Part shown: piece by piece, positions 1 through 64,000 of the stretch
How the letters are laid out: every line of letters begins with the position of its first letter
How positions within the stretch are numbered: the stretch's first letter is position 1
Assembly (NCBI RefSeq): GCF_008124615.1
Contig: NZ_VNIB01000003.1
Span: 124,001-188,000 of the forward strand
Reading direction: 5' to 3'
Origin: Geothermobacter ehrlichii
GTDB lineage: Bacteria; Desulfobacterota; Desulfuromonadia; Desulfuromonadales; Geothermobacteraceae
DNA: 64,000 bases
The notes under the pieces: model-generated
What the model was told of the DNA's origin: nothing
The model's database searches: none
What the model saw: only the letters and a program-made list of their open reading frames with translations
Program-made: the position numbers and the translations under genes

Positions 1-369
1 GACGAAGAGGTTGAGCAGGGCGAAGAAGCGGGCGGTGTCCTGCTCCTGTTCCATGTAGCCGACGGCGTAGAGGTGGATCAGGGTCGACACACCGGTGACC
101 ATCAGGGTCATCGAGGCGGCCAGCGGATCGAAGAGGATACCGAAGTCGGCCCGCAGGCCGCCGCTGGCCAGCCAGGTCGCCAACAGGGTGCGGGTCCCCT
201 CGCCGGCGGACAGGGGCCAGGCCAGGCAGGCCAGGGCAAAGCTCAGCGCCACCGAGACGACGGCGATGCCGCCGCGCCAGAGCGGGCGCAGGCGCATGCC
301 GACCAGGATGTTGACGGCCGCTCCCAGCAAGGGGAGCAGGGGTATGAGAAACAGCAGTTTCGGATTCAT
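1..369 (-). CDS. nuoL: NADH-quinone oxidoreductase subunit L, N-terminal part (cut by window edge)
   Basis: The first 123 residues of a very hydrophobic protein are visible, starting MNPKLLFLIPLLPLLGAA and continuing with transmembrane segments and the loop around residues 90-120 (GVSTLIHLYAVGYM), which is typical of the antiporter-like proton-pumping subunit NuoL. The ATG at 369 overlaps the end of nuoK, as expected in a tightly coupled operon. The rest of the gene, and probably nuoM and nuoN, lie outside the window to the left. NuoM is the main alternative, but the position directly after nuoK and the N-terminal sequence favour NuoL. Confidence 0.88.
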   Translation of the reverse strand, partial: MNPKLLFLIPLLPLLGAAVNILVGMRLRPLWRGGIAVVSVALSFALACLAWPLSAGEGTRTLLATWLASGGLRADFGILFDPLAASMTLMVTGVSTLIHLYAVGYMEQEQDTARFFALLNLFV

Positions 370-671
370 CCCTTCATCCCGTCGTAGGCATCGGCATCGA
401 TGGTTCCCTTGCGCCGGTTGAGATAGACGACCATCGCCAGCGAAATGGAGACCTCGGCCGAGGTCAGGGCCATCAGCAGTACCACCACCAGCTGGCCGTC
501 GGCCTGCCGCCAGAAGGCCGAGGCCCCGACCAGGGCCAGGCCGACGGCGTTGATCATCACTTCGACGCCGATCAGGATCATGATCAGGCTGCGCCGGGTC
601 AGAACGCAGGCCAGACCGAGGCAGAACATCAGGCCGGCGACGATGAGGACATGCTCCAGTGGTACGATCAT
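366..671 (-). CDS. nuoK: NADH-quinone oxidoreductase subunit K
   Basis: 101 residues, the normal NuoK length, with three hydrophobic helices. The second helix carries the conserved acidic residue in LIGVEVMINAV (about residue 36) and the third has LTSAEVSISLAMVV (about residue 72); these two membrane glutamates are part of the proton path of complex I. The ATG at 671 overlaps the nuoJ stop by 4 bases and the nuoK stop overlaps the nuoL start, so translation is coupled. A longer frame upstream of this ATG is open but lies inside nuoJ and is not expected to be used. Confidence 0.95.
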   Translation of the reverse strand: MIVPLEHVLIVAGLMFCLGLACVLTRRSLIMILIGVEVMINAVGLALVGASAFWRQADGQLVVVLLMALTSAEVSISLAMVVYLNRRKGTIDADAYDGMKG

Positions 672-1189
672 CGTTCGTCCCCCCTCGCCCGCCGCCGTGC
701 GCGCTCGCCCCGGCCGACGTAGAAGGCACCCACCGCGGCGAACAGCAGCTGGAAGGAGACCACCTCCACCGCCAGGGCGTATTTTTCGAACAGGGCGTAG
801 CCGAAATCCCGGGGCGAGACGTAGAATTCCTGCAGCCTGCCGGCGGTGCGCGGGTCGGTGACGACCAGCAGCACGGTGCAGGCGGCGATGACACCGCCGA
901 GCAGCATCACCGGCAGCCACTGCCGCCAGCCGGGACCGCTCACCCCTTCGCCCGGCGTTAGCTCCAGCATCATGATGATGAACAGGAACAGCACCATGAT
1001 GGCACCGGCGTAGATGATCACCTCCCAGGCCGCCACCAGCGGCGCCCCGAGCAGGTAGAAAAGCAGCGCCAGGGCGAAGAAGGCGTGCACCAGGTAGATG
1101 ACCGCATGCACCGGGTTCTTCCTGGTGATGGTCAGCAGCGTCGCCAGCAGGGCGGCGGCGGAGAGGATGTAGAAAATGGCAGCGGTCAT
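668..1189 (-). CDS. nuoJ: NADH-quinone oxidoreductase subunit J
   Basis: 173 residues with about five transmembrane segments; the stretch VIYAGAIMVLFLFIIMMLEL (about residues 58-77) is the characteristic third helix of NuoJ with its pi-bulge region near the quinone/proton coupling site. The C-terminal tail is unusually basic (GERARRRARGDER). It follows nuoI after a 95-base gap filled by a short repeat and overlaps nuoK by 4 bases. NuoJ is a membrane-arm subunit of respiratory complex I. Confidence 0.94.
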   Translation of the reverse strand: MTAAIFYILSAAALLATLLTITRKNPVHAVIYLVHAFFALALLFYLLGAPLVAAWEVIIYAGAIMVLFLFIIMMLELTPGEGVSGPGWRQWLPVMLLGGVIAACTVLLVVTDPRTAGRLQEFYVSPRDFGYALFEKYALAVEVVSFQLLFAAVGAFYVGRGERARRRARGDER

Positions 1190-1204
1190 AAGGTTTCTCG
1201 TATC

Positions 1205-1281
1205 GAGGAGTCAGGATTCGGGAGCCAGGAGAAAAACTTCTTGATTCTGACTCCTGACTCCGGGCCCCTGACTCCTCTGGT
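1205..1281. repeat. GAGTCAGGA-type interspersed repeat between nuoI and nuoJ
   Basis: The gap between nuoI and nuoJ is made of iterations of a GAGTCAGGA/GGAGCCAGGA unit on the left and its inverse CTGACTCCTGACTCC on the right, flanking an A/T-rich centre, so that the whole forms an imperfect hairpin. The same family is present between nuoE and nuoF at 6716-6786. The element contains no evident gene or promoter. Confidence 0.75.
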
Positions 1282-1284
1282 TTT

Positions 1285-1857
1285 TCACGGCAGCAGACTC
1301 TTCACGTCCGCCGGTGGTTTTTCGTCCTCGTTGCCGCCGCGCGGGCTGACGACGCCGATGCCGGCGTGGCGGTAGAAGTTGTAGTCCGGCTCCTTGCCGG
1401 GGCCGTCGATGAGCAGGTCTTCCTTCTCGTAGACCAGACTCAGCGAGTCGCGCCGGCAGATCTCGTAGTCGGCGGTCATCTGGATCGCCCGGGTCGGACA
1501 GGCCTCGGTGCACATGCCGCAGAAGATGCAGCGGGTGAAGTTGATCCGGAACCAGGCGGCGTAACGGCGGCCGTTTTCGTCCTCGGCCGCCTGCATCGAG
1601 ATGCAGTCGACCGGGCAGGCGGCGCTGCACAGGTAGCAGGCGACGCAGCGTTCGCCGCCGTCCGGGTCGCGGGTGAGCACGATGCGCGCCCGGTAGCGCT
1701 CGAAGGGCACCCGCTTCTGTTCCGGGTACTGGATGGTCACCGGCCGGCGCAACATGTTGCGCAGGGTGACCCAGTAGGCCTGAACGATCGCCTTGATGTC
1801 TTGATACAGGTTCACTGCGTTCACCGCATCAGGCGCAGGGCTTTGGGCATCAGGCAC
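1285..1857 (-). CDS. nuoI: NADH-quinone oxidoreductase subunit I (two [4Fe-4S] ferredoxin subunit)
   Basis: 190 residues with two bacterial ferredoxin motifs, CVACYLCSAACP and CIFCGMCTEACP (about residues 72-83 and 111-122), which hold clusters N6a and N6b passing electrons from NuoG towards NuoB. The N-terminal helix region (IKAIVQAYWVTLRNML) is the membrane-docking helix of the family. The annotated start is a GTG at 1857; the first dozen residues (PDAQSPAPDAV) are encoded by repeat-like DNA, so the true start may be an internal GTG a few codons later. Part of the nuo operon. Confidence 0.93.
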   Translation of the reverse strand: MPDAQSPAPDAVNAVNLYQDIKAIVQAYWVTLRNMLRRPVTIQYPEQKRVPFERYRARIVLTRDPDGGERCVACYLCSAACPVDCISMQAAEDENGRRYAAWFRINFTRCIFCGMCTEACPTRAIQMTADYEICRRDSLSLVYEKEDLLIDGPGKEPDYNFYRHAGIGVVSPRGGNEDEKPPADVKSLLP

Positions 1858-1894
1858 CGGGTTTTTCCAGCGCCCGGCGCCCAGTGCCCGGCGC
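1845..1894. repeat. GGCGCC-rich imperfect repeat between nuoH and nuoI
   Basis: Short run of GCGCCCGGCGCCCAGTGCCC-type iterations in the nuoH-nuoI gap, extending into the 5' end of nuoI. Related GGCGCC/TGCCTGGCGCC text occurs in the nuoF-nuoG gap (about 5411-5425) and upstream of rtcB's downstream neighbour (62270-62285). No gene or promoter was recognised in it. Confidence 0.5.
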
Positions 1895-2887
1895 CTATTC
1901 CAACAGGAGCAATATTGCTCCGGTTATCATCACGTTCGCCAGCGCCGCCGGCACCAGCACCTTCCAGCCGAAGTGCATAAGCTGGTCGTAGCGGAAGCGC
2001 GGCAGGGTGCCGCGGGTCCAGATGAAGAAGAAGGCGACCAGCATCACCTTGATGAAGAACCAGACGATGCCGGGCAGCAGCGGGCCGTGCCAGCCGCCGA
2101 GGAAGAAGACGGTCATCATGCTCGACAGGATGATGACGTTGATGTACTCGCCGAGGAAGAAGAGGCCGAAGCGCATCCCGGAGTATTCAGTGTGAAAACC
2201 GGCGACGATTTCGTTCTCCGCTTCCGGCAGATCGAAGGGCGTGCGCTTCGACTCGGCCAGGATGCTGATCAGGAAGATCAGGAAGGCGACCGGGTTGAGC
2301 ACGGCGAAAGGGACCGTCGCCTGGGCGTTGACGATGTCGGTCAGGGAGAAGGATCTGGCCATCAGCACCACCGGCACGATGGCCAGTCCCATCGAAAGCT
2401 CGTAGCTGATCAGCTGGGCCAGGGCGCGGATGCTGCCGAGCAGGGCGTATTTGCTGTTGCTGGCCCAGCCGCCGAGGGTGACGCCGTAGACCGCCAGCGA
2501 GGAGAGGCCGAGAAAGTAGAGCACGCCGATGTTCAGGTCGCAGATCACCAGCGGCACCTGGCGGCCGAACAGGGTGATCGGCGGGCCGAAGGGAACCACG
2601 GCGAAGGTGAGCAGGGCGGTGACGGCGGCGATGCCCGGGGCGATGAAGAACAGGACCCGGTCCGCCTGCGAGGGGATGAAATCCTCCTTGGTGATCAGCT
2701 TGACGGCGTCGGCCATCGGCTGCAGCAGGCCGAAGGGACCGACCCGGTTGGGGCCGTAGCGCAGCTGCATGCGGCCGAGCAGCTTGCGCTCGAGCAGCAC
2801 CAGATAGGCGGCGCCGGTCAGCAGCAGGAAGAAGACGAAGCCGAGTTTCGCCAGGATCAGGATGCCGGTGAGCAGCCAGTCAGGCAT
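1895..2887 (-). CDS. nuoH: NADH-quinone oxidoreductase subunit H
   Basis: 330 residues, the usual length of NuoH, the membrane subunit that shapes the quinone chamber with NuoB and NuoD. Signature blocks are visible: LLERKLLGRMQLRYGPNRVG near residues 30-49, EDFIPSQADRVLFFIAP, the loop SKRTPFDLPEAENEIVAGFH about residue 213, and FFLGEYINVI. The start at 2887 overlaps the nuoG stop by 8 bases, implying translational coupling with nuoG. Confidence 0.96.
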   Translation of the reverse strand: MPDWLLTGILILAKLGFVFFLLLTGAAYLVLLERKLLGRMQLRYGPNRVGPFGLLQPMADAVKLITKEDFIPSQADRVLFFIAPGIAAVTALLTFAVVPFGPPITLFGRQVPLVICDLNIGVLYFLGLSSLAVYGVTLGGWASNSKYALLGSIRALAQLISYELSMGLAIVPVVLMARSFSLTDIVNAQATVPFAVLNPVAFLIFLISILAESKRTPFDLPEAENEIVAGFHTEYSGMRFGLFFLGEYINVIILSSMMTVFFLGGWHGPLLPGIVWFFIKVMLVAFFFIWTRGTLPRFRYDQLMHFGWKVLVPAALANVMITGAILLLLE

Positions 2888-5243
2888 CGTCCCCTCCTTT
2901 CTCCACCAGGCAGGGGACGGGAATACCGGCCGGAAAGAGTTCCAGCGGCGTCGAGCGCAGCCGGCCGGCGAGCAGCAGCCCTTTCGCCATGCGCGGCTCC
3001 AGTGCCAGCGGCAGGCTGAAGGGCTCCAGCTCGGTGCGCAGCTGCAGCAGGTCGCCCTGCTGCAGCCCGAGACCGGCCGCCGTTTCCGGGTGCATCAGCA
3101 CCTTCGGCTGCGGTTTGACCGGGTCGAGCGCCGGCGAGAGGGCGGCGAGAAGCTCGCTGCCGAAGAGCTGGTCGACCACCAGCAGCGGCAGGCTTGCGGC
3201 CGGGGCCGTGGCAGGAAATTCGTCGCTCGCCGCCGGCGCCTGGACGCCGGCGCCGCCGACGCGCTTGCCTTCGTCGCCGGCGGCGAGCAGGCTGAGGCCG
3301 GCGAAGCGGCTGTCCCTAGCCTCCAGGCGCAGCCGGATCTGGTTCAGGGACAGGTTCTCCTGCTGCAACTGCGACAGCACCGCCCAGGCGGGACGCGGTG
3401 CGCCGCCCGGTGTGGTCGGGCAAAACTCGCGCGGCGGATGGGAGCCCTGTTCCGTCTCCCTGATGGGCAGCCCGGGCGCGAAGACGGAGCCGAAGGCCAG
3501 CATGCGTCCCTCGTTGTTCACCAGCGTGCCGGCGCTTTCGTAGAGGGCGGCCGTCGGCAGAAAGATGTCGGCCTGGCGGGCGGCCTGGTTCGGCAGGTTG
3601 TCGAGTACCAGCAGGAATTCCAGCTTGCCCATGGCCCGGGCCATCTGTGCTGGACCGTCGCGCAGGGGGTCGTTTTCGAGGCAGACCAGGGCGCGGATCT
3701 GGCCGGTGAGGATTTCTTCGCACAGCTGGTCGGCGTCCGGGCCGCTTCCGGCCAGCAGGGCGCTGCCGAAGCTGTTGGGGCCGGCCAGGGTGACGAACAG
3801 GCCGGCATCCAGCTTCGCGGCTGTTTCGGCCAGGGTGGCGACGCCCGTTTCCCCGAGCAGATCGGCTCCGCCACACAGAATCGGTTGTCGGGCCTGTTGC
3901 AGGGCCTGCGACAGTTCCTGCAGCTCGGCCGGAACATTGTCCCCGTCCAGGTTTTGGAGGCTTTCGACCAGTGCGTCCGGCGTCATCGGCCGGTGCTCGA
4001 AGGCGCAGGGAAGCTCGACCGGCCGCGGATCGAACACGTGGATGGCGGCGCCGCAGCGGGCCGCCTGCCGCAGGGCCAGGGCCAGCATCGGCGCCTCGTT
4101 GAGCGGGTCGCTGCCGGCCAGCACGATCAGGTCGCTGTGGCGGATGTCGTCCAGGCAGCGCGCCCGGTCGCCGAGACCGGCGGCGAGCCGGCGGGCGGCG
4201 CGGTCGCGACGGGGGACGGGTTCGGCGCAGAAACGGGCGCCGCCCAGCCTTTCGCCCCAGGTTTTCAGCTGCGCCAGGGCTTCCAGCGAGGAACGGGACG
4301 AACCGAGCAGGGCGATGGCCTGGGGACCGTATTTTTCGGCGATATCCTGCAGCCGGCGCCGGGCCGTGGCCAGGGCCTCGGGCCACCCGGTTTCGGCTCC
4401 CTGCAGGCGGGGCGTGCGGGGCCGGTCCGGGTGGTTGACGTGGCCGTAGCCGAAGCGGCCCCGGTCGCAGATGAAAAAGCCGTTGGTCCGGCGGTTGACA
4501 CCGGCCCGCACCCGCTGCAGCTCCCGGTAGCGGGCGCCGGGAACGACGGCGCAGCCGAGCGAGCAGTGGGGGCAGATCGACGGCGCCTCCTGCAGGTCCC
4601 AGATCCGGCTGCGGAAACGGAAGGTCTTGTCGGTGAAGACGCCGGTCGGGCAGACATCGACCAGGTTGCCGGAGAAGGGCGATTCGAGTCTGCCGTCCCG
4701 GAAGCGGCCGAAGAAGACCCGGTTGCGCGAGCCCATCACCCCGAAGTCGGTGCCGCCGCAGTAGTCCTGGTAGGTGCGCACGCAGCGGTAGCATTGGATG
4801 CAGCGGTTCATCTCCTGGACGACGAAGGGGCCGAGATCCTGGTTGTGCCAGGTGCGTTTGCTGCCGCGATAGCGACGGATGCCGTGCCCGCCGGCGATGG
4901 TCATGTCCTGCAGCTGGCACTCGCCCCCCTCGTCGCAGACCGGGCAGTCGTGCGGATGGTTGAGCATCAGCCATTCGATCACCGCGGCGCGCAGCTCTTG
5001 CGCCTCGGCGTCGACGGTGGAGACCACCATCCCGTCCTGGGCCTGGACCATGCAGGCCATCTCGATGCCCTTGACCGGACCCTGCTCGAATTTCATGGCG
5101 CACAGGCGGCAGGAACCGACCGCCCCCAGCGCCTCATGGTAACAGAAGTGCGGGATGACGATCCCGAGCCGCTGGGCCGCCTCGAGCACGTTGGTGCCCT
5201 CGGGAACGGTGACGGTCTGGTTGTCGATTGTCAGTGTCGGCAT
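2880..5243 (-). CDS. nuoG: NADH-quinone oxidoreductase subunit G (iron-sulfur, molybdopterin-type fold)
   Basis: 787 residues. An N-terminal [2Fe-2S] ferredoxin domain (FCYHEALGAVGSCRLC, about residues 33-48) is followed by the His-liganded [4Fe-4S] motif HPHDCPVCDEGGECQLQD (about 95-112), the ferredoxin pair MNRCIQCYRCVRTY (about 146) and the molybdopterin oxidoreductase-like 4Fe4S motif CPHCSLGC (about 225). The C-terminal half is a degenerate formate-dehydrogenase-like domain. NuoG carries electrons along the peripheral arm of complex I. It lies between nuoF (187-base gap) and nuoH (overlap). Confidence 0.95.
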   Translation of the reverse strand: MPTLTIDNQTVTVPEGTNVLEAAQRLGIVIPHFCYHEALGAVGSCRLCAMKFEQGPVKGIEMACMVQAQDGMVVSTVDAEAQELRAAVIEWLMLNHPHDCPVCDEGGECQLQDMTIAGGHGIRRYRGSKRTWHNQDLGPFVVQEMNRCIQCYRCVRTYQDYCGGTDFGVMGSRNRVFFGRFRDGRLESPFSGNLVDVCPTGVFTDKTFRFRSRIWDLQEAPSICPHCSLGCAVVPGARYRELQRVRAGVNRRTNGFFICDRGRFGYGHVNHPDRPRTPRLQGAETGWPEALATARRRLQDIAEKYGPQAIALLGSSRSSLEALAQLKTWGERLGGARFCAEPVPRRDRAARRLAAGLGDRARCLDDIRHSDLIVLAGSDPLNEAPMLALALRQAARCGAAIHVFDPRPVELPCAFEHRPMTPDALVESLQNLDGDNVPAELQELSQALQQARQPILCGGADLLGETGVATLAETAAKLDAGLFVTLAGPNSFGSALLAGSGPDADQLCEEILTGQIRALVCLENDPLRDGPAQMARAMGKLEFLLVLDNLPNQAARQADIFLPTAALYESAGTLVNNEGRMLAFGSVFAPGLPIRETEQGSHPPREFCPTTPGGAPRPAWAVLSQLQQENLSLNQIRLRLEARDSRFAGLSLLAAGDEGKRVGGAGVQAPAASDEFPATAPAASLPLLVVDQLFGSELLAALSPALDPVKPQPKVLMHPETAAGLGLQQGDLLQLRTELEPFSLPLALEPRMAKGLLLAGRLRSTPLELFPAGIPVPCLVEKGGDDA

Positions 5244-5430
5244 CGTTTTTCCGGCGGCTACGCCAGAGGATCATCTGCCGGGTTGCCCTGCGGCATGAAT
5301 TCGTTCGACGTACGGTGCACGTCTCTTAATCCATGTCTTGGACGCCTTGCCTCTGAACCCCCTGGCTGTGCCGCTTACGGCTTACCCAAAATTCAAAATC
5401 TTCAAAATCTTGTGCCCGGCGCCAAGCGCC
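5244..5430. other. nuoF-nuoG intergenic gap with repeat-like text
   Basis: 187 bases without a gene inside the nuo operon. The part nearest nuoF contains short A/T-rich iterations (TTCAAAATCTTCAAAATCTTG) followed by GGCGCCAAGCGCCTCAGG text, similar to the other repeat-filled nuo junctions. Just inside nuoF's end a GGGGC-AAC-GCCCC hairpin (about 5440-5455) is present but lacks a T tract. No promoter or small gene is convincing. Confidence 0.5.
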
Positions 5431-6708
5431 TCAGGCCCGGAAGGGGCAACGCCCCTTCCTCACATGGTCTTCCAGTTCATCCCTGAACAGCCGCAGCAGT
5501 CCGTCCAGCGGCCCCATGGCGCCTTCGGCGAGGGCGCAGAAGGCGCGGCCGGTGATGTTGCGGCGCTGATGTTCGAGCAGTTCGATCTGTTCTTTGCCGC
5601 CGCGGCCTTCCTCGAGCTCTTCGAGCAGCCACTGCACATAGGATAGCCCGTCGCGGCAGGGTGTGCACCAGCCGCAGGATTCGCGGGCGAAGAAACGGAT
5701 CAGGTTGAGCGTCACTGCCACCATGCAGGTGTCGGCATCGAAGGCGGTGACGCCGGCGGTGCCGAAGCGGCTGCCGACGGCGGCGATACTGTCGAAATCC
5801 ATCGCCACGTCGAGGTGCTCGCCGGTCAGGTACGGTGTCGAGGCGCCGCCGGGCAGGCAGGCCTTGAACGGCTTGCCGCCGCGGATGCCTCCCCCGACCT
5901 CGAAGATCACCTCGCGCAGGGAAATGCCTACCGGCAGCTCGAAGCATTCGGTGCGGTTGAGATGTCCCGACAGTCCGAACAGCTTGGTCCCCGCTCCTTC
6001 CGGCGAACGGGCCAGGCACTTGAACCAGTCGGCGCCGCCGGTGATGATGTGCGGGATGTTGGCCAGGGTTTCGACGTTGTTGATGGTGGTCGGCCTGCCC
6101 CACAGCCCCCGGACCGCCGGAAAGGGCGGCTTGCGGCGCGGATTGGGGCGCACGCCCTCGATGCCGTTGAGCAGGGCGGTCTCCTCGCCGAGAATGTAGC
6201 GCCCGGCGCTGCGGTGGACGTGAATCCGCAGCCCCCAGCCGGAACCGAGGATGTTTTCGCCGAGATAGCCGGCCGCGCGCGCCTCGGCGATGGCCCGCTC
6301 CAGATGGCGTGCCTCCTGTTCGTAGGCATAGCGGATGAAGATGTAGGCTTCTGTCGCCTGCAGAGCCCAGGCGGAGAGAATCACCCCCTCGATCAGCTGG
6401 TGCGGATCGGCGCTCAGCAGCTGGCGGTCCTTGTAGGTGCCCGGCTCCATCTCGTCGCAGTTGCAGACCAGGTATTTCTCGCCCGGTTGGTCGACTGGAA
6501 AGAAGGACCACTTCAGCCCGGTGGAAAACCCGGCCCCGCCCCGGCCGCGCAGCCCCGACCGCTTGACCGTCTCGCGCACTTCCTGCGGAGTCATCTCACG
6601 GATGGCTTTTTCCAGGCCTGAATAGCCGCCGGTCTTGCGAAAGTCGTCGATGAAGACGGTTTCGTCGGGACGGCGGTTCTTGAACAGGATTTGCGGGTAG
6701 TCGGTCAT
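5431..6708 (-). CDS. nuoF: NADH-quinone oxidoreductase subunit F (NADH/FMN-binding)
   Basis: 425 residues, typical NuoF length. Motifs in order: the glycine-rich RGRGGAGFSTGLKW (about residue 54) binding NADH/FMN, NCDEMEPGTYKDR for FMN, EETALLNGIEG, and the C-terminal ESCGWCTPCRDG (about 350) plus a distal CALAEG for the [4Fe-4S] N3 cluster. It is the NADH-oxidising subunit of complex I and, with NuoE and NuoG, forms the N module. It is separated from nuoE by a 32-base gap occupied by a GAGTCAGGA repeat. Confidence 0.96.
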   Translation of the reverse strand: MTDYPQILFKNRRPDETVFIDDFRKTGGYSGLEKAIREMTPQEVRETVKRSGLRGRGGAGFSTGLKWSFFPVDQPGEKYLVCNCDEMEPGTYKDRQLLSADPHQLIEGVILSAWALQATEAYIFIRYAYEQEARHLERAIAEARAAGYLGENILGSGWGLRIHVHRSAGRYILGEETALLNGIEGVRPNPRRKPPFPAVRGLWGRPTTINNVETLANIPHIITGGADWFKCLARSPEGAGTKLFGLSGHLNRTECFELPVGISLREVIFEVGGGIRGGKPFKACLPGGASTPYLTGEHLDVAMDFDSIAAVGSRFGTAGVTAFDADTCMVAVTLNLIRFFARESCGWCTPCRDGLSYVQWLLEELEEGRGGKEQIELLEHQRRNITGRAFCALAEGAMGPLDGLLRLFRDELEDHVRKGRCPFRA

Positions 6709-6715
6709 ATAAGAA

Positions 6716-6786
6716 ACCTTGGGGAGTCAGGAGTCAGAATTCAGGAGGTTTTCCCCTGACTCCCGACTCCTGACTCCTGACTTCTG
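6716..6786. repeat. GAGTCAGGAGTCAG inverted repeat between nuoE and nuoF
   Basis: Left arm GGAGTCAGGAGTCAG and right arm CTGACTCCCGACTCCTGACTC form a long imperfect inverted repeat. The right arm lies inside the nuoE reading frame and encodes its last residues (SRSQESGVGSQGKTS). It belongs to the same family as 1205-1281. Confidence 0.8.
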
Positions 6787-7259
6787 CTTTTTTCCTTCTC
6801 CAGTGCCGCGTCGATCTTCTCCGGTGTCAGCCTGCCGTACAGGGTCAGGCCAATCATCATCGCCGGGGCGTCGCCGCAGGCGCCGAGGCAGCAGGTCGGC
6901 AGCAGGGTGAAGGCACCGTCGGCGGTGGTTTCGCCGAAATCGATGCCCAGTTTGCGTCGCAGATAGCCGGCCACCTCTTCACTGCCGGTGGCCCAGCAGC
7001 AGATCGAATCGCAGACATGGATCACTTTGCGTCCCACCGGCTGGCGGAAGATCTTGTCATAGAAGGTGGCGATCTCCTCGATCTGCAACGGCGACAGGCC
7101 GAGAATCTCCGCTGCCAGCTCGATCCCTTCGTCCGGCACCCAGCCGTGATGGTCCTGGATGGCGCGCAGCAGATCGACGATCAGCTCCCGCGGGTGAGCA
7201 CTGGCGGCCGCTTTGGCGCGGAAGGTGTCAAGTTCGGATTGTGAGAGCAGTTTATTCAT
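6741..7259 (-). CDS. nuoE: NADH-quinone oxidoreductase subunit E ([2Fe-2S])
   Basis: 172 residues from the ATG at 7259 (an in-frame TTG seven codons upstream lies in repeat DNA and has no ribosome site). The thioredoxin-like [2Fe-2S] ligands are seen as HVCDSICC and LPTCCLGACGDAPAM, with spacing normal for the N1a cluster subunit. The C-terminal 15 residues are encoded by a dispersed intergenic repeat and are Ser/Gly/Gln-rich, unlike any conserved NuoE tail. This suggests that repeat insertion replaced the original stop. Confidence 0.93.
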   Translation of the reverse strand: MNKLLSQSELDTFRAKAAASAHPRELIVDLLRAIQDHHGWVPDEGIELAAEILGLSPLQIEEIATFYDKIFRQPVGRKVIHVCDSICCWATGSEEVAGYLRRKLGIDFGETTADGAFTLLPTCCLGACGDAPAMMIGLTLYGRLTPEKIDAALEKEKSRSQESGVGSQGKTS

Positions 7260-7267
7260 ACGTTTTA

Positions 7268-7412
7268 AATTCGCCGCCAAGACGCCAAGAGGATAAAGGC
7301 ATTTTTAACGCAGGGCCGGAGAGGGGCAGAGGTGGAGAGAAAAACAAATGATCTGGTGGCTTATGTCTTCACCAGGTTTTTCTCTGCGAACTCTCCTCCT
7401 TGGAGCCTTGGT
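7268..7412. repeat. CGCCAAGACGCCAAG / ACGCAGNG-type interspersed repeat
   Basis: The nuoBCD-nuoE gap (155 bases) has the structure CGCCAAGACGCCAAGAGG, AT-rich spacer, TTAACGCAGGGCCGGAGAGG, AGAGGTGGAGAGAAAA, then inverse text (TTTTTCTCTGCGAACTCTCC, CTTGGAGCCTTGGTG). The same composition and order occur at 32100-32330. It resembles a long, weakly conserved stem-loop repeat found in intergenic regions of many environmental bacteria. No gene is recognised in it. Confidence 0.75.
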
Positions 7413-7414
7413 GT

Positions 7415-9799
7415 TTACCTGTCCAGATCCGCCAGCACGAAGTCGATCGAGCCGAGGATCGTGATCATGTCCGCCACCAGCCAGCCGCGACTCATCATCG
7501 GCATCATCTGTATGTGGGCGAAGCTCGGGGTGCGAATGCGCAGCCGGTAGGGGACGGTGTGGCCGTCGGAAACCAGATAGTAGCCGCATTCGCCCTTGCT
7601 CGACTCGATGGCCCGGTAGACCTCGCCGCGCGGCACGCTCGGGCCGCGGGTGACGTTGCAGAAATGATGGATCAGGCTTTCGATGTCGTGCAGGCCGTCC
7701 TGCCGCTGCGGATAGGCGTAGCGGTAGTCGTCGGTCATCCAGCGGCCGCCGGGCATCCTTTCCGCTGCCTGGCGGACGATCTTCAGGCTTTCGCGCATCT
7801 CCTTCAGCCGCACCAGGTAGCGGGCGAAGCAGTCGCCCCCTTCGGCGGTGACGATGTCGAAGTCGTAGTGCTGGTAGCCGGAATAGGGCATCTTGCGGCG
7901 CAGGTCCCACGCGAAGCCGCAGGCGCGCAGGTTGGGGCCGCTCATCCCCCAGTCGAGGGCCTCGTCGAGGCTGACCGGGCCGATGCCTTCGGTCCGCCGG
8001 CGGAAGATCGGGCCGTTGGTCAGCAGTCTGTCCAGTTCATCGATGCGGCGGTCGAAATCGCGGGTGAAGTTGTTCACCACCTGCTTCCAGCCGTCCGGCA
8101 GGTCACGGGGCAGCCCGCCGATGCGGAACCAGCTCGGGTGCATGCGGCCGCCGGTGATCATCTCGACGATGTCGAAGATCTTCTCGCGCGACTCCATGCA
8201 GTAGAAGACCGGCGTCATGGCGCCGACGTCGTGGGCGAAGGTGCCGAGCCAGACCAGGTGGTTGGCGATGCGGAACAGTTCGCAGAGCATCACCCGCACC
8301 GTTTCGGCGCGCGGTGGTACCTCGACGCCGAGCATGGTTTCCAGCGGATGCAGGTAGGCGAGATTGTTCTGTACCCCGGAGAGGTAGTCGATGCGGTCGG
8401 TGTAGGGGATGAACTGGCTCCAGTGCTGGCGTTCGCCGACCTTTTCCGCCGCCCTGTGGTGGTAGCCGAGATCGATGTCGAGATCTTCGATCTCTTCGCC
8501 GTCGAGCAGGGCGATCAGCCGCAGTATGCCGTGGGTTCCCGGGTGGTGCGGACCGATGTTGAGGATCATCGCCTCGAACTGTTCGGCGATGGGCTTGCCG
8601 CGGAAGAAATCGCCGCCCTCGCGCGGCTCCATCCGGCTCGCCGTCTCCCGGGTGTAGGGCGGCATTTCGGTGGCGCGGTAGGGATGCTCCTTGCGCAGGG
8701 GATGCCCCTGCCAGCCGTCCGGCATCAGGATGCGCCGCAGATCCGGGTGGCCGGCGAAGCGGATGCCGAACATGTCGAAGATTTCCCGCTCGTACCAGTT
8801 GGCGCTGGGCCAGACGGAGGTCAGGCTGGGGGCTTCCGGCCAGCCGCCCTCCAGGGGCGTCTTGACGCGCAGGTAGCCGGGCTCGTCGAAACTGAGCAGA
8901 TGGGCGGTGAGGGTGAAGCGATGGCCGGTTGGTTGCCTGCGGGCGCTTTCGTCGACCGCCGTCAGGTCTTCGAGCCGGCGGTAGCGGACCGGGGCTTCCT
9001 CCTTGAGAAAGCGCATCAGCGCGACCAGGTTTTCCGGGGCGGTGACCAGGGTCGGCATGTCGCGGGCGTCTTCTTCGCGCACCGTGTCGCCGAACCGCTC
9101 CCTGATCGCCCGGCGCAGGTTGTGGACCGAGGCATGAAAGGCAAGGCGGGGCAGCGGCGGCATCCACATCCGGTCGGCCTGGCTGTCGCGGAAATGCGGG
9201 GGCTGCAGCTGGCTGCCGCGCAGCGGCGCATTGCCGTAGCCGGGACCTCGCGGGTCGCGGCTCTTGCTCCGGCCGTCGACCAGAAGCGGGCCTTCGGTTC
9301 CTTCGCTGCCGCCGGCCAGGCCCAGTACCTTGCGGGCTGGTCGCTCGCCCTGGCGGATCTTCTCCTGCAGCAGCATGATCCCCTGGATGAAGGCCTCGGG
9401 GCGCGGTGGACAGCCGGGAACATAGACGTCGACCGGCAGGATCTGGTGCACGCCCTGAATGACGCTGTAGGTGTCGTACATGCCGCCCGAGTTGGCGCAG
9501 CTGCCCATGGCGATCACCCATTTCGGGTTCGCCATCTGTTCGTAGAGGCGCAGGATGGTCGGCCCCATCTTCTTGAACGGGGTGCCGGAGATGACCATCA
9601 GGTCGGCCTCGCGCGGCGTGCCGCGCAGCACCTCGGCGCCGAAGCGGGCCAGGTCGAAACGCGGCGTCAGGCTGGTGGTCATCTCGACGAAGCAGCAGGA
9701 CAGGCCGAAGAACATCGGCCAGATCGAATTGCTGCGGGCCCAGTTGATGGCGTCGTCGAGGGTGGTGAGGATCACATTGTCGGGAATCTCTTCGCTCAT
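7415..9799 (-). CDS. nuoBCD: Fused NADH-quinone oxidoreductase subunits B, C and D
   Basis: A single 794-residue frame holds three complex I subunits. Residues 1-165 are NuoB with N2 cluster ligands [17 protein letters not shown] and VPGCPPRPE. After a Gly/Arg-rich linker (about 165-215), the NuoC 30-kDa domain follows (to about 370; [19 protein letters not shown]). NuoD fills the rest (from about 395: [29 protein letters not shown], ending in the quinone-site C terminus with [19 protein letters not shown]). No stop or start interrupts the join. The start at 9799 overlaps nuoA by 4 bases. NuoCD fusion is well known (E. coli); the additional NuoB fusion is rarer, though I recall it from other Desulfuromonadales. 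Confidence 0.96.
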
Positions 9800-10239
9800 G
9801 TGTTCCTCTTGTCGTGGCGCTGCCGGTACCAGGCCCGCGGACCCCAGTCGAGGCCGCCCATCTTCCACAGGTAGATCAGGCCGAGCAGCAGGACGAGAAT
9901 GAAGAAGCCGATCTGCAGGTAGCCGGCCCAGCCGAGCCGGTCCCAGGCCACGGCCCAGGAGACGATGAAGATCGCCTCGACGTCGAAGACGATGAAGAAG
10001 ATGGCCACCAGATAGAAGGGAACCGGCTCGCGCAGCCGGGCCTGTCCGGTCGGAGCCATGCCCGATTCGTAGGGATCTTCCTTGACGCCGCCGCGGCTCT
10101 TGTGGCCGAGCAGCCAGGAGAGCCCCATCAGCAGCCCGATCATCGCCACCGCAATGCCGGCGTAGATGGCCAGGGCCGCCAGGTCGGAGGTCGGCGGCTG
10201 GCCGTTGGCGGCGGCTGTGGCAGCGGCTGTCAGAGGCAT
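9796..10239 (-). CDS. nuoA: NADH-quinone oxidoreductase subunit A
   Basis: 147 residues with three transmembrane helices and the NuoA loop [18 protein letters not shown] followed by [17 protein letters not shown], which carries the conserved acidic residues. I chose the ATG at 10239 because the candidate promoter at 10321-10348 would place the transcript start near 10314, leaving a 75-base leader; an upstream ATG at 10311 would be almost leaderless and adds non-homologous residues. First gene of the nuo operon. Confidence 0.88.
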
Positions 10240-10320
10240 AAAGCTGACCGGAACAGTAAACTTCAAGTCGTTGAAAAGACCCGCCGGCGGGGAGGCGGGA
10301 GTCCATATCATGCGTGTCTC

Positions 10321-10348
10321 AGGATAGCATACTGTTCGGCAGGCGCAA
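10321..10348 (-). promoter_or_regulatory. Candidate sigma-70 promoter of the nuo operon
   Basis: Reading the minus strand, TTGCGC (10348-10343) and TATCCT (10326-10321) are separated by 16 bases. A start about seven bases further on gives a leader of roughly 75 bases to the nuoA ATG at 10239. Found by eye only. Confidence 0.45.
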
Positions 10349-10572
10349 GAGTGCCGGCGCCGGGCGAACGTCGACGGCACAGGGAAAACGGTACGGGAGC
10401 GGACAGGATGAGTTGTTGACATTGCCACTCATGAAGCATGACCGGTTTGTTGACTTGCACCCTGAAGAAATGTCTTTAGTGCTCGAAGACAGGGCAAGGC
10501 ACGCGATTGGAGGCCATTTTTCGAGTGCCGGTACCACCGTCTGCATGCTGGCAGGCTTTCCCACCGGATGGA

Positions 10573-10764
10573 GATGTCTATGTCGTCGGATCCGATCAGC
10601 ACAATGCCAGAAGCCAACTCGTGGTCGTCGAGGCCAGGCCGATGGAGACGGGTCTGGTCAAGGTGGACGCCAGGGCCCTGTTGAACGACATCGAGCGCAG
10701 CGGCCACGCCTCGATCTATGGTGTCCATTTCGACACCGGCAAGACCGACGTGAAGCCGGAGTCG
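10573..10764 (+). pseudogene. Fragment of an OmpA-family protein gene
   Basis: One frame encodes [58 protein letters not shown], which matches the linker and the start of the peptidoglycan-binding OmpA domain (the YGxxFDTGKxxxKPES block). The rest of that domain, including the NxxLSxxRA region, is missing. The frame has no credible start or signal peptide. The text changes directly into the tail of another family (next entry) in a different frame, so this is a deletion remnant and not a working gene. Confidence 0.6.
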
Positions 10765-10769
10765 AGGCA

Positions 10770-10958
10770 GGCACCGCCCTGTTCGGCGGCGAAGGCCTGT
10801 TTCTGGCGCGCTTGACGAGGCCCGGCCGGGTCTACCTGCAAAGCCTGCCCTTTTCGCGGCTGGCCGACCGGATCGCCTCGGTGGTGGGGCGCAACACCGG
10901 CTCCGGCGATGCCAGTTCGTGGGTCGGCGGATTGATAGGATGGTTTCTTAGCGATTGA
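10770..10958 (+). pseudogene. C-terminal fragment of an AIM24/TIGR00266-family gene
   Basis: The frame reads [32 protein letters not shown] and ends [10 protein letters not shown]. This is the recognisable C-terminal signature of AIM24-type (DUF124) beta-roll proteins, where a GEGLF block is followed by a VxLQSLPxxxLA block. The N-terminal two thirds of that family are absent. It abuts the OmpA-like fragment out of frame within a few bases of 10765. Interpreted as a two-gene deletion scar upstream of the nuo promoter. Confidence 0.6.
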
Positions 10959-10973
10959 GGGCGGGGACGCCGG

Positions 10974-11429
10974 TCAGCGGATTCCGCGCCGGTTGGCGAT
11001 GGCCTCGCGGGCCAGTTCGTCGCAGCGCTCGTTTTCCGGATGGCCGGCGTGCCCCCTGACCCAGCACCATTCGATCTGGTGAATCTTTTCCAGCTCGAGC
11101 AGCCTTTCCCAGAGATCGCGGTTGGCGACCGGTTTTTTCTGGGCATTCTTCCAGCCGCGCCGAATCCAGCCCGGCAACCATTCGGTCATCCCCTTTTTCA
11201 GGTATTGCGAATCGGTGGTCAGCCGTACCCGGCAGGGGCGCTTCAGGGCCTCGAGGCCGGCGATGGCCGCAGTCAGCTCCATGCGGTTGTTGGTGGTTTC
11301 CGGCTCAAAGCCGGACAGTTCGCGGATATGGTCGCCGCAGCGCAGCAGGGTTCCCCAGCCTCCCGGGCCGGGATTGCCGCTGCAGGCGCCGTCGGAAAAG
11401 ATTTCGACCAGTGGTGCAGTCTTTGCCAT
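10974..11429 (-). CDS. rnhA: Ribonuclease HI
   Basis: 151 residues. Catalytic carboxylates are present in their usual settings: D13 ([15 protein letters not shown]), E51 ([10 protein letters not shown]), D73 ([10 protein letters not shown]) and D137 (NERCDELA), with the loop histidine H127 in RGHAGH. It degrades the RNA strand of RNA-DNA hybrids in the cytoplasm. The ATG at 11429 is preceded by a GGGAGG ribosome site six bases upstream; a longer in-frame start (11456) was rejected. Confidence 0.96.
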
Positions 11430-11505
11430 GAATACGCCTCCCTGGCCGGCCAGCATAGCAGATCGGGAGGGTCGGTCAAAGGATCGATGTTTCGTATCCG
11501 GACAT

Positions 11506-12105
11506 TCAGTTTCGGGCGCCCCTGATCCGTTCGGCCAGTTTCCTGGCCAGCAGCCTGTAGCCTGTGGCGTTGGGATGGATGGCGTCGCTTTTCAGGCTGC
11601 GATCGGCCAGGATGCCGCTCAGCGTATCTTCCAGCAGGGGGAGGTGATTGTGCTTAGCCAGCTCTTCGTACAACGGCGCCGCCGACAGAAATAGCCCGGG
11701 GCGGGGAACGCCCATCAGCACGACATCCGCGCCCCGCTCACGGCAGAGGTCGATCATCGCCTGCAGGTTGGCCCTGGTTTCCTGCGGATCGAGTCGGCGC
11801 AGAAAGTCGTTGCCGCCGTGGATGAGAACGACCAGCCGGGGACGAATCCTGTCGAGCAGCCGCGGCAGCCGCTTCAGGCCTTCGGCGGTGGTCTCCCCCG
11901 GAATGCCGGCGTTGATCACCTCGTTTCCCAGCAGCTGTTCCAGCACGGCCGGATAGCTCTGTTCCGGCGAGGCGCCGGTACCGTGGGTGAGGCTGTCGCC
12001 GAAGGCGAGAATCCGGTCGCCGGCAGTCAGCGGACCGATGGCCGGCTGTCGGTCACAGCCGGCAACAGCGAGAAAGAGCAAAAACAGGAGGCACAGCGCG
12101 CGCAT
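11506..12105 (-). CDS. SGNH/GDSL-family esterase or lysophospholipase, lipoprotein
   Basis: 199 residues beginning with a lipoprotein signal peptide whose lipobox LAVAGC places the lipidated cysteine at residue 17. SGNH blocks follow: FGDSLTHG (Ser38), the Gly block [14 protein letters not shown] for the oxyanion Asn, and [10 protein letters not shown] with the Asp-His pair near the C terminus. The sequence resembles TesA-type multifunctional acyl-CoA thioesterase/lysophospholipase L1, but it is an envelope lipoprotein, so the natural ester substrate is not certain. It is read towards rnhA with a 76-base gap. Confidence 0.88.
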
Positions 12106-12261
12106 ACCTGGTCATCATAGCAGACCGTTTCATTGCCGTGGCCGGTTTTCTCGACCGCGCTTGACGAAACGCTCCGGAGCGGGGATGCTTGATGGCGGAG
12201 GATAGGGCCTTGCCGCGGCTGCAGCGCTGCCGTGAGTTGCCAACCGGAAGGAGTGACGAGA

Positions 12262-12834
12262 ATGAGCATCAAGGGAACCGAAACCGAAAAGAACCTGCTG
12301 AAAGCCTTTGCCGGCGAGAGCCAGGCCCGTACCCGATACACATATTTCGCTTCGGTGGCGAAAAAGGAAGGCTATGTCCAGATCGCCGACATTTTCGAGG
12401 AAACCGCCAACCAGGAGAAGGAACACGCCAAGCGCTTCTTCAAGTTTCTCGAAGGGGGCGACCTGGAAATCACCGCCACCTATCCGGCCGGCAGAATCGG
12501 CACCACCGCCGAAAACCTGAAGGCGGCCGCCGCCGGTGAGCACGAGGAACACAGCGTTCTCTATCCGGGCTTTGCCGAGATCGCGCAGAAGGAGGGGTTT
12601 CCGGAAATCGCTGCCGCCTGGCGCGCCATCTCGGTGGCCGAGAAGCAGCATGAAAAACGTTACAACGATCTGCTTGCCAATCTCGAGGCCGGCCGGGTTT
12701 TCAGCCGCGAGACCGAAGTGGTCTGGCGTTGCCGCAATTGCGGCTACCTGCATAGCGGCAAAAACGCGCCCGAAGCCTGCCCGGCGTGCCTGCATCCGAA
12801 GGCCTATTTCGAACTGCTGGGCGAGAACTGGTAG
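12262..12834 (+). CDS. rbr: Rubrerythrin
   Basis: 190 residues: an N-terminal four-helix diiron domain with the E-x-x-H/E-x-x-R ligand sets (AGESQART, TANQEKEHAKRF, AGEHEEHSVLYP, VAEKQHEKRY), then a C-terminal rubredoxin-like domain with CRNCGYLH and CPACLHPKAYF. It reduces hydrogen peroxide in anaerobes using electrons from rubredoxin or a reductase. The ATG at 12262 follows GGAAGGAG with good spacing. Confidence 0.97.
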   Translation: MSIKGTETEKNLLKAFAGESQARTRYTYFASVAKKEGYVQIADIFEETANQEKEHAKRFFKFLEGGDLEITATYPAGRIGTTAENLKAAAAGEHEEHSVLYPGFAEIAQKEGFPEIAAAWRAISVAEKQHEKRYNDLLANLEAGRVFSRETEVVWRCRNCGYLHSGKNAPEACPACLHPKAYFELLGENW

Positions 12835-13139
12835 GGAGAATGCGAAGACGAGGGGGCGTACCGGACACACGTCCCCCGTCCGGTTTTCGTTATCTGAAAA
12901 CGGCGATGGCGGGAGGTTGTTTTCCCGGTGGTCTTGCCGAGTGTTTCGTTCGGTTCAGAGCAGGGAGGCCTGCCGTCGTTCGTGGCCCTGGCAGGTGCCG
13001 TGTCCGGTACGTACCGGATCGATGCCCAGCCGTCCTCGCGCTGGAATTCGACGATTTTGCGGGTGCGGATGAGGTGGTCGAGCAGCGGCGGCCGCACCAT
13101 GCGGGTTTCACCGTCAGGGTATCTGACGCGTATCATCAT
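12804..13139 (-). CDS. Small conserved-looking protein of unknown function
   Basis: 111 residues. The first 45 (MMIRVRYPDGETRMVRPPLL..) look like a small beta-rich domain that I associate with short hypothetical proteins of Geobacter-type genomes. The remaining 60 residues are Thr/Arg/Ser-rich and read like non-coding DNA; they run through the rubrerythrin terminator and 31 bases into the rubrerythrin gene. The start has an excellent ribosome site (AGGAGGTG, seven bases before a double ATG) and a candidate promoter TTGCCG-16-TATAAG upstream. A lost stop codon or frameshift after about residue 45 is possible. Function unknown. Confidence 0.5.
   Translation of the reverse strand: MMIRVRYPDGETRMVRPPLLDHLIRTRKIVEFQREDGWASIRYVPDTAPARATNDGRPPCSEPNETLGKTTGKTTSRHRRFQITKTGRGTCVRYAPSSSHSPYQFSPSSSK
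12847..12887 (+). terminator. Probable terminator of rubrerythrin
   Basis: An imperfect hairpin (GACGAGGGGGCGT ... ACGTCCCCCGTC, with a seven-base loop) is followed by CGGTTTTCG, 13 bases after the rubrerythrin stop. The T tract is short. Confidence 0.5.
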
Positions 13140-13237
13140 GGCGGGGACACCTCCTGTCCTTGACCCTGTTTTGCACTTATATCAGCCGACGGTGAGCCGG
13201 CAACCATGAACCTTTCTTTTTTTATCTCTGGCTGGTG

Positions 13238-14230
13238 ATGGCTGAATCGGATGGTTGCAACGCGACTGTTGCAGGAGGTCGGAGAGCTGCGAACGGCGAA
13301 GGATATCTGCCGCCGCCGGGATGGCGGCCGGTCAATGATCCGCTCGGCACCGGTGGGGACTGGCTTCCTCTCTCCCGGGCCGAGAGTCGGGTCTGGTCGC
13401 TGGTACTGGCCTCACGCGGCATCCCCTACCGGCAACGCAAGGTTGGCGGCGGCCGGCTGCTGCTGGTTCCGGAATCCCTTTTCATCGAGGCTCGCAGGCA
13501 ACTGGAGCTGTACCGGCTGGAGAACAGGGACTGGCCGCCGCCGTTGCCGGAATCCCGTCCGCTGCCGGAAAACCAGCTTGCCACCCTGGCGGTCTTCGGT
13601 CTGCTGTGCGCCTTCTCCTTTCTGATCGAGCTGCCGGCGGCCCGGGACTGGCTGCCCAGAGTCAACTGGCAGATCGCCGGCAGCGCCCGGGCCGGTCTCA
13701 TTCTGGATGGCCAATGGTGGCGCACGGCGACGGCCCTGACTCTGCACACAGGCGGTCTGCATCTGGCGGGGAATGTCGTTTTCGGCATCCTGACTGTCGG
13801 CTGGCTGGCGCGCGAGCTCGGGTCAGGGCCGGCCTGGCTGCTGGTACTGCTGGCCGGCATGGGCGGCAACTGGCTCAATGCCCTGCTGCAGGCGCCCGCG
13901 CACGATGCCGTGGGAGCGTCGACAGCGGTCTTTGCCGCCGTCGGTCTCATTGCCGGGCTCAACCTTGTCCGCTACCGCCGGCCCCTGTGGCGCCGGTGGG
14001 CCCTGCCGCTGGCGGCGGCCCTGGGGTTGCTCGCCATGCTGGGTGCCGGCGACGGGCGGACCGATCTCGGTGCGCACCTTTTCGGTCTGCTGACCGGACT
14101 GGTTTTCGGTGTCGTCGCTGCCTGGGGACATGAGCGCCACGGTCGGCCCGGCCCCTGGCTGAACCGCCTGCTGGCGCTGGCGGCGGCCGGAATCATGGCG
14201 CTGGCCTGGTGGCTGGCGATACGCAGCTGA
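13238..14230 (+). CDS. Rhomboid-family intramembrane serine protease
   Basis: 330 residues. Residues 1-110 form a cytoplasmic region with a small alpha/beta segment (LSRAESRVWSLVLASRGIPYR..LLVPES). Six hydrophobic helices follow. Rhomboid signatures are HTGGLHLAGN (about residue 170), the catalytic GAST with Ser228, and the catalytic His280 in LGAHLFGLLTG. It should cleave membrane-anchored substrates within the inner membrane. GTG (13235) and ATG (13238) are adjacent possible starts; no strong ribosome site is seen. No substrate is suggested by the neighbours. Confidence 0.9.
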   Translation: MAESDGCNATVAGGRRAANGEGYLPPPGWRPVNDPLGTGGDWLPLSRAESRVWSLVLASRGIPYRQRKVGGGRLLLVPESLFIEARRQLELYRLENRDWPPPLPESRPLPENQLATLAVFGLLCAFSFLIELPAARDWLPRVNWQIAGSARAGLILDGQWWRTATALTLHTGGLHLAGNVVFGILTVGWLARELGSGPAWLLVLLAGMGGNWLNALLQAPAHDAVGASTAVFAAVGLIAGLNLVRYRRPLWRRWALPLAAALGLLAMLGAGDGRTDLGAHLFGLLTGLVFGVVAAWGHERHGRPGPWLNRLLALAAAGIMALAWWLAIRS

Positions 14231-14284
14231 GGGCGGTGTTGCAGGTGCCGGCCCACAAGCCGGCCGGGCCCTGCGGCTTTTCGG

Positions 14285-14677
14285 TCAGACCGGGACCAGG
14301 GTGTGGTCCTGGCGGTCGATCCTGCGGTAGAAGCAGGTCTTGCGGCTTTTGCCGCTGGCCGGATCTTTCGTGTGGCAGGCGCCACCCTGGGGCTCGACCC
14401 GGTAGACGAGGGCGTCCTGGTCGCAATCGACCAGGATGTCGACGATTTTCAGAAAGTCTCCGGAGGTTTCCCCCTTGGTCCAGAGCGCGTTGCGCGAGGT
14501 CGACCAGAAGGTGGCCATCCCTTTTTGCAGGCTGGCTTCCAGCGCCTCCCGGTTGACGTAGGCGAGCATCAGCACCCGTCCGTCCGTCGCGTCCTGGACC
14601 ACGGCCGGCACCAGTCCGCCTCGCTTGTCGAAATCGACTCGCAGTTCGCTGCCTTCTTCGAGCTGTTCTCTGTCCAT
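14285..14677 (-). CDS. hisI: Phosphoribosyl-AMP cyclohydrolase
   Basis: 130 residues. The family blocks are all visible: MLAYVNREALEASL, TFWSTSRNALWTKGETSG, the Mg-binding LVDCDQDALVY and the zinc ligands in ACHTKDPASGKSRKTCFY. It opens the purine ring of phosphoribosyl-AMP in the third step of histidine synthesis. No HisE domain is fused. The ATG at 14677 has GGAGAG upstream. It stands apart from other his genes, although hisZ lies 1.9 kb away. Confidence 0.96.
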   Translation of the reverse strand: MDREQLEEGSELRVDFDKRGGLVPAVVQDATDGRVLMLAYVNREALEASLQKGMATFWSTSRNALWTKGETSGDFLKIVDILVDCDQDALVYRVEPQGGACHTKDPASGKSRKTCFYRRIDRQDHTLVPV

Positions 14678-14834
14678 GGGATCTCTCCGTATCGACGGCA
14701 TGGGGTTAAGGCCCGTCGCGCCGGACACCGGTCCGGCCGACGGGCCGCTTGGGGCATTCTGCCAACAACGGGGAGAAACATCAACAGCCGCTGTTTGTCG
14801 CCTGCGCTCGCTCCGTTTCGAATCCCTCCCGGCG

Positions 14835-14884
14835 AAAAGGCAAAAGGCCCTTCCGCTTGCGCGAAAGGGCCTTTTGCCTTTTTT
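14835..14884. terminator. Bidirectional intrinsic terminator after the tRNA pair
   Basis: A long perfect-looking hairpin (AAAAGGCAAAAGGCCCTT ... AAGGGCCTTTTGCCTTTT) with A and T tracts on both sides lies directly after the tRNA-Glu CCA on the minus strand. It can end the Lys-Glu tRNA transcript and, on the plus strand, anything arriving from the left. Confidence 0.85.
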
Positions 14885-14962
14885 TGGCGTCCCCAGGGGG
14901 ATTCGAACCCCCGTCGCCGGCGTGAAAGGCCGGTGTCCTGGGCCAGGCTAGACGATGGGGAC
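14885..14962 (-). tRNA. tRNA-Glu (TTC)
   Basis: The minus strand folds into a cloverleaf with the seven-base acceptor stem GTCCCCA/TGGGGAC, anticodon loop CTTTCAC in a CCGGC/GCCGG stem (anticodon TTC), T loop GTTCGAATC, discriminator G and an encoded CCA. Confidence 0.96.
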
Positions 14963-15017
14963 TTGTAACTCAAGTACCCAGCGGGAAATGTCCCCGCGAA
15001 TACGTTGCTGTTGAAAG

Positions 15018-15093
15018 TGGTGAGCCGCGTAGGGATCGAACCTACGACCATCTGATTAAAAGTCAGATGCTCTACCAACTGAGCTAGCGGCTC
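15018..15093 (-). tRNA. tRNA-Lys (TTT)
   Basis: Cloverleaf with acceptor stem GAGCCGC/GCGGCTC, D arm GCTCAGTTGGTAGAGC, anticodon loop CTTTTAA in a TCTGA/TCAGA stem (anticodon TTT), T loop GTTCGATCC, discriminator A and encoded CCA. It precedes tRNA-Glu by 55 bases in the same transcript. Confidence 0.96.
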
Positions 15094-15109
15094 ACGCAAC
15101 GAGGATGAC

Positions 15110-15138
15110 TTTATACTGGAATGCCCCCAGCAAGTCAA
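15110..15138 (-). promoter_or_regulatory. Sigma-70 promoter of the tRNA-Lys/tRNA-Glu unit
   Basis: On the minus strand TTGACT (15138-15133), a 17-base spacer and TATAAA (15115-15110) lie 16 bases before the tRNA-Lys 5' end. Near-consensus and correctly placed. Confidence 0.85.
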
Positions 15139-15250
15139 CCCTTTTTTTGCAAAAAAATCTGTCATGAAACAGGCTTTTCATTTTCTGCGCTCGGGGTCGG
15201 AAAAGCCTAGTGATTTTAGCAGTCTACGCGGACAACTTGCCGCTTCGCCG

Positions 15251-17850
<2,600 letters not shown>

Positions 17851-17869
17851 GAAGGCTTTCGGACCTCGT

Positions 17870-19444
17870 TCAGAGTATGGCCTGGGTCACTGCGCGGATG
17901 GCCGGGTGTTCGCCGATCCGCGCCAGCAGCTGTTCGGACACCGGGCTGTCGATCCTGATGATGGACAAGGCTTCGTTCTCGCCGCGGGCCAGGTTCATGC
18001 TGGCGATGTTGACTCTGGCGTCGCCGAGCAGCTGGCCGATAAAGCCGACAACCCCCGGCTCGTCCCTGTTGTAGAGAATCAGCAGCGGACCGTCGGGCGT
18101 GGTTTCGACCGGATAGTCGTCGATGGCGACGATGCGTCCCTGACCGCCGAAAAAGGCACCGCAGACCGAGTGCCGGCCGCCGTCCGCCTCGACGGTGATG
18201 CGCATGAGAGCAGTATAGCCTTCGGCGCGGGAGCTTTTTGACTCGGTGATTTCGATGCCCCGTTCGCGGGCCAGGTGCGGGGCGTTGACGTAGTTGATCA
18301 TCGACCCGACAGCTGGGTAGAGCAGGCCGTTGAGAACGGCGCAGGTCATGGGCGCCATGGGGTGTTCGGTGATGTCGCCGGCATAGTCGATGCGCAGGCT
18401 GCGGATGGCGCCTTCGCTCAGTTGGGCCAGCAGCAGGCCGAGCTTTTCGCCGAGCCGTACGTAGGGACGGATAACGGCGAGCAGTTCAGCGCTGACCGAG
18501 GGTACGTTGAGGGCGTTGCTCACCTCGCCGTGGCGCAGAAATGCGATGACCTGCCGCGCCGCCTGTACGGTGACGTTGACCTGGGCATCGAGAGTCGACG
18601 CCCGCAGGTGGGGCGTGCAGATCACCTGGGGCAGTTTCAGCAGCGGATTGTCGGCGGCCGGCGGTTCCTGGGCGAAGACGTCGAGGGCCGCGCCGGCGAT
18701 CTGGCCGCCGGCGATGGCTTCGGCCAGGGCCTGTTCGTCGATGAGACCGCCGGTGGCGCAGTTGACGATGCGGCATCCCGGTTTGCAGCGGGCGAGAGTC
18801 TTGCGGTTGAGCAGGAACTCGGTCTCGGCGTTGAGGGGGATGTGCAGGGTGATGAAATCGGACGATTCCAGCAACGCATCCAGTTCGACCGGCTCGGCCC
18901 CCATCTGCCGGATCATCTCGGACGAAAGGTAGGGATCGTGGACCAGGACCTTCATCGCCATTGCCCGTGCCCGTTCGACCACCAGTCGGCCTATCTTGCC
19001 GGCGCCGACCACACCGAGGGTCTTGCCGGCGAGTTCGACGCCGAGAAAATCGTCCTTCGCCCAACCGCCGGCGATGGTCGAGCCGTGGGCTTGCGGAATG
19101 TTGCGGGCCAGGGAGAAGAGCATGGCCAGGGTGTGCTCGGCGGTGGTCGTGGTGCTGCCGAAGGGGGTGTTCATGACCACCACCCCCTTGCGATTCGCCG
19201 CCTTCAGGTTGATGTTATCGACCCCGATGCCGGCGCGGGCGATGACCCGCAGCCGTTCTGCGCGATCGAGCAGGTCGGCGCCGACCTGGGTACCTCCACG
19301 GACCACCAGCGCGTCGACATCGGCGATGGCCGTCAGCAGCTCGTCGGCGGTTATCCCTGGCTGGTAGACGAGTTCGATCTCTTCGGCTTCTTCGAAAAGT
19401 CGCAGGCCTTCGGGGGAAAAGGTGTCTGAAATGAGAACTTTCAT
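17870..19444 (-). CDS. serA: D-3-phosphoglycerate dehydrogenase (long form with ACT domain)
   Basis: 524 residues. The NAD-binding catalytic part shows VVRGGTQVGADLL, GVDNINLKAANRKGVVVMN, the Rossmann GVVGAGKIG, and the catalytic Arg/Glu/His set ending CTPHLRASTLDAQVNVT. An intervening domain and a C-terminal ACT domain (LILYNRDEPGVVGFIGQLLG) follow, as in long-form SerA subject to serine control. First step of serine synthesis. The ATG at 19444 lies 47 bases after the expected transcript start from the promoter at 19498-19526. Confidence 0.96.
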   Translation of the reverse strand: MKVLISDTFSPEGLRLFEEAEEIELVYQPGITADELLTAIADVDALVVRGGTQVGADLLDRAERLRVIARAGIGVDNINLKAANRKGVVVMNTPFGSTTTTAEHTLAMLFSLARNIPQAHGSTIAGGWAKDDFLGVELAGKTLGVVGAGKIGRLVVERARAMAMKVLVHDPYLSSEMIRQMGAEPVELDALLESSDFITLHIPLNAETEFLLNRKTLARCKPGCRIVNCATGGLIDEQALAEAIAGGQIAGAALDVFAQEPPAADNPLLKLPQVICTPHLRASTLDAQVNVTVQAARQVIAFLRHGEVSNALNVPSVSAELLAVIRPYVRLGEKLGLLLAQLSEGAIRSLRIDYAGDITEHPMAPMTCAVLNGLLYPAVGSMINYVNAPHLARERGIEITESKSSRAEGYTALMRITVEADGGRHSVCGAFFGGQGRIVAIDDYPVETTPDGPLLILYNRDEPGVVGFIGQLLGDARVNIASMNLARGENEALSIIRIDSPVSEQLLARIGEHPAIRAVTQAIL

Positions 19445-19497
19445 CGGCAAAACGGATGCCTGGCGCCCGGTTTTGAGCACCTTCGCGGCAAACTCCC

Positions 19498-19526
19498 AAT
19501 CTAGCAACCTGTCAGTTGCGTGTCAA
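19498..19526 (-). promoter_or_regulatory. Sigma-70 promoter of serA-hisZ-purA
   Basis: Minus strand TTGACA (19526-19521), 17-base spacer, TAGATT (19503-19498). Near-consensus hexamers and ideal spacing. Confidence 0.8.
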
Positions 19527-19594
19527 TGAAAACCCCGAATGGCGCTGGAGTTAGCCCGGTCGGCCGACCGGGCCAAAGGACCGGCAGGTGAATA

Positions 19595-19798
19595 TCAGCA
19601 GAGGGTGACGTTCTGGGCCTGCAGGCCCTTGGGGCCTTCCACCATCTCGAACTGCACCAGGTCACCCTCGTTGAGGGTGCGGTAGCCCTCCATCCGGATG
19701 GCGGAGAAGTGAACGAAGATGTCCGGTCCCCCCTCCTGTTCGATGAAACCGAAACCCTTGGCATTGTTGAACCATTTCACGGTCCCTCGCATGGTCAT
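19595..19798 (-). CDS. Cold-shock domain protein
   Basis: 67 residues forming one cold-shock OB fold: [16 protein letters not shown] contains RNP1 (KGFGFI) and DIFVHFSAI contains RNP2. It binds single-stranded RNA/DNA and acts as an RNA chaperone. The ATG at 19798 sits eight bases after AGGAGG; a second ATG two codons later is less well placed. A 60-70 base 5' leader precedes it from the promoter at 19863-19890, as in many csp genes. Confidence 0.95.
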
Positions 19799-19862
19799 GA
19801 TGCATGTCCTCCTGGCGTTTTGGAGCATTCGGCCGGCAGGCCCAAGATGATATCAATCAGAA

Positions 19863-19890
19863 ACTATAGCCGCTGCGACGAGACAATCAA
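19863..19890 (-). promoter_or_regulatory. Sigma-70 promoter of the cold-shock gene
   Basis: Minus strand TTGATT (19890-19885), 16-base spacer, TATAGT (19868-19863), giving a leader of about 60 bases before the start codon at 19798. Confidence 0.7.
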
Positions 19891-19917
19891 GAAGATTTCG
19901 TTAAGAAGGACACATTG

Positions 19918-19973
19918 AACTGAAAAAAGGAGGGACCCTGCACTCGGCAGGATCCCTCTTTTTTCAGTTCGGC
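19918..19973. terminator. Long bidirectional terminator hairpin
   Basis: GAACTGAAAAAAG-GAGGGA-CCCTGC pairs with GCAGG-TCCCTC-TTTTTTCAGTTC around a five-base loop with one mismatch, about 25 base pairs. The A6/T6 tracts lie within the stem. It includes the stop codon of the zinc-ribbon gene and insulates it from the cold-shock gene. Confidence 0.85.
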
Positions 19974-20140
19974 CGGGTCCTTTCTTCTTTCCTCTGCCTT
20001 TGCTGGTCCCCGACCATGGACGCGAGGCACGACGGGCAGATCGATGTGGTGTCGATGGCGCAGAGATCGGGGCCGATCTGGTGCCCCCTGGCCCGGTTGG
20101 CTCCCATGAATTTGCCGCACCAGCCGCAGTAACGTAGCAA
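19964..20140 (-). CDS. Tiny zinc-ribbon-like protein, unknown function
   Basis: 58 residues with two CxxC knuckles, YCGWCGKFMG near the N terminus and ICPSCLASM near residue 37, plus a charged C-terminal tail; a four-Cys zinc site is likely. I chose the TTG at 20140 because AAGGAGG ends five bases before it, while the in-frame GTG at 20146 overlaps the ribosome site. The promoter is remarkable (next entry). Similar short two-knuckle proteins are common and mostly uncharacterised. It is not NrdR, which is about 150 residues long with an ATP-cone. Confidence 0.65.
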   Translation of the reverse strand: MLRYCGWCGKFMGANRARGHQIGPDLCAIDTTSICPSCLASMVGDQQRQRKEERTRPN

Positions 20141-20194
20141 ACGCACCTCCTTGTGGTTTAGGTTTTCTCATACCACAATATATTGTGGAGTCAA
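20141..20194 (-). promoter_or_regulatory. Promoter with a perfect 16-bp palindrome (NrdR-box-like) filling the spacer
   Basis: Minus strand: TTGACT (20194-20189), then CCACAATATATTGTGG (20188-20173), then TATGAG (20172-20167). The 16-base spacer is exactly a perfect palindrome. Its core CACAATATATTGTG matches the published NrdR box form (acaCwAtATaTwGtgt). A degenerate second box starts with CCACAA at 20156, 32 bases downstream and overlapping the ribosome site, which is the tandem spacing known for NrdR. A repressor bound here would block RNA polymerase. Confidence 0.75.
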
Positions 20195-20218
20195 GGAGGG
20201 CGTCGCCGATTTTGCCCG

Positions 20219-21709
20219 CTAGCGGCGGCTGAGGAAGTCGATCAGCAGCCTGACGCCGACGCCGGAGCCGCCGAAGGAACGGTAGTCTTCTTCCTGGTCT
20301 TTCCAGGCGGTGCCGGCGATATCGATGTGCGCCCAGCGGTTTTTGCCGACGAAAGCCTTGAGAAAGGCGGCGGCGGTGATGGTGCCGGCGGCCCGGCCGC
20401 CGATGTTCTTCAGGTCGGCGACCTTGCTCTTCAGCTGCTGGCCGTAGTCGTCCCACAGTGGCAGTTGCCAGAGCCGTTCGCCGCTCCGCTCTCCCGCCGC
20501 CAGCAGCTGGCGTACCAGCCCCTGGTTGTTGCCGAGAACGGCGCTGGCGTGGTGACCCAGGGCGATGATGCAGGCACCGGTGAGGGTGGCCAGGTCGATG
20601 ATGGCTTCCGGTTCGAATCGGCCTGCCCAGGTGAGGGCGTCGGCCAGGATCAGCCGGCCCTCGGCATCGGTGTTGAGAACCTCGATGGTCTTGCCGGACA
20701 GCGAGGTGAGGATGTCGCCGGGTCGGTAGGCGGTACCGGATGGAAGGTTTTCCACCGCCGGCACGATCCCGACCAGGTTGATCGGCAGCCGCAGGCGCGC
20801 CGCGGCGCGCAGGGTGCCGAGCACGGCGGCGGCACCGGCCATATCCATCTTCATCTCGTCCATCTTTTCCGCAGGCTTGAGGCTGATGCCGCCGGCGTCG
20901 AAGACCACGCCCTTGCCGACCAGGGCGATCGGCTTCTGCCCGCTGTCGGCGCCGCGGTATTCGAGGGTGATCAGCCGCGGTTCGCGGCTGCTGCCCTGGG
21001 CGACGCCGAGCAGGGCGCCGAAACCTTCCTTTTCCAGCCGGCACCGGTCGAAGATGGTGCATTCGATGGCTTCTTCTTCGGCGAGCTGTTCCGCTTGGCG
21101 CGCCAGTTCTTCCGGTGCCTTGGCGTTGCCGGGGAGGTTGACCAGATCGCGGGCCAGGCGGACGCCGGCGCAGACGGCCGCGGCCCTGGCGGCCAGTTCG
21201 CCGAGCGGTGTCACATGGCGGCGACTGCCGGCCAGCAGCAGCGCCTCGCGCATGGGCCTGGGACGCTCCTTTTTCTCCCCGATGTAGCGGTCGAAGCTGT
21301 AGGCGCCGAGCAGCAGCCCTTCGATGACCGCCTGCCAGATTTCCTGCCGGTTGCGGACCGGATCGAAGGAAGGCAGGTGCACGGCCAAACGATCGAGCTT
21401 TTTCTCCCGCAGCAGCCGGATCGCCCGGCCGGCGGCGCGGCGGGCGGTTTCGGTGTCCGTGGGGCCTGGTTTGCCCAGACCGACCAGCAGAACCCGGTCG
21501 GGGGCGATTTCGTCGCCGCAGTGCAGCAGCAGCGTCTGGCCGGCGGTGCCGTCGAATTCGCCGTCCCGGCGGCTGCGGGCCAGCCGCCCGCCCAGCTGCC
21601 GGTCGAGCGATTTCAGGGGGTCGCTGGTTAAGCTGCCCTGCCTGACGGCCAGGACGAGGCAGGGGGTCTTCTGTTTCAGCGGATCGGTGGAACGTACCTG
21701 AAGTTTCAT
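20219..21709 (-). CDS. pepA: Leucyl aminopeptidase (M17)
   Basis: 496 residues. The two-metal catalytic domain is clear: GKGVVFDAGGISLKPAEKMDEMKMDM (Lys and Asp ligands, about residue 270) and the family signature NTDAEGRLILADAL (about 348). The N-terminal third is the variable macro-like domain. It removes N-terminal residues from peptides; some PepA proteins also bind DNA. Its start overlaps the glpD stop by four bases. Confidence 0.96.
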   Translation of the reverse strand: MKLQVRSTDPLKQKTPCLVLAVRQGSLTSDPLKSLDRQLGGRLARSRRDGEFDGTAGQTLLLHCGDEIAPDRVLLVGLGKPGPTDTETARRAAGRAIRLLREKKLDRLAVHLPSFDPVRNRQEIWQAVIEGLLLGAYSFDRYIGEKKERPRPMREALLLAGSRRHVTPLGELAARAAAVCAGVRLARDLVNLPGNAKAPEELARQAEQLAEEEAIECTIFDRCRLEKEGFGALLGVAQGSSREPRLITLEYRGADSGQKPIALVGKGVVFDAGGISLKPAEKMDEMKMDMAGAAAVLGTLRAAARLRLPINLVGIVPAVENLPSGTAYRPGDILTSLSGKTIEVLNTDAEGRLILADALTWAGRFEPEAIIDLATLTGACIIALGHHASAVLGNNQGLVRQLLAAGERSGERLWQLPLWDDYGQQLKSKVADLKNIGGRAAGTITAAAFLKAFVGKNRWAHIDIAGTAWKDQEEDYRSFGGSGVGVRLLIDFLSRR

Positions 21710-23343
21710 CGGTCGGTTTCTCCTGTGTCAGTTGGCAGGGAACAGATTTCCCTGCTCAGGTAATCCGTTTTCCATTGTTCGACGGTGTCCGGCCCGACGC
21801 CGAGTTCGGCGGCCAGCAGCCGGCATGTCGCCTCGAGGTCGGCCAGCCCCTGCCCCGGTTCGAGGGCTCTGGTGGTGCGGCGGCGCAGGATGTCGCCGGG
21901 GGTGCGTGCCGCCTCGAAGCGGGCAGCGAAGACGACTTCGCCGGTCAGCAGCGGAGAGTCGTCGGCGAGCGGCCGGCACAGTCCGGTATCGGTTAGCAAC
22001 AGCTCTTCCAGCCGGGTCACCCGGGCGCCGTAGCGGTCGACCAGCGGGGCGGCCTGTTCGGGGCCGAGTCCGAGCCGTTGCAGGCGGCTGGTCCAGCGGG
22101 TCCGGAACTCGGCAAAGTCGCCGACGGCGCCGCCGGGAAGCGGAACCCGGGCGCTGAGTCCGTCTTTGCCGTGCCAGCCGAGATGTCGGCAGACCAGGCG
22201 GCCGACCCTGGCGGCCAGGGCACGATAGGTGGTGTACTTGCCGCCGGCCACCGAAAGCAGGCCGTCGATTTCCTGCAGAATCCGGTATTCGCGCGAAACC
22301 CGGCTGGCCGGCCCGTCGCCGTCGCGGACGAGGGGGCGCAGGCCGGCGAAGGCGGCAATGACATCCTGCTGCCGCAAGCGGCAGTCCCGCAGGCGGCGGT
22401 TGCTCTCCTCGATGAGGTAGGTGATGTCCTCGGGAACGGGGCTGACCAAGTCGGGGGAGCGGTCGAAATCGACGTCGGTGGTGCCGATCAGCGACATTTC
22501 GCCCCAGGGAATGACGAAGAAGAGCCGGTCGTCGCGGCCGGACGAGAGATAGAAGGCTTCTTCCCGCCGGTTGATGCGCGGCACCAGAATGTGTGTTCCC
22601 CGCGTCGGCCGCAGGCTTGGGGCGGTGAGACCGGCAAGGCGGCGGACCCGGTCGAGCCAGGGCCCGGCGGCGTTGACGACCATTCGCGCCGCCACCTCCG
22701 TCTGCCGGCCGGATTCCAGGTCGCGGACGGCCGCCGCGCCGATGCGGCTGCCCCGGCGAATCAGCCCCTCGACCGCGACATGGTTCAGGCAGACGGCGCC
22801 GAGGTTTTCCGCCGCCAGGATGTTCTCCAGGCAGAGACGGGCGTCGTCCATCCGGCAGTCCCAGTAGCGGGCGGCGCCGACCAGGCCTTCCTGCTTCAGG
22901 CAGGGCTCCGCCTCGGCGAGCTCGCCGGGAGCGCAGAGCTGGTGCCGGCGGGCGTTCTGCCCTAGGGCGAGCAGGTCGTAGAGGGTCAGACCGGCCCGGA
23001 TCATCCAGAAGGGACGGCGGTCACCCCGGTAGCCCGGGATGAGGAAGGGGAGCGGCCGGACCAGGTGCGGGGCCAGCTTCTGCAGCAGGCGGCGCTCCCT
23101 GCAAGATTCGTGGACCAGGCCGAGGCGGCCGCCCTCGAGGTAGCGCAGGCCTGCGTGGATCAGCTTGGTCGAACGGCTCGAGGTGCCGCCGGCGAAATCC
23201 CCCTTGTCGACCAGGGCCACCTTCAGTCCGCGCAGGGCGAGTTCGCGGGCGATGCCGGCGCCGGTGATGCCGCCGCCGATGATCAGGACGTCAAAGGACT
23301 GGTGCTGTAGCCGGTGCAGTTTTTCGGCGCGGTCGACAGGCAT
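21706..23343 (-). CDS. glpD: Glycerol-3-phosphate dehydrogenase, FAD-dependent
   Basis: About 545 residues from the ATG at 23343. The FAD-binding glycine motif DVLIIGGGITGAGIARELALRG lies at residues 18-39, followed by DFAGGTSSRSTKLIHAGLRYLE typical of GlpD, and RPTRGTHILVPR. It oxidises sn-glycerol-3-phosphate to dihydroxyacetone phosphate and passes electrons to quinone at the membrane. An in-frame ATG at 23397 has a better ribosome site (CGGGGGAAA), so 18 extra residues are possible. It overlaps pepA downstream; no glpK or glpF is in view. Confidence 0.92.
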   Translation of the reverse strand: MPVDRAEKLHRLQHQSFDVLIIGGGITGAGIARELALRGLKVALVDKGDFAGGTSSRSTKLIHAGLRYLEGGRLGLVHESCRERRLLQKLAPHLVRPLPFLIPGYRGDRRPFWMIRAGLTLYDLLALGQNARRHQLCAPGELAEAEPCLKQEGLVGAARYWDCRMDDARLCLENILAAENLGAVCLNHVAVEGLIRRGSRIGAAAVRDLESGRQTEVAARMVVNAAGPWLDRVRRLAGLTAPSLRPTRGTHILVPRINRREEAFYLSSGRDDRLFFVIPWGEMSLIGTTDVDFDRSPDLVSPVPEDITYLIEESNRRLRDCRLRQQDVIAAFAGLRPLVRDGDGPASRVSREYRILQEIDGLLSVAGGKYTTYRALAARVGRLVCRHLGWHGKDGLSARVPLPGGAVGDFAEFRTRWTSRLQRLGLGPEQAAPLVDRYGARVTRLEELLLTDTGLCRPLADDSPLLTGEVVFAARFEAARTPGDILRRRTTRALEPGQGLADLEATCRLLAAELGVGPDTVEQWKTDYLSREICSLPTDTGETDR

Positions 23344-23479
23344 GGAAATCCGTTTACTGGTCGCCAGGGGCGTTGGGTTGCCGGGCCGTTTTGACATTTT
23401 CCCCCGGCCCGGTAGACTTTCAGGGTGTCGTTGAAAGGATATAGAATATCAGGAGCTTTTTCCAGTCGGGAGGCGGGTG

Positions 23480-24307
23480 ATGCGCAGGATCTTCTGGTTG
23501 TTGGGGCTGGTGTTGCTGGCAGGCTGCGTTGCGGGCACGGGAACGAAGGTTGCGGATGACAGTGCTGTAGGGGTGAGTTATGTCGACATGGACGGGCGGA
23601 CCGGCCTGTCCGGAACCGTGGTGCTGAAGAAGAACGGCGAGCCGCTGGCCGGCGCCTTCGTCAACGTCTATGCCGACACCATGTCCAACCTGCTTGGACC
23701 TTCGCAGTACATCTCGCGCCCCTCGGACAAGGACGGGCGGTTCATGCTTGATATTCCGCCGGGCACCTATTACGTGGTCGCCCGCAAGCGGATGAGCGGC
23801 GAGCCGAGCGGCCCCCTGGCGCCCGGCGACTACTATTCGGAGCACCAGCGGGTCAAGGTCGAGGTCCGGCCAGGCTGGATGACGGTGCTGAATCTCGAGG
23901 TGGTGCCGATGAAGGCGCCGATGTTCTTCAAGAAGAGCCCGGTCGAGCGGCGGACTGATACCGGCATCCGCGGCCGGCTGGTCGATGCGGCCGGCAAGCC
24001 GATTCCCGGCAGTTTCGCCATCGCCTATGTCGATGCCGACATGAAGCGGTTGCCCGATTTCGCCTCCACCCTCTCCGACGCCGACGGGCGCTTCACCCTC
24101 TATCTGCCGGAGGGCGGTTCCTACTATCTCGCCGCCCGGGTGCACGCCTGGGACATGCCGCGTCCGGGAGAACTGTACGGCCGCTACGGCGGCGACAAGC
24201 CCCGGTCCGTTCGGGTGAAGAAGGGGGAATTCGTCGAGGGAATCACCCTGGTGCTGACTCCCTTTACCGGCGAATACAAGTCGGGCAAGAGCCGGCGCCC
24301 GTATTGA
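23480..24307 (+). CDS. Lipoprotein with two carboxypeptidase-regulatory-like domains
   Basis: 275 residues with a lipoprotein signal (LLGLVLLAGC, Cys16) and two beta-sandwich carboxypeptidase-regulatory-like repeats: GLSGTVVLKKNGEPLAGAFV..SDKDGRFMLDIPPGTYYVVARK (about 47-115) and GIRGRLVDAAGKPIPGSF..SDADGRFTLYLPEGGSYYLAAR (about 165-235). The ATG at 23480 is six bases after GGGAGG. Probably an outer-membrane-attached surface or periplasmic protein; partner and role unknown. Divergent from glpD with an 80-base shared promoter region. Confidence 0.85.
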   Translation: MRRIFWLLGLVLLAGCVAGTGTKVADDSAVGVSYVDMDGRTGLSGTVVLKKNGEPLAGAFVNVYADTMSNLLGPSQYISRPSDKDGRFMLDIPPGTYYVVARKRMSGEPSGPLAPGDYYSEHQRVKVEVRPGWMTVLNLEVVPMKAPMFFKKSPVERRTDTGIRGRLVDAAGKPIPGSFAIAYVDADMKRLPDFASTLSDADGRFTLYLPEGGSYYLAARVHAWDMPRPGELYGRYGGDKPRSVRVKKGEFVEGITLVLTPFTGEYKSGKSRRPY

Positions 24308-24323
24308 ACGGCACTTCGCAAGG

Positions 24324-24355
24324 ACGGCCGGGCTGACGGAAACCCGGCCGTTTCT
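24324..24355 (+). terminator. Intrinsic terminator of the lipoprotein gene
   Basis: ACGGCCGGG, a ten-base loop, CCCGGCCGT and a T-rich tail (TTCTGTTTT), 17 bases after the stop. Confidence 0.85.
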
Positions 24356-24383
24356 GTTTTCGGAGCCGAAAAGTCCTGTTTGC

Positions 24384-24827
24384 TCAGCGCATGCCGATGC
24401 GGCTGAGCAGCAGGCCGAGATTGCGGTTGAGGAAGTGTTCTCGCGGCAGTGAGGAGATGGGCGGCGTCTTGCGTTGTCCCAGCGCAACCAGCAGATCGAT
24501 GATCTGCTGGTTGCGTTCCATTTTCAGCCCCTGCCGCAGGGCGCGGATGGCTTTCTGTTTCTGTCCGGCCTCCAGGTAGGTCCGTCCCAGGTTCAGGTAG
24601 TGCAGGCTGTTGGCCGGTTCCTTCTGCTTCGCGGACAGGCACATGGCGACGGCTTTCTGGAACTGCTTCTTCTCCCGCGCCAGGCAGTAGGCGAGGCAGG
24701 ATTTGGCGGTCGGGGTCTCGAACAGCTTGCAGGCGTCTTCGAACAGGACCAGGGCGAGCAGGGTGTCGTTCTTGTCCAGGGCGTCGAGTCCCTGCCGGAG
24801 CAGCATCCGGAAACGGTCGGTGGTCAT
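24384..24827 (-). CDS. TPR-repeat protein of unknown function
   Basis: 147 residues, mainly helical, with tetratricopeptide-like units (ALDKNDTLLALVLFEDACKLF, SLHYLNLGRTYLEAGQKQKA). The C terminus is Arg/Leu-rich and not TPR. The ATG at 24827 has AAGAAGGA upstream. No signal peptide, so probably cytoplasmic. Downstream of, and on the same strand as, a metallo-beta-lactamase gene, about 110 bases away. TPR proteins mediate protein contacts; the partner is not evident. Confidence 0.75.
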   Translation of the reverse strand: MTTDRFRMLLRQGLDALDKNDTLLALVLFEDACKLFETPTAKSCLAYCLAREKKQFQKAVAMCLSAKQKEPANSLHYLNLGRTYLEAGQKQKAIRALRQGLKMERNQQIIDLLVALGQRKTPPISSLPREHFLNRNLGLLLSRIGMR

Positions 24828-24937
24828 TCCTTCTTCTGCCGGACCGGGGTCGGCTCGGTCCGCGCCCAAAAATTCTATCGCGCTTTGCTTCCGCCGCAAC
24901 GGACCGGCCGGTAAAAAACCGGAAATGGCGCGGCGGC

Positions 24938-25552
24938 CTAGCCCATGCGCAGTTCGATGAAGCTTTCCAGGTCGCCACAGAGCAGGAAGGGATTGGTTTC
25001 AAGCTCGTGGGCGATGGTGGCGGTCGGTGTCGGCCCGTAGTCATGGCCGGGGTAGACGACGGTTTCCGGCGGCAGTTGCTTCAAGCGCTGCAGGCTGTGG
25101 TAGAGGCGTTTGACGTCGCTGCCCGGCAGGTCGGCCCGGCCGCAGCGGGAGACGAAGAGGGTGTCGCCGGTGATGACCGCCGCGTCGAGGCGGAAGACGA
25201 TGGAGCCGGGACTGTGCCCCGGGGTGTGCAGAACCTCGATCCGTTCGGCGCCCAGCGGCAGAAGCTGACCGTTGTGCAATGGAACCTGCGCCAGCGGCAG
25301 GTCGCTGGGATGGGCCGCCAGAGGGGCGCCGGTGGCGGCCATGATCCGGTCGTTGCCGGCGATGTGGTCGCGGTGGCCGTGGGTATTGGCCAGAATACGG
25401 ATGGTCAGCCCCCGCTTTTCGGCCTCCGCCAGCAGCAGATCGGGGGCGAAGCTGGGATCGACCACCATGGCGTCGTTTGTCTGCGGGCACCAGACCAGGT
25501 AGCTGAAGTTGTCGGCCCGGCCGGCCCGTAGCTGGACGATTTCGAGGGCCAT
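24938..25552 (-). CDS. Metallo-beta-lactamase fold hydrolase (glyoxalase II / persulfide dioxygenase-like)
   Basis: 204 residues. The THGHRDHIAGN motif gives the HxHxDH metal site; further ligands are in HTPGHSPGS, ITGDTLF and YPGHDYGPT. The order and size match the hydroxyacylglutathione hydrolase-like group, which includes single-domain hydrolases acting on thioesters and persulfide dioxygenases. Substrate not assigned. It begins one base before the stop of the small protein upstream and is likely co-transcribed with it. Confidence 0.85.
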   Translation of the reverse strand: MALEIVQLRAGRADNFSYLVWCPQTNDAMVVDPSFAPDLLLAEAEKRGLTIRILANTHGHRDHIAGNDRIMAATGAPLAAHPSDLPLAQVPLHNGQLLPLGAERIEVLHTPGHSPGSIVFRLDAAVITGDTLFVSRCGRADLPGSDVKRLYHSLQRLKQLPPETVVYPGHDYGPTPTATIAHELETNPFLLCGDLESFIELRMG

Positions 25553-25553
25553 G

Positions 25554-25775
25554 TCAGAGCCACTCCGGTTTTTCCGGCTCGATCTGGCCGATCTTGCAGA
25601 TGACGCCGTCGACGATCTTGAAGCGGAAGCCGGTCTCGCGCACGGTCCATTCGTCGCCCTCTTCCGGCGGCAGGGGGAACTCCCGGCTGCCGAGATAGAG
25701 GTCCTCGTTGTCGATCAGCCCGTACCATTCGAGCTGGCCGGTCTGCCAGATTTTCGTTTTCAGTCCAAAAGCCAT
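25554..25775 (-). CDS. Small acidic protein of unknown function
   Basis: 73 residues, rich in Trp, Glu and aromatic residues (MAFGLKTKIWQTGQLEWYG.. EFPLPPEEGDEWTVRETG..). It appears to be a compact beta domain without membrane segments or Cys. The next gene starts immediately after, suggesting a functional link with the metallo-hydrolase. Function unknown. Confidence 0.7.
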   Translation of the reverse strand: MAFGLKTKIWQTGQLEWYGLIDNEDLYLGSREFPLPPEEGDEWTVRETGFRFKIVDGVICKIGQIEPEKPEWL

Positions 25776-25887
25776 GGCGGGGTTGTTTCCTTCTTTTCGT
25801 GCGTCGGTTCGTTGGCGGATGTTTCCCATCATACCCGCTGCCGGCGATTTTGCGCAATGGGGGAGCCTGTTGGCGCGTTGAGGCGCG

Positions 25888-28344
25888 TCAGTCCGTCCTG
25901 GCCGAGCGCAGGCGCAGGGCATTGCAGATCACCGAGACCGAGCTCAGGCTCATCGCCGCCGCCGCGACCACCGGGCTGAGCAGGATGCCGAAGAAGGGAT
26001 AGAGTACGCCGGCGGCCAGCGGAACGCCCAGGGCGTTGTAGACGAAGGCGAAAAACAGGTTCTGCCGGATGTTGGCCATGGTCGCCCGGCTCAGTTTGCG
26101 GGCGCGGACGATGCCGGTCAGATCGCCTTTGACCAGGGTTACCCCGGCCGACTCCATCGCCACGTCGGTGCCGGTGCCCATGGCGATGCCGACATCGGCC
26201 TTGGCCAGGGCCGGGGCGTCGTTGATGCCGTCGCCCGCCATCGCCACCCGGTGCCCCTCCTGCTGGTAGCGGCCGACGACCGCCGCCTTTTCGTCCGGCA
26301 GCACTTCGGCGACGATGTCGTCGATGCCGAGCTTTTTGCCGACCGCTTCGGCCGTCGCCCGGTTGTCGCCGGTCAGCATGACGATGCGGATTCCTTCGTC
26401 GTGCAGCTGCGTGATCGCCGCCGGCGTCGTATCCTTGATTGGGTCGGAGACCGCCAGAAGTCCGGCCAGGCGACCGTCGGCGGCGACAAATATGACCGTC
26501 TGCCCCTCCTCGCGCCGCTGTCGCGCCCGCTCGGCCAGGGCGGCGGTGTCGATGGCGAAATCGTCCAGCAGTTTGGCGTTGCCGAGCAGGACCTCGACTC
26601 CGTCGACCCGGCCGGAGACGCCCTTGCCGGTGTGCGAGGTGAAATCCTGCGCTTCGACCAGCGCCACCCCCCGTTCCCGGGCGCCGGCGACCAGGGCGGC
26701 GGCCAGGGGATGTTCGCTCCCCTGCTCCAGGCTGCCGGCCAACGTCAGCAGCCGGCGTTCATCCATGCCGGCGGCCGGCATCACGCCGGTCAGTTTCGGC
26801 TCGCCCAGGGTCAGGGTGCCGGTCTTGTCGACCACCAGCAGGTCGATTTTTCGCAGGGTCTCGATCGCTTCGGCGTTTCTGAACAGTACCCCCATGCCGG
26901 CGCCCTTGCCGGTCGCCACCATGATCGACATCGGCGTCGCCAGTCCCAGGGCGCAGGGGCAGGCGATGATCAGCACCGACACCGCGGCGATCAGTGCGTA
27001 GGCCAGGCGCGGCTCGGGACCGGCCAGCAGCCAGGTGACAAAGGCGAGCAGGGCGATGGCGATCACCGCCGGCACGAAGTAGCCGGCCACCCGGTCGGCC
27101 AGCTTCTGGATCGGGGCGCGGCTGCGCTGGGCGTCGGCCACCATCTGGACGATGCGCGCCAGCAGGGTGTCGCCGCCGACCTTCTCCGCCTGCATGATCA
27201 GGGCGCCGGTAGTGTTGACCGTGGCGCCGATCAGGGGATCGCCCGGTTGTTTGCTCACCGGAATCGGCTCCCCCGAGATCATCGACTCGTCGACGCTGCT
27301 GCTGCCTTCGAGCACGATGCCGTCCACAGGGATCTTTTCGCCTGGCCTGACCCGCAGCCGGTCGCCGGGGCGGACCTGCTCCAGCGGAATGTCCTCTTCG
27401 CTGCCGTCGGTATTGAGCCGGCGGGCCGTCTTGGGAGCCAGTCCGAGCAGGGCCTTGATGGCGGCCCCGGTCTGGCTGCGGGCACGCAGTTCCATCACCT
27501 GCCCGAGCAGAATCAGGGTGACGATGACGGCCGCCGCCTCGAAGTAGACGCCGACGGAGCCGTCCGGTCCGCGCATGGCGGGAGGAAAGATGCCCGGCAG
27601 CAAAACGGCGATCAGGCTGTAGATGTAGGCCATCGACACGCCGAGACCGATCAGGGTGAACATGTTCAGGCTGCGGTTGACGACCGACTGCACGGCGCGT
27701 TGGTAGAAGGGCCAGCCGGCCCAGAGAACCACCGGCGTCGACAGCAGCAGCTCCAGCCAGCCGAGGGTGCGCGGCGTCGCCAGCTCTTCGATCAGCTGTC
27801 CGCCCGGCAGCATCTCGCGCATGGCGATGATTACCAGCGGGATGGAGAACACCGCGGCGAAGACGAAACGGCGGCGCATGTCGTCGTATTCGGGGGTTGT
27901 CTCCTCGTCGCCGGCGACGAGCTGGCTTTCCAGGGCCATGCCGCATTTGGGGCAGTTGCCGGGGGTGTCCTGCGCCACCTCCGGGTGCATCGGGCAGGTG
28001 TATCGGGTTCGTGCAGTCGGCAGTGGAGACAGGGGCTCCAGAGCCATGCCGCACTTGGGGCAGTTGCCGGGGCCATCCTGCACCACCTCGGGATGCATCG
28101 GGCAGGTGTAGGTCGTGTCTCCGGTATTGGCCCGTGATGGTGGTCGTTCACGCCCGGTTCCGGTGTAGGCGCCGGGATTGTCCCTGAACTTGGCCAGGCA
28201 TCTGTCGCTGCAGAAATGAAAGATGGTGCCTTCGTGTTCGTAGGGTTTGAAGGCGGTCTCGTCTTCGGTCTGCATGCCGCAGACCGGATCGACGAAGCGC
28301 CGGCCACTGTTGACGTGATGGCAATCTCCGTGTTGGTGATGCAT
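25888..28344 (-). CDS. copA: Cu(I)/Ag(I)-exporting P1B-type ATPase with YHS and duplicated heavy-metal-binding domains
   Basis: 818 residues. The N terminus carries a His-rich start, a YHS domain ([18 protein letters not shown], about 18-55), then two near-identical metal-binding motifs [20 protein letters not shown] (about 75-130). The ATPase core follows: CPC in IIACPCALG (about residue 461), the phosphorylated Asp in DKTGTLT (about 505), [20 protein letters not shown], and the P1B-1 residues in [13 protein letters not shown] and [16 protein letters not shown]. It exports monovalent copper or silver from the cytoplasm. The ATG at 28344 has AAGGAG eight bases upstream. Divergent from the DUF302 gene. 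Confidence 0.93.
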
Positions 28345-28356
28345 GCTTTGCTCCTT

Positions 28357-28375
28357 GCTGGTCAGGATGACCTGA
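28357..28375. promoter_or_regulatory. Short palindrome before copA
   Basis: GGTCA-TCC-TGACC lies just upstream of the copA ribosome site; direct repeats of GAACATGGGG occur about 50 bases further upstream (28410-28432). Either could be an operator for a copper-responsive regulator; neither matches a consensus I can name. Confidence 0.3.
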
Positions 28376-28472
28376 ATTGAGGAATTGTCTGCACAGGCTG
28401 TCGAATATTCCCCATGTTCCCCCATGTTCTGATAGGTGACCTGCAATTAATCGATGCCTGACATGGATATTG

Positions 28473-28488
28473 AGCAAGTGCTGTACCA
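28473..28488 (-). promoter_or_regulatory. Candidate sigma-54 promoter for copA
   Basis: Minus strand TGGTACAGCACTTGCT (28488-28473) matches the -24/-12 form TGGCAC-N5-TTGCW, with GG and GC exactly ten bases apart. A transcript would begin near 28461, about 117 bases before the copA start. Confidence 0.5.
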
Positions 28489-28602
28489 TGCTTGTTGCGG
28501 GTGGCCCTTTTTCTGGGAAAATGAAAAGGGGCGACACGACGGGATCCATTCTTTCCTGTCGGCAATCGTGCATTGCCGGCATCGACACTTAGGAGCTTTA
28601 TC

Positions 28603-28989
28603 ATGGAGTATGTTTTCTGCAAGCGGATGAATCTGACTTTTGAACAGGCTCTGGAACGGGTCCGGGAAGAACTGGACAAGGAAGGGTTCGGCGTGCTGAC
28701 CGAGATCGATGTCAGGGCGACGCTGAAGAAGAAGCTCGATGTCGACTTCAGAAACTATATCATCCTCGGCGCCTGCAATCCCCGTTTCGCCTACAGGGCG
28801 CTGCAGGCCGAATCCTGGATCGGCAGCATGCTCCCCTGCAACGTCGTGGTGCAGCAGTTCGATGACGGTCAGGTCGAGGTGGCGGCGGTCAATCCGATCG
28901 CCTCGATGCAGGCGGTGGAGAATCCGGACCTGCTGGAGGTGGCCACCACTGTGCAGGAGAAGCTGAAAGCTGTCATCGCCGCGCTTTAG
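28603..28989 (+). CDS. DUF302 domain protein
   Basis: 128 residues forming one DUF302 domain: VFCKRMNLTFEQALERVREELDKEGFGVLTEIDV, then a central IILGACNPRFAYRAL and a C-terminal LPCNVVVQQFDDGQVEVAAVNP. The family is widespread in anaerobes, often near copper or sulfur genes; its biochemical role is not established. The ATG at 28603 has AGGAG upstream. The TAG stop lies in a dispersed repeat. The divergent arrangement with copA suggests common metal-linked control. Confidence 0.9.
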   Translation: MEYVFCKRMNLTFEQALERVREELDKEGFGVLTEIDVRATLKKKLDVDFRNYIILGACNPRFAYRALQAESWIGSMLPCNVVVQQFDDGQVEVAAVNPIASMQAVENPDLLEVATTVQEKLKAVIAAL

Positions 28990-29096
28990 CAGGGTGGAAA
29001 ACAGCTTCCAAATGCTCATTTACAGGTGTTTGTAAGCTGCGCTTTTTCGACTGTTTTCGTCTTGGTCTGCCCCATGACGTTTTTCGTACGGGTCTA
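28986..29096. repeat. MITE-like dispersed repeat, decayed copy
   Basis: TTAGCAGGGTGGAAAACAGC..CCAAATGCTCATTTAC..CTGTTTTCGTCTTGGTCTGCCC..ACGTTTTTCG aligns along its length with the copy at 49113-49257. The outer inverted arm (GTTGAAAAAC) is deleted on the left and mutated on the right. The first TAG of the element is the stop codon of the DUF302 gene. Confidence 0.75.
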
Positions 29097-29344
29097 GGTA
29101 CGCCTCATGCCTCGAGATTTCGGCTGCCCTGTATCCGAGACCTTTTGAACATTCTGGTCCGTAAGCACCCTGGATCGTGGCCAGCACTCATTTTCGATTT
29201 TGCAAATAAGTTGGCTTGATGTCAGAATCCGCCTTGGAACCGATCCGTTGCTGATTGTTCCGAGACACGCGTTGTCCAACGTACGTGATGTGCACTCTCC
29301 CGTTTCGGCGGGAGGATGACGTTCCCCGAACCGGAGTGACACCC
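29097..29344. other. Intergenic region before dapF
   Basis: About 250 bases with mixed composition and no open frame of interest. It ends in ACCGGAGTGACACCC, which supplies the dapF ribosome site. No clear promoter hexamers, RNA fold or further repeat copy was recognised. Confidence 0.5.
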
Positions 29345-30181
29345 ATGAAATTCACCAAGATGCACGGAGCCGGCAACGACTATGTCTACGTCAACGGCTT
29401 CGAGGAAACGATCGACAATCCGGAAGAGCTGGCCGTTCGGGTCAGCGACCGGCATTTCGGCATCGGTTCCGACGGGCTGATCCTGATTCTGCCCAGCGAT
29501 CGGGCCGACGTGCGGATGCGGATCTTCAACGCCGACGGCAGCGAGGCGGAGATGTGCGGCAACGGCGTTCGCTGTGTGGCCAAGTTCGTCTATGAGCGCG
29601 GACTGGTTCGCAAAGAGCGGTTGATCATCGAAACCGGCGCCGGCCTGCTGCCGGTGGAGCTGTTTCCCGATGCCGGCGGTCGGGTCGACCGGGTGCGGGT
29701 CGGCATGGGAGAGCCGCGGCTGACGCGGGGCGAGATACCGATGGCCGGACCGGCCGACGAGCGGGCGGTCGACATTCCCTTCGAGGTAGCCGGCCGCACG
29801 CTGCGGGCGACCTGCGTTTCGATGGGCAATCCCCACTGCGTCATCTATGTCGACGATGTCGACGCCTTTCCGGTGGCCGAGCTCGGTCCGCAGATCGAGC
29901 GCCACCCCCTCTTTCCGCAACGCACCAACGTCGAGTTTGTGCAGGTCCTGTCGCAGGGCGAGGTGCGCCAGCGGACCTGGGAGCGCGGCGCCGGTGAAAC
30001 CCTGGCCTGTGGCACCGGCGCTGCAGCGGTGACCGTCGCCGGGGTGCTGACCGGCCGCAGCGGCCGCCGGATCGTCAATCACCTGGCGGGCGGGGACCTG
30101 GTGCTGGAATGGCTGGAGGCCGGCCCGGTGCTGATGACCGGGCCGGCCACCGAGGTTTTCAGCGGAGAGTTTCCCCTGTGA
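29345..30181 (+). CDS. dapF: Diaminopimelate epimerase
   Basis: 278 residues. Both catalytic cysteines are in their motifs: Cys71 ([13 protein letters not shown]) and Cys222 ([12 protein letters not shown]). The N-terminal [12 protein letters not shown] is diagnostic. It converts LL- to meso-diaminopimelate for lysine and peptidoglycan synthesis. First of four overlapping or adjacent genes (dapF-HIT-HAD-nfo). Confidence 0.97.
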
Positions 30182-30600
30182 GCGACTGTATCATGTGCCG
30201 GCGCTGGCTGGAGGAGCCGGAGCTGCGCATCGCCGAACTCGATGTCTGTTGCGTCATGCTCAACCGGGACCAGTTCTTTCCCGGCTACACCCTGGTCTTC
30301 ACCCGGGAGCATGTCACCGAACTGTTTCACCTGGACACGGAAACCCGGCACCGGCTGATCGACGAGGTCAGCCGGGTCGCCGGGGCCCTGAACACGGTCT
30401 TTCGTCCGGCGAAGATGAACTATGAGCTGCTCGGCAACATGGTGCCGCACATCCACTGGCACCTGATTCCCCGCTTTCGTGACGATGCGCTCTGGCCCAC
30501 GCCCGTCTGGAGCCGTCCCCACGAGGAGGTCCTGCTGTCCGCACAGGAGCGGCGGAATCGCATCGCCGCCATCCGCGGCGCTCTGCAGGAGGAGCGATGA
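30178..30600 (+). CDS. HIT-family nucleotide hydrolase/transferase
   Basis: 140 residues starting with GTG inside the dapF stop (GTGA overlap). The histidine triad [10 protein letters not shown] is near residue 96, and the N-terminal CIMCRRW suggests a zinc site seen in some HIT proteins. Members act on nucleoside phosphate derivatives such as AppppA or AMP conjugates. Translational coupling suggests co-expression with dapF and the HAD gene. Confidence 0.9.
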
Positions 30601-31247
30601 AGGCGGTTCTGTTCGATCTCGACAACACCCTCTATCCGCCGGAGCGGGATCTGTTCTCGCTGATCGACGTGCGCATCAACCGCTACATGGAAGAGGTGGT
30701 CGGCATCGCCGCTGCCGAGGTCGACGGATTGCGCCGCCGTTACTGGCGCGACTACGGCGCCACTCTGCAGGGGCTGGTGCGGCACTACGCCGTCGATCCC
30801 GAGGACTACCTGCACTATGTACACGACGTCGACGTGGGCAGCCGCCTGCGTCCCGACCCCGTGCTGCGCGACACCCTGGCCGCGCTGCTTCTGCCCCGTT
30901 ACGTCTTCACCAACGGCTCCAGTGACCATGCCGAGCGGGTGCTGGCGGCGCTCGGGCTCGAGGACGTCTTTGCCGGAATCTTCGACATCCGCATCGCCAA
31001 CTACCAGCCGAAGCCGAACCGGGATCCCTATGAAGAGGTGCTGCAATCTCTCGGACTGCAGGCGGGGCAGTGCATCATGGTCGAGGATTCCCTCGACAAT
31101 CTGCACACGGCCAAAAAGCTGGGCATGGCCACCGTGCTGGTGGGCGAGGGGCCGGCGGCGGCCCATGTCGATCATCATGCGCCGGATGTCTGCAGCGCTG
31201 CCCGGGCAGTGGACGATCTGAGCCGCCGGGCGGGAGGGTGGTCATGA
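30597..31247 (+). CDS. HAD-family hydrolase, pyrimidine 5'-nucleotidase type
   Basis: 216 residues with HAD motifs FDLDNTLYPP (nucleophile Asp7), FTNGSSDHAERVL (motif II), KPNRDPYEEVL (Lys motif III) and MVEDSLDNLHTAKKLG (motif IV). The helical cap and the LYPPERDLFSLIDVRINRYM signature match the SDT1/pyrimidine 5'-nucleotidase group. Overlaps the HIT gene by four bases and nfo by four bases. Confidence 0.9.
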   Translation: MKAVLFDLDNTLYPPERDLFSLIDVRINRYMEEVVGIAAAEVDGLRRRYWRDYGATLQGLVRHYAVDPEDYLHYVHDVDVGSRLRPDPVLRDTLAALLLPRYVFTNGSSDHAERVLAALGLEDVFAGIFDIRIANYQPKPNRDPYEEVLQSLGLQAGQCIMVEDSLDNLHTAKKLGMATVLVGEGPAAAHVDHHAPDVCSAARAVDDLSRRAGGWS

Positions 31248-32095
31248 GCCAGCCGCTGGGCGTGCATGCCTCCATCGCCGGCGGCATCGACAGGGCGATT
31301 TCCCGCGGCGAAGCCGTCGGCTGCACTGCCCTGCAGATTTTCACCAAAAACGCCAGCCGCTGGGCGGCCAGTCCCCTTGCCGAAGAGGCGGCCGCTGCCT
31401 TTCGCAGGGCCTGGAAAGCGAGCCGCATCGGTCCGGTCTACGTTCATGACAGCTATCTGATCAATCTCGCCGCGCCGGACGAGGAGAAGTGGCGCAAGTC
31501 GCAGGCCGCCTTTCTCGACGAGATGCGTCGCTGCTCGGCCCTCGGCGTGCCGGGGCTGGTCATGCATCCCGGCGCTCATCTCGGTGCCGGCGAAGAAGCC
31601 GGGCTGCGGCGCATCGCCGTCGCTCTGCGGGCCGTTCTAGCCGAGGCGCCGCCGGATGTGCAGATCCTGCTGGAGACCACCGCCGGCATGGGCAGCCATC
31701 TCGGCTGGCGTTTCGAACAGCTGGCGCGCATCATGGATCTGGTGCCGGAACACGCCTTCGGGGTCTGTTTCGACACCTGTCATGTCTTTGCCGCCGGCTA
31801 CGATTTGTCGGACGAAGCCGGATATGCCACGGTGATGGACGAATTCGACCGCCTGATCGGCTGCCAGCGGATCCGCCTGTTTCATCTCAACGACAGCAAG
31901 AAACCCTGCGGCAGCAGGCTCGACCGGCACGAGCATGTCGGCCGTGGCTGTATCGGCGAGACCGGCTTCACCTGCCTGATGCGGGACGAGCGCTTTGCCG
32001 GCGTGGCGAAAATCATCGAAACGCCGCCGGGTGAAGACCATGCCGACGATCTGCGCAACTTGGCGCTGCTGCGGCGGTTGGCGGGGGAGAGCTGA
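31244..32095 (+). CDS. nfo: Deoxyribonuclease IV (AP endonuclease)
   Basis: 283 residues, TIM-barrel. Zinc-site motifs in order: GVHASIAGG, HPGAHLG, LLETTAGMGSHLG, CFDTCHVFAAGYDL and HLNDSKKPCGSRLDRHEHVGRG. It cuts DNA 5' of abasic sites. The ATG at 31244 overlaps the HAD stop. A complex interspersed repeat follows the gene. Confidence 0.96.
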   Translation: MSQPLGVHASIAGGIDRAISRGEAVGCTALQIFTKNASRWAASPLAEEAAAAFRRAWKASRIGPVYVHDSYLINLAAPDEEKWRKSQAAFLDEMRRCSALGVPGLVMHPGAHLGAGEEAGLRRIAVALRAVLAEAPPDVQILLETTAGMGSHLGWRFEQLARIMDLVPEHAFGVCFDTCHVFAAGYDLSDEAGYATVMDEFDRLIGCQRIRLFHLNDSKKPCGSRLDRHEHVGRGCIGETGFTCLMRDERFAGVAKIIETPPGEDHADDLRNLALLRRLAGES

Positions 32096-32099
32096 AAGA

Positions 32100-32330
32100 G
32101 ATAACACGGTCACCAAGACGCCAAAGGCACCAGGAAAATCTATTTAACGCAGAAGCGCAGAGAGGGAAATGGCGCAGAGGAAAACAAATATCGATTTTGA
32201 TTTAGAAATAGACAAAGAAGTTGTCTTATCTCCGCCTCTGCTTCTCTCCATCTCAGCGTTAAGCGAATTTTGACCTTCTTGGTGACCTTGATATTTTCGT
32301 GGTGAAATATTTTTGTGTGGCGAAAGCAAT
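32100..32330. repeat. CACCAAGACGCCAAAG / ACGCAGAAGCGCAGAG interspersed repeat
   Basis: About 230 bases between nfo and dtd. Left arm: CGGTCACCAAGACGCCAAAG, TTTAACGCAGAAGCGCAGAG. AT-rich centre. Right arm in inverse sense: CTCCGCCTCTGCTTCTC, CAGCGTTAAG, CTTCTTGGTGACCTTG. It could fold as one long imperfect hairpin. Same family as 7268-7412. Confidence 0.8.
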
Positions 32331-32353
32331 TACATCCAGAGGTTACTGAAATC

Positions 32354-32803
32354 ATGCGCGCGGTATTGCAACGGGTCAGCGAGGCCCGCGTCAGGGTCGA
32401 TAACGAAATCGTCGGTGAAATCGACACCGGATTGCTGGTGCTGCTCGGCGTCGGCCGGGAGGACGAGGAGCGGGATGCCGTCTATCTGGCGGAAAAAACG
32501 GCCGGGCTTCGCATCTTCGAGGATGATGGCGGCAAAATGAACCTGTCGGTGATCGATGTCGGCGGGGCGGTGCTGGCGGTATCACAGTTCACCCTCTATG
32601 GTGACTGCCGCAAGGGGCGGCGGCCGGGCTTTTCCGATGCCGCCCCGCCGCAGGAGGCCGAACGGCTCTACCGCTGCTATGTCGAGGGGCTGCGGCGGCT
32701 GGGGATTTCGGTCGCCACCGGTGTCTTTCGGGCCGAGATGGCGGTGGAGCTGGTCAACGATGGTCCGGTGACCCTGCTGCTCGACAGCCGCAGGCAGTTT
32801 TGA
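32354..32803 (+). CDS. dtd: D-aminoacyl-tRNA deacylase
   Basis: 149 residues. The chirality-proofreading motifs are seen: [15 protein letters not shown] (about residue 77) and the C-terminal [11 protein letters not shown] (normally NxGPVT). It hydrolyses D-aminoacyl-tRNAs such as D-Tyr-tRNA. The ATG at 32354 begins [13 protein letters not shown], the standard start of the family. Confidence 0.96.
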
Positions 32804-32832
32804 GCCGCCGTTCGAGCGGGAAGGAGGGGCCG

Positions 32833-33324
32833 ATGTCCGAAGAGATGCGGCAGAGCCGGTCGGCGCGGAAACGGGCGGCCAAGCTGGTGGAAGCGCTGGC
32901 GGCGCGGCTGGTCGAAGGATCCGAGCGTTGGCTGGCCGGTCTGGATCTGCCTGCCGATCTGGCGGAAGAACTGGCGACCGCCAGGGCGACCAGGGGGCAT
33001 TCATCGCGTCGCCGGGAGGTGCGTCGCCTGGCGGCCCTGCTGCGTCGGGAGCCGGAGCTGGTAGAGCGGATCGAACGCCACCTGGCCGGGGTCGATGCCG
33101 CCCACAACCGGGATCGTCGCCGGTTTCACCAGCTGGAGGCATGGCGTGACCGGCTCTGTTCCGGGCAATCGGCGGCAGAGGCGATGGCCGAGTTGCGGCG
33201 ATGCTGTCCCGACCTGGATCACGGGGAGCTGGCGCGCCTGTCGCGTTCAGCCTGCAACGGCGACCGGGCGGCGGCGCGGAGCCTGTTTCGGCTTCTGCGC
33301 CAGAATCAGGACCTGTTGACTTGA
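32833..33324 (+). CDS. darP: DUF615/YjgA-type ribosome-associated protein
   Basis: 163 residues, highly helical and basic. The opening QSRSARKRAAKLVEALAARLV, the LDLPADLAEELATARATRGHSSRRREVRRLAALLR block, and the loop WRDRLCSGQSA match the DUF615 (DarP/YjgA) family, which binds pre-50S particles late in ribosome assembly. The ATG at 32833 has AAGGAGG upstream and lies 29 bases after dtd. Confidence 0.8.
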   Translation: MSEEMRQSRSARKRAAKLVEALAARLVEGSERWLAGLDLPADLAEELATARATRGHSSRRREVRRLAALLRREPELVERIERHLAGVDAAHNRDRRRFHQLEAWRDRLCSGQSAAEAMAELRRCCPDLDHGELARLSRSACNGDRAAARSLFRLLRQNQDLLT

Positions 33325-33375
33325 CCCGACCCCGGCGGCTGGTAAGGTCTTGACAGAAGGAGAAAGGTCGCCACC

Positions 33376-33861
33376 ATGCGTTTACTGTTCCTGCTGTTGA
33401 TTCTGGTCGTTTTTTCGTTCCAGTCGGCAGCCGCTGGCAGGTTGTATCCCTGTCGGGATGAGGAGGGAAGAATCTTTGTCACTGACCGGCCCTACCAGCT
33501 GCCGCAGGGGTGCGTGTTGCTCGGGCCGCCGCCGGAGGGAGGGGGGCGCCTGAGCATCGTGCCCCTTCCGGATGTCGAGAGTCCCGCCGCTCACGGGGCG
33601 ATGACGGCGCCTTCGCGCGTGGAGCAGAAACGCATCTTGCTTGAAAACCAGTGGCGTAAAAGAGCCGAGAGCCTGTTGGCTGCCTGGAAGACCGCTGTTG
33701 GAGATGTCTACCGGGCCGGTCGCAGCCGGCAGCGCCGGCTGGCACGACGGGAACTCGATCGGCTCCGGGAGCAGAAGCGTGCGCTGCTGGCCGAGGTTCA
33801 GCAACAGGGGCGATCATCGTTTCTGCGCTGGATGGAGGAGCGGCTGGCGCCCGTCGAATAA
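33376..33861 (+). CDS. Exported DUF4124-type protein
   Basis: 161 residues with a cleavable signal peptide (LLFLLLILVVFSFQSAAAG) then a short DUF4124-like unit (LYPCRDEEGRIFVTDRPYQL), which typically lies in the periplasm. The C-terminal half is a charged helix (RSRQRRLARRELDRLREQKRALL). AGAAGGAGAAAGG precedes the start. Function unknown. Confidence 0.75.
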   Translation: MRLLFLLLILVVFSFQSAAAGRLYPCRDEEGRIFVTDRPYQLPQGCVLLGPPPEGGGRLSIVPLPDVESPAAHGAMTAPSRVEQKRILLENQWRKRAESLLAAWKTAVGDVYRAGRSRQRRLARRELDRLREQKRALLAEVQQQGRSSFLRWMEERLAPVE

Positions 33862-33944
33862 CCCGGTTTGTGGCCGACCGCTCTTTCACGGGGGTGGCAG
33901 CAGTCATATTGTCTTGCCGAGAGCCAGGATTCCGGTTATGCAAC

Positions 33945-33974
33945 GAAAAAAGCCCCGCCGTGAGCGGGGCTTTT
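33945..33974. terminator. Bidirectional terminator between the DUF4124 gene and trxA
   Basis: AAAAAAGCCCCGC, loop CGTGA, GCGGGGCTTTT: 11-base-pair stem with A and T tracts, serving both convergent genes. Confidence 0.9.
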
Positions 33975-34000
33975 ACCGATAATCGCTGGATCGGGGGAAC

Positions 34001-34330
34001 TCAAAGGGCTTTCTTGATCAGATTTTCGAGCTGATTCTTGGGGACGGCGCCCACCACCTGGTCGACGACCTTGCCATCCTTGAACAGGATCAGGGTCGGA
34101 ATACCGCGGACACCGTACTGACCGGGGGTAGCCGGATTTTCGTCGACATTCAGCTTGGCGACTTTCACCTGACCGTCGTATTCATCGGCAAGGCTGTCGA
34201 CGACCGGGGCGATGGCCTTGCAGGGAGCGCACCAGGAAGCCCAGAAGTCGACCAGGACCGGAGTCGAGGATTGCAGAACTTCGCTGTCGAAACTGTTGTC
34301 AGTCAGTTCCATCACTTTATCGCTTGCCAT
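34001..34330 (-). CDS. trxA: Thioredoxin
   Basis: 109 residues with the active site WCAPCK (Cys34, Cys37), the buried Asp in VLVDFWA and the cis-Pro loop [11 protein letters not shown]. Cytoplasmic dithiol reductant. The ribosome site AGGAGAAAC precedes the ATG. WCAPC instead of WCGPC is common in delta-proteobacterial-type thioredoxins. Confidence 0.97.
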
Positions 34331-34663
34331 ATTCTGTTTCTCCTTTTTTTGACATGAGATCGCAGATAATCGCGTTTTTCAAATCATAAAGGAGCCGGCG
34401 GAAAAATCAAGGGGAATGCATCCCCCAACTCCACCATCCCTTTCGGGATTCGGCTGGCGGAACAGGCCCGTCTGCATCGTTGCCGGCATTGCTCAAGTGC
34501 TCGACGTGGCTCGTGCCATGCCTGCGCCGAACCGGCCGGTCGCCTTGCATCCGGACCCGTTTCGTCACCCCGGTCCGCAAAACGGGCGGGAAATGCCGGC
34601 GATGCTTGACAGCAGGTCGGAGGGGCTCCTATCCTGCCGCTACCATCCCCATCGGAGGAGAAG
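34331..34663. other. Divergent intergenic region trxA / SIS gene
   Basis: 333 bases. The trxA side is A/T-rich. The middle part is high-GC text with no open frame that looks like a gene. A sigma-70-like promoter lies near the SIS gene (separate entry). No riboswitch or repeat was recognised. Confidence 0.5.
34606..34635 (+). promoter_or_regulatory. Promoter of the haem/sirohaem operon
   Basis: TTGACA (34606-34611), 18-base spacer, TATCCT (34630-34635), 29 bases before the first start codon. Confidence 0.7.
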
Positions 34664-35239
34664 ATGCCGCAGACAAAACTGCTCGATGCCTTGCAGCGTC
34701 ACGCCGAAATGATTCGGCTGACCTTCGAGGCCCAGGCCGGCGAGTTGGTCCGACTGGCGCAGATGGTGGCCGGCGGCTTCCATCGAGAGAGCCGCCTTTT
34801 TCTTGCCGGATCGGGGAATCTCGGCCGCGCCGCCGATCTGACAGAGGCCTATTTCCTCGACCAGCTCCATTTCGAACGACCGCAGTTGCCCGCCTATTCT
34901 CTCAGTCACGACCAGGCACTGGCCGCCTCGCTCGATCGCCACGGCCGTCTCGGCGAGCTGTTCACCCGCCAGTTTCTTCTCATGGCGACCAAGGGTGATC
35001 TGCTCCTTCTCTTTGCTGACGGAACCCATGACCCGGCCCTGGAAAACCTGGCCCAGGCGGCGGTCGATACCGGTTGTACCACGGCGCTGGTTCAACCGGA
35101 AAAGCTGGACTGGACCGGCCCGCCGGTCGAGTTCTGCTTTCAGGTCAGGTCGGACAATACCGGCGAGATCGTCGAGGCCGCCCTGCTGTTCGGCCGTCTG
35201 CTCTGCGAACTGGTGGAACGGGAACTGTTCGGAATCTGA
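34664..35239 (+). CDS. SIS-domain protein (phosphoheptose isomerase-like)
   Basis: 191 residues. A SIS (sugar isomerase) fold is suggested by RLFLAGSGNLGRAADLTEAYF (about 43-63) and GDLLLLFADGTHDPALENL (about 110-128); the length and arrangement resemble GmhA. The usual catalytic residues of GmhA are not clearly present, so activity is uncertain. It is the first gene of the haem operon, three bases before the sirohaem gene. It may be a sensor or an isomerase with no direct haem role. Confidence 0.7.
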   Translation: MPQTKLLDALQRHAEMIRLTFEAQAGELVRLAQMVAGGFHRESRLFLAGSGNLGRAADLTEAYFLDQLHFERPQLPAYSLSHDQALAASLDRHGRLGELFTRQFLLMATKGDLLLLFADGTHDPALENLAQAAVDTGCTTALVQPEKLDWTGPPVEFCFQVRSDNTGEIVEAALLFGRLLCELVERELFGI

Positions 35240-35242
35240 TCC

Positions 35243-35905
35243 ATGTCTCTCTACCCGGTCATGCTCGATCTGCGGGACCGGCTCTGCCTTGTCGTCGGCG
35301 GTGGCAGGGTCGGCTGTCGCAAGATACGGGGGTTGCTCGCTGCAGGGGCGCGGGTGCGGCTTGTCAGTCCGGCCTGCAGCGAGAGGTTGACCCATCCGGC
35401 GTTCGAATGGCGGCAGCGTCCCTATCGCCGGGGCGATCTGGCCGGAGCCCGTCTGGTTTTTGCGGCCACCGACGACCCCGCCGTCAATCGCGCGGTGGCC
35501 GACGAGGCGCGAAAGATGGGAGTGCCGGTTAATGTCGCCACCGGCGGCCATGACGGCGATCTGCTGCTTCCGGCGGTGCGGCGGCGCGGGGCGATCGTGC
35601 TTGCGGTCAGCACCGGGGGGGGCAGTCCGGCCCTGAGTGCCGTTGTCGCCGACAGGTTGTTTCAGCAGTTGGGTCCCGAATGGGAACGGGTACTGGAGAT
35701 CGCCAGCCGTTTACGCCGCCGTTCGTTGACATCCCCGAAAAGTGCGGAATATAATCAATCCATTTTGCGCCAGCTGCTCGACGACGGTCTTGCCGGGCTG
35801 CTGCGCAGCGGGCGGCGCGAGGCCGTTGACGAGCTGCTGCGGCGCCATTGCGGCGTTGACGGGCTGGCTGAACTGGGCATCGACTCTTTGGAACCATTGC
35901 CATGA
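35243..35905 (+). CDS. Precorrin-2 dehydrogenase / sirohydrochlorin ferrochelatase (CysG N-terminal type)
   Basis: 220 residues. NAD-binding GGGRVGCRKIRGLLAAGARV, then FAATDDPAVNRAVADEARKMGVPVNV and the STGGGSPALSAVVADRL loop, as in Met8/CysG-B. It oxidises precorrin-2 and inserts iron to make sirohaem. The last 50 residues are a helical extension. The stop overlaps the next start. It complements the uroporphyrinogen methylase domain encoded downstream in the same operon. Confidence 0.92.
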   Translation: MSLYPVMLDLRDRLCLVVGGGRVGCRKIRGLLAAGARVRLVSPACSERLTHPAFEWRQRPYRRGDLAGARLVFAATDDPAVNRAVADEARKMGVPVNVATGGHDGDLLLPAVRRRGAIVLAVSTGGGSPALSAVVADRLFQQLGPEWERVLEIASRLRRRSLTSPKSAEYNQSILRQLLDDGLAGLLRSGRREAVDELLRRHCGVDGLAELGIDSLEPLP

Positions 35906-36738
35906 ATGCCGATATTCTGCTCTACAAGATCACCCTCCTGATCTATTTTGTCGCCACGGTCCTCTATCTCATCGATGTTATCGGGCGCCGGCAGAAGGTC
36001 GGCAATCTCGCCCGCTGGGTTCTGGTCGGCGGCTTTCTGGTCCACTGTGCCACTATCGTGGCGCGCTATGTGGCGGCCGGACATGTGCCGGTGGTCAATT
36101 TGCAGGAGTCCCTCTCCTTCTTCGCCCTGGCCATCGTCGGCGCCTTTCTGCTGTTTGACCTGAAATACCGGCTGACCATCCTGGGCGCTTTCAGCTGTCC
36201 GCTGGCACTGGCGATGATGATCTTCGGCGCGGCGGCCAAAAGTCCGGTCTCGACTGCCAACCCGGCGCTCGACAGCTGGTGGTTTCCCATTCACATCAGT
36301 CTCGCCTTTGCCGGCTACGCGATCTTCGCTCTCGCCTTCGCTGCCGGGGTGATGTATCTGATGCAGGAGCGGATGCTCAAGAGCAAGCGTTTCTCCGGCC
36401 TCTATTACCGTCTGCCGTCGCTGGAGGTGCTCGACAGCATCAATTACAAGTGCCTGACGTTCGGTTTTCCCCTGATGACCATGGGCATCATTTCCGGGGC
36501 GGTCTGGGCCAACTCGGCCTGGGGCGGCTACTGGCGCTGGGATCCGAAGGAGACCTGGGCGCTGATTACCTGGTTTCTCTATGCGGCCCTGTTGCACGGC
36601 CGGCTGACGATCGGCTGGCGCGGCCAGCGGGCGGCCATCTTTGCCATCATCGGCTTTCTCTGCCTGCTGTTCACCTTCCTCGGCGTCAATACCCTGATGT
36701 CCGACCTGCACAGCTTCAACACCCTAGAAGGCAAGTAG
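35902..36738 (+). CDS. Cytochrome c assembly protein CcsB/ResC-like (HemX type)
   Basis: 278 residues with about eight transmembrane segments. The tryptophan-rich haem-handling motif [18 protein letters not shown] (about 210-227) and nearby conserved histidines identify the CcsB/CcmC/HemX superfamily. It takes part in haem export or attachment to c-type cytochromes; placement next to hemA is typical in this bacterial group. Start overlaps the previous gene by four bases. Confidence 0.9.
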
Positions 36739-36755
36739 GGGAGGCCCGGGGATTC

Positions 36756-38069
36756 ATGAACATCATTGTTGTCGGACTCAGTCACCATACGGCGCCGGTT
36801 GAAATTCGGGAGCGGGTCGCCTTTGCTCCCGAAGCCATGGAAGAGCCCCTGAAGCAGGTTCTTGCTCTGCCCGAAATCGCCGAAACCATTATCGTCTCGA
36901 CCTGCAATCGGGTCGAAATCTATGCCACGACCCGTGATGCTGAAGCGGGCATCGCGGTGTTGCGCCGCTTTCTCGCCCGTTACCATGGCCTTGCCGACGA
37001 GGTTCTGGCCCCCCATCTTTACGATTACCAGGGGGCGGAGGCGATTCGCCATGTCTTCCGGGTTGCTTCCAGCCTCGATTCGATGGTGATCGGCGAGCCG
37101 CAGATTCTTGGCCAGATCAAGACCGCCTACGGCTATGCCAGCGAATACCGGACGGTCGGCCTGATTCTCAATCGTTTCCTGCACAAGGCCTTCTCCGTCG
37201 CCAAGCGGGTGCGGACAGAGACCAACATCGCCGGCAACGCCGTCTCCGTCTCCTTTGCCGCCGTCGAACTGGCGCGCAAGATTTTCGGTAGCCTTGACGG
37301 CAAGGTGGTGCTGCTGATCGGCGCCGGCGAGATGTGCGAACTGGCGGCGCGGCATTTCATCAACAACGGCATCAGCCGGGTTCTGGTGACCAACCGCACC
37401 TTTGCCCGGGCCGAGAAGCTGGCCGCCGAATTCAACGGCCGGCCCATTCCCTTCGACGAGTACGTGGACCATCTTCCGGAAGCTGACATCGTGTTGACCT
37501 CGACCGGGACACCGAACTTCATCCTGGTGCGCAGCCAGGTGGAAAAGGTGCTCAGACAACGGCGCAACCGGCCGATGTTCTTTATCGATATCGCCGTGCC
37601 GCGCGATATTGATCCGGAGGTCAACGAGGTTGCCAATGTCTATCTCTACGATGTCGATGACCTGCAGGGCGTGGTGCAGGCCAACCTGAAGGAACGGCAG
37701 AAAGAGGCGAAAAAGGCCGAGGCGATCATCGACCAGGAGATCGGCCAGTTTCATGGCTGGCTGGCGACTCTCGAGGTCAAGCCGACCATCGTTTCTCTGC
37801 GGCGGAAATTCGAGGAAATCCGGCAGAATGAGGTCGAGAAGACCCTGCGCAATCTGAAACATCTCGGCCCGAAGGAAGAAAAGGCGATTCACGCCATGAC
37901 CTCGGCCATCATCAACAAGATCCTGCATTCCCCCATCAGCCGTCTCAAACAGGCGCAGAACGGGGATGACGGCGATCTGTACGTCGACGCGCTGCGGGCC
38001 CTGTTCGAGCTGGAGGTGGTGCCGGCGCAGACGGAATTGAGGCCGTTGGGCGAATCCGGACAGGACTGA
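36756..38069 (+). CDS. hemA: Glutamyl-tRNA reductase
   Basis: 437 residues. Catalytic Cys50 lies in [23 protein letters not shown] starts the protein; [13 protein letters not shown] and the NADPH-binding [13 protein letters not shown] follow, then a C-terminal dimerisation helix. First committed step of C5 haem synthesis, using Glu-tRNA; a tRNA-Glu gene is elsewhere in this window. Confidence 0.97.
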
Positions 38070-38102
38070 CATCAAAGCACGGCAAGGAGCTTAGACAGAA
38101 AC

Positions 38103-39065
38103 ATGGCCAAAAAGAAGCTGAAAATCGGCACCCGCGCCAGTCAGCTTGCCCTCTGGCAGGCGAACTGGGTCAGGCAGCAGCTGGAAAACCGTTACCCCGA
38201 CCTCGAGGTCGAGTTGGTCAAGATCAAGACCCAGGGCGACAAGATTCTCGACGTTCCGCTGGCCATGGTCGGCGGCAAGGGGCTGTTCGTCAAGGAGATC
38301 GAGGAAGCCATGCTGCGGGGCGAGGTCGATATCGCCGTGCACTCGATGAAGGATGTGCCGACCGTTTTCCCCGACGGTCTGGACCTTCGCTGTATCACCG
38401 CCCGCGAGGATGTGCGCGACATCTGCATTCTCAAGCCCGGCTACAAGAGCTTTCGCGACCTGCCGCCGGGAGCGCGCATCGGCACTTCGTCATTGCGGCG
38501 CAAGGCCCAGCTGCTGCAGCTGCGGCCGGATTTCAGGATGGTCGATATTCGTGGCAATGTCGAAACCCGCATCCGCAAGCTGACCGAAGAGGACCTCGAC
38601 GCGGTGGTGCTGGCGGCCGCCGGCATGAAGCGGCTCGGTTTTGCCGAACAGATCAGCGAGTATCTGCCGGTGGATATCTCCCTGCCTGCCATCGGCCAGG
38701 GGGCTCTTGGTCTGGAAAGCCGCATCGACGACGATGAAACCAACGCTCTGATCGACTTTTTCAACGAGCCGGCCACGGCGGCGGCGGTGACGGCCGAGCG
38801 GGCCCTGCTGGCACGGCTCGAAGGCGGCTGCCAGGTGCCAATTGCCGCCTATGCCACTGTCGAGGGACAGACGATGACTTTGCGCGGGCTGGTGGCCAGT
38901 GTCGACGGGGCGGAAGTGATTCGCGGTGAAATCAGCGGCCCGAGCGGGGAGGCGACCCGGCTCGGTACCGCGTTGGCCGACGATCTGATTTTGCGCGGCG
39001 CCGGCAGGATTCTGAACGAGGTCTACGGCACCGAAACCTTTCAGCCGGACCGCGAAGACGTCTGA
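38103..39065 (+). CDS. hemC: Hydroxymethylbilane synthase
   Basis: 320 residues. KIGTRASQLALWQANWV at the start, HSMKDVP, IGTSSLRRKAQLLQLRPD and the cofactor-binding cysteine in LEGGCQVPIAAYA (Cys243). It assembles four porphobilinogens into hydroxymethylbilane. Lies 33 bases after hemA. Confidence 0.97.
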   Translation: MAKKKLKIGTRASQLALWQANWVRQQLENRYPDLEVELVKIKTQGDKILDVPLAMVGGKGLFVKEIEEAMLRGEVDIAVHSMKDVPTVFPDGLDLRCITAREDVRDICILKPGYKSFRDLPPGARIGTSSLRRKAQLLQLRPDFRMVDIRGNVETRIRKLTEEDLDAVVLAAAGMKRLGFAEQISEYLPVDISLPAIGQGALGLESRIDDDETNALIDFFNEPATAAAVTAERALLARLEGGCQVPIAAYATVEGQTMTLRGLVASVDGAEVIRGEISGPSGEATRLGTALADDLILRGAGRILNEVYGTETFQPDREDV

Positions 39066-39083
39066 TTCTGACTGCAGACTGCG

Positions 39084-40613
39084 ATGATTGCTGAGCGCAC
39101 AGAGACGGGCATGGTCTACCTGGTCGGTGCCGGACCGGGCGACCCGGGCCTGATCACCGCCCGCGGGCTGGACTGCCTGCGCTGTGCCGAGGTGGTCGTC
39201 TACGATTATCTGGCCAACCCGGTCTTTCTCGACGAAGTGCCTGCCGGGGCCGAGCGGATCTATGTCGGCAAGACCTGTGGTTGTCACCATACACCCCAGG
39301 AGCGTATCAACCGTCTGCTTGTCGATCGGGCACGGGCGGGCAAAAGGGTGGTCCGCCTCAAGGGTGGCGACCCCTTCATCTTCGGCCGGGGCGGCGAGGA
39401 AGCGCAGGCGCTGTTCGAGGCCGGCATCCCCTTCGAGGTGGTGCCGGGGGTGACGGCCGGGTTCGCCGCCGCGGCCTACGCCGGCATCCCTCTGACCCAT
39501 CGGGATCATACCACCAGTCTCGGACTCTTTACCGGCCACGAAAAGCCGGAAAAGAAGCTCTCCAGCCTCGACTGGGAAAAGCTGGCCACCGGCATCGGCA
39601 CCCTGGTCTTCTACATGGGCATGACCAATCTGCCGGTCATCTGCGAGCAGATGATGCGCCATGGCCGGTCGCCGCAGACGCCGGTTGCGGTCATTCGCTG
39701 GGCGACGACGCCCCGGCAGCAGGTGGTCGAGGGGACCCTGGAATCGATCGTCGACGAAGTGGCAAGAGCCGGCTTGCGGCCGCCGGCGGTCATCATTGTC
39801 GGCGAGGTGGTCGGCCTGCGCCGGCAATTGCGCTGGTTCGAGGATCGACCCCTGCTCGGCCGGCGGATTCTGGTCACCCGCGCCGCGGGCGGTGCCGGCG
39901 ATTTCGGCCGTCTGTTGGAGCAGCGCGGGGCGGAAGCGGTGCTCTGTCCGGTGATCGCCTTCGCCGATCCGGCGGATTTTGCGCCGCTCGATGCCGCCAT
40001 CGAGGCCTTGGCCGGCTATGACGATCTGGTTCTGACTTCGGCCAACGCCGTCGCGCGTTTTTTCGACCGCCTGCGCCGGCTGGGTCGCGACCTGCGGGCA
40101 CTGGGCGGGGTACGGGTGGTGGCCGTCGGACCGAAGACGGCGAAGGCCCTGGAGGAGCGGGGGATTCTCGCCGATCTCGTCCCGGCCGACAGCCGGGCCG
40201 AGGGGGTGGTGGCCGAGCTGCTGGCTGCCGGTGTTGCCGGTCGTCGCATTCTCTATCCGCGCGCCGAGTTGGCCCGCACGGTCATTCCTGACGAACTGGG
40301 CAAGGCTGGCGCCAGCGTCGATGCACCGGTGCTCTATCGCACCCTGCCCGATGCCGAAGGCACCGCCCGGCTGCAGCAGGCCCTTGCCGGCGGGCTGGAC
40401 GCGGTGACCTTCACTTCGTCGTCGACTGTGGTCAATCTGTTCGAATTGGCCGATGACGACCAGCGGCGGCAGCTGGCGACGCTGCCTCTTTTTTCCATTG
40501 GTCCCGAAACCAGCCGGACCCTGCGCCGGCTCGGTTTGCCGATTGCCGGCGAGGCGAAGTCGTCGACCCTGGAAGGGCTCGCCGAAGCCGTAACCGCTTA
40601 TTTCAGCGGTTGA
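39084..40613 (+). CDS. cobA-hemD: Uroporphyrinogen-III C-methyltransferase fused to uroporphyrinogen-III synthase
   Basis: 509 residues. The first half is Cob[58 protein letters not shown]. From about residue 255 the HemD fold follows ([54 protein letters not shown]). One protein thus makes uroporphyrinogen III and diverts part to precorrin-2 for sirohaem or cobalamin. CobA-HemD fusions are known in several groups. Confidence 0.94.
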
Positions 40614-40657
40614 CGGGCGCATAGCCGCCTGTTGGCCGCAGCGACTGGAGGTGCCAG

Positions 40658-41632
<975 letters not shown>

Positions 41633-41658
41633 ATCCGCGTCCTGGATCGGCAAGCTTA

Positions 41659-41687
41659 CGCCCTGCCCAGGTGGCAGGGCGTTTGTT
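41659..41687 (+). terminator. Terminator of the haem operon
   Basis: CGCCCTGCC, four-base loop, GGCAGGGCG and TTTGTTT, 27 bases after the hemB stop. Confidence 0.88.
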
Positions 41688-41694
41688 TAGGGGA

Positions 41695-41898
41695 TTACCA
41701 GGGATGTTCGGCCGCCTGCGCGATGGCCCGAAGCTTCGGAGCCAGACGCGGAAGCTCGGCGGCGGTGGTGTGAGCGGAGACTTGCCGACGGCTGTTGGCC
41801 CGGGCGTCGGCCTGGTCCTGCGGGTTGCACAGAAGCATGCCCCCCACCAGAAGCAGGGCGAGCAGGGTGACGCAGAGGGCGTATCCTTGCTGGTTCAT
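41695..41898 (-). CDS. Small single-span membrane or exported protein
   Basis: 67 residues: a hydrophobic N-terminal segment (GYALCVTLLALLLVGGMLLC) and an Ala/Arg-rich soluble tail. GGAG precedes the ATG by seven bases. Whether the segment is cleaved as a lipoprotein signal (the Cys at its end) or stays as an anchor is unclear. Function unknown. Confidence 0.55.
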   Translation of the reverse strand: MNQQGYALCVTLLALLLVGGMLLCNPQDQADARANSRRQVSAHTTAAELPRLAPKLRAIAQAAEHPW

Positions 41899-41959
41899 GG
41901 CGTTTTCTCCGGTAAAGATGTGCGCTTTTTACCTTTTCGACATCCGGGTGGTAAAATTT

Positions 41960-41983
41960 TAGCAGCAAACAGTCTGCTATACT
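41960..41983 (+). promoter_or_regulatory. Inverted repeat overlapping a -10 hexamer upstream of the DUF2270 gene
   Basis: TAGCAG-CAAACAGT-CTGCTA is followed without a gap by the rest of a TATACT hexamer (41978-41983). It looks like an operator at the promoter of the DUF2270/M16 pair. Confidence 0.4.
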
Positions 41984-42023
41984 TGCAGCTGAACGGGCCG
42001 ACAAGCCGGAAGGCGGAGTTTTC

Positions 42024-42704
42024 ATGCCGGAATCGATGCAGGAGAGCCAGCCGCTCAGCCGCTCCGAACAGATCACGGCCATCTCCCACTACTACCGGGC
42101 CGAAGTGCAGCGCAGTCTCGCCTGGCGGGAGCGTCTGGACAGGACCACCAACTGGGCGGGAGCGACCGCTACCGCCTTTCTCGCCTTCGGGTTTTCGCAT
42201 CCGGAAATCCATCATTCGATCTTCGCCTTCGGCTACGGCATCCTCTTTATTCTGCTTTTCATCGAGGCGCGCCGGTTCCGTTTCTTCGATGCCTACGAAT
42301 ACCGGGTGCGCCTGTTGAATCAGTATTTCATCTACGATATTCTGGCGCACGGTTCGCTGCCGACCGACTTCGACCAGGAAGACAGAACCTACTGGCGGGC
42401 GGAGCTGGCCTCGGATTTGCGCTATCCGCAGTACAAGATGGGATTGCGTTCCGCTCTTTGCCGGCGGCTGCGGGCCAACTACGTCTATTTCTACGTGCTG
42501 CTGGTCTGCGCCTGGATGGTCAAGGTCTGGATTCATCCCCAGGTGGCCCGGAGCTGGGACGACTTTTTGCGCCAGGGTTCCATCGGCGATCTACCCGGCA
42601 CCATGGTCCTGCTGCTGCAGCTCGTCTTCGTTGCCTGTCTGCTGTGGTTCAGCCATCTCGGTCGCCGCAGCTACGGTGGCCGGGACATGCTGCATACCAA
42701 GTAA
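42024..42704 (+). CDS. DUF2270 integral membrane protein
   Basis: 226 residues. HYYRAEVQRSLAWRERLDRTTNWA at the start is the DUF2270 signature; four hydrophobic segments follow (about 48-68, 66-82, 165-180, 198-220). The family is of unknown function. It is 14 bases upstream of an M16 peptidase gene and probably co-transcribed. Confidence 0.85.
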   Translation: MPESMQESQPLSRSEQITAISHYYRAEVQRSLAWRERLDRTTNWAGATATAFLAFGFSHPEIHHSIFAFGYGILFILLFIEARRFRFFDAYEYRVRLLNQYFIYDILAHGSLPTDFDQEDRTYWRAELASDLRYPQYKMGLRSALCRRLRANYVYFYVLLVCAWMVKVWIHPQVARSWDDFLRQGSIGDLPGTMVLLLQLVFVACLLWFSHLGRRSYGGRDMLHTK

Positions 42705-42718
42705 GGTTCGGAAATTCT

Positions 42719-43999
42719 ATGCAGATCGAAAGCGAGCGCCTTGCCAACGGCCTGCGGCTGGTGGTGGTGCGGATGCCCCACCTGCACAGTGTCGAGATGG
42801 TCTGCTATGTCGGCGTCGGTGGCCGGAACGAAACCCGGCCAACGGCCGGCATCTCCCATTTCGTCGAGCACATGCTGTTTCGTGGTTGCGACGGCTACCC
42901 GGACAGCATCACCCTGGAGCGGGCCTTCGAGGATATCGGCGGCGGCGCCAACGCCACCACAGATGTCGAGACCACCTGCTATTTCAGCCGGCTGCATCCG
43001 GAGCGTCTGGAAGAGGGCGCCCGGCTTTTCGCCGCCCTGCTGCGCACGCCGTACTGGCGCGAGATGGAGACCGAGCGCCGGATCATCCTCGAAGAGGCGC
43101 GGGAGGACTGGAACGAACAGGGGGAGATCATCAACCCCGATACCCTGACCAACGCCCTGCTCTGGCCCGGCACCGCCCTCGGCCAGCCACTGATCGGTAC
43201 GGCGGAGTCGCTGCAGGCGCTGGCGTCGGCGGATCTGCGGGGCCATCATGCCCGCTACTATGCGCCCGCCAACGTCGTGATCGTTCTCGCCGGACGGGTG
43301 GAGCCTGACCGGGCCCTGGCCGCCGTCGACAGGGCTTTCGGCGACTGGCGCGTCGCCGGGCCGGACTTCACGAAGGTGTCTCTGCCGACGATGCAGGGGC
43401 CGGCTTCGGTCTGGGTGCGCGATTCGGCTTCGCAGATCAATGTTCAGTTCGCCCTGCGCCTGCCCTGGGGGCGGGAAGGTTCCGGCGCCTTTCCCCTGCG
43501 CATCTGGCGTCGCATCCTTTCCTGGGGCGGCGGCTCGCGGCTGATGCTGCGGCTGCGGGAAGAACTCGGCCTGACCTACCATGTCGAGGCCGCGCTGCAC
43601 CTGCTTGCCGACACCGGTACCCTGACCATCGATCTGGCGCTGCAGCCAGACAATCTGGTGCGGGGAGTGAGCGAGGTTCTGCTCCAGTTGCGGCGCATGG
43701 TGGAGGAGCCGCCGGCGGTGGACGAGCTGGCGCGGGCGGTGCGCAATTTCCGTTACGACCTCGACTACAGCCGGGATATCCCGGAAGAGATGGCGGTTCG
43801 CTACGGCTGGGGAGAACTGGTCGGCTACCGGCGCAGCATCGAACAGGACCTGGCGGCGGCCGAGGCGCTGACACCGGCGATGATGCGGCAGGTGGCGGAA
43901 GAGGTGGTCCGGTCCGACCGGCTGGCCCTTGCCGTGGTCGGTCCCTGGCGCCCGGAGCAGCGGGAGGCGGTGGAACGCCTGCTGCGCCAGCCGTTCTGA
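42719..43999 (+). CDS. M16-family zinc peptidase
   Basis: 426 residues. The inverted zinc motif HFVEH (His47, Glu50, His51) with the third ligand region ETERRIILEEAREDWNE is intact, so this is an active-type subunit with both halves of one M16 repeat pair. Related to processing peptidases (PqqL, MPP-beta-like). No signal peptide, probably cytoplasmic. Long hairpin terminator downstream. Confidence 0.92.
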   Translation: MQIESERLANGLRLVVVRMPHLHSVEMVCYVGVGGRNETRPTAGISHFVEHMLFRGCDGYPDSITLERAFEDIGGGANATTDVETTCYFSRLHPERLEEGARLFAALLRTPYWREMETERRIILEEAREDWNEQGEIINPDTLTNALLWPGTALGQPLIGTAESLQALASADLRGHHARYYAPANVVIVLAGRVEPDRALAAVDRAFGDWRVAGPDFTKVSLPTMQGPASVWVRDSASQINVQFALRLPWGREGSGAFPLRIWRRILSWGGGSRLMLRLREELGLTYHVEAALHLLADTGTLTIDLALQPDNLVRGVSEVLLQLRRMVEEPPAVDELARAVRNFRYDLDYSRDIPEEMAVRYGWGELVGYRRSIEQDLAAAEALTPAMMRQVAEEVVRSDRLALAVVGPWRPEQREAVERLLRQPF

Positions 44000-44019
44000 G
44001 GCCGGCGGGAAGATGTGAA

Positions 44020-44066
44020 TGACGACGGGCCTGCCGGCATGTTGCCGGCAGGCCCGTCGTCGTTTG
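44020..44066. terminator. Long hairpin terminator between the convergent M16 and aminotransferase genes
   Basis: GACGACGGGCCTGCCGGCA and its exact inverse, with a two- to three-base loop and GTTTG after it: a nearly 20-base-pair stem. Confidence 0.85.
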
Positions 44067-44072
44067 TGGCAG

Positions 44073-45377
44073 TCAGGATTCCAGGTAGCGGGGAATCACT
44101 TCGGCCAGGGTCTGGAAAATCCGGGTGAAGGTCTGCTCGTCCCGCTCCAGCAGGGTGATGCGGAACCCGAGTTCGGGGGTCGAGAAGGAGGAGAGGGGAA
44201 CGACGCAGATGCCGGTCGAGGCCAGCAGGTAGTAGACGAAGCGTTTGTCGAGGGTCATGCCCGGTTCGGCGACCAGTTTTTCCACCAGCTGCCGGACGCC
44301 GTCGTTGTCGATGGGCAGGGTCTGGTCGTGGCGCAGCCGGCCGCGCTCGAAGATCACGCTCATGTAGAAGGCGCCGTTGGTCCGGTTGACCTCGATGCCG
44401 GGCACGTCCTTGAGCAGGTCGTAGGCGATGTTGGAGAACTTTTCGTAGCGCGCCTTGCGCTCCTCGAGCCAGCCGGGATATTTCGGATGGCTGAGAATCA
44501 GCGGAATCGCCTTCTGCGGCAGGGTGGTCGAGCAGACCTCGACCATCTTCGAGTCGACAATGCTCTGGATGTAGCGGGCGAAGACCGGATCCTTGTCGGC
44601 GTTGTAGACCTCGATCCAGCCGCAGCGCGAGCCGGGCCAGGGTACTTCCTTGCTGATCCCCTTCATCGAGATCGCCGGCACGTCCCCCACCAGGTCGGAG
44701 ATCGGCCGGGACGACTGCCCGTTGTAGATGAGATTCATGTAGATTTCGTCGGCGATGATGAACAGATCGAACTCGCGGGCGATGGCGATCATTTCCCGCA
44801 GGATGCGCTCCGGGTAGACGGCGCCGGTCGGGTTGTCGGGATTGATGATCAGGATGCCGGCGATCGACGGATTGTACTTGACCGACAGCCGCAAATCGTC
44901 AAGGTCGGGGTACCAGTTGTTGTGGGGGTCGAGGCGGTAGGTGACCGGCTTCTGTCCCGAATGGGCTCCTTCGGCCGAGGAATGGGTCGAATAGGTGGGC
45001 GAGGGGCCGATCACCCGCGCCTCGCGCCGCAGCAGGCCGTAGACCTTCTGGATGGCGTCGCCCAGGCCGTTGAAGAAGATGATGTCTTCCGGCGTGATCT
45101 GGGCACCGCCGCGGGCGTTGTTCAGCTGCGCCAGAAATTCCCTGGTTTCGAGAACGCCCTTGGTGGCGCAGTAGCCGTAGGAGCAGTCCTTCATCGCCAG
45201 GTCGGCGACGATCTGCTTCATCCAGTCCGGAATCTTCTCCCCCTTGGCGATGGGGTCGCCGATATTCTCCATGTTGGTACGGATGCCGAGCTGCTGCAGC
45301 TTTTCGGCGATCTCGACGATGGCGCGGATTTCGTAGGTCCATTCCCCGGCGCCGATGTGGACGATGTTGTTGCGCAT
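44073..45377 (-). CDS. Class I/II PLP-dependent aminotransferase (candidate alanine-forming)
   Basis: 434 residues of fold-type I. The PLP lysine is K243 in MKGISKEVPWPGSRCGW; NPDNPTGAVYPE and IADEIYMNLIYNG are the expected cofactor-binding stretches. The family (COG0436) includes aspartate, alanine and other aminotransferases, and sequence alone does not fix the substrate. The preceding leader peptide is alanine-rich and ends at an attenuator, which suggests alanine synthesis from pyruvate and glutamate (inference). Its promoter must lie beyond the terminator at 45410-45438. Confidence 0.9.
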   Translation of the reverse strand: MRNNIVHIGAGEWTYEIRAIVEIAEKLQQLGIRTNMENIGDPIAKGEKIPDWMKQIVADLAMKDCSYGYCATKGVLETREFLAQLNNARGGAQITPEDIIFFNGLGDAIQKVYGLLRREARVIGPSPTYSTHSSAEGAHSGQKPVTYRLDPHNNWYPDLDDLRLSVKYNPSIAGILIINPDNPTGAVYPERILREMIAIAREFDLFIIADEIYMNLIYNGQSSRPISDLVGDVPAISMKGISKEVPWPGSRCGWIEVYNADKDPVFARYIQSIVDSKMVEVCSTTLPQKAIPLILSHPKYPGWLEERKARYEKFSNIAYDLLKDVPGIEVNRTNGAFYMSVIFERGRLRHDQTLPIDNDGVRQLVEKLVAEPGMTLDKRFVYYLLASTGICVVPLSSFSTPELGFRITLLERDEQTFTRIFQTLAEVIPRYLES

Positions 45378-45409
45378 GTCAGTCTCTCCTGCTTTGATGG
45401 GGCGACAAT

Positions 45410-45438
45410 AAAAAAGGCCATGGACGGTGCCATGGCCT
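45410..45438 (-). terminator. Attenuator terminator in the aminotransferase leader
   Basis: Minus strand AGGCCATGG, loop CACCGT, CCATGGCCT and TTTTTT: a nine-base-pair intrinsic terminator 33 bases before the start codon. It points only along the minus strand (no T tract on the other). Its 5' arm can instead pair with CATGGC in the end of the leader peptide gene (45470-45478). Confidence 0.85.
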
Positions 45439-45460
45439 GGTCAGTTCGTATCTGCCGTTA

Positions 45461-45577
45461 TCAGCAGACGCTGCCATGAACACACCCGTTCCCTGCGGCG
45501 TTTGCGGCCGCGGCGGTGGTAGCTCGTGCTGCGTTGGCAGCCGGCGACGGAATGGCGGATGCTTTGACGATGTTCAT
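45461..45577 (-). CDS. Alanine-rich leader peptide of the aminotransferase attenuator
   Basis: 38 codons from ATG 45577 to TGA 45461. It contains 13 alanines, 11 of them among residues 13-28 (AANAARATTAAAANAA). The first Ala pair (GCT GCC, positions 45541-45536) can pair with GGCAGC at the leader end, giving the protector stem of a classical attenuator. The start codon has no obvious ribosome site but lies about 12 bases after the expected transcript start. Not annotated by normal gene finding because of its size. Confidence 0.6.
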   Translation of the reverse strand: MNIVKASAIPSPAANAARATTAAAANAAGNGCVHGSVC

Positions 45578-45597
45578 GGCTCGCAATGTTATCGGGC

Positions 45598-45627
45598 TGG
45601 TTAGCACAGCCGGAACGTCTTTGTCAA
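45598..45627 (-). promoter_or_regulatory. Promoter of the leader-aminotransferase unit
   Basis: Minus strand TTGACA (45627-45622), 18-base spacer, TAACCA (45603-45598), just upstream of the leader peptide start at 45577. Confidence 0.6.
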
Positions 45628-45649
45628 CCGGGAAGATGCGCCCGGTGCC

Positions 45650-46312
45650 TCAGAAGGGACGCCGCTTGCGCCGCGACAGCTTGCCGAGAATCCAGCCGAA
45701 GAAGAGCACACCGGCACCGGCGAGAAACCACTTGATGCTGCCTGTGGTCAGCAGGCTGGCGTTCTCTTCTTTGAGCCGCTCGACTTCTGTAGCCAGGTGG
45801 CCGTTCTCTTCCCGCAGCCGGTCGCGCTCCTGGGTCAGCTCAAGCAGATTGCGGGACGCTTCGAGCAGCTTCTGGTATTGCCGCGAGGTCTTGTCGAAGC
45901 GGGCCTTGTGCTGGGCCAGCTCCTCCTGCAGCCTGGCGTTGGCGGACTGCAGGGCAGCGAGCTGTTCGCGCATCTGGCTGTTGTCGTCGCTGGCGGCCGC
46001 AAGCTGCCGTTTCAGCTGTTCGATCTGCTGCGCCTGTTTCTGGATGGTGAACTTCTTCGGCGTCCGGTCGGTGATGTATTGCCTGAGGACGTAACCTTCC
46101 TTGCCGTCGGTGGTCCGTACCCGCAGAAACTTGCCTTCTTCGCCGAGAATCTCGACCCGGGTATCGGTCTTCAGATGGTCGAGGATTTCGTACTCGGCCG
46201 TCGGCGCCGAGCGGAGGGTCAGGACGAGCTGGTCAGTGACATAGCCGGTCTCCGCCGAGACGGCGGTGGCGGCCAGAAGCAGGCCAAGCAACAGGAAGGA
46301 CAGGCGAAGCAT
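45650..46312 (-). CDS. SH3-domain, coiled-coil, membrane-anchored protein (TIGR04211 type)
   Basis: 220 residues: signal peptide (to about residue 20), bacterial SH3 domain (TDQLVLTLRSAPTAEYEILDHL..GKEGYVLRQYIT), a long coiled coil (about 85-185, with AAASDDNSQMREQLAALQ), and a C-terminal transmembrane helix (WFLAGAGVLFFGWILG) with a basic end. It matches the YgiM/TIGR04211 architecture; the role is envelope-associated but unproven. Confidence 0.85.
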   Translation of the reverse strand: MLRLSFLLLGLLLAATAVSAETGYVTDQLVLTLRSAPTAEYEILDHLKTDTRVEILGEEGKFLRVRTTDGKEGYVLRQYITDRTPKKFTIQKQAQQIEQLKRQLAAASDDNSQMREQLAALQSANARLQEELAQHKARFDKTSRQYQKLLEASRNLLELTQERDRLREENGHLATEVERLKEENASLLTTGSIKWFLAGAGVLFFGWILGKLSRRKRRPF

Positions 46313-46497
46313 GGCAACCTCCGGAGATGCGAAATCGAATCAGCGGCAAGCATAGGACGTTGCAGGGCGTTAATCAACCCCGAAAGCGCCTGCTGGTCCG
46401 CTTCGCACGTCCGGTTTGCATTCAGGCCGTCCCGGCTGGCGGAAACGGGGCGTTCGGACAGAAGGCGCTGCCCGGCCGTTGGTGGCAGCCTCCGGGT

Positions 46498-48603
46498 TCA
46501 GTTCTTTTGCCCGGTGTCGATCAGGTCGTCAAGAATGGCGGCCGCCTCGAGGGCGTAGGGATCTTTGCGCACGTTCTCACGCCAGCGCTCGAGCTTCTCG
46601 TCGTCGGTTCCGTCGAGCTCGTCTTCGCCCTGCATGCCGTCGTGGAAACGACCGTTTTTGCCCAGGCCGGCTTCCAGCTCTTCCCGCTGTTTGCGGGCCT
46701 GCTCCAGGTTGAGGCTGACTTCGCTCTTTTCACGCTGTTTTTTGGCCTCTTCGGCTTCCCGCGCGATCTGCTGGAATGCGTCGTTCTTGGTGACCCGTTC
46801 AGCGCTGCGGCGCTTCAGCTCGGCCGTGGGCAGGGGGAACGGTCGCCACGGTGTGTAGTCCGCCGGCTGCACGGTGTCCCAGGGCAGGGCGTAGTCGATG
46901 TATTTTTCGCCGCTTTCGACGTAGCGCATCCGGTCGGGCAGCTCCAGATCGGCCTCCACCCCCTTGGCCTGGGTCGAGCCGCCGCTGACGCGGTAGAATT
47001 TCTGGGTGGTGATCTTCAGGGCGCCGAGGGGCTTGTACTTGTCCATGTTGCGGAAGGGAATGGCCCGGTCGAGATCGAGAATGGTCTGGACCGTCCCTTT
47101 GCCGTAGGTGTGTTCGGAGCCGACGATCAGGGCCCGGTGGTAGTCCTGCAGAGCGGCGGTAAGGATTTCCGAGGCCGAGGCGCTGAAGCGGTTGACCAGC
47201 ACCACCATGGGACCGCCGTAGACGATGTCGTCGTCCTGGTCCTCAAGGACGCGGATCCGGCCGTTGCTGCTCTTGACCTGCACGATCGGTCCTTCCTCGA
47301 TGAACAGTCCCGAGATGTTGACGGCGTCGGTCAGGGCGCCGCCGCCGTTGTTGCGCAAATCGAGGATCAGCCCCGCCACCTTCTGCTTCTTCAGCTCTTC
47401 GAGGGCCTTTTTCACATCGTCGGTGACGTTACGCCCCGTCCCCCCCTGGAGCCGGCTTTTGAAATCGCGGTAGAAGCTCGGAATCTTCACGTAGCCGAAG
47501 GTGCGGCCGCTCTTCGGATCGTCGAGGGTGGTCCAGCGGACGAAGGTCTCTTCGATCTCGACTACGTCGCGGACGATGGCGATGACCTTGGTCTTGCCGC
47601 TCGGCTTGCGGACCGTCAGCCGCACCTCCGTCCCCTTGGGACCGCGGATCAGCTCCACCGCGTCGCGCAGCCGGGTGTCGGTGACGTCGACCGGATCCTC
47701 GTCTCCCTGACCGACGGCGAGGATGATGTCCTCGGCTTCGAGCTCGCCCTGGCGGGCGGCGGCGCTGCCGGGAATGATGCGGACCACCTTGATGAAGCCG
47801 TCCTCCTCCCTCAGGGTGGCGCCGATACCTTCGAGGGAGCCGCGCATGCCGATTTCGAAGTCTTCCTTCTGCTTCGGCGCAAAGTAGGTGGTGTGCGGGT
47901 CGAAGGCCCTGGCGATGGCGTTGAAGTAGCGGTCGTAGTGATCCTGCAGAGTGTCCTTGAGCAGACGTTCGAAAAAGTTGTTGAACCGCTTGCCGATCTT
48001 TTCGCGCGCCTCGGCCTGGGTCGGCGTTTTTTTGCCGCTGTCTTTCGCAGTTTTGTCGTCTTGCTCAAGGGTCAGCATGCGGACCAGAACCTGGTATTTG
48101 AGAATCTTGCGCCAGCGTTCCCGCAACTCCTTTTCGTTTTTGCACCAGTCGAGTTTTTCCGGGTCGGTTTCCATCCGCTCGTCGCGGCTGAAGTCGAACT
48201 TCTGCTGCAGGATCTCGCGGGCCATGGTCTGCACCTGGCGGATGCGTTTTTCGATCAGCTTGCCGGCGATGACCGGCAGTTCGATGCGTCCCTGGTTGAT
48301 CTCGTCGTCGATGCGGTCGGCATAGACCTTCAGCTGCTCGACGTCGCGGGCGAGCAGAAAGCGTTTCTGGAAGTCGAGCTGTTTCAGATAGAGGTCGAAG
48401 GCGGCCTTCGACAGGTTGTCGTCGAAGGTCTTGCCGCTGAAATGGTGCTGGGTCAGCTGTTGGCGCAGAACGTAACTCAGCAGCCGGGCGCGGCTGGCGA
48501 CCTGGTCGTCGCTTTGTTGGGGCTGGGCGAAAGCAGGGCCGGTGACGAGGGTGGCCAGCAGAAGGACGGGCAGGCAGAGACGCAGAAGTGTACGCATGTT
48601 CAT
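46498..48603 (-). CDS. prc: Tail-specific (C-terminal processing) protease
   Basis: 701 residues with a signal peptide (LPVLLLATLVTGPAFA). Domain order: N-terminal DUF3340-like helical region, PDZ domain (GIGATLREEDGFIKVVRIIPGSAA..), then the S41 catalytic domain with VNRFSASASEIL (Ser) and HTYGKGTVQ (Lys), as in E. coli Prc. The C-terminal 150 residues are helical and charged. It degrades or trims envelope proteins from their C termini in the periplasm. Confidence 0.95.
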   Translation of the reverse strand: MNMRTLLRLCLPVLLLATLVTGPAFAQPQQSDDQVASRARLLSYVLRQQLTQHHFSGKTFDDNLSKAAFDLYLKQLDFQKRFLLARDVEQLKVYADRIDDEINQGRIELPVIAGKLIEKRIRQVQTMAREILQQKFDFSRDERMETDPEKLDWCKNEKELRERWRKILKYQVLVRMLTLEQDDKTAKDSGKKTPTQAEAREKIGKRFNNFFERLLKDTLQDHYDRYFNAIARAFDPHTTYFAPKQKEDFEIGMRGSLEGIGATLREEDGFIKVVRIIPGSAAARQGELEAEDIILAVGQGDEDPVDVTDTRLRDAVELIRGPKGTEVRLTVRKPSGKTKVIAIVRDVVEIEETFVRWTTLDDPKSGRTFGYVKIPSFYRDFKSRLQGGTGRNVTDDVKKALEELKKQKVAGLILDLRNNGGGALTDAVNISGLFIEEGPIVQVKSSNGRIRVLEDQDDDIVYGGPMVVLVNRFSASASEILTAALQDYHRALIVGSEHTYGKGTVQTILDLDRAIPFRNMDKYKPLGALKITTQKFYRVSGGSTQAKGVEADLELPDRMRYVESGEKYIDYALPWDTVQPADYTPWRPFPLPTAELKRRSAERVTKNDAFQQIAREAEEAKKQREKSEVSLNLEQARKQREELEAGLGKNGRFHDGMQGEDELDGTDDEKLERWRENVRKDPYALEAAAILDDLIDTGQKN

Positions 48604-48706
48604 TTTCCGTTTCGGCAGGAGATGTTCCGAAGGCGCTTTCGGCAAATCAATGCGAAAGACTACCACAGCAGAGGCGGCTGCGGCAAACGCAGCTGGGATC
48701 TTTGGG

Positions 48707-49045
48707 TCAGATTCTGACGCTGATTCGGGTGCGGACAGGCTTCTCCGGCGCGGCGTCGTCCGCCGGCAAAACGCCTCGGGCGGCGAGGGTGCGCCGGGCC
48801 TGCTTCGAAGAGATGGCGGGAGAAGATGCGGAGCTTGCTGCTGTCGGTGAGAGCCGGTCGTTTTCTGCCGCCAGCCTGCGGGCCTCGCCGCTGAGGCTGA
48901 CCCGGTCGCGAATCGGGGGAAGGTCGCCGTTTCGGCCGCGGTTCGGGCCGTTTGCGGACGCCGGTCGGATGCCGGCCGGGGCGTCGGGGCCCTGCCCGGA
49001 GAGACGGACCCGGTAGGCCGGATTGAATCGGGAATCGAGGGTCAT
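48707..49045 (-). CDS. Small basic, low-complexity protein, unknown
   Basis: 112 residues from the ATG at 49045 (weak ribosome site). Rich in Ala, Arg, Ser and Pro; the block DRVSLSGEARRLAAENDRL is the only stretch that resembles a folded helix and recalls segments in flagellar-related small proteins. I cannot assign a family. It may be a real small protein or a high-GC open frame. Confidence 0.4.
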   Translation of the reverse strand: MTLDSRFNPAYRVRLSGQGPDAPAGIRPASANGPNRGRNGDLPPIRDRVSLSGEARRLAAENDRLSPTAASSASSPAISSKQARRTLAARGVLPADDAAPEKPVRTRISVRI

Positions 49046-49112
49046 GGCGGCGGTTCGCTTTGCGGGAAGATGGTTTACCTCTGCTTGTCGGCGGCTGCGG
49101 AAAATTTCTTTA

Positions 49113-49257
49113 GCAGATTGTTGAAAAACTATTGCGGGTGGCGATACGGCGTTGAAAACAGCCTCCAAATGCTCATTTGCTGGTATGTAAACTGCGTTTT
49201 GTCGGCCGTTTTCGCCCTGTCTTGCCCACCCTCATCACGTTTTTCAACACCCTGTTA
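49113..49257. repeat. MITE-like dispersed repeat, complete copy
   Basis: Imperfect terminal inverted repeats of about 30 bases: GTTGAAAAACTATTGCGGGTGG at the left (49120) and its inverse CCACCCTCATCACGTTTTTCAAC at the right (ending 49248). The core has AAAACAGCCTCCAAATGCTCATTTGC. The total length of about 145 bases, without a coding frame, is typical of a non-autonomous element. A decayed copy lies at 28986-29096. Confidence 0.8.
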
Positions 49258-49328
49258 GCGGCATGTCGAAAGACGAGATCGCCGTGAAAGACGGACAGGT
49301 CGGTCTGTTGGGCTTTCATCGGGGAATG

Positions 49329-49925
49329 TCAGAACGGTTTCAGCTGTTTGCGGACGGCCTTGTCGAGCAGCGCCACCGGTTGTTCCGCGCGCAGGCAGCG
49401 CAGAAAGTCGGCCAGCGCCAGGGCATCGTCCAGTGCCCGGTGTCGGCTGACACAGGCGATCCGGTGCCGGCTGATGATGTTGTCGAGGTTGTGGCGGCGC
49501 TCCTGCGGGTAGAGCTGCCGGGAGAGTCTGACCGTGCAGAGGGTCGGGCAGGCGAGACTCTGGTCGAGGCGGGCGTATTCGGCCTGGAGAAAACCGTAGT
49601 CGAAGCGGACATTGTGGGCTACCAGCAGCCGGTTCGCGAGCCGCTGGCGCAGGCTCCCGGCGATCTCCGCGAAGGTCGGCGCGTCTTGCAGCATGGCGGT
49701 GGTAATGCCGGTGTAGCCCTCGATGAACGGGCTGAGCCGCCGCTGCGGGTTGACCAGGGTCGACCAGCGTTCTTCTTCTTCGCCGCCGCGCACGAGTATC
49801 AGGCCGATCTCGATGACCCGGTCGCGGGTCGGGCCGGTTCCGGTGGTCTCGAGGTCGATCACGGCCAGGGGCCGGTCGAGCAGGCAGGCTTCGTCGGTGC
49901 CGAACAGGCTGGGCTGATTCAGCAC
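49329..49925 (-). CDS. DnaQ-type 3'-5' exonuclease (DEDDh)
   Basis: 198 residues. Exo I AVIDLETTGTG, Exo II AHNVRFDYGFL, Exo III HRALDDALAL (the DEDDh set). Length and lack of a polymerase region suggest a stand-alone exonuclease or an epsilon-like proofreading subunit. Overlaps the Dabb gene by seven bases. Confidence 0.92.
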   Translation of the reverse strand: MLNQPSLFGTDEACLLDRPLAVIDLETTGTGPTRDRVIEIGLILVRGGEEEERWSTLVNPQRRLSPFIEGYTGITTAMLQDAPTFAEIAGSLRQRLANRLLVAHNVRFDYGFLQAEYARLDQSLACPTLCTVRLSRQLYPQERRHNLDNIISRHRIACVSRHRALDDALALADFLRCLRAEQPVALLDKAVRKQLKPF

Positions 49926-50209
49926 TCGAAGTCGACGGCGATGATCGATTCGCAGATCGACTTGACGTGGCCTATGACCTTCTGGTGCTCCGGATGCACC
50001 TGGTAGCGCTGCAGGGCCTCGAGGTCGTCAAACAGCGAGACGAGGGCGAAGTCGTAGGAGCGTTCCGACCGGACGATGTCGCGGCCGAAGAGATATTCGC
50101 GGATCTCCCCGATCTGTTCCGGCAGGGCGCTCAGCATGTCGAGCAGCCGGTCGATCTGTTCTTCGCTGGTGTCAGGACGGAATTTGAAGAAGACGAGATG
50201 TTTCAGCAT
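49919..50209 (-). CDS. Stress-responsive alpha/beta-barrel (Dabb) domain protein
   Basis: 96 residues, a single Dabb ferredoxin-like fold (MLKHLVFFKFRPDTSEEQI..; DFALVSLFDDLEALQRYQVHPEH). The family has dimeric proteins of uncertain function. Translation probably coupled with the exonuclease gene downstream. Confidence 0.9.
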   Translation of the reverse strand: MLKHLVFFKFRPDTSEEQIDRLLDMLSALPEQIGEIREYLFGRDIVRSERSYDFALVSLFDDLEALQRYQVHPEHQKVIGHVKSICESIIAVDFEC

Positions 50210-50252
50210 GAGTCGAGCTCCGTAGCTGCCGGACAGGCCGGCCGGTTGTGGT

Positions 50253-50270
50253 TGCGGCAAGTTTGCCGCA
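50253..50270. promoter_or_regulatory. Palindrome upstream of the Dabb gene
   Basis: TGCGGCAA-GT-TTGCCGCA: eight-base arms with a two-base centre, 44 bases before the Dabb start codon. It could be an operator or a hairpin. Confidence 0.4.
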
Positions 50271-50387
50271 GCTTGGGAAGGCTGACAAGTTTTTTTCCGT
50301 TACGGGATGAAGACGCTGCGACCCTGCCGGCATCCCGCTCTTCTGCTATGCTGAAACGAGGAACATCCTGTCAGAGTTGGAGTCTCC

Positions 50388-51500
50388 ATGCCCGTGCGTC
50401 TGCCCTTCCGCTACCTGAAACCGGTCTTTTTCGGCGGCCTGTTCGACGACCCCCTGCTCTATGTCAAGATCCGCCCCTCGGGTCGCGGCCTGCTGTTCGA
50501 TGCCGGCAAGATGCAGCATGTCGCCAAGCGGGTGCTCAAATCGCTGGACGTGGTCTTCGTCAGCCACGCTCATATGGATCATTTCATGGGCCTGGCGGCG
50601 CTGACCCGTTCCATGCATGTCAGTTCGCGCCAGCTCAGGCTTTACGGCCCGCCGGGGATTCTCGACCGGCTGTATCACCTGCTGGCCGCCTTCGACTGGA
50701 ACCTGGCCGAAGACTGGTGGGGCAGCTGGCTGGCGCATGCCGTCGGCGAGCGAGCGATGAAAGTCTGCCATTTCGACGGCCGGACAGGCTTTGCCGCGGG
50801 GCCGGTCGAAAGCCGCATGCACGACGATGGCTGGATCTACCGCAACACTTACCTGCGGGTGCGCGCCCTGATTCTTGATCACAAGATTCCGGTGCTGGGG
50901 TTCTGTCTCGAAGAGCGGCCCGGTTTTGGTGTCGACCTGGAAGAAATACGACGACTGGGGCTGTCCCCGGGGGCCTGGATCGACACTTTGCGGCTGCTGG
51001 TGCGGGAGGGTCGGCTGGACCAGCCGGTCGAACTGCCGGCTGTGGCCGCGACGCTGGGACCGGCACCGACGGCCGGCCGGCTGTATCGGGCCATCGGGGT
51101 TCCCGGCCGGCCGGCATCCCTGGTCTACCTGACCGATTTCGGTATGACTGAAGCCAACTTTGAGCGGCTTTGCCAGCTGCCGGTTCGGCCGACCCTGCTG
51201 GTCTGCGAATGTGCCTTTCTGCGCGAGGAAAAGGAGCAGGCCCGGCGCAGCATGCACCTGTGCACCGAGGATCTCAACCTGCTGCTCGACCGGCTGCGTC
51301 CCGACTTCGTGCTGCCGATGCATCTGTCCAAGGCCTTTCTCGGGCGCAGTGCGGAACTTTACGCCGAGCTGGAACCGCCGTCAGGTACGCAGGTGCTCAG
51401 GCTGCCTGATTACTGCAGTCCGCGCCCGCTGTTGGCGGATGATGTACAATGGAGGTGCAGCCGTACCGGCGGCGGAGAGGAGCGGACATGGGACTGTTGA
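50388..51500 (+). CDS. Ribonuclease Z-like metallo-beta-lactamase hydrolase
   Basis: 370 residues. SHAHMDHFMGL gives the HxHxDH site; additional ligands lie in YLTDFGMTEANF and LPMHLSKAF. The order and length are like RNase Z-type enzymes, but the flexible exosite arm is not clear and the C terminus is extended, so a tRNA 3'-end role is not proven. The stop overlaps the start of the next gene by 13 bases. Confidence 0.85.
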   Translation: MPVRLPFRYLKPVFFGGLFDDPLLYVKIRPSGRGLLFDAGKMQHVAKRVLKSLDVVFVSHAHMDHFMGLAALTRSMHVSSRQLRLYGPPGILDRLYHLLAAFDWNLAEDWWGSWLAHAVGERAMKVCHFDGRTGFAAGPVESRMHDDGWIYRNTYLRVRALILDHKIPVLGFCLEERPGFGVDLEEIRRLGLSPGAWIDTLRLLVREGRLDQPVELPAVAATLGPAPTAGRLYRAIGVPGRPASLVYLTDFGMTEANFERLCQLPVRPTLLVCECAFLREEKEQARRSMHLCTEDLNLLLDRLRPDFVLPMHLSKAFLGRSAELYAELEPPSGTQVLRLPDYCSPRPLLADDVQWRCSRTGGGEERTWDC

Positions 51501-52438
51501 TCGACGGGGTCTGGCATGACCGGTGGTATGACACCGAAAAGAGCGGCGGACGGTTCGAGCGCCAGCCGAGCCGGTTTCGCGACCGGATTACCGCCGACGG
51601 CAGCTCCGGCTTTCCGGCCGAGGCGGGGCGCTATCACCTGATCGTCTCCCTGGCCTGTCCCTGGGCGCACCGCACCCTGATCATCCGTCGGCTGAAAAAG
51701 CTGGAAGAGGTGATCAGCCTGGCGGTGGTCGATCCGATCATGGGTGACGAAGGCTGGGTCTTCGCCGGCGAAGGGGAGCCGGTGACCGGCGTGCGCCGGC
51801 TGTACGAACTCTACACCCTGGCCTGTCCCGATTACAGCGGTCGGGTGACGGTGCCGCTGCTCTGGGACCGGAAGACCGGCACCATCGTCAACAACGAGTC
51901 GAGTGAGATCATACGCTTTTTCAACCGTGAGTTCGACGCCTTCGGCGAGCGGAGCGTCGATTTCTGTCCGCCGGAGCTGCTGGCGGTGATCGACCGTATC
52001 AACGCTTTTGTCTACGAGCGGATCAACAACGGCGTCTACCGCTGCGGCTTTGCTACCACCCAGCAGGCCTACGAGGAGGCCTGCCGACAGCTGTTCGCCG
52101 CCCTCGACCAAATCGAGGAGCTGCTCTCCCGGCAGCGCTATCTGGTCGGCAATCGGCTGACCGAGGCCGACTGGCGGCTGTTCACCACTCTGGTGCGCTT
52201 CGACGCTGTCTATTACGGCCACTTCAAGTGCAACCTGCGGCGCATTGCCGACTATCCGCATCTTTTCGGCTATCTGCGCGAACTCTACCAGTGGCCGGGG
52301 GTGGCCGACACCGTCGATTTCGCTCACATCAAGCAGCACTACTACCGCAGTCACCGCCAGATCAATCCCACCGGCATCGTGCCGCTCGGCCCGGTCCTCG
52401 ACCTGACGGCTCCGCACGGCCGTGACCGTCTCGGCTAG
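51488..52438 (+). CDS. Glutathionyl-hydroquinone reductase (Xi-class GST)
   Basis: 316 residues. The catalytic CPWAHRT (Cys57) with FDREFDAFG-type and YLVGNRLTEADWRLFTTLVRFD features is typical of YqjG/EcM4 Xi-class enzymes, which reduce glutathionyl-hydroquinones with glutathione. The start at 51488 lies inside the preceding gene after GGAGAGGAG. The host would need glutathione or a similar thiol. Confidence 0.93.
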   Translation: MGLLIDGVWHDRWYDTEKSGGRFERQPSRFRDRITADGSSGFPAEAGRYHLIVSLACPWAHRTLIIRRLKKLEEVISLAVVDPIMGDEGWVFAGEGEPVTGVRRLYELYTLACPDYSGRVTVPLLWDRKTGTIVNNESSEIIRFFNREFDAFGERSVDFCPPELLAVIDRINAFVYERINNGVYRCGFATTQQAYEEACRQLFAALDQIEELLSRQRYLVGNRLTEADWRLFTTLVRFDAVYYGHFKCNLRRIADYPHLFGYLRELYQWPGVADTVDFAHIKQHYYRSHRQINPTGIVPLGPVLDLTAPHGRDRLG

Positions 52439-52445
52439 CGGCTGT

Positions 52446-53408
52446 TCAGGATTTGGTTGGCAGAGTGAAGAAGAGCCTGGCGCCTTCGCCGGGCCTGCCT
52501 TCGGCCCAGATCCGGCCACCATGGCGTTCGATGATGCGCTGGACCGTCGCCAGGCCGATGCCGCTGCCCGGATATTCGTTTCCCTTGTGCAGGCGCTGGA
52601 AGGGGAGAAAGATGCGGTTGGCGCAGTCGCCGGGAAAGCCGCAGCCGTTGTCCTCGAGACAGAAAGCGACGCCGGAGGCGTGCGGGACGGTGCCGAAGCG
52701 GATGATGGCGGGATCGCTGTTGGCGCTGTATTTCACCGCGTTGCAGACCAGGTTTTCCAGGGCCACGGTCAGCATCGCCTCGTCCCCCCAGGTGCAGAGG
52801 TTGGGGGTGACCTCATATTCGATGTGCCGGTGCGTGAGGGCCGACCGGCTGTGTTCGAGCCCCACGGCGACGATATGGGAAAGGTTGACCAGTTCCTTTT
52901 TCAGCGGCACCCTTTCCAGCTGGCTGAGCTGAATGAGGGCGGTGACGGTCCGTTCGAGTCGCTCGACCGACTGGACGATCAGCCTCGGGCTGGCGAGTTC
53001 CTTGCCGTCGAGCTCGTTCGACAGCACCTCGCTGGCGACGCGCAGACTGGTCAGGTTGCCCCGCAGGTCGTGCGCCAGAGCGTGACTGAACATCTCCAGG
53101 TCGCGGTAGGCCTGGCGCAGCTGCTGATGGCTCTGCTGCAGTGCCTCGGCGTTGCGGCGGGCCTTTTTCAGGCTGAACCAGCCGTAGCTCAGGCCGGCGC
53201 TCAGGGCCAGGCCCGACAGCAGCCGGATGGCAATTTCGCGGGGAGAAGGGCGGAGAATCTGCTCGATGAAGGTCCCCTTGTCGAAAAAGACGGCATCGAA
53301 CAGGACGTTGAGGAGATAGTAGCAGACGAAGATGCCTATTCCCCAACGGACGAACTGCCGTCTGGCGACGGCACGCGGTGTCGGCAGCTGCTCACGGGCT
53401 GGCGTCAT
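52446..53408 (-). CDS. Membrane sensor histidine kinase
   Basis: 320 residues: two N-terminal transmembrane segments (about 22-42 and 58-80), a coiled linker, the H-box FSHALAHDLRGNL (His113), and a HATPase domain (ENLVCNAVKYSA, DNGCGFPGD, GSGIGLATVQRIIERHGG). The short loop between the membrane segments is the probable sensor. No response regulator is adjacent, so it may be an orphan. Convergent with the hydroquinone reductase gene. Confidence 0.9.
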   Translation of the reverse strand: MTPAREQLPTPRAVARRQFVRWGIGIFVCYYLLNVLFDAVFFDKGTFIEQILRPSPREIAIRLLSGLALSAGLSYGWFSLKKARRNAEALQQSHQQLRQAYRDLEMFSHALAHDLRGNLTSLRVASEVLSNELDGKELASPRLIVQSVERLERTVTALIQLSQLERVPLKKELVNLSHIVAVGLEHSRSALTHRHIEYEVTPNLCTWGDEAMLTVALENLVCNAVKYSANSDPAIIRFGTVPHASGVAFCLEDNGCGFPGDCANRIFLPFQRLHKGNEYPGSGIGLATVQRIIERHGGRIWAEGRPGEGARLFFTLPTKS

Positions 53409-53505
53409 GGCCTGCTTTCCCCTCCTGTCGTGGCAGAAAGCCGGGCGAGTCTCTCCTGTCTTGACCGGAAATGACGGCGATGAGAACAGAACTATAGCCT
53501 TTTTA

Positions 53506-56049
53506 TCATGATTTCGGGCCAATTTCAGAATTTAGGCGGAAAAAATGTGCGATCCGGCCGGGAATATCGCCGGCCGGAAGGCTGGCGACCGGAACTTCCG
53601 GCAGCGAACGGAGAAAGGTACGGCCGTAGCCCCGGCGCAGAACGCGGGTGTCGAGGATGAGAACCACGCCCCGGTCGTCGCGATGACGGATCAGCCGGCC
53701 GAATCCCTGTTTGAAGCGCAGCACCGCCTGTGGCACCGTGTAATCGATAAAGGGATCGCCGCCCCGGCGGCTGATCTCTTCGGCCCGCGCTTCCAGGATC
53801 GGCTCGGTCGGCACCCGGAAGGGAAGGCGGGTGAGGATGACCTGCTCCAGGGCGCGTCCCGGAACGTCGACGCCTTCCCAGAAGGAATCGGTGGCGAACA
53901 GAACGCTGGTCGTATCCTGCCGGAAGTGCCGCAACAGCAGATGGCGGGATATCTCCCCCTGCCGCAGGCAGCGGTAGCCGCGGGCCTCCAGGGTCGGCTT
54001 CAGCTGGCCGTGAATGCGGCGCAGCAGGCTGTAGGAAGTGAACAGGACGAAACTGCGGCCGTCGGCGGCGAGAATCGCCCGTTCGATCAGTTCGGCGGCC
54101 GGTTCGACGAACCGGTTGTCGGTCGGTTCCGGCAGGTCGGCGGGAACCAGCAGGCAGGCCTGGTTGCCGTAGTCGAAGGGCGAGGCCAGGCGCAGTTCGG
54201 TCACCCGGACCGGCTCCACCAGGTCGAGGCCGATCCGCCGGCGCAGGTAGCGGAAACTGTCGCCCACCGCCAGGGTGGCGCTGGTCATCACCAGACTGCG
54301 GTAGGGGTCGTAGAGAGCGTCCTTCAGGGTCTGCGCCACCTCCAGAGGAGCGGTCTGCAGGCGGACGATCAGTCCTTCACCGCGGCCGATGCGACCCCGG
54401 CGCAGCTCCATCCAGGTGCAGTTGGCCTCGTCGGCGGAGGTGAAGGCGAGCAGGTCGGCCGCCAGCGCCTCCAGCCGCAGGCTCATGCCGGAAAGATCGG
54501 TCAGCAGCGAGCTGACATCCTCGTTGTCGCCTGTCGGCAGGTTGTCGCAGCGCTGCAACAGCTTGCGGATACCGTCGGCCAGCTGCGCCACCTGGCCGGC
54601 GAGGCCGTTGAGTCGTTCTCCCAGCCGTTGCCAGCAGGGATGGCTGATTTCGTCCGGCAGGACGCGCAACTTCATTTCGTTGCGCTCCGGCGGGTCGAGC
54701 CCTCGCAGCTTGAGCAGGTCGGCCGCAGCTCTTTCCAGCTCTTCCGGGGCCTGCTGCTGCAGGGTGTCGCGCAGCAGCAGCAACTCTTCGATGCGGTCGG
54801 CAAGACCGCGGTAGAGCTCGTCGGCGCTGTCCGGCAGGGCGGTGGCCAGGGTCGACTGCAGTTTCGGCAGCAGCCCCTTGTGGGGCTTGCGGGGATGGCG
54901 CAGGCGGTTGAGCAGGCGGGAGATGCGGAAACGGTTGACCTGGCCGGCGAAGTAGCGGGTGGCGACATCCTCGAGGTGGTGTGCCTCGTCGATGATGACG
55001 CGGGCAAAGGGAGGCAGTACCGCCGCCGTGCTGTAGTTGTCGGTCTGTCGGCGGACCGCGAGGTCGGACAGGAGGAGGGCGTGATTGACCACCAGCAGGT
55101 CGGCGCGGGCCGCCTGCCGTCGCGCCCGGTGCAGAAAGCAGCGCTGGAAATGGCGACAGCGGGCGCGCCCGCACTGGTCGACCTCGCAGCAGACATCCTC
55201 CCAGACGTCATCGCGTGGCGGCGTCGGCAGCTCTTCCTTGGACCCTTCCGCCGACTGCTCCGCCCAGGCGATCAACTGGGCCAGCTCGGCGGCCTGTTCC
55301 TGATCGAACAGGCCGGGTTCACGGCGGGCGTTTTCCAGTTTGCGGCGGCAGATGTAGTTGTTGCGCCCCTTGACCAGGACGGCGCGAAACTCCAGGCCGG
55401 TTGCCCGCTGGAGGAAGGGCAGGTCCTTGCCGATGAGCTGCTCCTGCAGGTTGATGGTGTTGGTCGACACCACCACCCGCTCCCTGTTGCGCAGGGCCCA
55501 GAGCAGGGCCGGCAGCAGGTAGGCCAGGCTCTTGCCGGTGCCGGTCCCCGCCTCGATCAGGGCGATCCGGTCGCGGTTGAAGGCGTCCGCCACCGCCAGG
55601 GCCATCTGCGTTTGTTGGGGACGTTCTTCGTAGCCCGGCAGGTTGCGGGCGATGACGCCGTTCGGGCCGAGCAGCTCGCGGATCTCGTCCGGGTCGAGCG
55701 GCGTGCTCTCTTGCCGGGCGAAGGGCTCGATCACCGTGTAGCAGCTTTCGGCCTCGTTGTCGACGATGAGAAAGCCGACGCCCAGCTCGGCCAGGCGGCC
55801 GGCGATGTCGAGATCGGCCGAAGACGGTTCGAGGCGGCCGGACGGATGATTGTGCAACACCACGTCCCCGAAGCGACAGGCCTGCAGCACGGCCGGAACG
55901 GCGTCGCGGCGGCCCCGGGCCAGCACCTCGACGGAGATCAGTTCGCAATGATCGTCGGTGTGGCCGAGAAAGAAGACCTCGTTGCCGCCGGCTTCGCGGA
56001 TGGCGTTGCGGATCTGGATGCTGACGGCCTGACTGAAGGGAACGGGCAA
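53506..56049 (-). CDS. JAMM-domain / DinG-type XPD-family helicase fusion
   Basis: 847 residues. Residues 1-115 are a RadC/JAB1-like domain with an intact JAMM set (His66, His68, Ser76, Asp79 in HNHPSGRLEPSSADLD; Glu41 the likely acid). From about 140 a DinG/XPD helicase follows: Walker A AGTGTGKS (about 167-174), Fe-S cluster ligands Cys234, Cys293, Cys298 and Cys304 (same C-x4-C-x5-C spacing as DinG), DEAH box at 354-357, and helicase motifs V-VI near the C terminus (GVDVPGRALEQVIL, GFGRLIRHRDDRG). It should unwind DNA with 5'-3' polarity; the JAMM part might be a peptidase or structural. Confidence 0.92.
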   Translation of the reverse strand: MPVPFSQAVSIQIRNAIREAGGNEVFFLGHTDDHCELISVEVLARGRRDAVPAVLQACRFGDVVLHNHPSGRLEPSSADLDIAGRLAELGVGFLIVDNEAESCYTVIEPFARQESTPLDPDEIRELLGPNGVIARNLPGYEERPQQTQMALAVADAFNRDRIALIEAGTGTGKSLAYLLPALLWALRNRERVVVSTNTINLQEQLIGKDLPFLQRATGLEFRAVLVKGRNNYICRRKLENARREPGLFDQEQAAELAQLIAWAEQSAEGSKEELPTPPRDDVWEDVCCEVDQCGRARCRHFQRCFLHRARRQAARADLLVVNHALLLSDLAVRRQTDNYSTAAVLPPFARVIIDEAHHLEDVATRYFAGQVNRFRISRLLNRLRHPRKPHKGLLPKLQSTLATALPDSADELYRGLADRIEELLLLRDTLQQQAPEELERAAADLLKLRGLDPPERNEMKLRVLPDEISHPCWQRLGERLNGLAGQVAQLADGIRKLLQRCDNLPTGDNEDVSSLLTDLSGMSLRLEALAADLLAFTSADEANCTWMELRRGRIGRGEGLIVRLQTAPLEVAQTLKDALYDPYRSLVMTSATLAVGDSFRYLRRRIGLDLVEPVRVTELRLASPFDYGNQACLLVPADLPEPTDNRFVEPAAELIERAILAADGRSFVLFTSYSLLRRIHGQLKPTLEARGYRCLRQGEISRHLLLRHFRQDTTSVLFATDSFWEGVDVPGRALEQVILTRLPFRVPTEPILEARAEEISRRGGDPFIDYTVPQAVLRFKQGFGRLIRHRDDRGVVLILDTRVLRRGYGRTFLRSLPEVPVASLPAGDIPGRIAHFFRLNSEIGPKS

Positions 56050-56120
56050 GCAGGGACTCCGGAAGGGTTGATTGGTTCGCGATTCATTATAGGTTCCCCT
56101 CGGTCAAAAGAAAACCGGAT

Positions 56121-56146
56121 AAAAAAAGGGCGCCCTGAGGGCGCCC
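56121..56146 (-). terminator. Terminator after degQ
   Basis: Minus strand GGGCGCCC, loop TCA, GGGCGCCC and T7: a strong intrinsic terminator between degQ and the helicase gene, 40 bases after the degQ stop. Confidence 0.9.
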
Positions 56147-56185
56147 AAAGGAGGCAACGAGAGCCGTAGGTCCCGTTGTTGTTGC

Positions 56186-57631
56186 TCAGTTTTCGCCCCG
56201 GATCGCCAGGTAGCGGGTCGACTGGCCGTGGCGGACCAGCAGCAGGGCCTTGCCGCCGCGACTCTTCTTCAACGCTTCGCGTACCTGGGCCGGGGTAGTG
56301 ACGGCGATGCGGTTCACTTCCTGGATCAGGTCGCCGCGCTCGATGCCGGCTTCGTCGGCCGGCGATCCCGGATCGACGCCGGCGACCAGAACGCCCTTTT
56401 CACCTTCGTAGCCGAGTTTTTCGGCCAGGTCGGCCGTCAGCGGCTGCAGCTGCAGTCCAAAGCTGCTGATCGAGCTGGTGCCGCTCTTGCCCGGTTTTTC
56501 ATCCTCCATGGCGCCGATGGTGACCTTGATCGTCTTCTTCTTGCCGTCGCGGAGAATCCGCAGTCGGACCTTGGTCCCCGGTGCGGTCAGGGCGACGCGG
56601 TTGCGGAAATCGGCCACCTTGCCGACCGGGTCGCCGTCGATTTCGAGAATGACGTCTCCTCGCCTGATGCCGGCCTTTTCCGCCGGCGAATCCTCGATGA
56701 CCTGAGCGACCAGAATCCCCTCGCTCTTGTCCAGGCCGAAGGAATCGGCCAGGTCGCGGGTCAGATCCTGGATGTAGACGCCGAGCCGGCCGCGGGTGAC
56801 TTTGCCGTGCTTGACCAACTGGTCGCGGATCTGCTTGGCCATGTTGATCGGAATGGCGAAGCCGATTCCCATGTAGCCGCCGCTGCGGCTGAAGATGGCG
56901 GTATTGATGCCGATCACCTCGCCGTCGAGGTTGACCAGCGGGCCGCCCGAGTTGCCGGGATTGATGGCGGCGTCAGTCTGGATGAAGTTTTCATAGTCGT
57001 TCAGACCGATGCCGCTGCGCCCCTTGGCGCTGACGATGCCCGCGGTCAGGGTATGGGACAGGCCGAAGGGGTTTCCGACGGCCAGGACCCAGTCGCCGAC
57101 TTCGAGCTTGTCGGAATCACCCAGCTTCAGAAAAGGCAGGTCGGTTTCGTCGATCTTGATCAGGGCGATGTCGGTCGCCGGGTCGGTGCCGATGGTGTCG
57201 GCGGTGAATTCCCGGCCGTCGAGCAGGCGGACGGTCACCTTGTCGGCGTCTCCGACCACGTGGTTGTTGGTCATGATCAGGCCGTCGGGCGAGATGATGA
57301 AGCCGGAGCCTTGGCCGATGGCGCGGCGCTTGTGCGGTTTCTGCCGGTGTTCCGGCATGGGCGGGGCGCCGAAGAAGCGGCGGAAGAATTCGTCACCGAA
57401 AGGGAATTCCGGCATGGTGACTTCCGATTCCTTTTCCACCTTGATGAAAACGACGGCCGGCGAAACCTTTTTCGCCACCGCCCGGAAGGCCTGGCCGGTC
57501 TGCTTCAGGCTTTCGATGCCGTCCTTCTGCGCCAGAACCGGACAGGCGGTCAGCAGGGCGGCAAAGAACAGGAGCAAGGTCGCCAGCAGGACTGACAAGC
57601 TGATTTTGGTGATGTTCGCTCGTGGTTGCAT
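56186..57631 (-). CDS. degQ: Periplasmic HtrA/DegQ-type serine protease
   Basis: 481 residues with a signal peptide (LLATLLLFFAALLTACPVLA). Chymotrypsin-like catalytic triad: His124 (TNNHVVG), Asp about 154 (DPATDIALIKID) and Ser228 (GNSGGPLV). Two PDZ domains follow (LGVYIQDLTRDLADSFGL.., FGLQLQPLTADLAEKLGY..). It degrades misfolded envelope proteins. GGAGGTG before the start. Follows the response regulator by 53 bases. Confidence 0.95.
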   Translation of the reverse strand: MQPRANITKISLSVLLATLLLFFAALLTACPVLAQKDGIESLKQTGQAFRAVAKKVSPAVVFIKVEKESEVTMPEFPFGDEFFRRFFGAPPMPEHRQKPHKRRAIGQGSGFIISPDGLIMTNNHVVGDADKVTVRLLDGREFTADTIGTDPATDIALIKIDETDLPFLKLGDSDKLEVGDWVLAVGNPFGLSHTLTAGIVSAKGRSGIGLNDYENFIQTDAAINPGNSGGPLVNLDGEVIGINTAIFSRSGGYMGIGFAIPINMAKQIRDQLVKHGKVTRGRLGVYIQDLTRDLADSFGLDKSEGILVAQVIEDSPAEKAGIRRGDVILEIDGDPVGKVADFRNRVALTAPGTKVRLRILRDGKKKTIKVTIGAMEDEKPGKSGTSSISSFGLQLQPLTADLAEKLGYEGEKGVLVAGVDPGSPADEAGIERGDLIQEVNRIAVTTPAQVREALKKSRGGKALLLVRHGQSTRYLAIRGEN

Positions 57632-57684
57632 CTCGTCGACACCTCCAGTTTCGTTCGTCTGTTTAGGGATTCCCAGTTGCCTGT

Positions 57685-58092
57685 TCAGTGGACCGACGCC
57701 GGTCGCCGCGGGGGGCAATACTGGCGCACGGTTTCGACCAGAGCCTCGATGTCGAAGGGCTTGTCGAGTATCTTGACCGCGCCGAGCCGCCGCGCCTGCT
57801 CGTGAGTCGATTCATCGCCGAAGGCGGTCATGCAGATGGTTGGCGGACGGCGCTTGCTGTCGAGGGTGGCCTCCAGGACCTCGAGCCCGGTCATGGCAGG
57901 CATGCGCACGTCGGTGATCACCAGGTCGATTTCGGCGTTGGTTTCCAGGCGCTCGAGCAAGCTCAGGCCGTCGCCGCAGCTCGTAACCCGGTAACCGGCC
58001 TGATACAGGCAGAACGCAAGCAGATCACGCATGGCCGGATCGTCTTCGGCCAGAAGAATGTGTGGCTCTGATGGCTTGTTTGCTGCGTACAT
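57685..58092 (-). CDS. Single-domain response regulator
   Basis: 135 residues, one CheY-like receiver: LLAEDDPAMRDLL, phosphoacceptor Asp61 (LVITDVRMPA), conserved Thr in CMTAFGD and Lys in ILDKPFD. No output domain. The ATG at 58092 has AGAGAGG upstream. A near-consensus sigma-54 promoter precedes it and degQ follows, so both are probably one transcript. Confidence 0.93.
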   Translation of the reverse strand: MYAANKPSEPHILLAEDDPAMRDLLAFCLYQAGYRVTSCGDGLSLLERLETNAEIDLVITDVRMPAMTGLEVLEATLDSKRRPPTICMTAFGDESTHEQARRLGAVKILDKPFDIEALVETVRQYCPPRRPASVH

Positions 58093-58130
58093 CGGCTCAA
58101 CCTCTCTCGTCGTGCTGTTAACTGATAGAC

Positions 58131-58146
58131 GCACGGCCCGTGCCAA
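58131..58146 (-). promoter_or_regulatory. Sigma-54 promoter of the response regulator-degQ operon
   Basis: Minus strand TTGGCACGGGCCGTGC (58146-58131): GG and GC ten bases apart with the TTGGCACG half exact to consensus. The transcript would begin near 58119, 27 bases before the start codon at 58092. Confidence 0.7.
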
Positions 58147-58345
58147 CAGCCGCAAACGGCCGGCTTCATTGCCTCCCGATGGAGAAATTGTCGTCGGTCA
58201 CAAAGGAAGGAAACCGGACTCTCCAGATATAATGCATGGTTATGGGGCCATTGCAACTTATGCCTGTCGGGGAAGGGGCGTTTGTCTTTCGGCCGGAAAA
58301 CGGCCAAAGGGTCATCTGACGAGCAGAGAAAGGGCGGGGCGGATT
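58147..58345. other. Intergenic region upstream of the sigma-54 promoter
   Basis: About 200 bases with no gene. It contains a near-perfect inverted repeat CTTTCGGCCG-GAAAA-CGGCCAAAG (58286-58309) that could be an enhancer-protein site or a hairpin, and a plus-strand TATAAT (58229-58234) without an obvious -35. It would be the natural location for enhancer binding by the adjacent NtrC-like regulator. Confidence 0.4.
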
Positions 58346-58378
58346 GCCCCCGCTGAGGCAAAATGCCTCAGCGGGGGC
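58346..58378. terminator. Perfect 15-bp hairpin at the end of the NtrC-like gene
   Basis: GCCCCCGCTGAGGCA, AAA, TGCCTCAGCGGGGGC. It includes the stop codon of the NtrC-like gene. There is no T tract on either side, so it may work poorly as an intrinsic terminator. Confidence 0.5.
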
Positions 58379-59738
58379 GTTCGCCGGCCTGGAGTTTGCG
58401 GTAGAGGGTCTTGCGGTCGATGCCGAGAATGCGGGCGGCAACGGTGCGGTTGCCACCACAGGATTCGAGAACCCGTTCAATGTAGCGGCGCTCCACCTCG
58501 GCCAGGGGGAGCAGCGGAGTGTCGGCGGCCAGTTCCGGAACCTGTCGGTGGTGGGTGTCCTGTTGCAGGCGCGGCGGGAAGTCGTCGGGAGTCAGCCGAT
58601 CGTGCCGGGTCAGCGCCACGGCCCGTTCGATGACGTTGCGCAGTTCGCGGATGTTGCCCGGCCAGTCGTAGGCGAGCAGTCTGGCGGCGGCAGGCTCGGA
58701 GAGCCCCTTGACCGGTTTGCCCATCCGGTCGGCGAATTCGCTGCAGAAGGACTGGGCGAGCAGCAGGATGTCGTTGCCGCGGTCGCGCAGCGGTGGCAGC
58801 TCGATACTGATGACATTCAGCCGGTAGAGAAGATCCTCCCTGAACCGCCCGGCGGCGACCGCTTCCTCCAGATCCTGATGGGTGGCGGTGAGGATGCGGA
58901 CATCGACGCTTATTTCCCGCCCGCCGCCGACGGGCCGGATGCGCTTCTCTTCGATGGCCCGCAGCAGTTTCGGTTGCAGGGCCAGCGGCATTTCGCCGAT
59001 TTCGTCGAGCAGCAGGGTGCCGCCGTCGGCTTCGAGAAAGAGCCCCGGGCGGCTTTCCCGGGCGTCGGTAAAGGCTCCCCGGCGATGGCCGAAGAGCTCG
59101 CTTTCGAGCAGGGTTTCCGGCAGGGCGGCGCAGTTGACGGCGACGAAGGTCCCCTGTCTGCCGCTGAGCCGGTGCAGGGCGCGGGCGGCGAGTTCCTTGC
59201 CGGTGCCGCTTTCGCCGGTGATCAGGACCGAGGTGTCGAGCGGCGCCACCCGCCCGAGCAGGTCTTTCAGCTCGCGCATGGGGGGGCTGTCGCCCAGGAT
59301 GTCGGTCGATGGCCGGCTGCGGGCGATTTCGGCGTCGAGCAGCTGAACCTTGCGCTGCAGCTCCCGGTGCTGGCGGGCGCGGCGCAGGGCATGCTCCAGC
59401 AGGTCGAGATCGATCGGCTTGGTGACGAAATCGTAGGCACCGGCGCGCAGGGCGTCGATGGCGGTTTCCAGGCTGCCGAAGGCGGTGATGATCAGCACCG
59501 GCAGGTCAGGCCGGTCCTGGTGCAACTGCCGGCAGAAATCGATGCCGCTGGTGCCGGGCATGTTGAGATCGGTCAGAACCATGTCGACATCATGTCCGGC
59601 GAGCAGTTCCCAGGCCCGACCGGCTCCATCGGCCGTCAGCACCTGGTAGCCCCGTCGCTCGAGATCTTCGTGGAGCATGTCGCGCATGGCGCTGTCGTCG
59701 TCGATCACCAGGACAGTCGCCGGTTGGTTCCTGCTCAC
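58368..59738 (-). CDS. NtrC-family sigma-54 response regulator
   Basis: 456 residues. Receiver domain with Asp57 (MVLTDLNMPG); AAA+ domain with Walker A GESGTGKE (about 171), the sigma-54-contacting GAFTDA loop, Walker B FLEADGGTLLLDEIGEM and the arginine region LLYRLNVISIELPPLRDR; C-terminal Fis-type HTH (NRTVAARILGIDRKTLYRKL). Its stop lies in a strong hairpin. It overlaps the kinase gene by four bases; the two form a two-component pair. Confidence 0.96.
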   Translation of the reverse strand: MSRNQPATVLVIDDDSAMRDMLHEDLERRGYQVLTADGAGRAWELLAGHDVDMVLTDLNMPGTSGIDFCRQLHQDRPDLPVLIITAFGSLETAIDALRAGAYDFVTKPIDLDLLEHALRRARQHRELQRKVQLLDAEIARSRPSTDILGDSPPMRELKDLLGRVAPLDTSVLITGESGTGKELAARALHRLSGRQGTFVAVNCAALPETLLESELFGHRRGAFTDARESRPGLFLEADGGTLLLDEIGEMPLALQPKLLRAIEEKRIRPVGGGREISVDVRILTATHQDLEEAVAAGRFREDLLYRLNVISIELPPLRDRGNDILLLAQSFCSEFADRMGKPVKGLSEPAAARLLAYDWPGNIRELRNVIERAVALTRHDRLTPDDFPPRLQQDTHHRQVPELAADTPLLPLAEVERRYIERVLESCGGNRTVAARILGIDRKTLYRKLQAGERPR

Positions 59739-61201
59739 GCCGTCATCTCCTTTTCATGCTGCTGGTCCGCCGGCAGATAGAGGGTGAAGCAGCTTCCCTC
59801 GCCGGGGGTACTTTCGACACCGATCCAGCCACCGTGATCACGGGCGATGCCCCATGCGATGGACAGGCCGAGGCCGGTCCCTTCGCCGACATCCTTGGTG
59901 CTGAAGAAGGGATCGAAGATGTGGTCGAGGTGGTCCGGTTCGATGCCGGTGCCGGTGTCGCAGATCGACAGGGCGACCCAGCCGGCGGCCGGAGCGACCT
60001 CTTCCGGCGGATTCACCTCGCCCGGATCGAAGACGCGAAAGGTGAGGTTGCCCCCCCGCGGCATCGCCTGAATGCCGTTCATGGCGAGATTGACCAGCAC
60101 CTGCTGCAGCTGTCCGGCGTCGGCACTGACCCTGGGGGTGGGATGGTCGCAGCTCTGGTACAGCGTGATCCCCTGTTTTTCGGCCGTCGGACGCAACAGT
60201 TCGCAGACCGCGGCCGCCAGGTTGTCGAGGTTGAGGGGGGTTTTTTTCGGAGGGTTGCGGCGGGCGAAGTTGAGCAGCTGACGCATGATGGCCGTCATCC
60301 GTTCGGCCTGTTCGCCGATGATGACGGCGCTGCGGCGGACTTCTTCGTTGTCGGCCATGGCGGCCAGCATCTTGGCCCGTCCGGCGATGACGTTCAGCGG
60401 CGTTCCCAGTTCGTGGGCCATGCCGGCCGAAAGCCTGCCCAGGGTCGCCAGGCGTTCGGTGTGGCGCAGCTTTTCCAGGGCCTCGAGCCGCAGCTGTTCG
60501 GCATTGCGGGCCGAGGCGAGCTGGTCGCGCATGCGATCGAGGGCCAGGGCCAGTTCCCCGAATTCATCTTGCCCGAATCCCTTCAAGGGAGAGGAAAAGT
60601 CACCCGAGGCGATGCGGTCGGCTTCGGCTGCCAGCCGCTTGACCGGCCGGTCGACCCAGATGCTGCCGATGACGGTGATCAGCAGCAGGCTGCAGGCGAT
60701 GCCTGCCGACAACATGAAGGCCGAGCGTCGCATGCTTTCGCTGACGTAGCCGCGCATCTCCTCCAGGGATTCGCTGACCTCGATGGCTCCCATGCGTCCT
60801 TCCGGAGTCGCCAGGGGGATGTAGGTGAAAAGATAGTCTTCCCCCGCGTGGGTTTCGGCGAGAATGGTCACCGGCTCGCCCACCTTGGCATCCGCCAGCT
60901 TTTCATCGTCTATGGGGGCGTTGCGCTCGTCGACGCCTGGACCGAGCCAGACCCAGCGGACCAGCAGGTTGCGGCCGAGATTGCTGGCACGGCGCAGAAA
61001 CTGCAAGGCGGCTTCGGTTCCCTGGCGCTCCATGATTTCGTCGACCATTTTGGCCAGGGTGCGGGCGACCAGGCGGGCTTCCCGGCTGAGGCTGGCCTTG
61101 ATCTGTACCCTTTCGCGCTGGACCGACTGCCAACTGTGAATAGAGAAGAAGATGGCCAGGGTCAGAACCAGGGCGAAGGCGATTTTGATGGTCAGGCGCA
61201 T
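59735..61201 (-). CDS. NtrB-like membrane histidine kinase
   Basis: 488 residues. First transmembrane segment at the N terminus (IKIAFALVLTLAIFFSIHSW), a periplasmic sensor region (about 30-165), a second segment (SAFMLSAGIACSLLLITVIG), a HAMP domain, the H-box TLGRLSAGMAHELGTPLNVI, and a HATPase domain (NLAMNGIQAMPRGG, GEGTGLGLSIAWGIARDHGG). Input signal unknown, probably an envelope or small-molecule cue. The natural partner is the NtrC-like protein encoded next. Confidence 0.95.
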   Translation of the reverse strand: MRLTIKIAFALVLTLAIFFSIHSWQSVQRERVQIKASLSREARLVARTLAKMVDEIMERQGTEAALQFLRRASNLGRNLLVRWVWLGPGVDERNAPIDDEKLADAKVGEPVTILAETHAGEDYLFTYIPLATPEGRMGAIEVSESLEEMRGYVSESMRRSAFMLSAGIACSLLLITVIGSIWVDRPVKRLAAEADRIASGDFSSPLKGFGQDEFGELALALDRMRDQLASARNAEQLRLEALEKLRHTERLATLGRLSAGMAHELGTPLNVIAGRAKMLAAMADNEEVRRSAVIIGEQAERMTAIMRQLLNFARRNPPKKTPLNLDNLAAAVCELLRPTAEKQGITLYQSCDHPTPRVSADAGQLQQVLVNLAMNGIQAMPRGGNLTFRVFDPGEVNPPEEVAPAAGWVALSICDTGTGIEPDHLDHIFDPFFSTKDVGEGTGLGLSIAWGIARDHGGWIGVESTPGEGSCFTLYLPADQQHEKEMTA

Positions 61202-61315
61202 GGTCGGGCTCCGGTCCGGGGTTTTCCCGGCTGCTGGGCATTATGCGTTTTGCGTCTCGCTTTGTCCAGCCGCAGGGATGGTCGGAACGATCAGGGCCGG
61301 CGCCCGACTCGGCTC

Positions 61316-62212
61316 TCAGGTGGGCAGATAGCGGGTGATTCCTTCGAAAAAGGGTGTCGGTTCGATGCCGAAGGTCGTGGCCCACTCGCTGGGGTCGCAC
61401 TCGTTCCCCTCAAGGAGCATGGTCAGCTGGCTGCTGGTGATGGGAAACTGGGGGAGCGATTCGAGCAGGGCGACGACCGGCTTCATGAAGAAGACCGGGT
61501 GGTGGAGCTTGCCGACCCTGTTTTTGCCCAGGGCCCGGCCGACCAGATCGAGAATCTCGTTGTAGGTAAAGCTCTCCGGTCCGCCACAGTGGTAGATCTG
61601 GCCGATGCTCTCTTTTTTTTCCAGGGCGCTCACAAAGCCTTTGGCGACGTCCTCGACAGCGACCGGGGTCATGCGGTAGCGGCCGTCGCCGATGACCGGC
61701 ATCACCGGGTACCTGCGGATCATCGCGGCCAGCATGTTGACGAACTGGTCCCTGGCACCGAAGATCAGCGACGGGCGGAAGATGGTCCAGTCGAGGATAG
61801 AGTTTCGCACCGTCTCCTCACCCTGCCACTTGGTGCGGTGATACGGGGCAACGGCGTCCGCCCGGGTGCCGTTGGCACTCATCTGCAGGTAGCGCTTCAC
61901 CTCCTGTGCCTCGGCTGCTTTGACTATGTTGCGGGTGGCTTCAAAATGGAGCCTTTTGAAGGTGATCCCTTTGGCTGGAAATTCGCGGATGATGCCGACC
62001 AGATGGATGACCGCGTCGCAGCCCGAGAGCGCCCCCTCGAGGCTCTCCGGCAAGGTGGCGTCCCCGCGGTGGAAGGTCACTCCATCGCGCACCGCCAGCT
62101 TCTTTTCCGAGCCGGGCCGGACCAGAGCGGTCACTTCATGCCCGGCATCGATAAGCTGGCGGATGATTTCGTTGCCGACAAAGCCGGTGCCGCCGGTGAC
62201 AAAGACTTTCAT
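61316..62212 (-). CDS. NDUFA9-like atypical SDR / NAD(P)-binding protein
   Basis: 298 residues. Rossmann start MKVFVTGGTGFVGNEIIRQL; HLVGIIREFPAKGITFKRLHFEATRNIVKAAE and YHRTKWQGEETVRNS resemble the NDUFA9 subfamily of SDRs related to complex I accessory subunits; PVAVEDVAKGFVSALE follows. The catalytic Tyr-Lys pair is in YHRTKWQ, with the spacing of atypical SDRs. GGAGG precedes the ATG. The substrate is unknown. A repeat-filled 78-base gap separates it from rtcB upstream. Confidence 0.85.
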   Translation of the reverse strand: MKVFVTGGTGFVGNEIIRQLIDAGHEVTALVRPGSEKKLAVRDGVTFHRGDATLPESLEGALSGCDAVIHLVGIIREFPAKGITFKRLHFEATRNIVKAAEAQEVKRYLQMSANGTRADAVAPYHRTKWQGEETVRNSILDWTIFRPSLIFGARDQFVNMLAAMIRRYPVMPVIGDGRYRMTPVAVEDVAKGFVSALEKKESIGQIYHCGGPESFTYNEILDLVGRALGKNRVGKLHHPVFFMKPVVALLESLPQFPITSSQLTMLLEGNECDPSEWATTFGIEPTPFFEGITRYLPT

Positions 62213-62217
62213 GACAA

Positions 62218-62285
62218 GCCTCCAATTTACAGGCTCTCGGCTCAAGGCGCTGGGCCCTCGGTTCTCCCGGGAGCCTGATGCCTGG
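62218..62285. repeat. Short degenerate GGCGCC-containing repeat after rtcB
   Basis: CAGGCTCTCGGCTCAAGGCGC, GGGCCCTCGGTTCTCCCGGG, AGCCTGATGCCTGGCGCC: interspersed text of the same family as the nuoH-nuoI junction. Confidence 0.45.
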
Positions 62286-62290
62286 CGCCT

Positions 62291-63733
62291 CTAGCCCTTT
62301 ATTACCGCCATCGGTCGCAGCCGCGCGACGATCTTGCCGATGCCGGCCTGCTGGACGACGTTGACCACATCCATGACATCCTTGTAGGCCTCGGGAATTT
62401 CCTCGGCAACGGTGGCCCGCCCGGCGGCGCGGATGATGATGCCCTGCTCGGCCAGTTCGGCGACGATGTTGTGGCCCCTGGCTCGCTTCTTTGCGGCGTG
62501 GCGCGACAACATCCGCCCGGCACCGTGGCAGGTGGAGCCGAAGGTCTCCTCGAAGGCGCCCTGGGTGCCGACCAGCACGTACGAATAACGGCCCATGTCG
62601 CCGGGGATGAGGACCGGCTGGCCGACGTGCCGGTAAGCTTCCGGAGTCTCCGGATGCCCGGGGGGGAAGGCCCGGGTCGCCCCCTTGCGGTGCACGCACA
62701 GCCGGCGCGTTCTGCCTGCCACCTGGTGGGTCTCCATCTTTGCGATGTTGTGGCAGACGTCGTAGATGACTGACAGGCGTAACTCCGCCGCGTTCTTGCC
62801 GAACACCTGCTCAAACGACTCGCGCACCCAGGAGGTGATCAGTTGGCGGTTGGCGAAGGCGAAGTTGGCGGCGCAGGCCATGGCCGCCAGGTACTGCCGT
62901 CCCTCCGGACTGCTCAAGGGGGCGCAGCAGAGCTGCCGGTCGGGCAGCTCGATGCCGTACTTCTGACTGGCCCGCAGCATCAGCCGCAGGTAGTCGTCGC
63001 ACACCTGGTAGCCGAAGCCGCGGCTGCCGGTGTGGATGGTGACCGTCACCTGGCCGGGGTAGAGGCCGAGGGCCTCGGCCGCTTTTTCGTCGCCGATCTG
63101 ATCGACCCGCTGCACCTCGAGAAAATGGTTACCCGAACCCAAGGTGCCGAGCTGGGCCCGGCCCCTCTCCAAGGCTCGCTCCGAGATCAGGTCCGGGTCG
63201 GCTCCGGGAATGACGCCGCCCTCCTCGATATGGCGCAGATCCTCCTCGTTGCCGAAACCGTGCTCGACGGCCCAGCGTGCCCCCTGCTGCAGGACCTGGC
63301 GCTCCTGGGCGATGGTGAGCTTCAGGTCGCGCCGCTTGGATCCGATCCCCGCCGGTACGTTGCGGAACAGGGTATCGGCCAGATTTTTGAGGTGCGGGCG
63401 GACTTCCTCGACGTTCAATGCGCTGCGCAGCAGGCGCACACCGCAGTTGATGTCGTAGCCGACCCCGCCCGGCGAAACGATGCCCTCGTCCGGGTCGAAG
63501 GCGGCCACTCCACCGATTGGAAAGCCGTAGCCCCAGTGGATATCGGGCATGGCTATCGAGGGGCCGACGATGCCCGGCAGGGTGGCGACGTTGCGCACCT
63601 GCTCGAGGGCCTGCTCATGGCGGAGCGTTTCCATCAACTGCTCGCTGGCGAAGATCAGTCCTTCGGTGCGCATCGCCCCTTCTTTGATAATGCGCCAGCG
63701 ACAGTCATCGATTTTTTCTATCTTTAAAGCCAT
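62291..63733 (-). CDS. rtcB: RNA-splicing ligase RtcB
   Basis: 480 residues. Metal-site residues lie in PDIHWGYGFPIGGVAA and GGVGYDINCGVR, with LGTLGSGNHFLEVQ and the guanylylated histidine region FGSTCHGAGRMLS (about residue 400). It joins RNA with 2',3'-cyclic phosphate ends and 5'-OH ends using GTP and Mn2+. The archease gene lies 58 bases upstream, as is common. No rtcA or rtcR is visible in the window. Confidence 0.96.
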   Translation of the reverse strand: MALKIEKIDDCRWRIIKEGAMRTEGLIFASEQLMETLRHEQALEQVRNVATLPGIVGPSIAMPDIHWGYGFPIGGVAAFDPDEGIVSPGGVGYDINCGVRLLRSALNVEEVRPHLKNLADTLFRNVPAGIGSKRRDLKLTIAQERQVLQQGARWAVEHGFGNEEDLRHIEEGGVIPGADPDLISERALERGRAQLGTLGSGNHFLEVQRVDQIGDEKAAEALGLYPGQVTVTIHTGSRGFGYQVCDDYLRLMLRASQKYGIELPDRQLCCAPLSSPEGRQYLAAMACAANFAFANRQLITSWVRESFEQVFGKNAAELRLSVIYDVCHNIAKMETHQVAGRTRRLCVHRKGATRAFPPGHPETPEAYRHVGQPVLIPGDMGRYSYVLVGTQGAFEETFGSTCHGAGRMLSRHAAKKRARGHNIVAELAEQGIIIRAAGRATVAEEIPEAYKDVMDVVNVVQQAGIGKIVARLRPMAVIKG

Positions 63734-63791
63734 GAAAGTTTTGTCCTCTGCTTATGACCGGGCGTTGCCCGCTCTTGCGAAAAGTATTTTG

Positions 63792-64000
63792 TTACAGGTC
63801 AACGTAAACCCGCGCCCGCCATGTCCCGTCCCTCTCTTCCACCACGAGCTGATGATAGGTTGCCGCCTTGACCTCCCGTTCGACCGGATGCCGTGCGGGA
63901 TCGAAACGTTCTCCACCGACCCGCACCCTCAGGTGTGTCTCATCCATCTCGTCGATGGCAAATTCGGCCGGGAAAAAGCCGCGGATCTCAAAGAGGTAAA
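63792..64000 (-). CDS. Archease, C-terminal part (cut by window edge)
   Basis: About 69 residues are visible, ending in VEREVKAATYHQLVVEERDGTWRARVYVDL, which contains the conserved EVKAxTYH signature and C-terminal acidic ligands of archease. It promotes multiple turnover of RtcB by helping guanylylation. The N-terminal part is outside the window to the right. Confidence 0.9.
   Translation of the reverse strand, partial: YLFEIRGFFPAEFAIDEMDETHLRVRVGGERFDPARHPVEREVKAATYHQLVVEERDGTWRARVYVDL

Follow-up and report, generated by a model that had tools for sequence, protein, structure and literature searches.

A candidate alanine leader attenuator ahead of an aminotransferase gene in Geothermobacter ehrlichii and related bacteria

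Is the aminotransferase gene that lies at 44073-45377 on the minus strand of the Geothermobacter ehrlichii DNA analysed here (64 000 nucleotides in all, the window, whose positions are used throughout) controlled through a short alanine-rich leader peptide? An initial annotation, made from the letters alone, had proposed as much, and each part that it named is present in the sequence. Reading along the minus strand, a promoter-like site (45598-45627; TTGACA at 45627-45622, an 18-nt spacer and TAACCA at 45603-45598), recognized from the sequence and with its pattern kept in relatives, precedes a leader ORF of 38 codons, MNIVKASAIPSPAANAARATTAAAANAAGNGCVHGSVC (45461-45577, with ATG at 45577 and TGA at 45463-45461). 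Thirteen of these codons specify alanine, 11 of them within residues 13-28 (45494-45541), which form the putative control region. A terminator hairpin, AGGCCATGG-caccgt-CCATGGCCT, follows at 45438-45415 and is continued by a T run. Its 5' arm is element 3 (45430-45438), while its 3' arm (45423-45415) and the T run make up element 4 (45410-45423), both located by pair counts and a terminator scan. Element 2, TGTTCATGGC (45473-45482), lies near the end of the leader ORF, where its CATGGC can pair with GCCATG of element 3; it was delimited as a block of aligned columns in 76 leaders and by counts of 2:3 pairs. Only 32 nt separate the T run from the aminotransferase ATG (45377), a gap that holds the ribosome-binding site of the gene, AGGAGAG (45384-45390). 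The GC content around the locus is 61-69%. The upstream neighbour at 45650-46312 encodes an SH3-domain protein (TIGR04211), and a carboxy-terminal processing protease is encoded farther upstream (46498-48666).

Conservation of the leader and its alanine codons in orthologues had been named as a check on the proposal, and it was borne out. All 78 genomes of our first search match the enzyme; two that do so distantly only (G048, G074) and one in which the gene start is missing (G077) were left out, giving 75 loci with a readable start. An Ala-rich ORF and a terminator stand upstream of the aminotransferase in 68 of them, the window's own included (67 called by script, and L036, where the script chose the wrong hairpin, by the covariance model R1 described below, E 4.6e-12). 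The seven loci without the leader all belong to family f18 (L007, L014, L019, L023, L025, L046 and L075); in L007 and L014 a similar promoter lies close to the gene, as if the leader had been deleted. Adding 80 named loci, many from the same genomes, brought the set to 155 loci with 119 distinct upstream regions, five loci being left out for upstream DNA that was too short. The arrangement was called by script in 87 of the 119 regions, plus L036; Geothermobacter hydrogeniphilus (L077) and Desulfuromusa kysingii (L126) are among the carriers. Orders, class and phylum are assigned here from the titles of the named loci. The remaining 31 regions comprise the seven f18 loci, L110, L132 and other groups (titled, for example, Desulfobacterales and Desulfobulbaceae). 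Alanine makes up 28% of the residues in 121 leaders, and a run of putative control codons for one amino acid is found in the leader, with the Ala run conserved in the aligned sequences.

We built R1 from an alignment (A1) of 76 non-redundant leaders, taken from the 87, to which L036 does not belong, after 11 near-identical leaders had been left out. R1 matches 185 of the 244 genomes of the class at E <= 0.01, and the aminotransferase gene was found in 229 of the 244 at E <= 1e-100. Where site and gene could be compared, the R1 site shared the strand of the aminotransferase and preceded it by 15-280 nt in 109 of 109 cases (118 R1 rows with a listed gene were taken, nine of which had no gene row). 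The window's own genome holds a single significant R1 site (E 2.8e-11; the next has E 0.27). Beyond the order of the window, an Ala leader was recognized by script or by eye in 39 of 40 regions read from another order of the class, 27 of them picked by their R1 site and 13 by the gene (nine of these 13 genomes with an R1 match and four without). Automatic calling succeeded in 37 of the 40, the leaders of L218 and L219 were seen by eye, and L221 is the one left. In this order the terminator core is mostly GGCCGTGGG in place of GGCCATGG, with element 2 altered to match, and the 2:3 helix of L227 reaches 11 bp. A shorter leader with one run of about five Ala codons near the stop codon occurs in L222-L226, L230 and L232, and element 2 is placed differently in these short forms.

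Upstream of the leader, the pattern TTGAC-N13-17-TGNTA occurs in 114 of 121 loci compared with 0.25% in shuffles, the pattern having been composed after inspection of the sequences. A generic sigma-70 scan of the window called no promoter at 45598-45627. The distance from an R1 site to the gene can be as short as 15 nt, which leaves no space there for a second promoter; the initial annotation had placed any promoter beyond the terminator. A putative promoter, marked by this conserved pattern, is thus found ahead of the short leader ORF.

The terminator covaries strongly across the aligned leaders. In A1, 96.9% of the 3:4 cells are paired, with 47 both-side changes compared with 7.9 in shuffled alignments, and a predicted intrinsic terminator is found between leader and gene. 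The antiterminator appears to covary more modestly. In A1, 73.9% of the 2:3 cells are paired, compared with 33-44% in controls in which the partner segment was slid, and the covariation score is 0.243 compared with 0.198 in shuffled alignments (0/500 as high) and 0.095-0.117 in the slid ones. Both-side changes number 55 against 27.5 in shuffles (0/500), and one slid control, at -3, is equal in effect with 54. The number of 2:3 pairs with a both-side change was reached by 19/500 shuffles and the number of pair types by 67/500. One inner pair is unpaired in 68 of the 76 leaders, and the outer AAG/CTT pairs are unpaired in 32-37 of them. In a second alignment of mixed leaders (A2), 84.4% of the 2:3 cells are paired compared with 31-48% in slid controls; its both-side count of 13 lies inside the slid range of 1-14. 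Because the relatedness of the sequences inflates such covariation counts, we added a test in which partners were swapped between loci. Own 2:3 partners gave -13.30 kcal/mol compared with -11.69 kcal/mol for swapped ones, with 0/2000 permutations as good, and were better in 58 of 76 loci. In the other order, the values were -15.86 and -14.98 kcal/mol (3/2000 as good). When element 2 was chosen freely from a 75-nt tail by duplex strength, the mean z was -0.81 and 17 of 87 leaders had at most 5 of 100 shuffles as good; these z-scores are weak because element 3, a palindrome, finds partners in many GC-rich segments. Taken together, the measurements point to an antiterminator that would exclude the terminator, with the proviso that both-side counts alone do not surpass every slid control.

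The protector stem 1:2 is the weak point. In the window, element 1 (GCCATGAACA, 45571-45580), assigned from duplex and fold calculations, overlaps the leader start and can form a 10-bp helix with element 2 at the leader end (-19.4 kcal/mol, z -2.2 relative to codon shuffles). The segments proposed earlier to pair, GCTGCC (45541-45536, an alternative element 1) with GGCAGC, and CATGGC with GCCATG of the terminator's 5' arm, do exist as complements in the window. The minimum-energy fold of the window differs in that the leader start GCCATGAAC (45580-45572) pairs with GTTCATGGC at the leader end, the terminator being kept; its z is -3.03 and 0/200 shuffles were equally good. Among orthologues, the position of element 1 is not conserved, own 1:2 partners are scarcely above swapped ones (24/2000 permutations as good), and leaders fare no better on average than codon-shuffled versions of themselves (mean z -0.18). 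The 1:2 stem is therefore, on comparison of the loci, weakly supported. Of the compensatory changes that had been predicted for all three stems, those in 3:4 were found and are strong, those in 2:3 were found by most measures, and the 1:2 stem has weak support.

Between the end of the last Ala codon and element 2 there is a median gap of 10 nt (Ala codons that start at most 6 nt from element 2 being excluded), so that a ribosome stalled in the Ala run would leave most of element 2 free, and one at the stop codon would cover much of it. In 91 of 121 leaders, element 2, defined by its best duplex, falls entirely inside the stretch from -24 to +12 around the stop codon. We also modelled folding with the ribosome placed on the leader, using 121 leaders after three of 124 had been dropped. 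When the ribosome occupies a middle Ala codon and element 4 is still to be transcribed, a 2:3 helix of at least 5 bp is expected in 88% of the leaders, compared with 28% when the spacer is shuffled. Placing the ribosome on the stop codon gives the terminator in 121 of 121, an expected outcome since element 2 is then masked. The 2:3 helix of the window itself is short, with an expected 5.5 bp for a stall at the first Ala codon, 8.1 bp at the last and 1.4 bp at a middle one.

The 434-residue aminotransferase scores 744.9 bits against NCBIfam NF005334 (PRK06855; curated cut-off 443) and 189.2 bits against the alanine aminotransferase family NF006230 (PRK08363), below the cut-off of 534. Its best solved homologues are E. 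coli AlaA (4cvq, 170 bits) and 1xi9, a 'putative transaminase' (156 bits); solved tyrosine and aspartate aminotransferases score 101 and 70 bits. Alanine dehydrogenase is also encoded in the genome, and the enzyme may therefore not be the sole source of alanine. G. sulfurreducens GSU1242 was dropped as an orthologue because PMC2700814 describes it as an aspartate aminotransferase homologue. The earlier suggestion of an alanine-forming enzyme gains from the closeness to AlaA and from the agreement between codons and pathways in the related leaders described next; most likely the enzyme makes alanine from pyruvate.

Searches outside the class revealed similar element 2-3-4 cores ahead of other genes. 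R1 matched 74 of 345 genomes of the phylum at E <= 0.001, and a core model, R2, matched 44 of 55 genomes of another class at E <= 1e-4. We read 49 of these sister loci (20 from the R1 and 29 from the R2 search), calling leaders by a composition test (p < 1e-4, uncorrected for windows) and genes by comparison with reference proteins. Gene and leader were both callable in 35 of the 49, and for all 35 the leader residue fits the pathway, to be read with the facts that the gene calls are NCBIfam-anchored for part of the set, that the reference proteins come from the same loci and that R1 and R2 select for such cores. Among them, Leu leaders precede LeuA in 15 loci and an oxoacid oxidoreductase gamma subunit in one; Phe/Tyr leaders precede DAHP or ADH synthase in seven and PaaK in one; Trp leaders precede TrpE in three and indolepyruvate oxidoreductase in four; and Ala leaders precede the window-type aminotransferase in four, all of these four outside the class. 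For biosynthetic genes outside the class, the residue fits the pathway in 29 of 29 callable loci, the four window-type enzymes included. In seven of the 49 the gene was called and the leader was not (L320, three leuA, one DAHP synthase, dapA and the PRK06836 aminotransferase); by eye, the dapA leader is Lys-rich and that of PRK06836 has a Phe run. For another seven no gene was assigned; a Leu or Phe/Tyr leader was called in two of these. Similar-core leader attenuators, with codons that fit the downstream gene, were noted in other classes of the phylum at L267-L282 and L292-L319.

Some of these leaders bear on the genes behind them. Indolepyruvate ferredoxin oxidoreductase is usually regarded as degradative. 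Trp-run leaders stand ahead of its alpha-subunit gene in L306, L311, L313 and L318, which hints that it may work toward the synthesis of tryptophan or aromatic amino acids in these bacteria. A Phe-rich leader ahead of the phenylacetate-CoA ligase (PaaK) gene in L309 likewise hints at a biosynthetic role for PaaK. In the window's own genome, three weak R2 sites (E 0.004-0.02) showed no such leader by eye. A reading of R1 as a model of generic terminators was considered and set aside: nine secondary matches were found in relatives, of which eight were readable and most were gene ends or intragenic by eye, L252 being ambiguous and L262 the unread ninth.

The likeness of the cores raises the question of a modular attenuator, in which one RNA core (element 2 resembling TGCCCATCGCCTT, terminator resembling AAGGCCATGGGC..GCTCATGGCCTT) would have been copied among operons of the phylum with the control codons alone swapped (Ala, Leu, Trp, Phe/Tyr and perhaps Lys). 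We put this forward tentatively, as a possibility that we rather doubt. A model of that very core served to find the loci, which favours likeness. The shared core could have been inherited from a common ancestor, or separate leaders could have converged on one favourable pairing.

The sister locus L320 has an Ala run ahead of an AlaC-like transaminase, whose best family is alanine transaminase PRK08175 (509 bits, below the cut-off of 647). The run is present in 11 of 11 orthologues with a readable start (L320's own locus included; L322-L332; 75-100% identity over the start), a twelfth close match, G600, being left out as its gene start is missing. Among paralogues of about 50% identity for which loci were available, it occurs in 0 of 19. 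For the AlaC-like leader a separate 2:3 pairing was identified (mean -17.1 compared with -13.3 when shuffled), formed by the same segment in 10 of the 11 loci, with L324 the exception. Apparently, then, this gene carries an independent alanine attenuator.

We consider it very probable that the window leader is a ribosome-mediated transcription attenuator of the trp/his type, with alanine as the control codon, that senses charged tRNA-Ala and controls an enzyme most likely to form alanine. The classical 1:2 / 2:3 / 3:4 scheme proposed in the initial annotation thus finds support, weak in the case of its first stem. Transcription would begin just upstream of the leader ORF, at the conserved promoter pattern, with a ribosome trailing RNA polymerase along the leader. 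With ample charged tRNA-Ala, the ribosome would reach the stop codon and cover element 2, 3:4 would pair, and transcription would end before the aminotransferase. With charged tRNA-Ala scarce, the ribosome would stall in the Ala run, just ahead of element 2; element 2, left free, would pair with element 3 before transcription reaches element 4, and the polymerase would continue into the gene. The stall on uncharged tRNA-Ala and the direction of the response are what we infer from parts whose presence, conservation and, for 2:3 and 3:4, pairing and covariation are observed.

Other explanations share some of these observations. One is chance, as DNA of 61-69% GC might yield an Ala run beside a terminator. 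We surveyed 30 orthologous loci (258 036 bases over both strands, 1760 short ORFs): 18 Ala-rich ORFs (at least seven Ala in 16 residues) occur elsewhere in them, none with a terminator behind it, whereas the pair stands at the expected position in 24 of the 30 loci. The genome, moreover, has one significant R1 site. Because the arrangement is conserved we take chance to be refuted, its remaining probability being negligible; judged by this comparison of loci, the arrangement is not due to chance. That the ORF keeps its position might instead mean that it encodes a functional micropeptide, the terminator being an ordinary one with read-through. Yet the peptides, the Ala run apart, diverge, and the last part of the ORF pairs with a terminator arm. 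Substitutions over the last nine codons are about equal at the three codon positions (114/134/111), and those in upstream codons (404/359/555, from leader pairs that are not independent) put the third position modestly ahead. We regard a micropeptide as extremely improbable.

A nascent Ala-rich peptide might also arrest the ribosome in response to a small molecule and not to uncharged tRNA-Ala, as the long Ala runs of many leaders, often with an Arg inside the run (ARA), would allow. By eye, however, the peptides diverge widely outside the Ala run and the RNA-constrained end, Arg is missing from the run in L010, L013, L040 and L059, and runs of Leu, Trp or Phe/Tyr stand in place of Ala in sister leaders whose core is similar, as sensing of tRNA predicts. 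Arrest of this kind seems to us very unlikely. A further possibility is that the leader does sense alanine while the enzyme mainly makes another amino acid, alanine serving as a proxy, for instance for pyruvate or nitrogen state. The general NCBIfam name of the enzyme, the missed alanine aminotransferase cut-off and the presence of alanine dehydrogenase would all suit such a proxy; against it stand the nearer relationship to AlaA than to tyrosine or aspartate aminotransferases, the fit of residue to pathway in every callable biosynthetic locus outside the class, and the second Ala leader on the AlaC-like transaminase. On balance we think it unlikely, and an attenuator in the service of alanine synthesis remains the reading that we prefer.

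If this reading is true, alanine supply would be controlled by attenuation in a large group of environmental bacteria that, judged from the named loci, are related to Geobacter and Desulfuromonas. Cores of similar type upstream of leu, trp and aromatic genes would offer a handle for mapping amino-acid control in the phylum and an aid in naming its uncertain aminotransferases, and, were the modular reading also true, they would form a phylum-wide set of amino-acid switches absent from Rfam.

How does the leader compare with known systems? T-box riboswitches read tRNA charging and use no leader peptide; the window system would resemble them in sensing tRNA charging and differ from them in having a leader peptide. 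A known riboswitch or T-box was set aside, as Rfam 15 gave no family at gathering score over the window element. At a loose threshold, two weak matches appeared there (17.6 bits with a gathering score of 59, and 14.1 bits with one of 100), and 14 related loci (nine with other codons, five with Ala leaders) gave two sub-gathering matches, neither over the element. Our literature search found no natural alanine leader attenuator, in a coverage that subscription papers mostly fall outside, so that an earlier description is possible. Alanine is absent among the amino acids served by leader attenuation in the accessible parts of PMC1183508, PMC4833913 and PMC1262725. The candidate attenuators of Actinobacteria (trp, ilvB, leuS and the LEU element of leuA) share leader peptides with cognate codons, and patterns in several of their pairings are conserved over large distances, according to PMC1262725; they differ in that the word alanine is absent from the text of that paper. 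Ala codons do occur in the attenuator leader of an engineered trpL reporter, a man-made construct in which, as PMC5039519 describes it, two Trp codons were replaced with two Ala codons so that the reporter is independent of tryptophan and reports translation inhibitors. The closest likeness in layout is to the trp, his, leu, thr, ilv and pheA attenuators of enterobacteria, which likewise have repeated cognate codons in a leader ORF and an antiterminator and a terminator that exclude each other, the latter placed between leader and gene; unlike these, the window leader has alanine codons, belongs to another phylum and has a weakly supported 1:2 stem. The mechanism would thus be classical, and what seems new, within the literature covered, is its specificity for alanine; this version is well conserved, a second case has apparently arisen independently, and similar cores stand before other operons.
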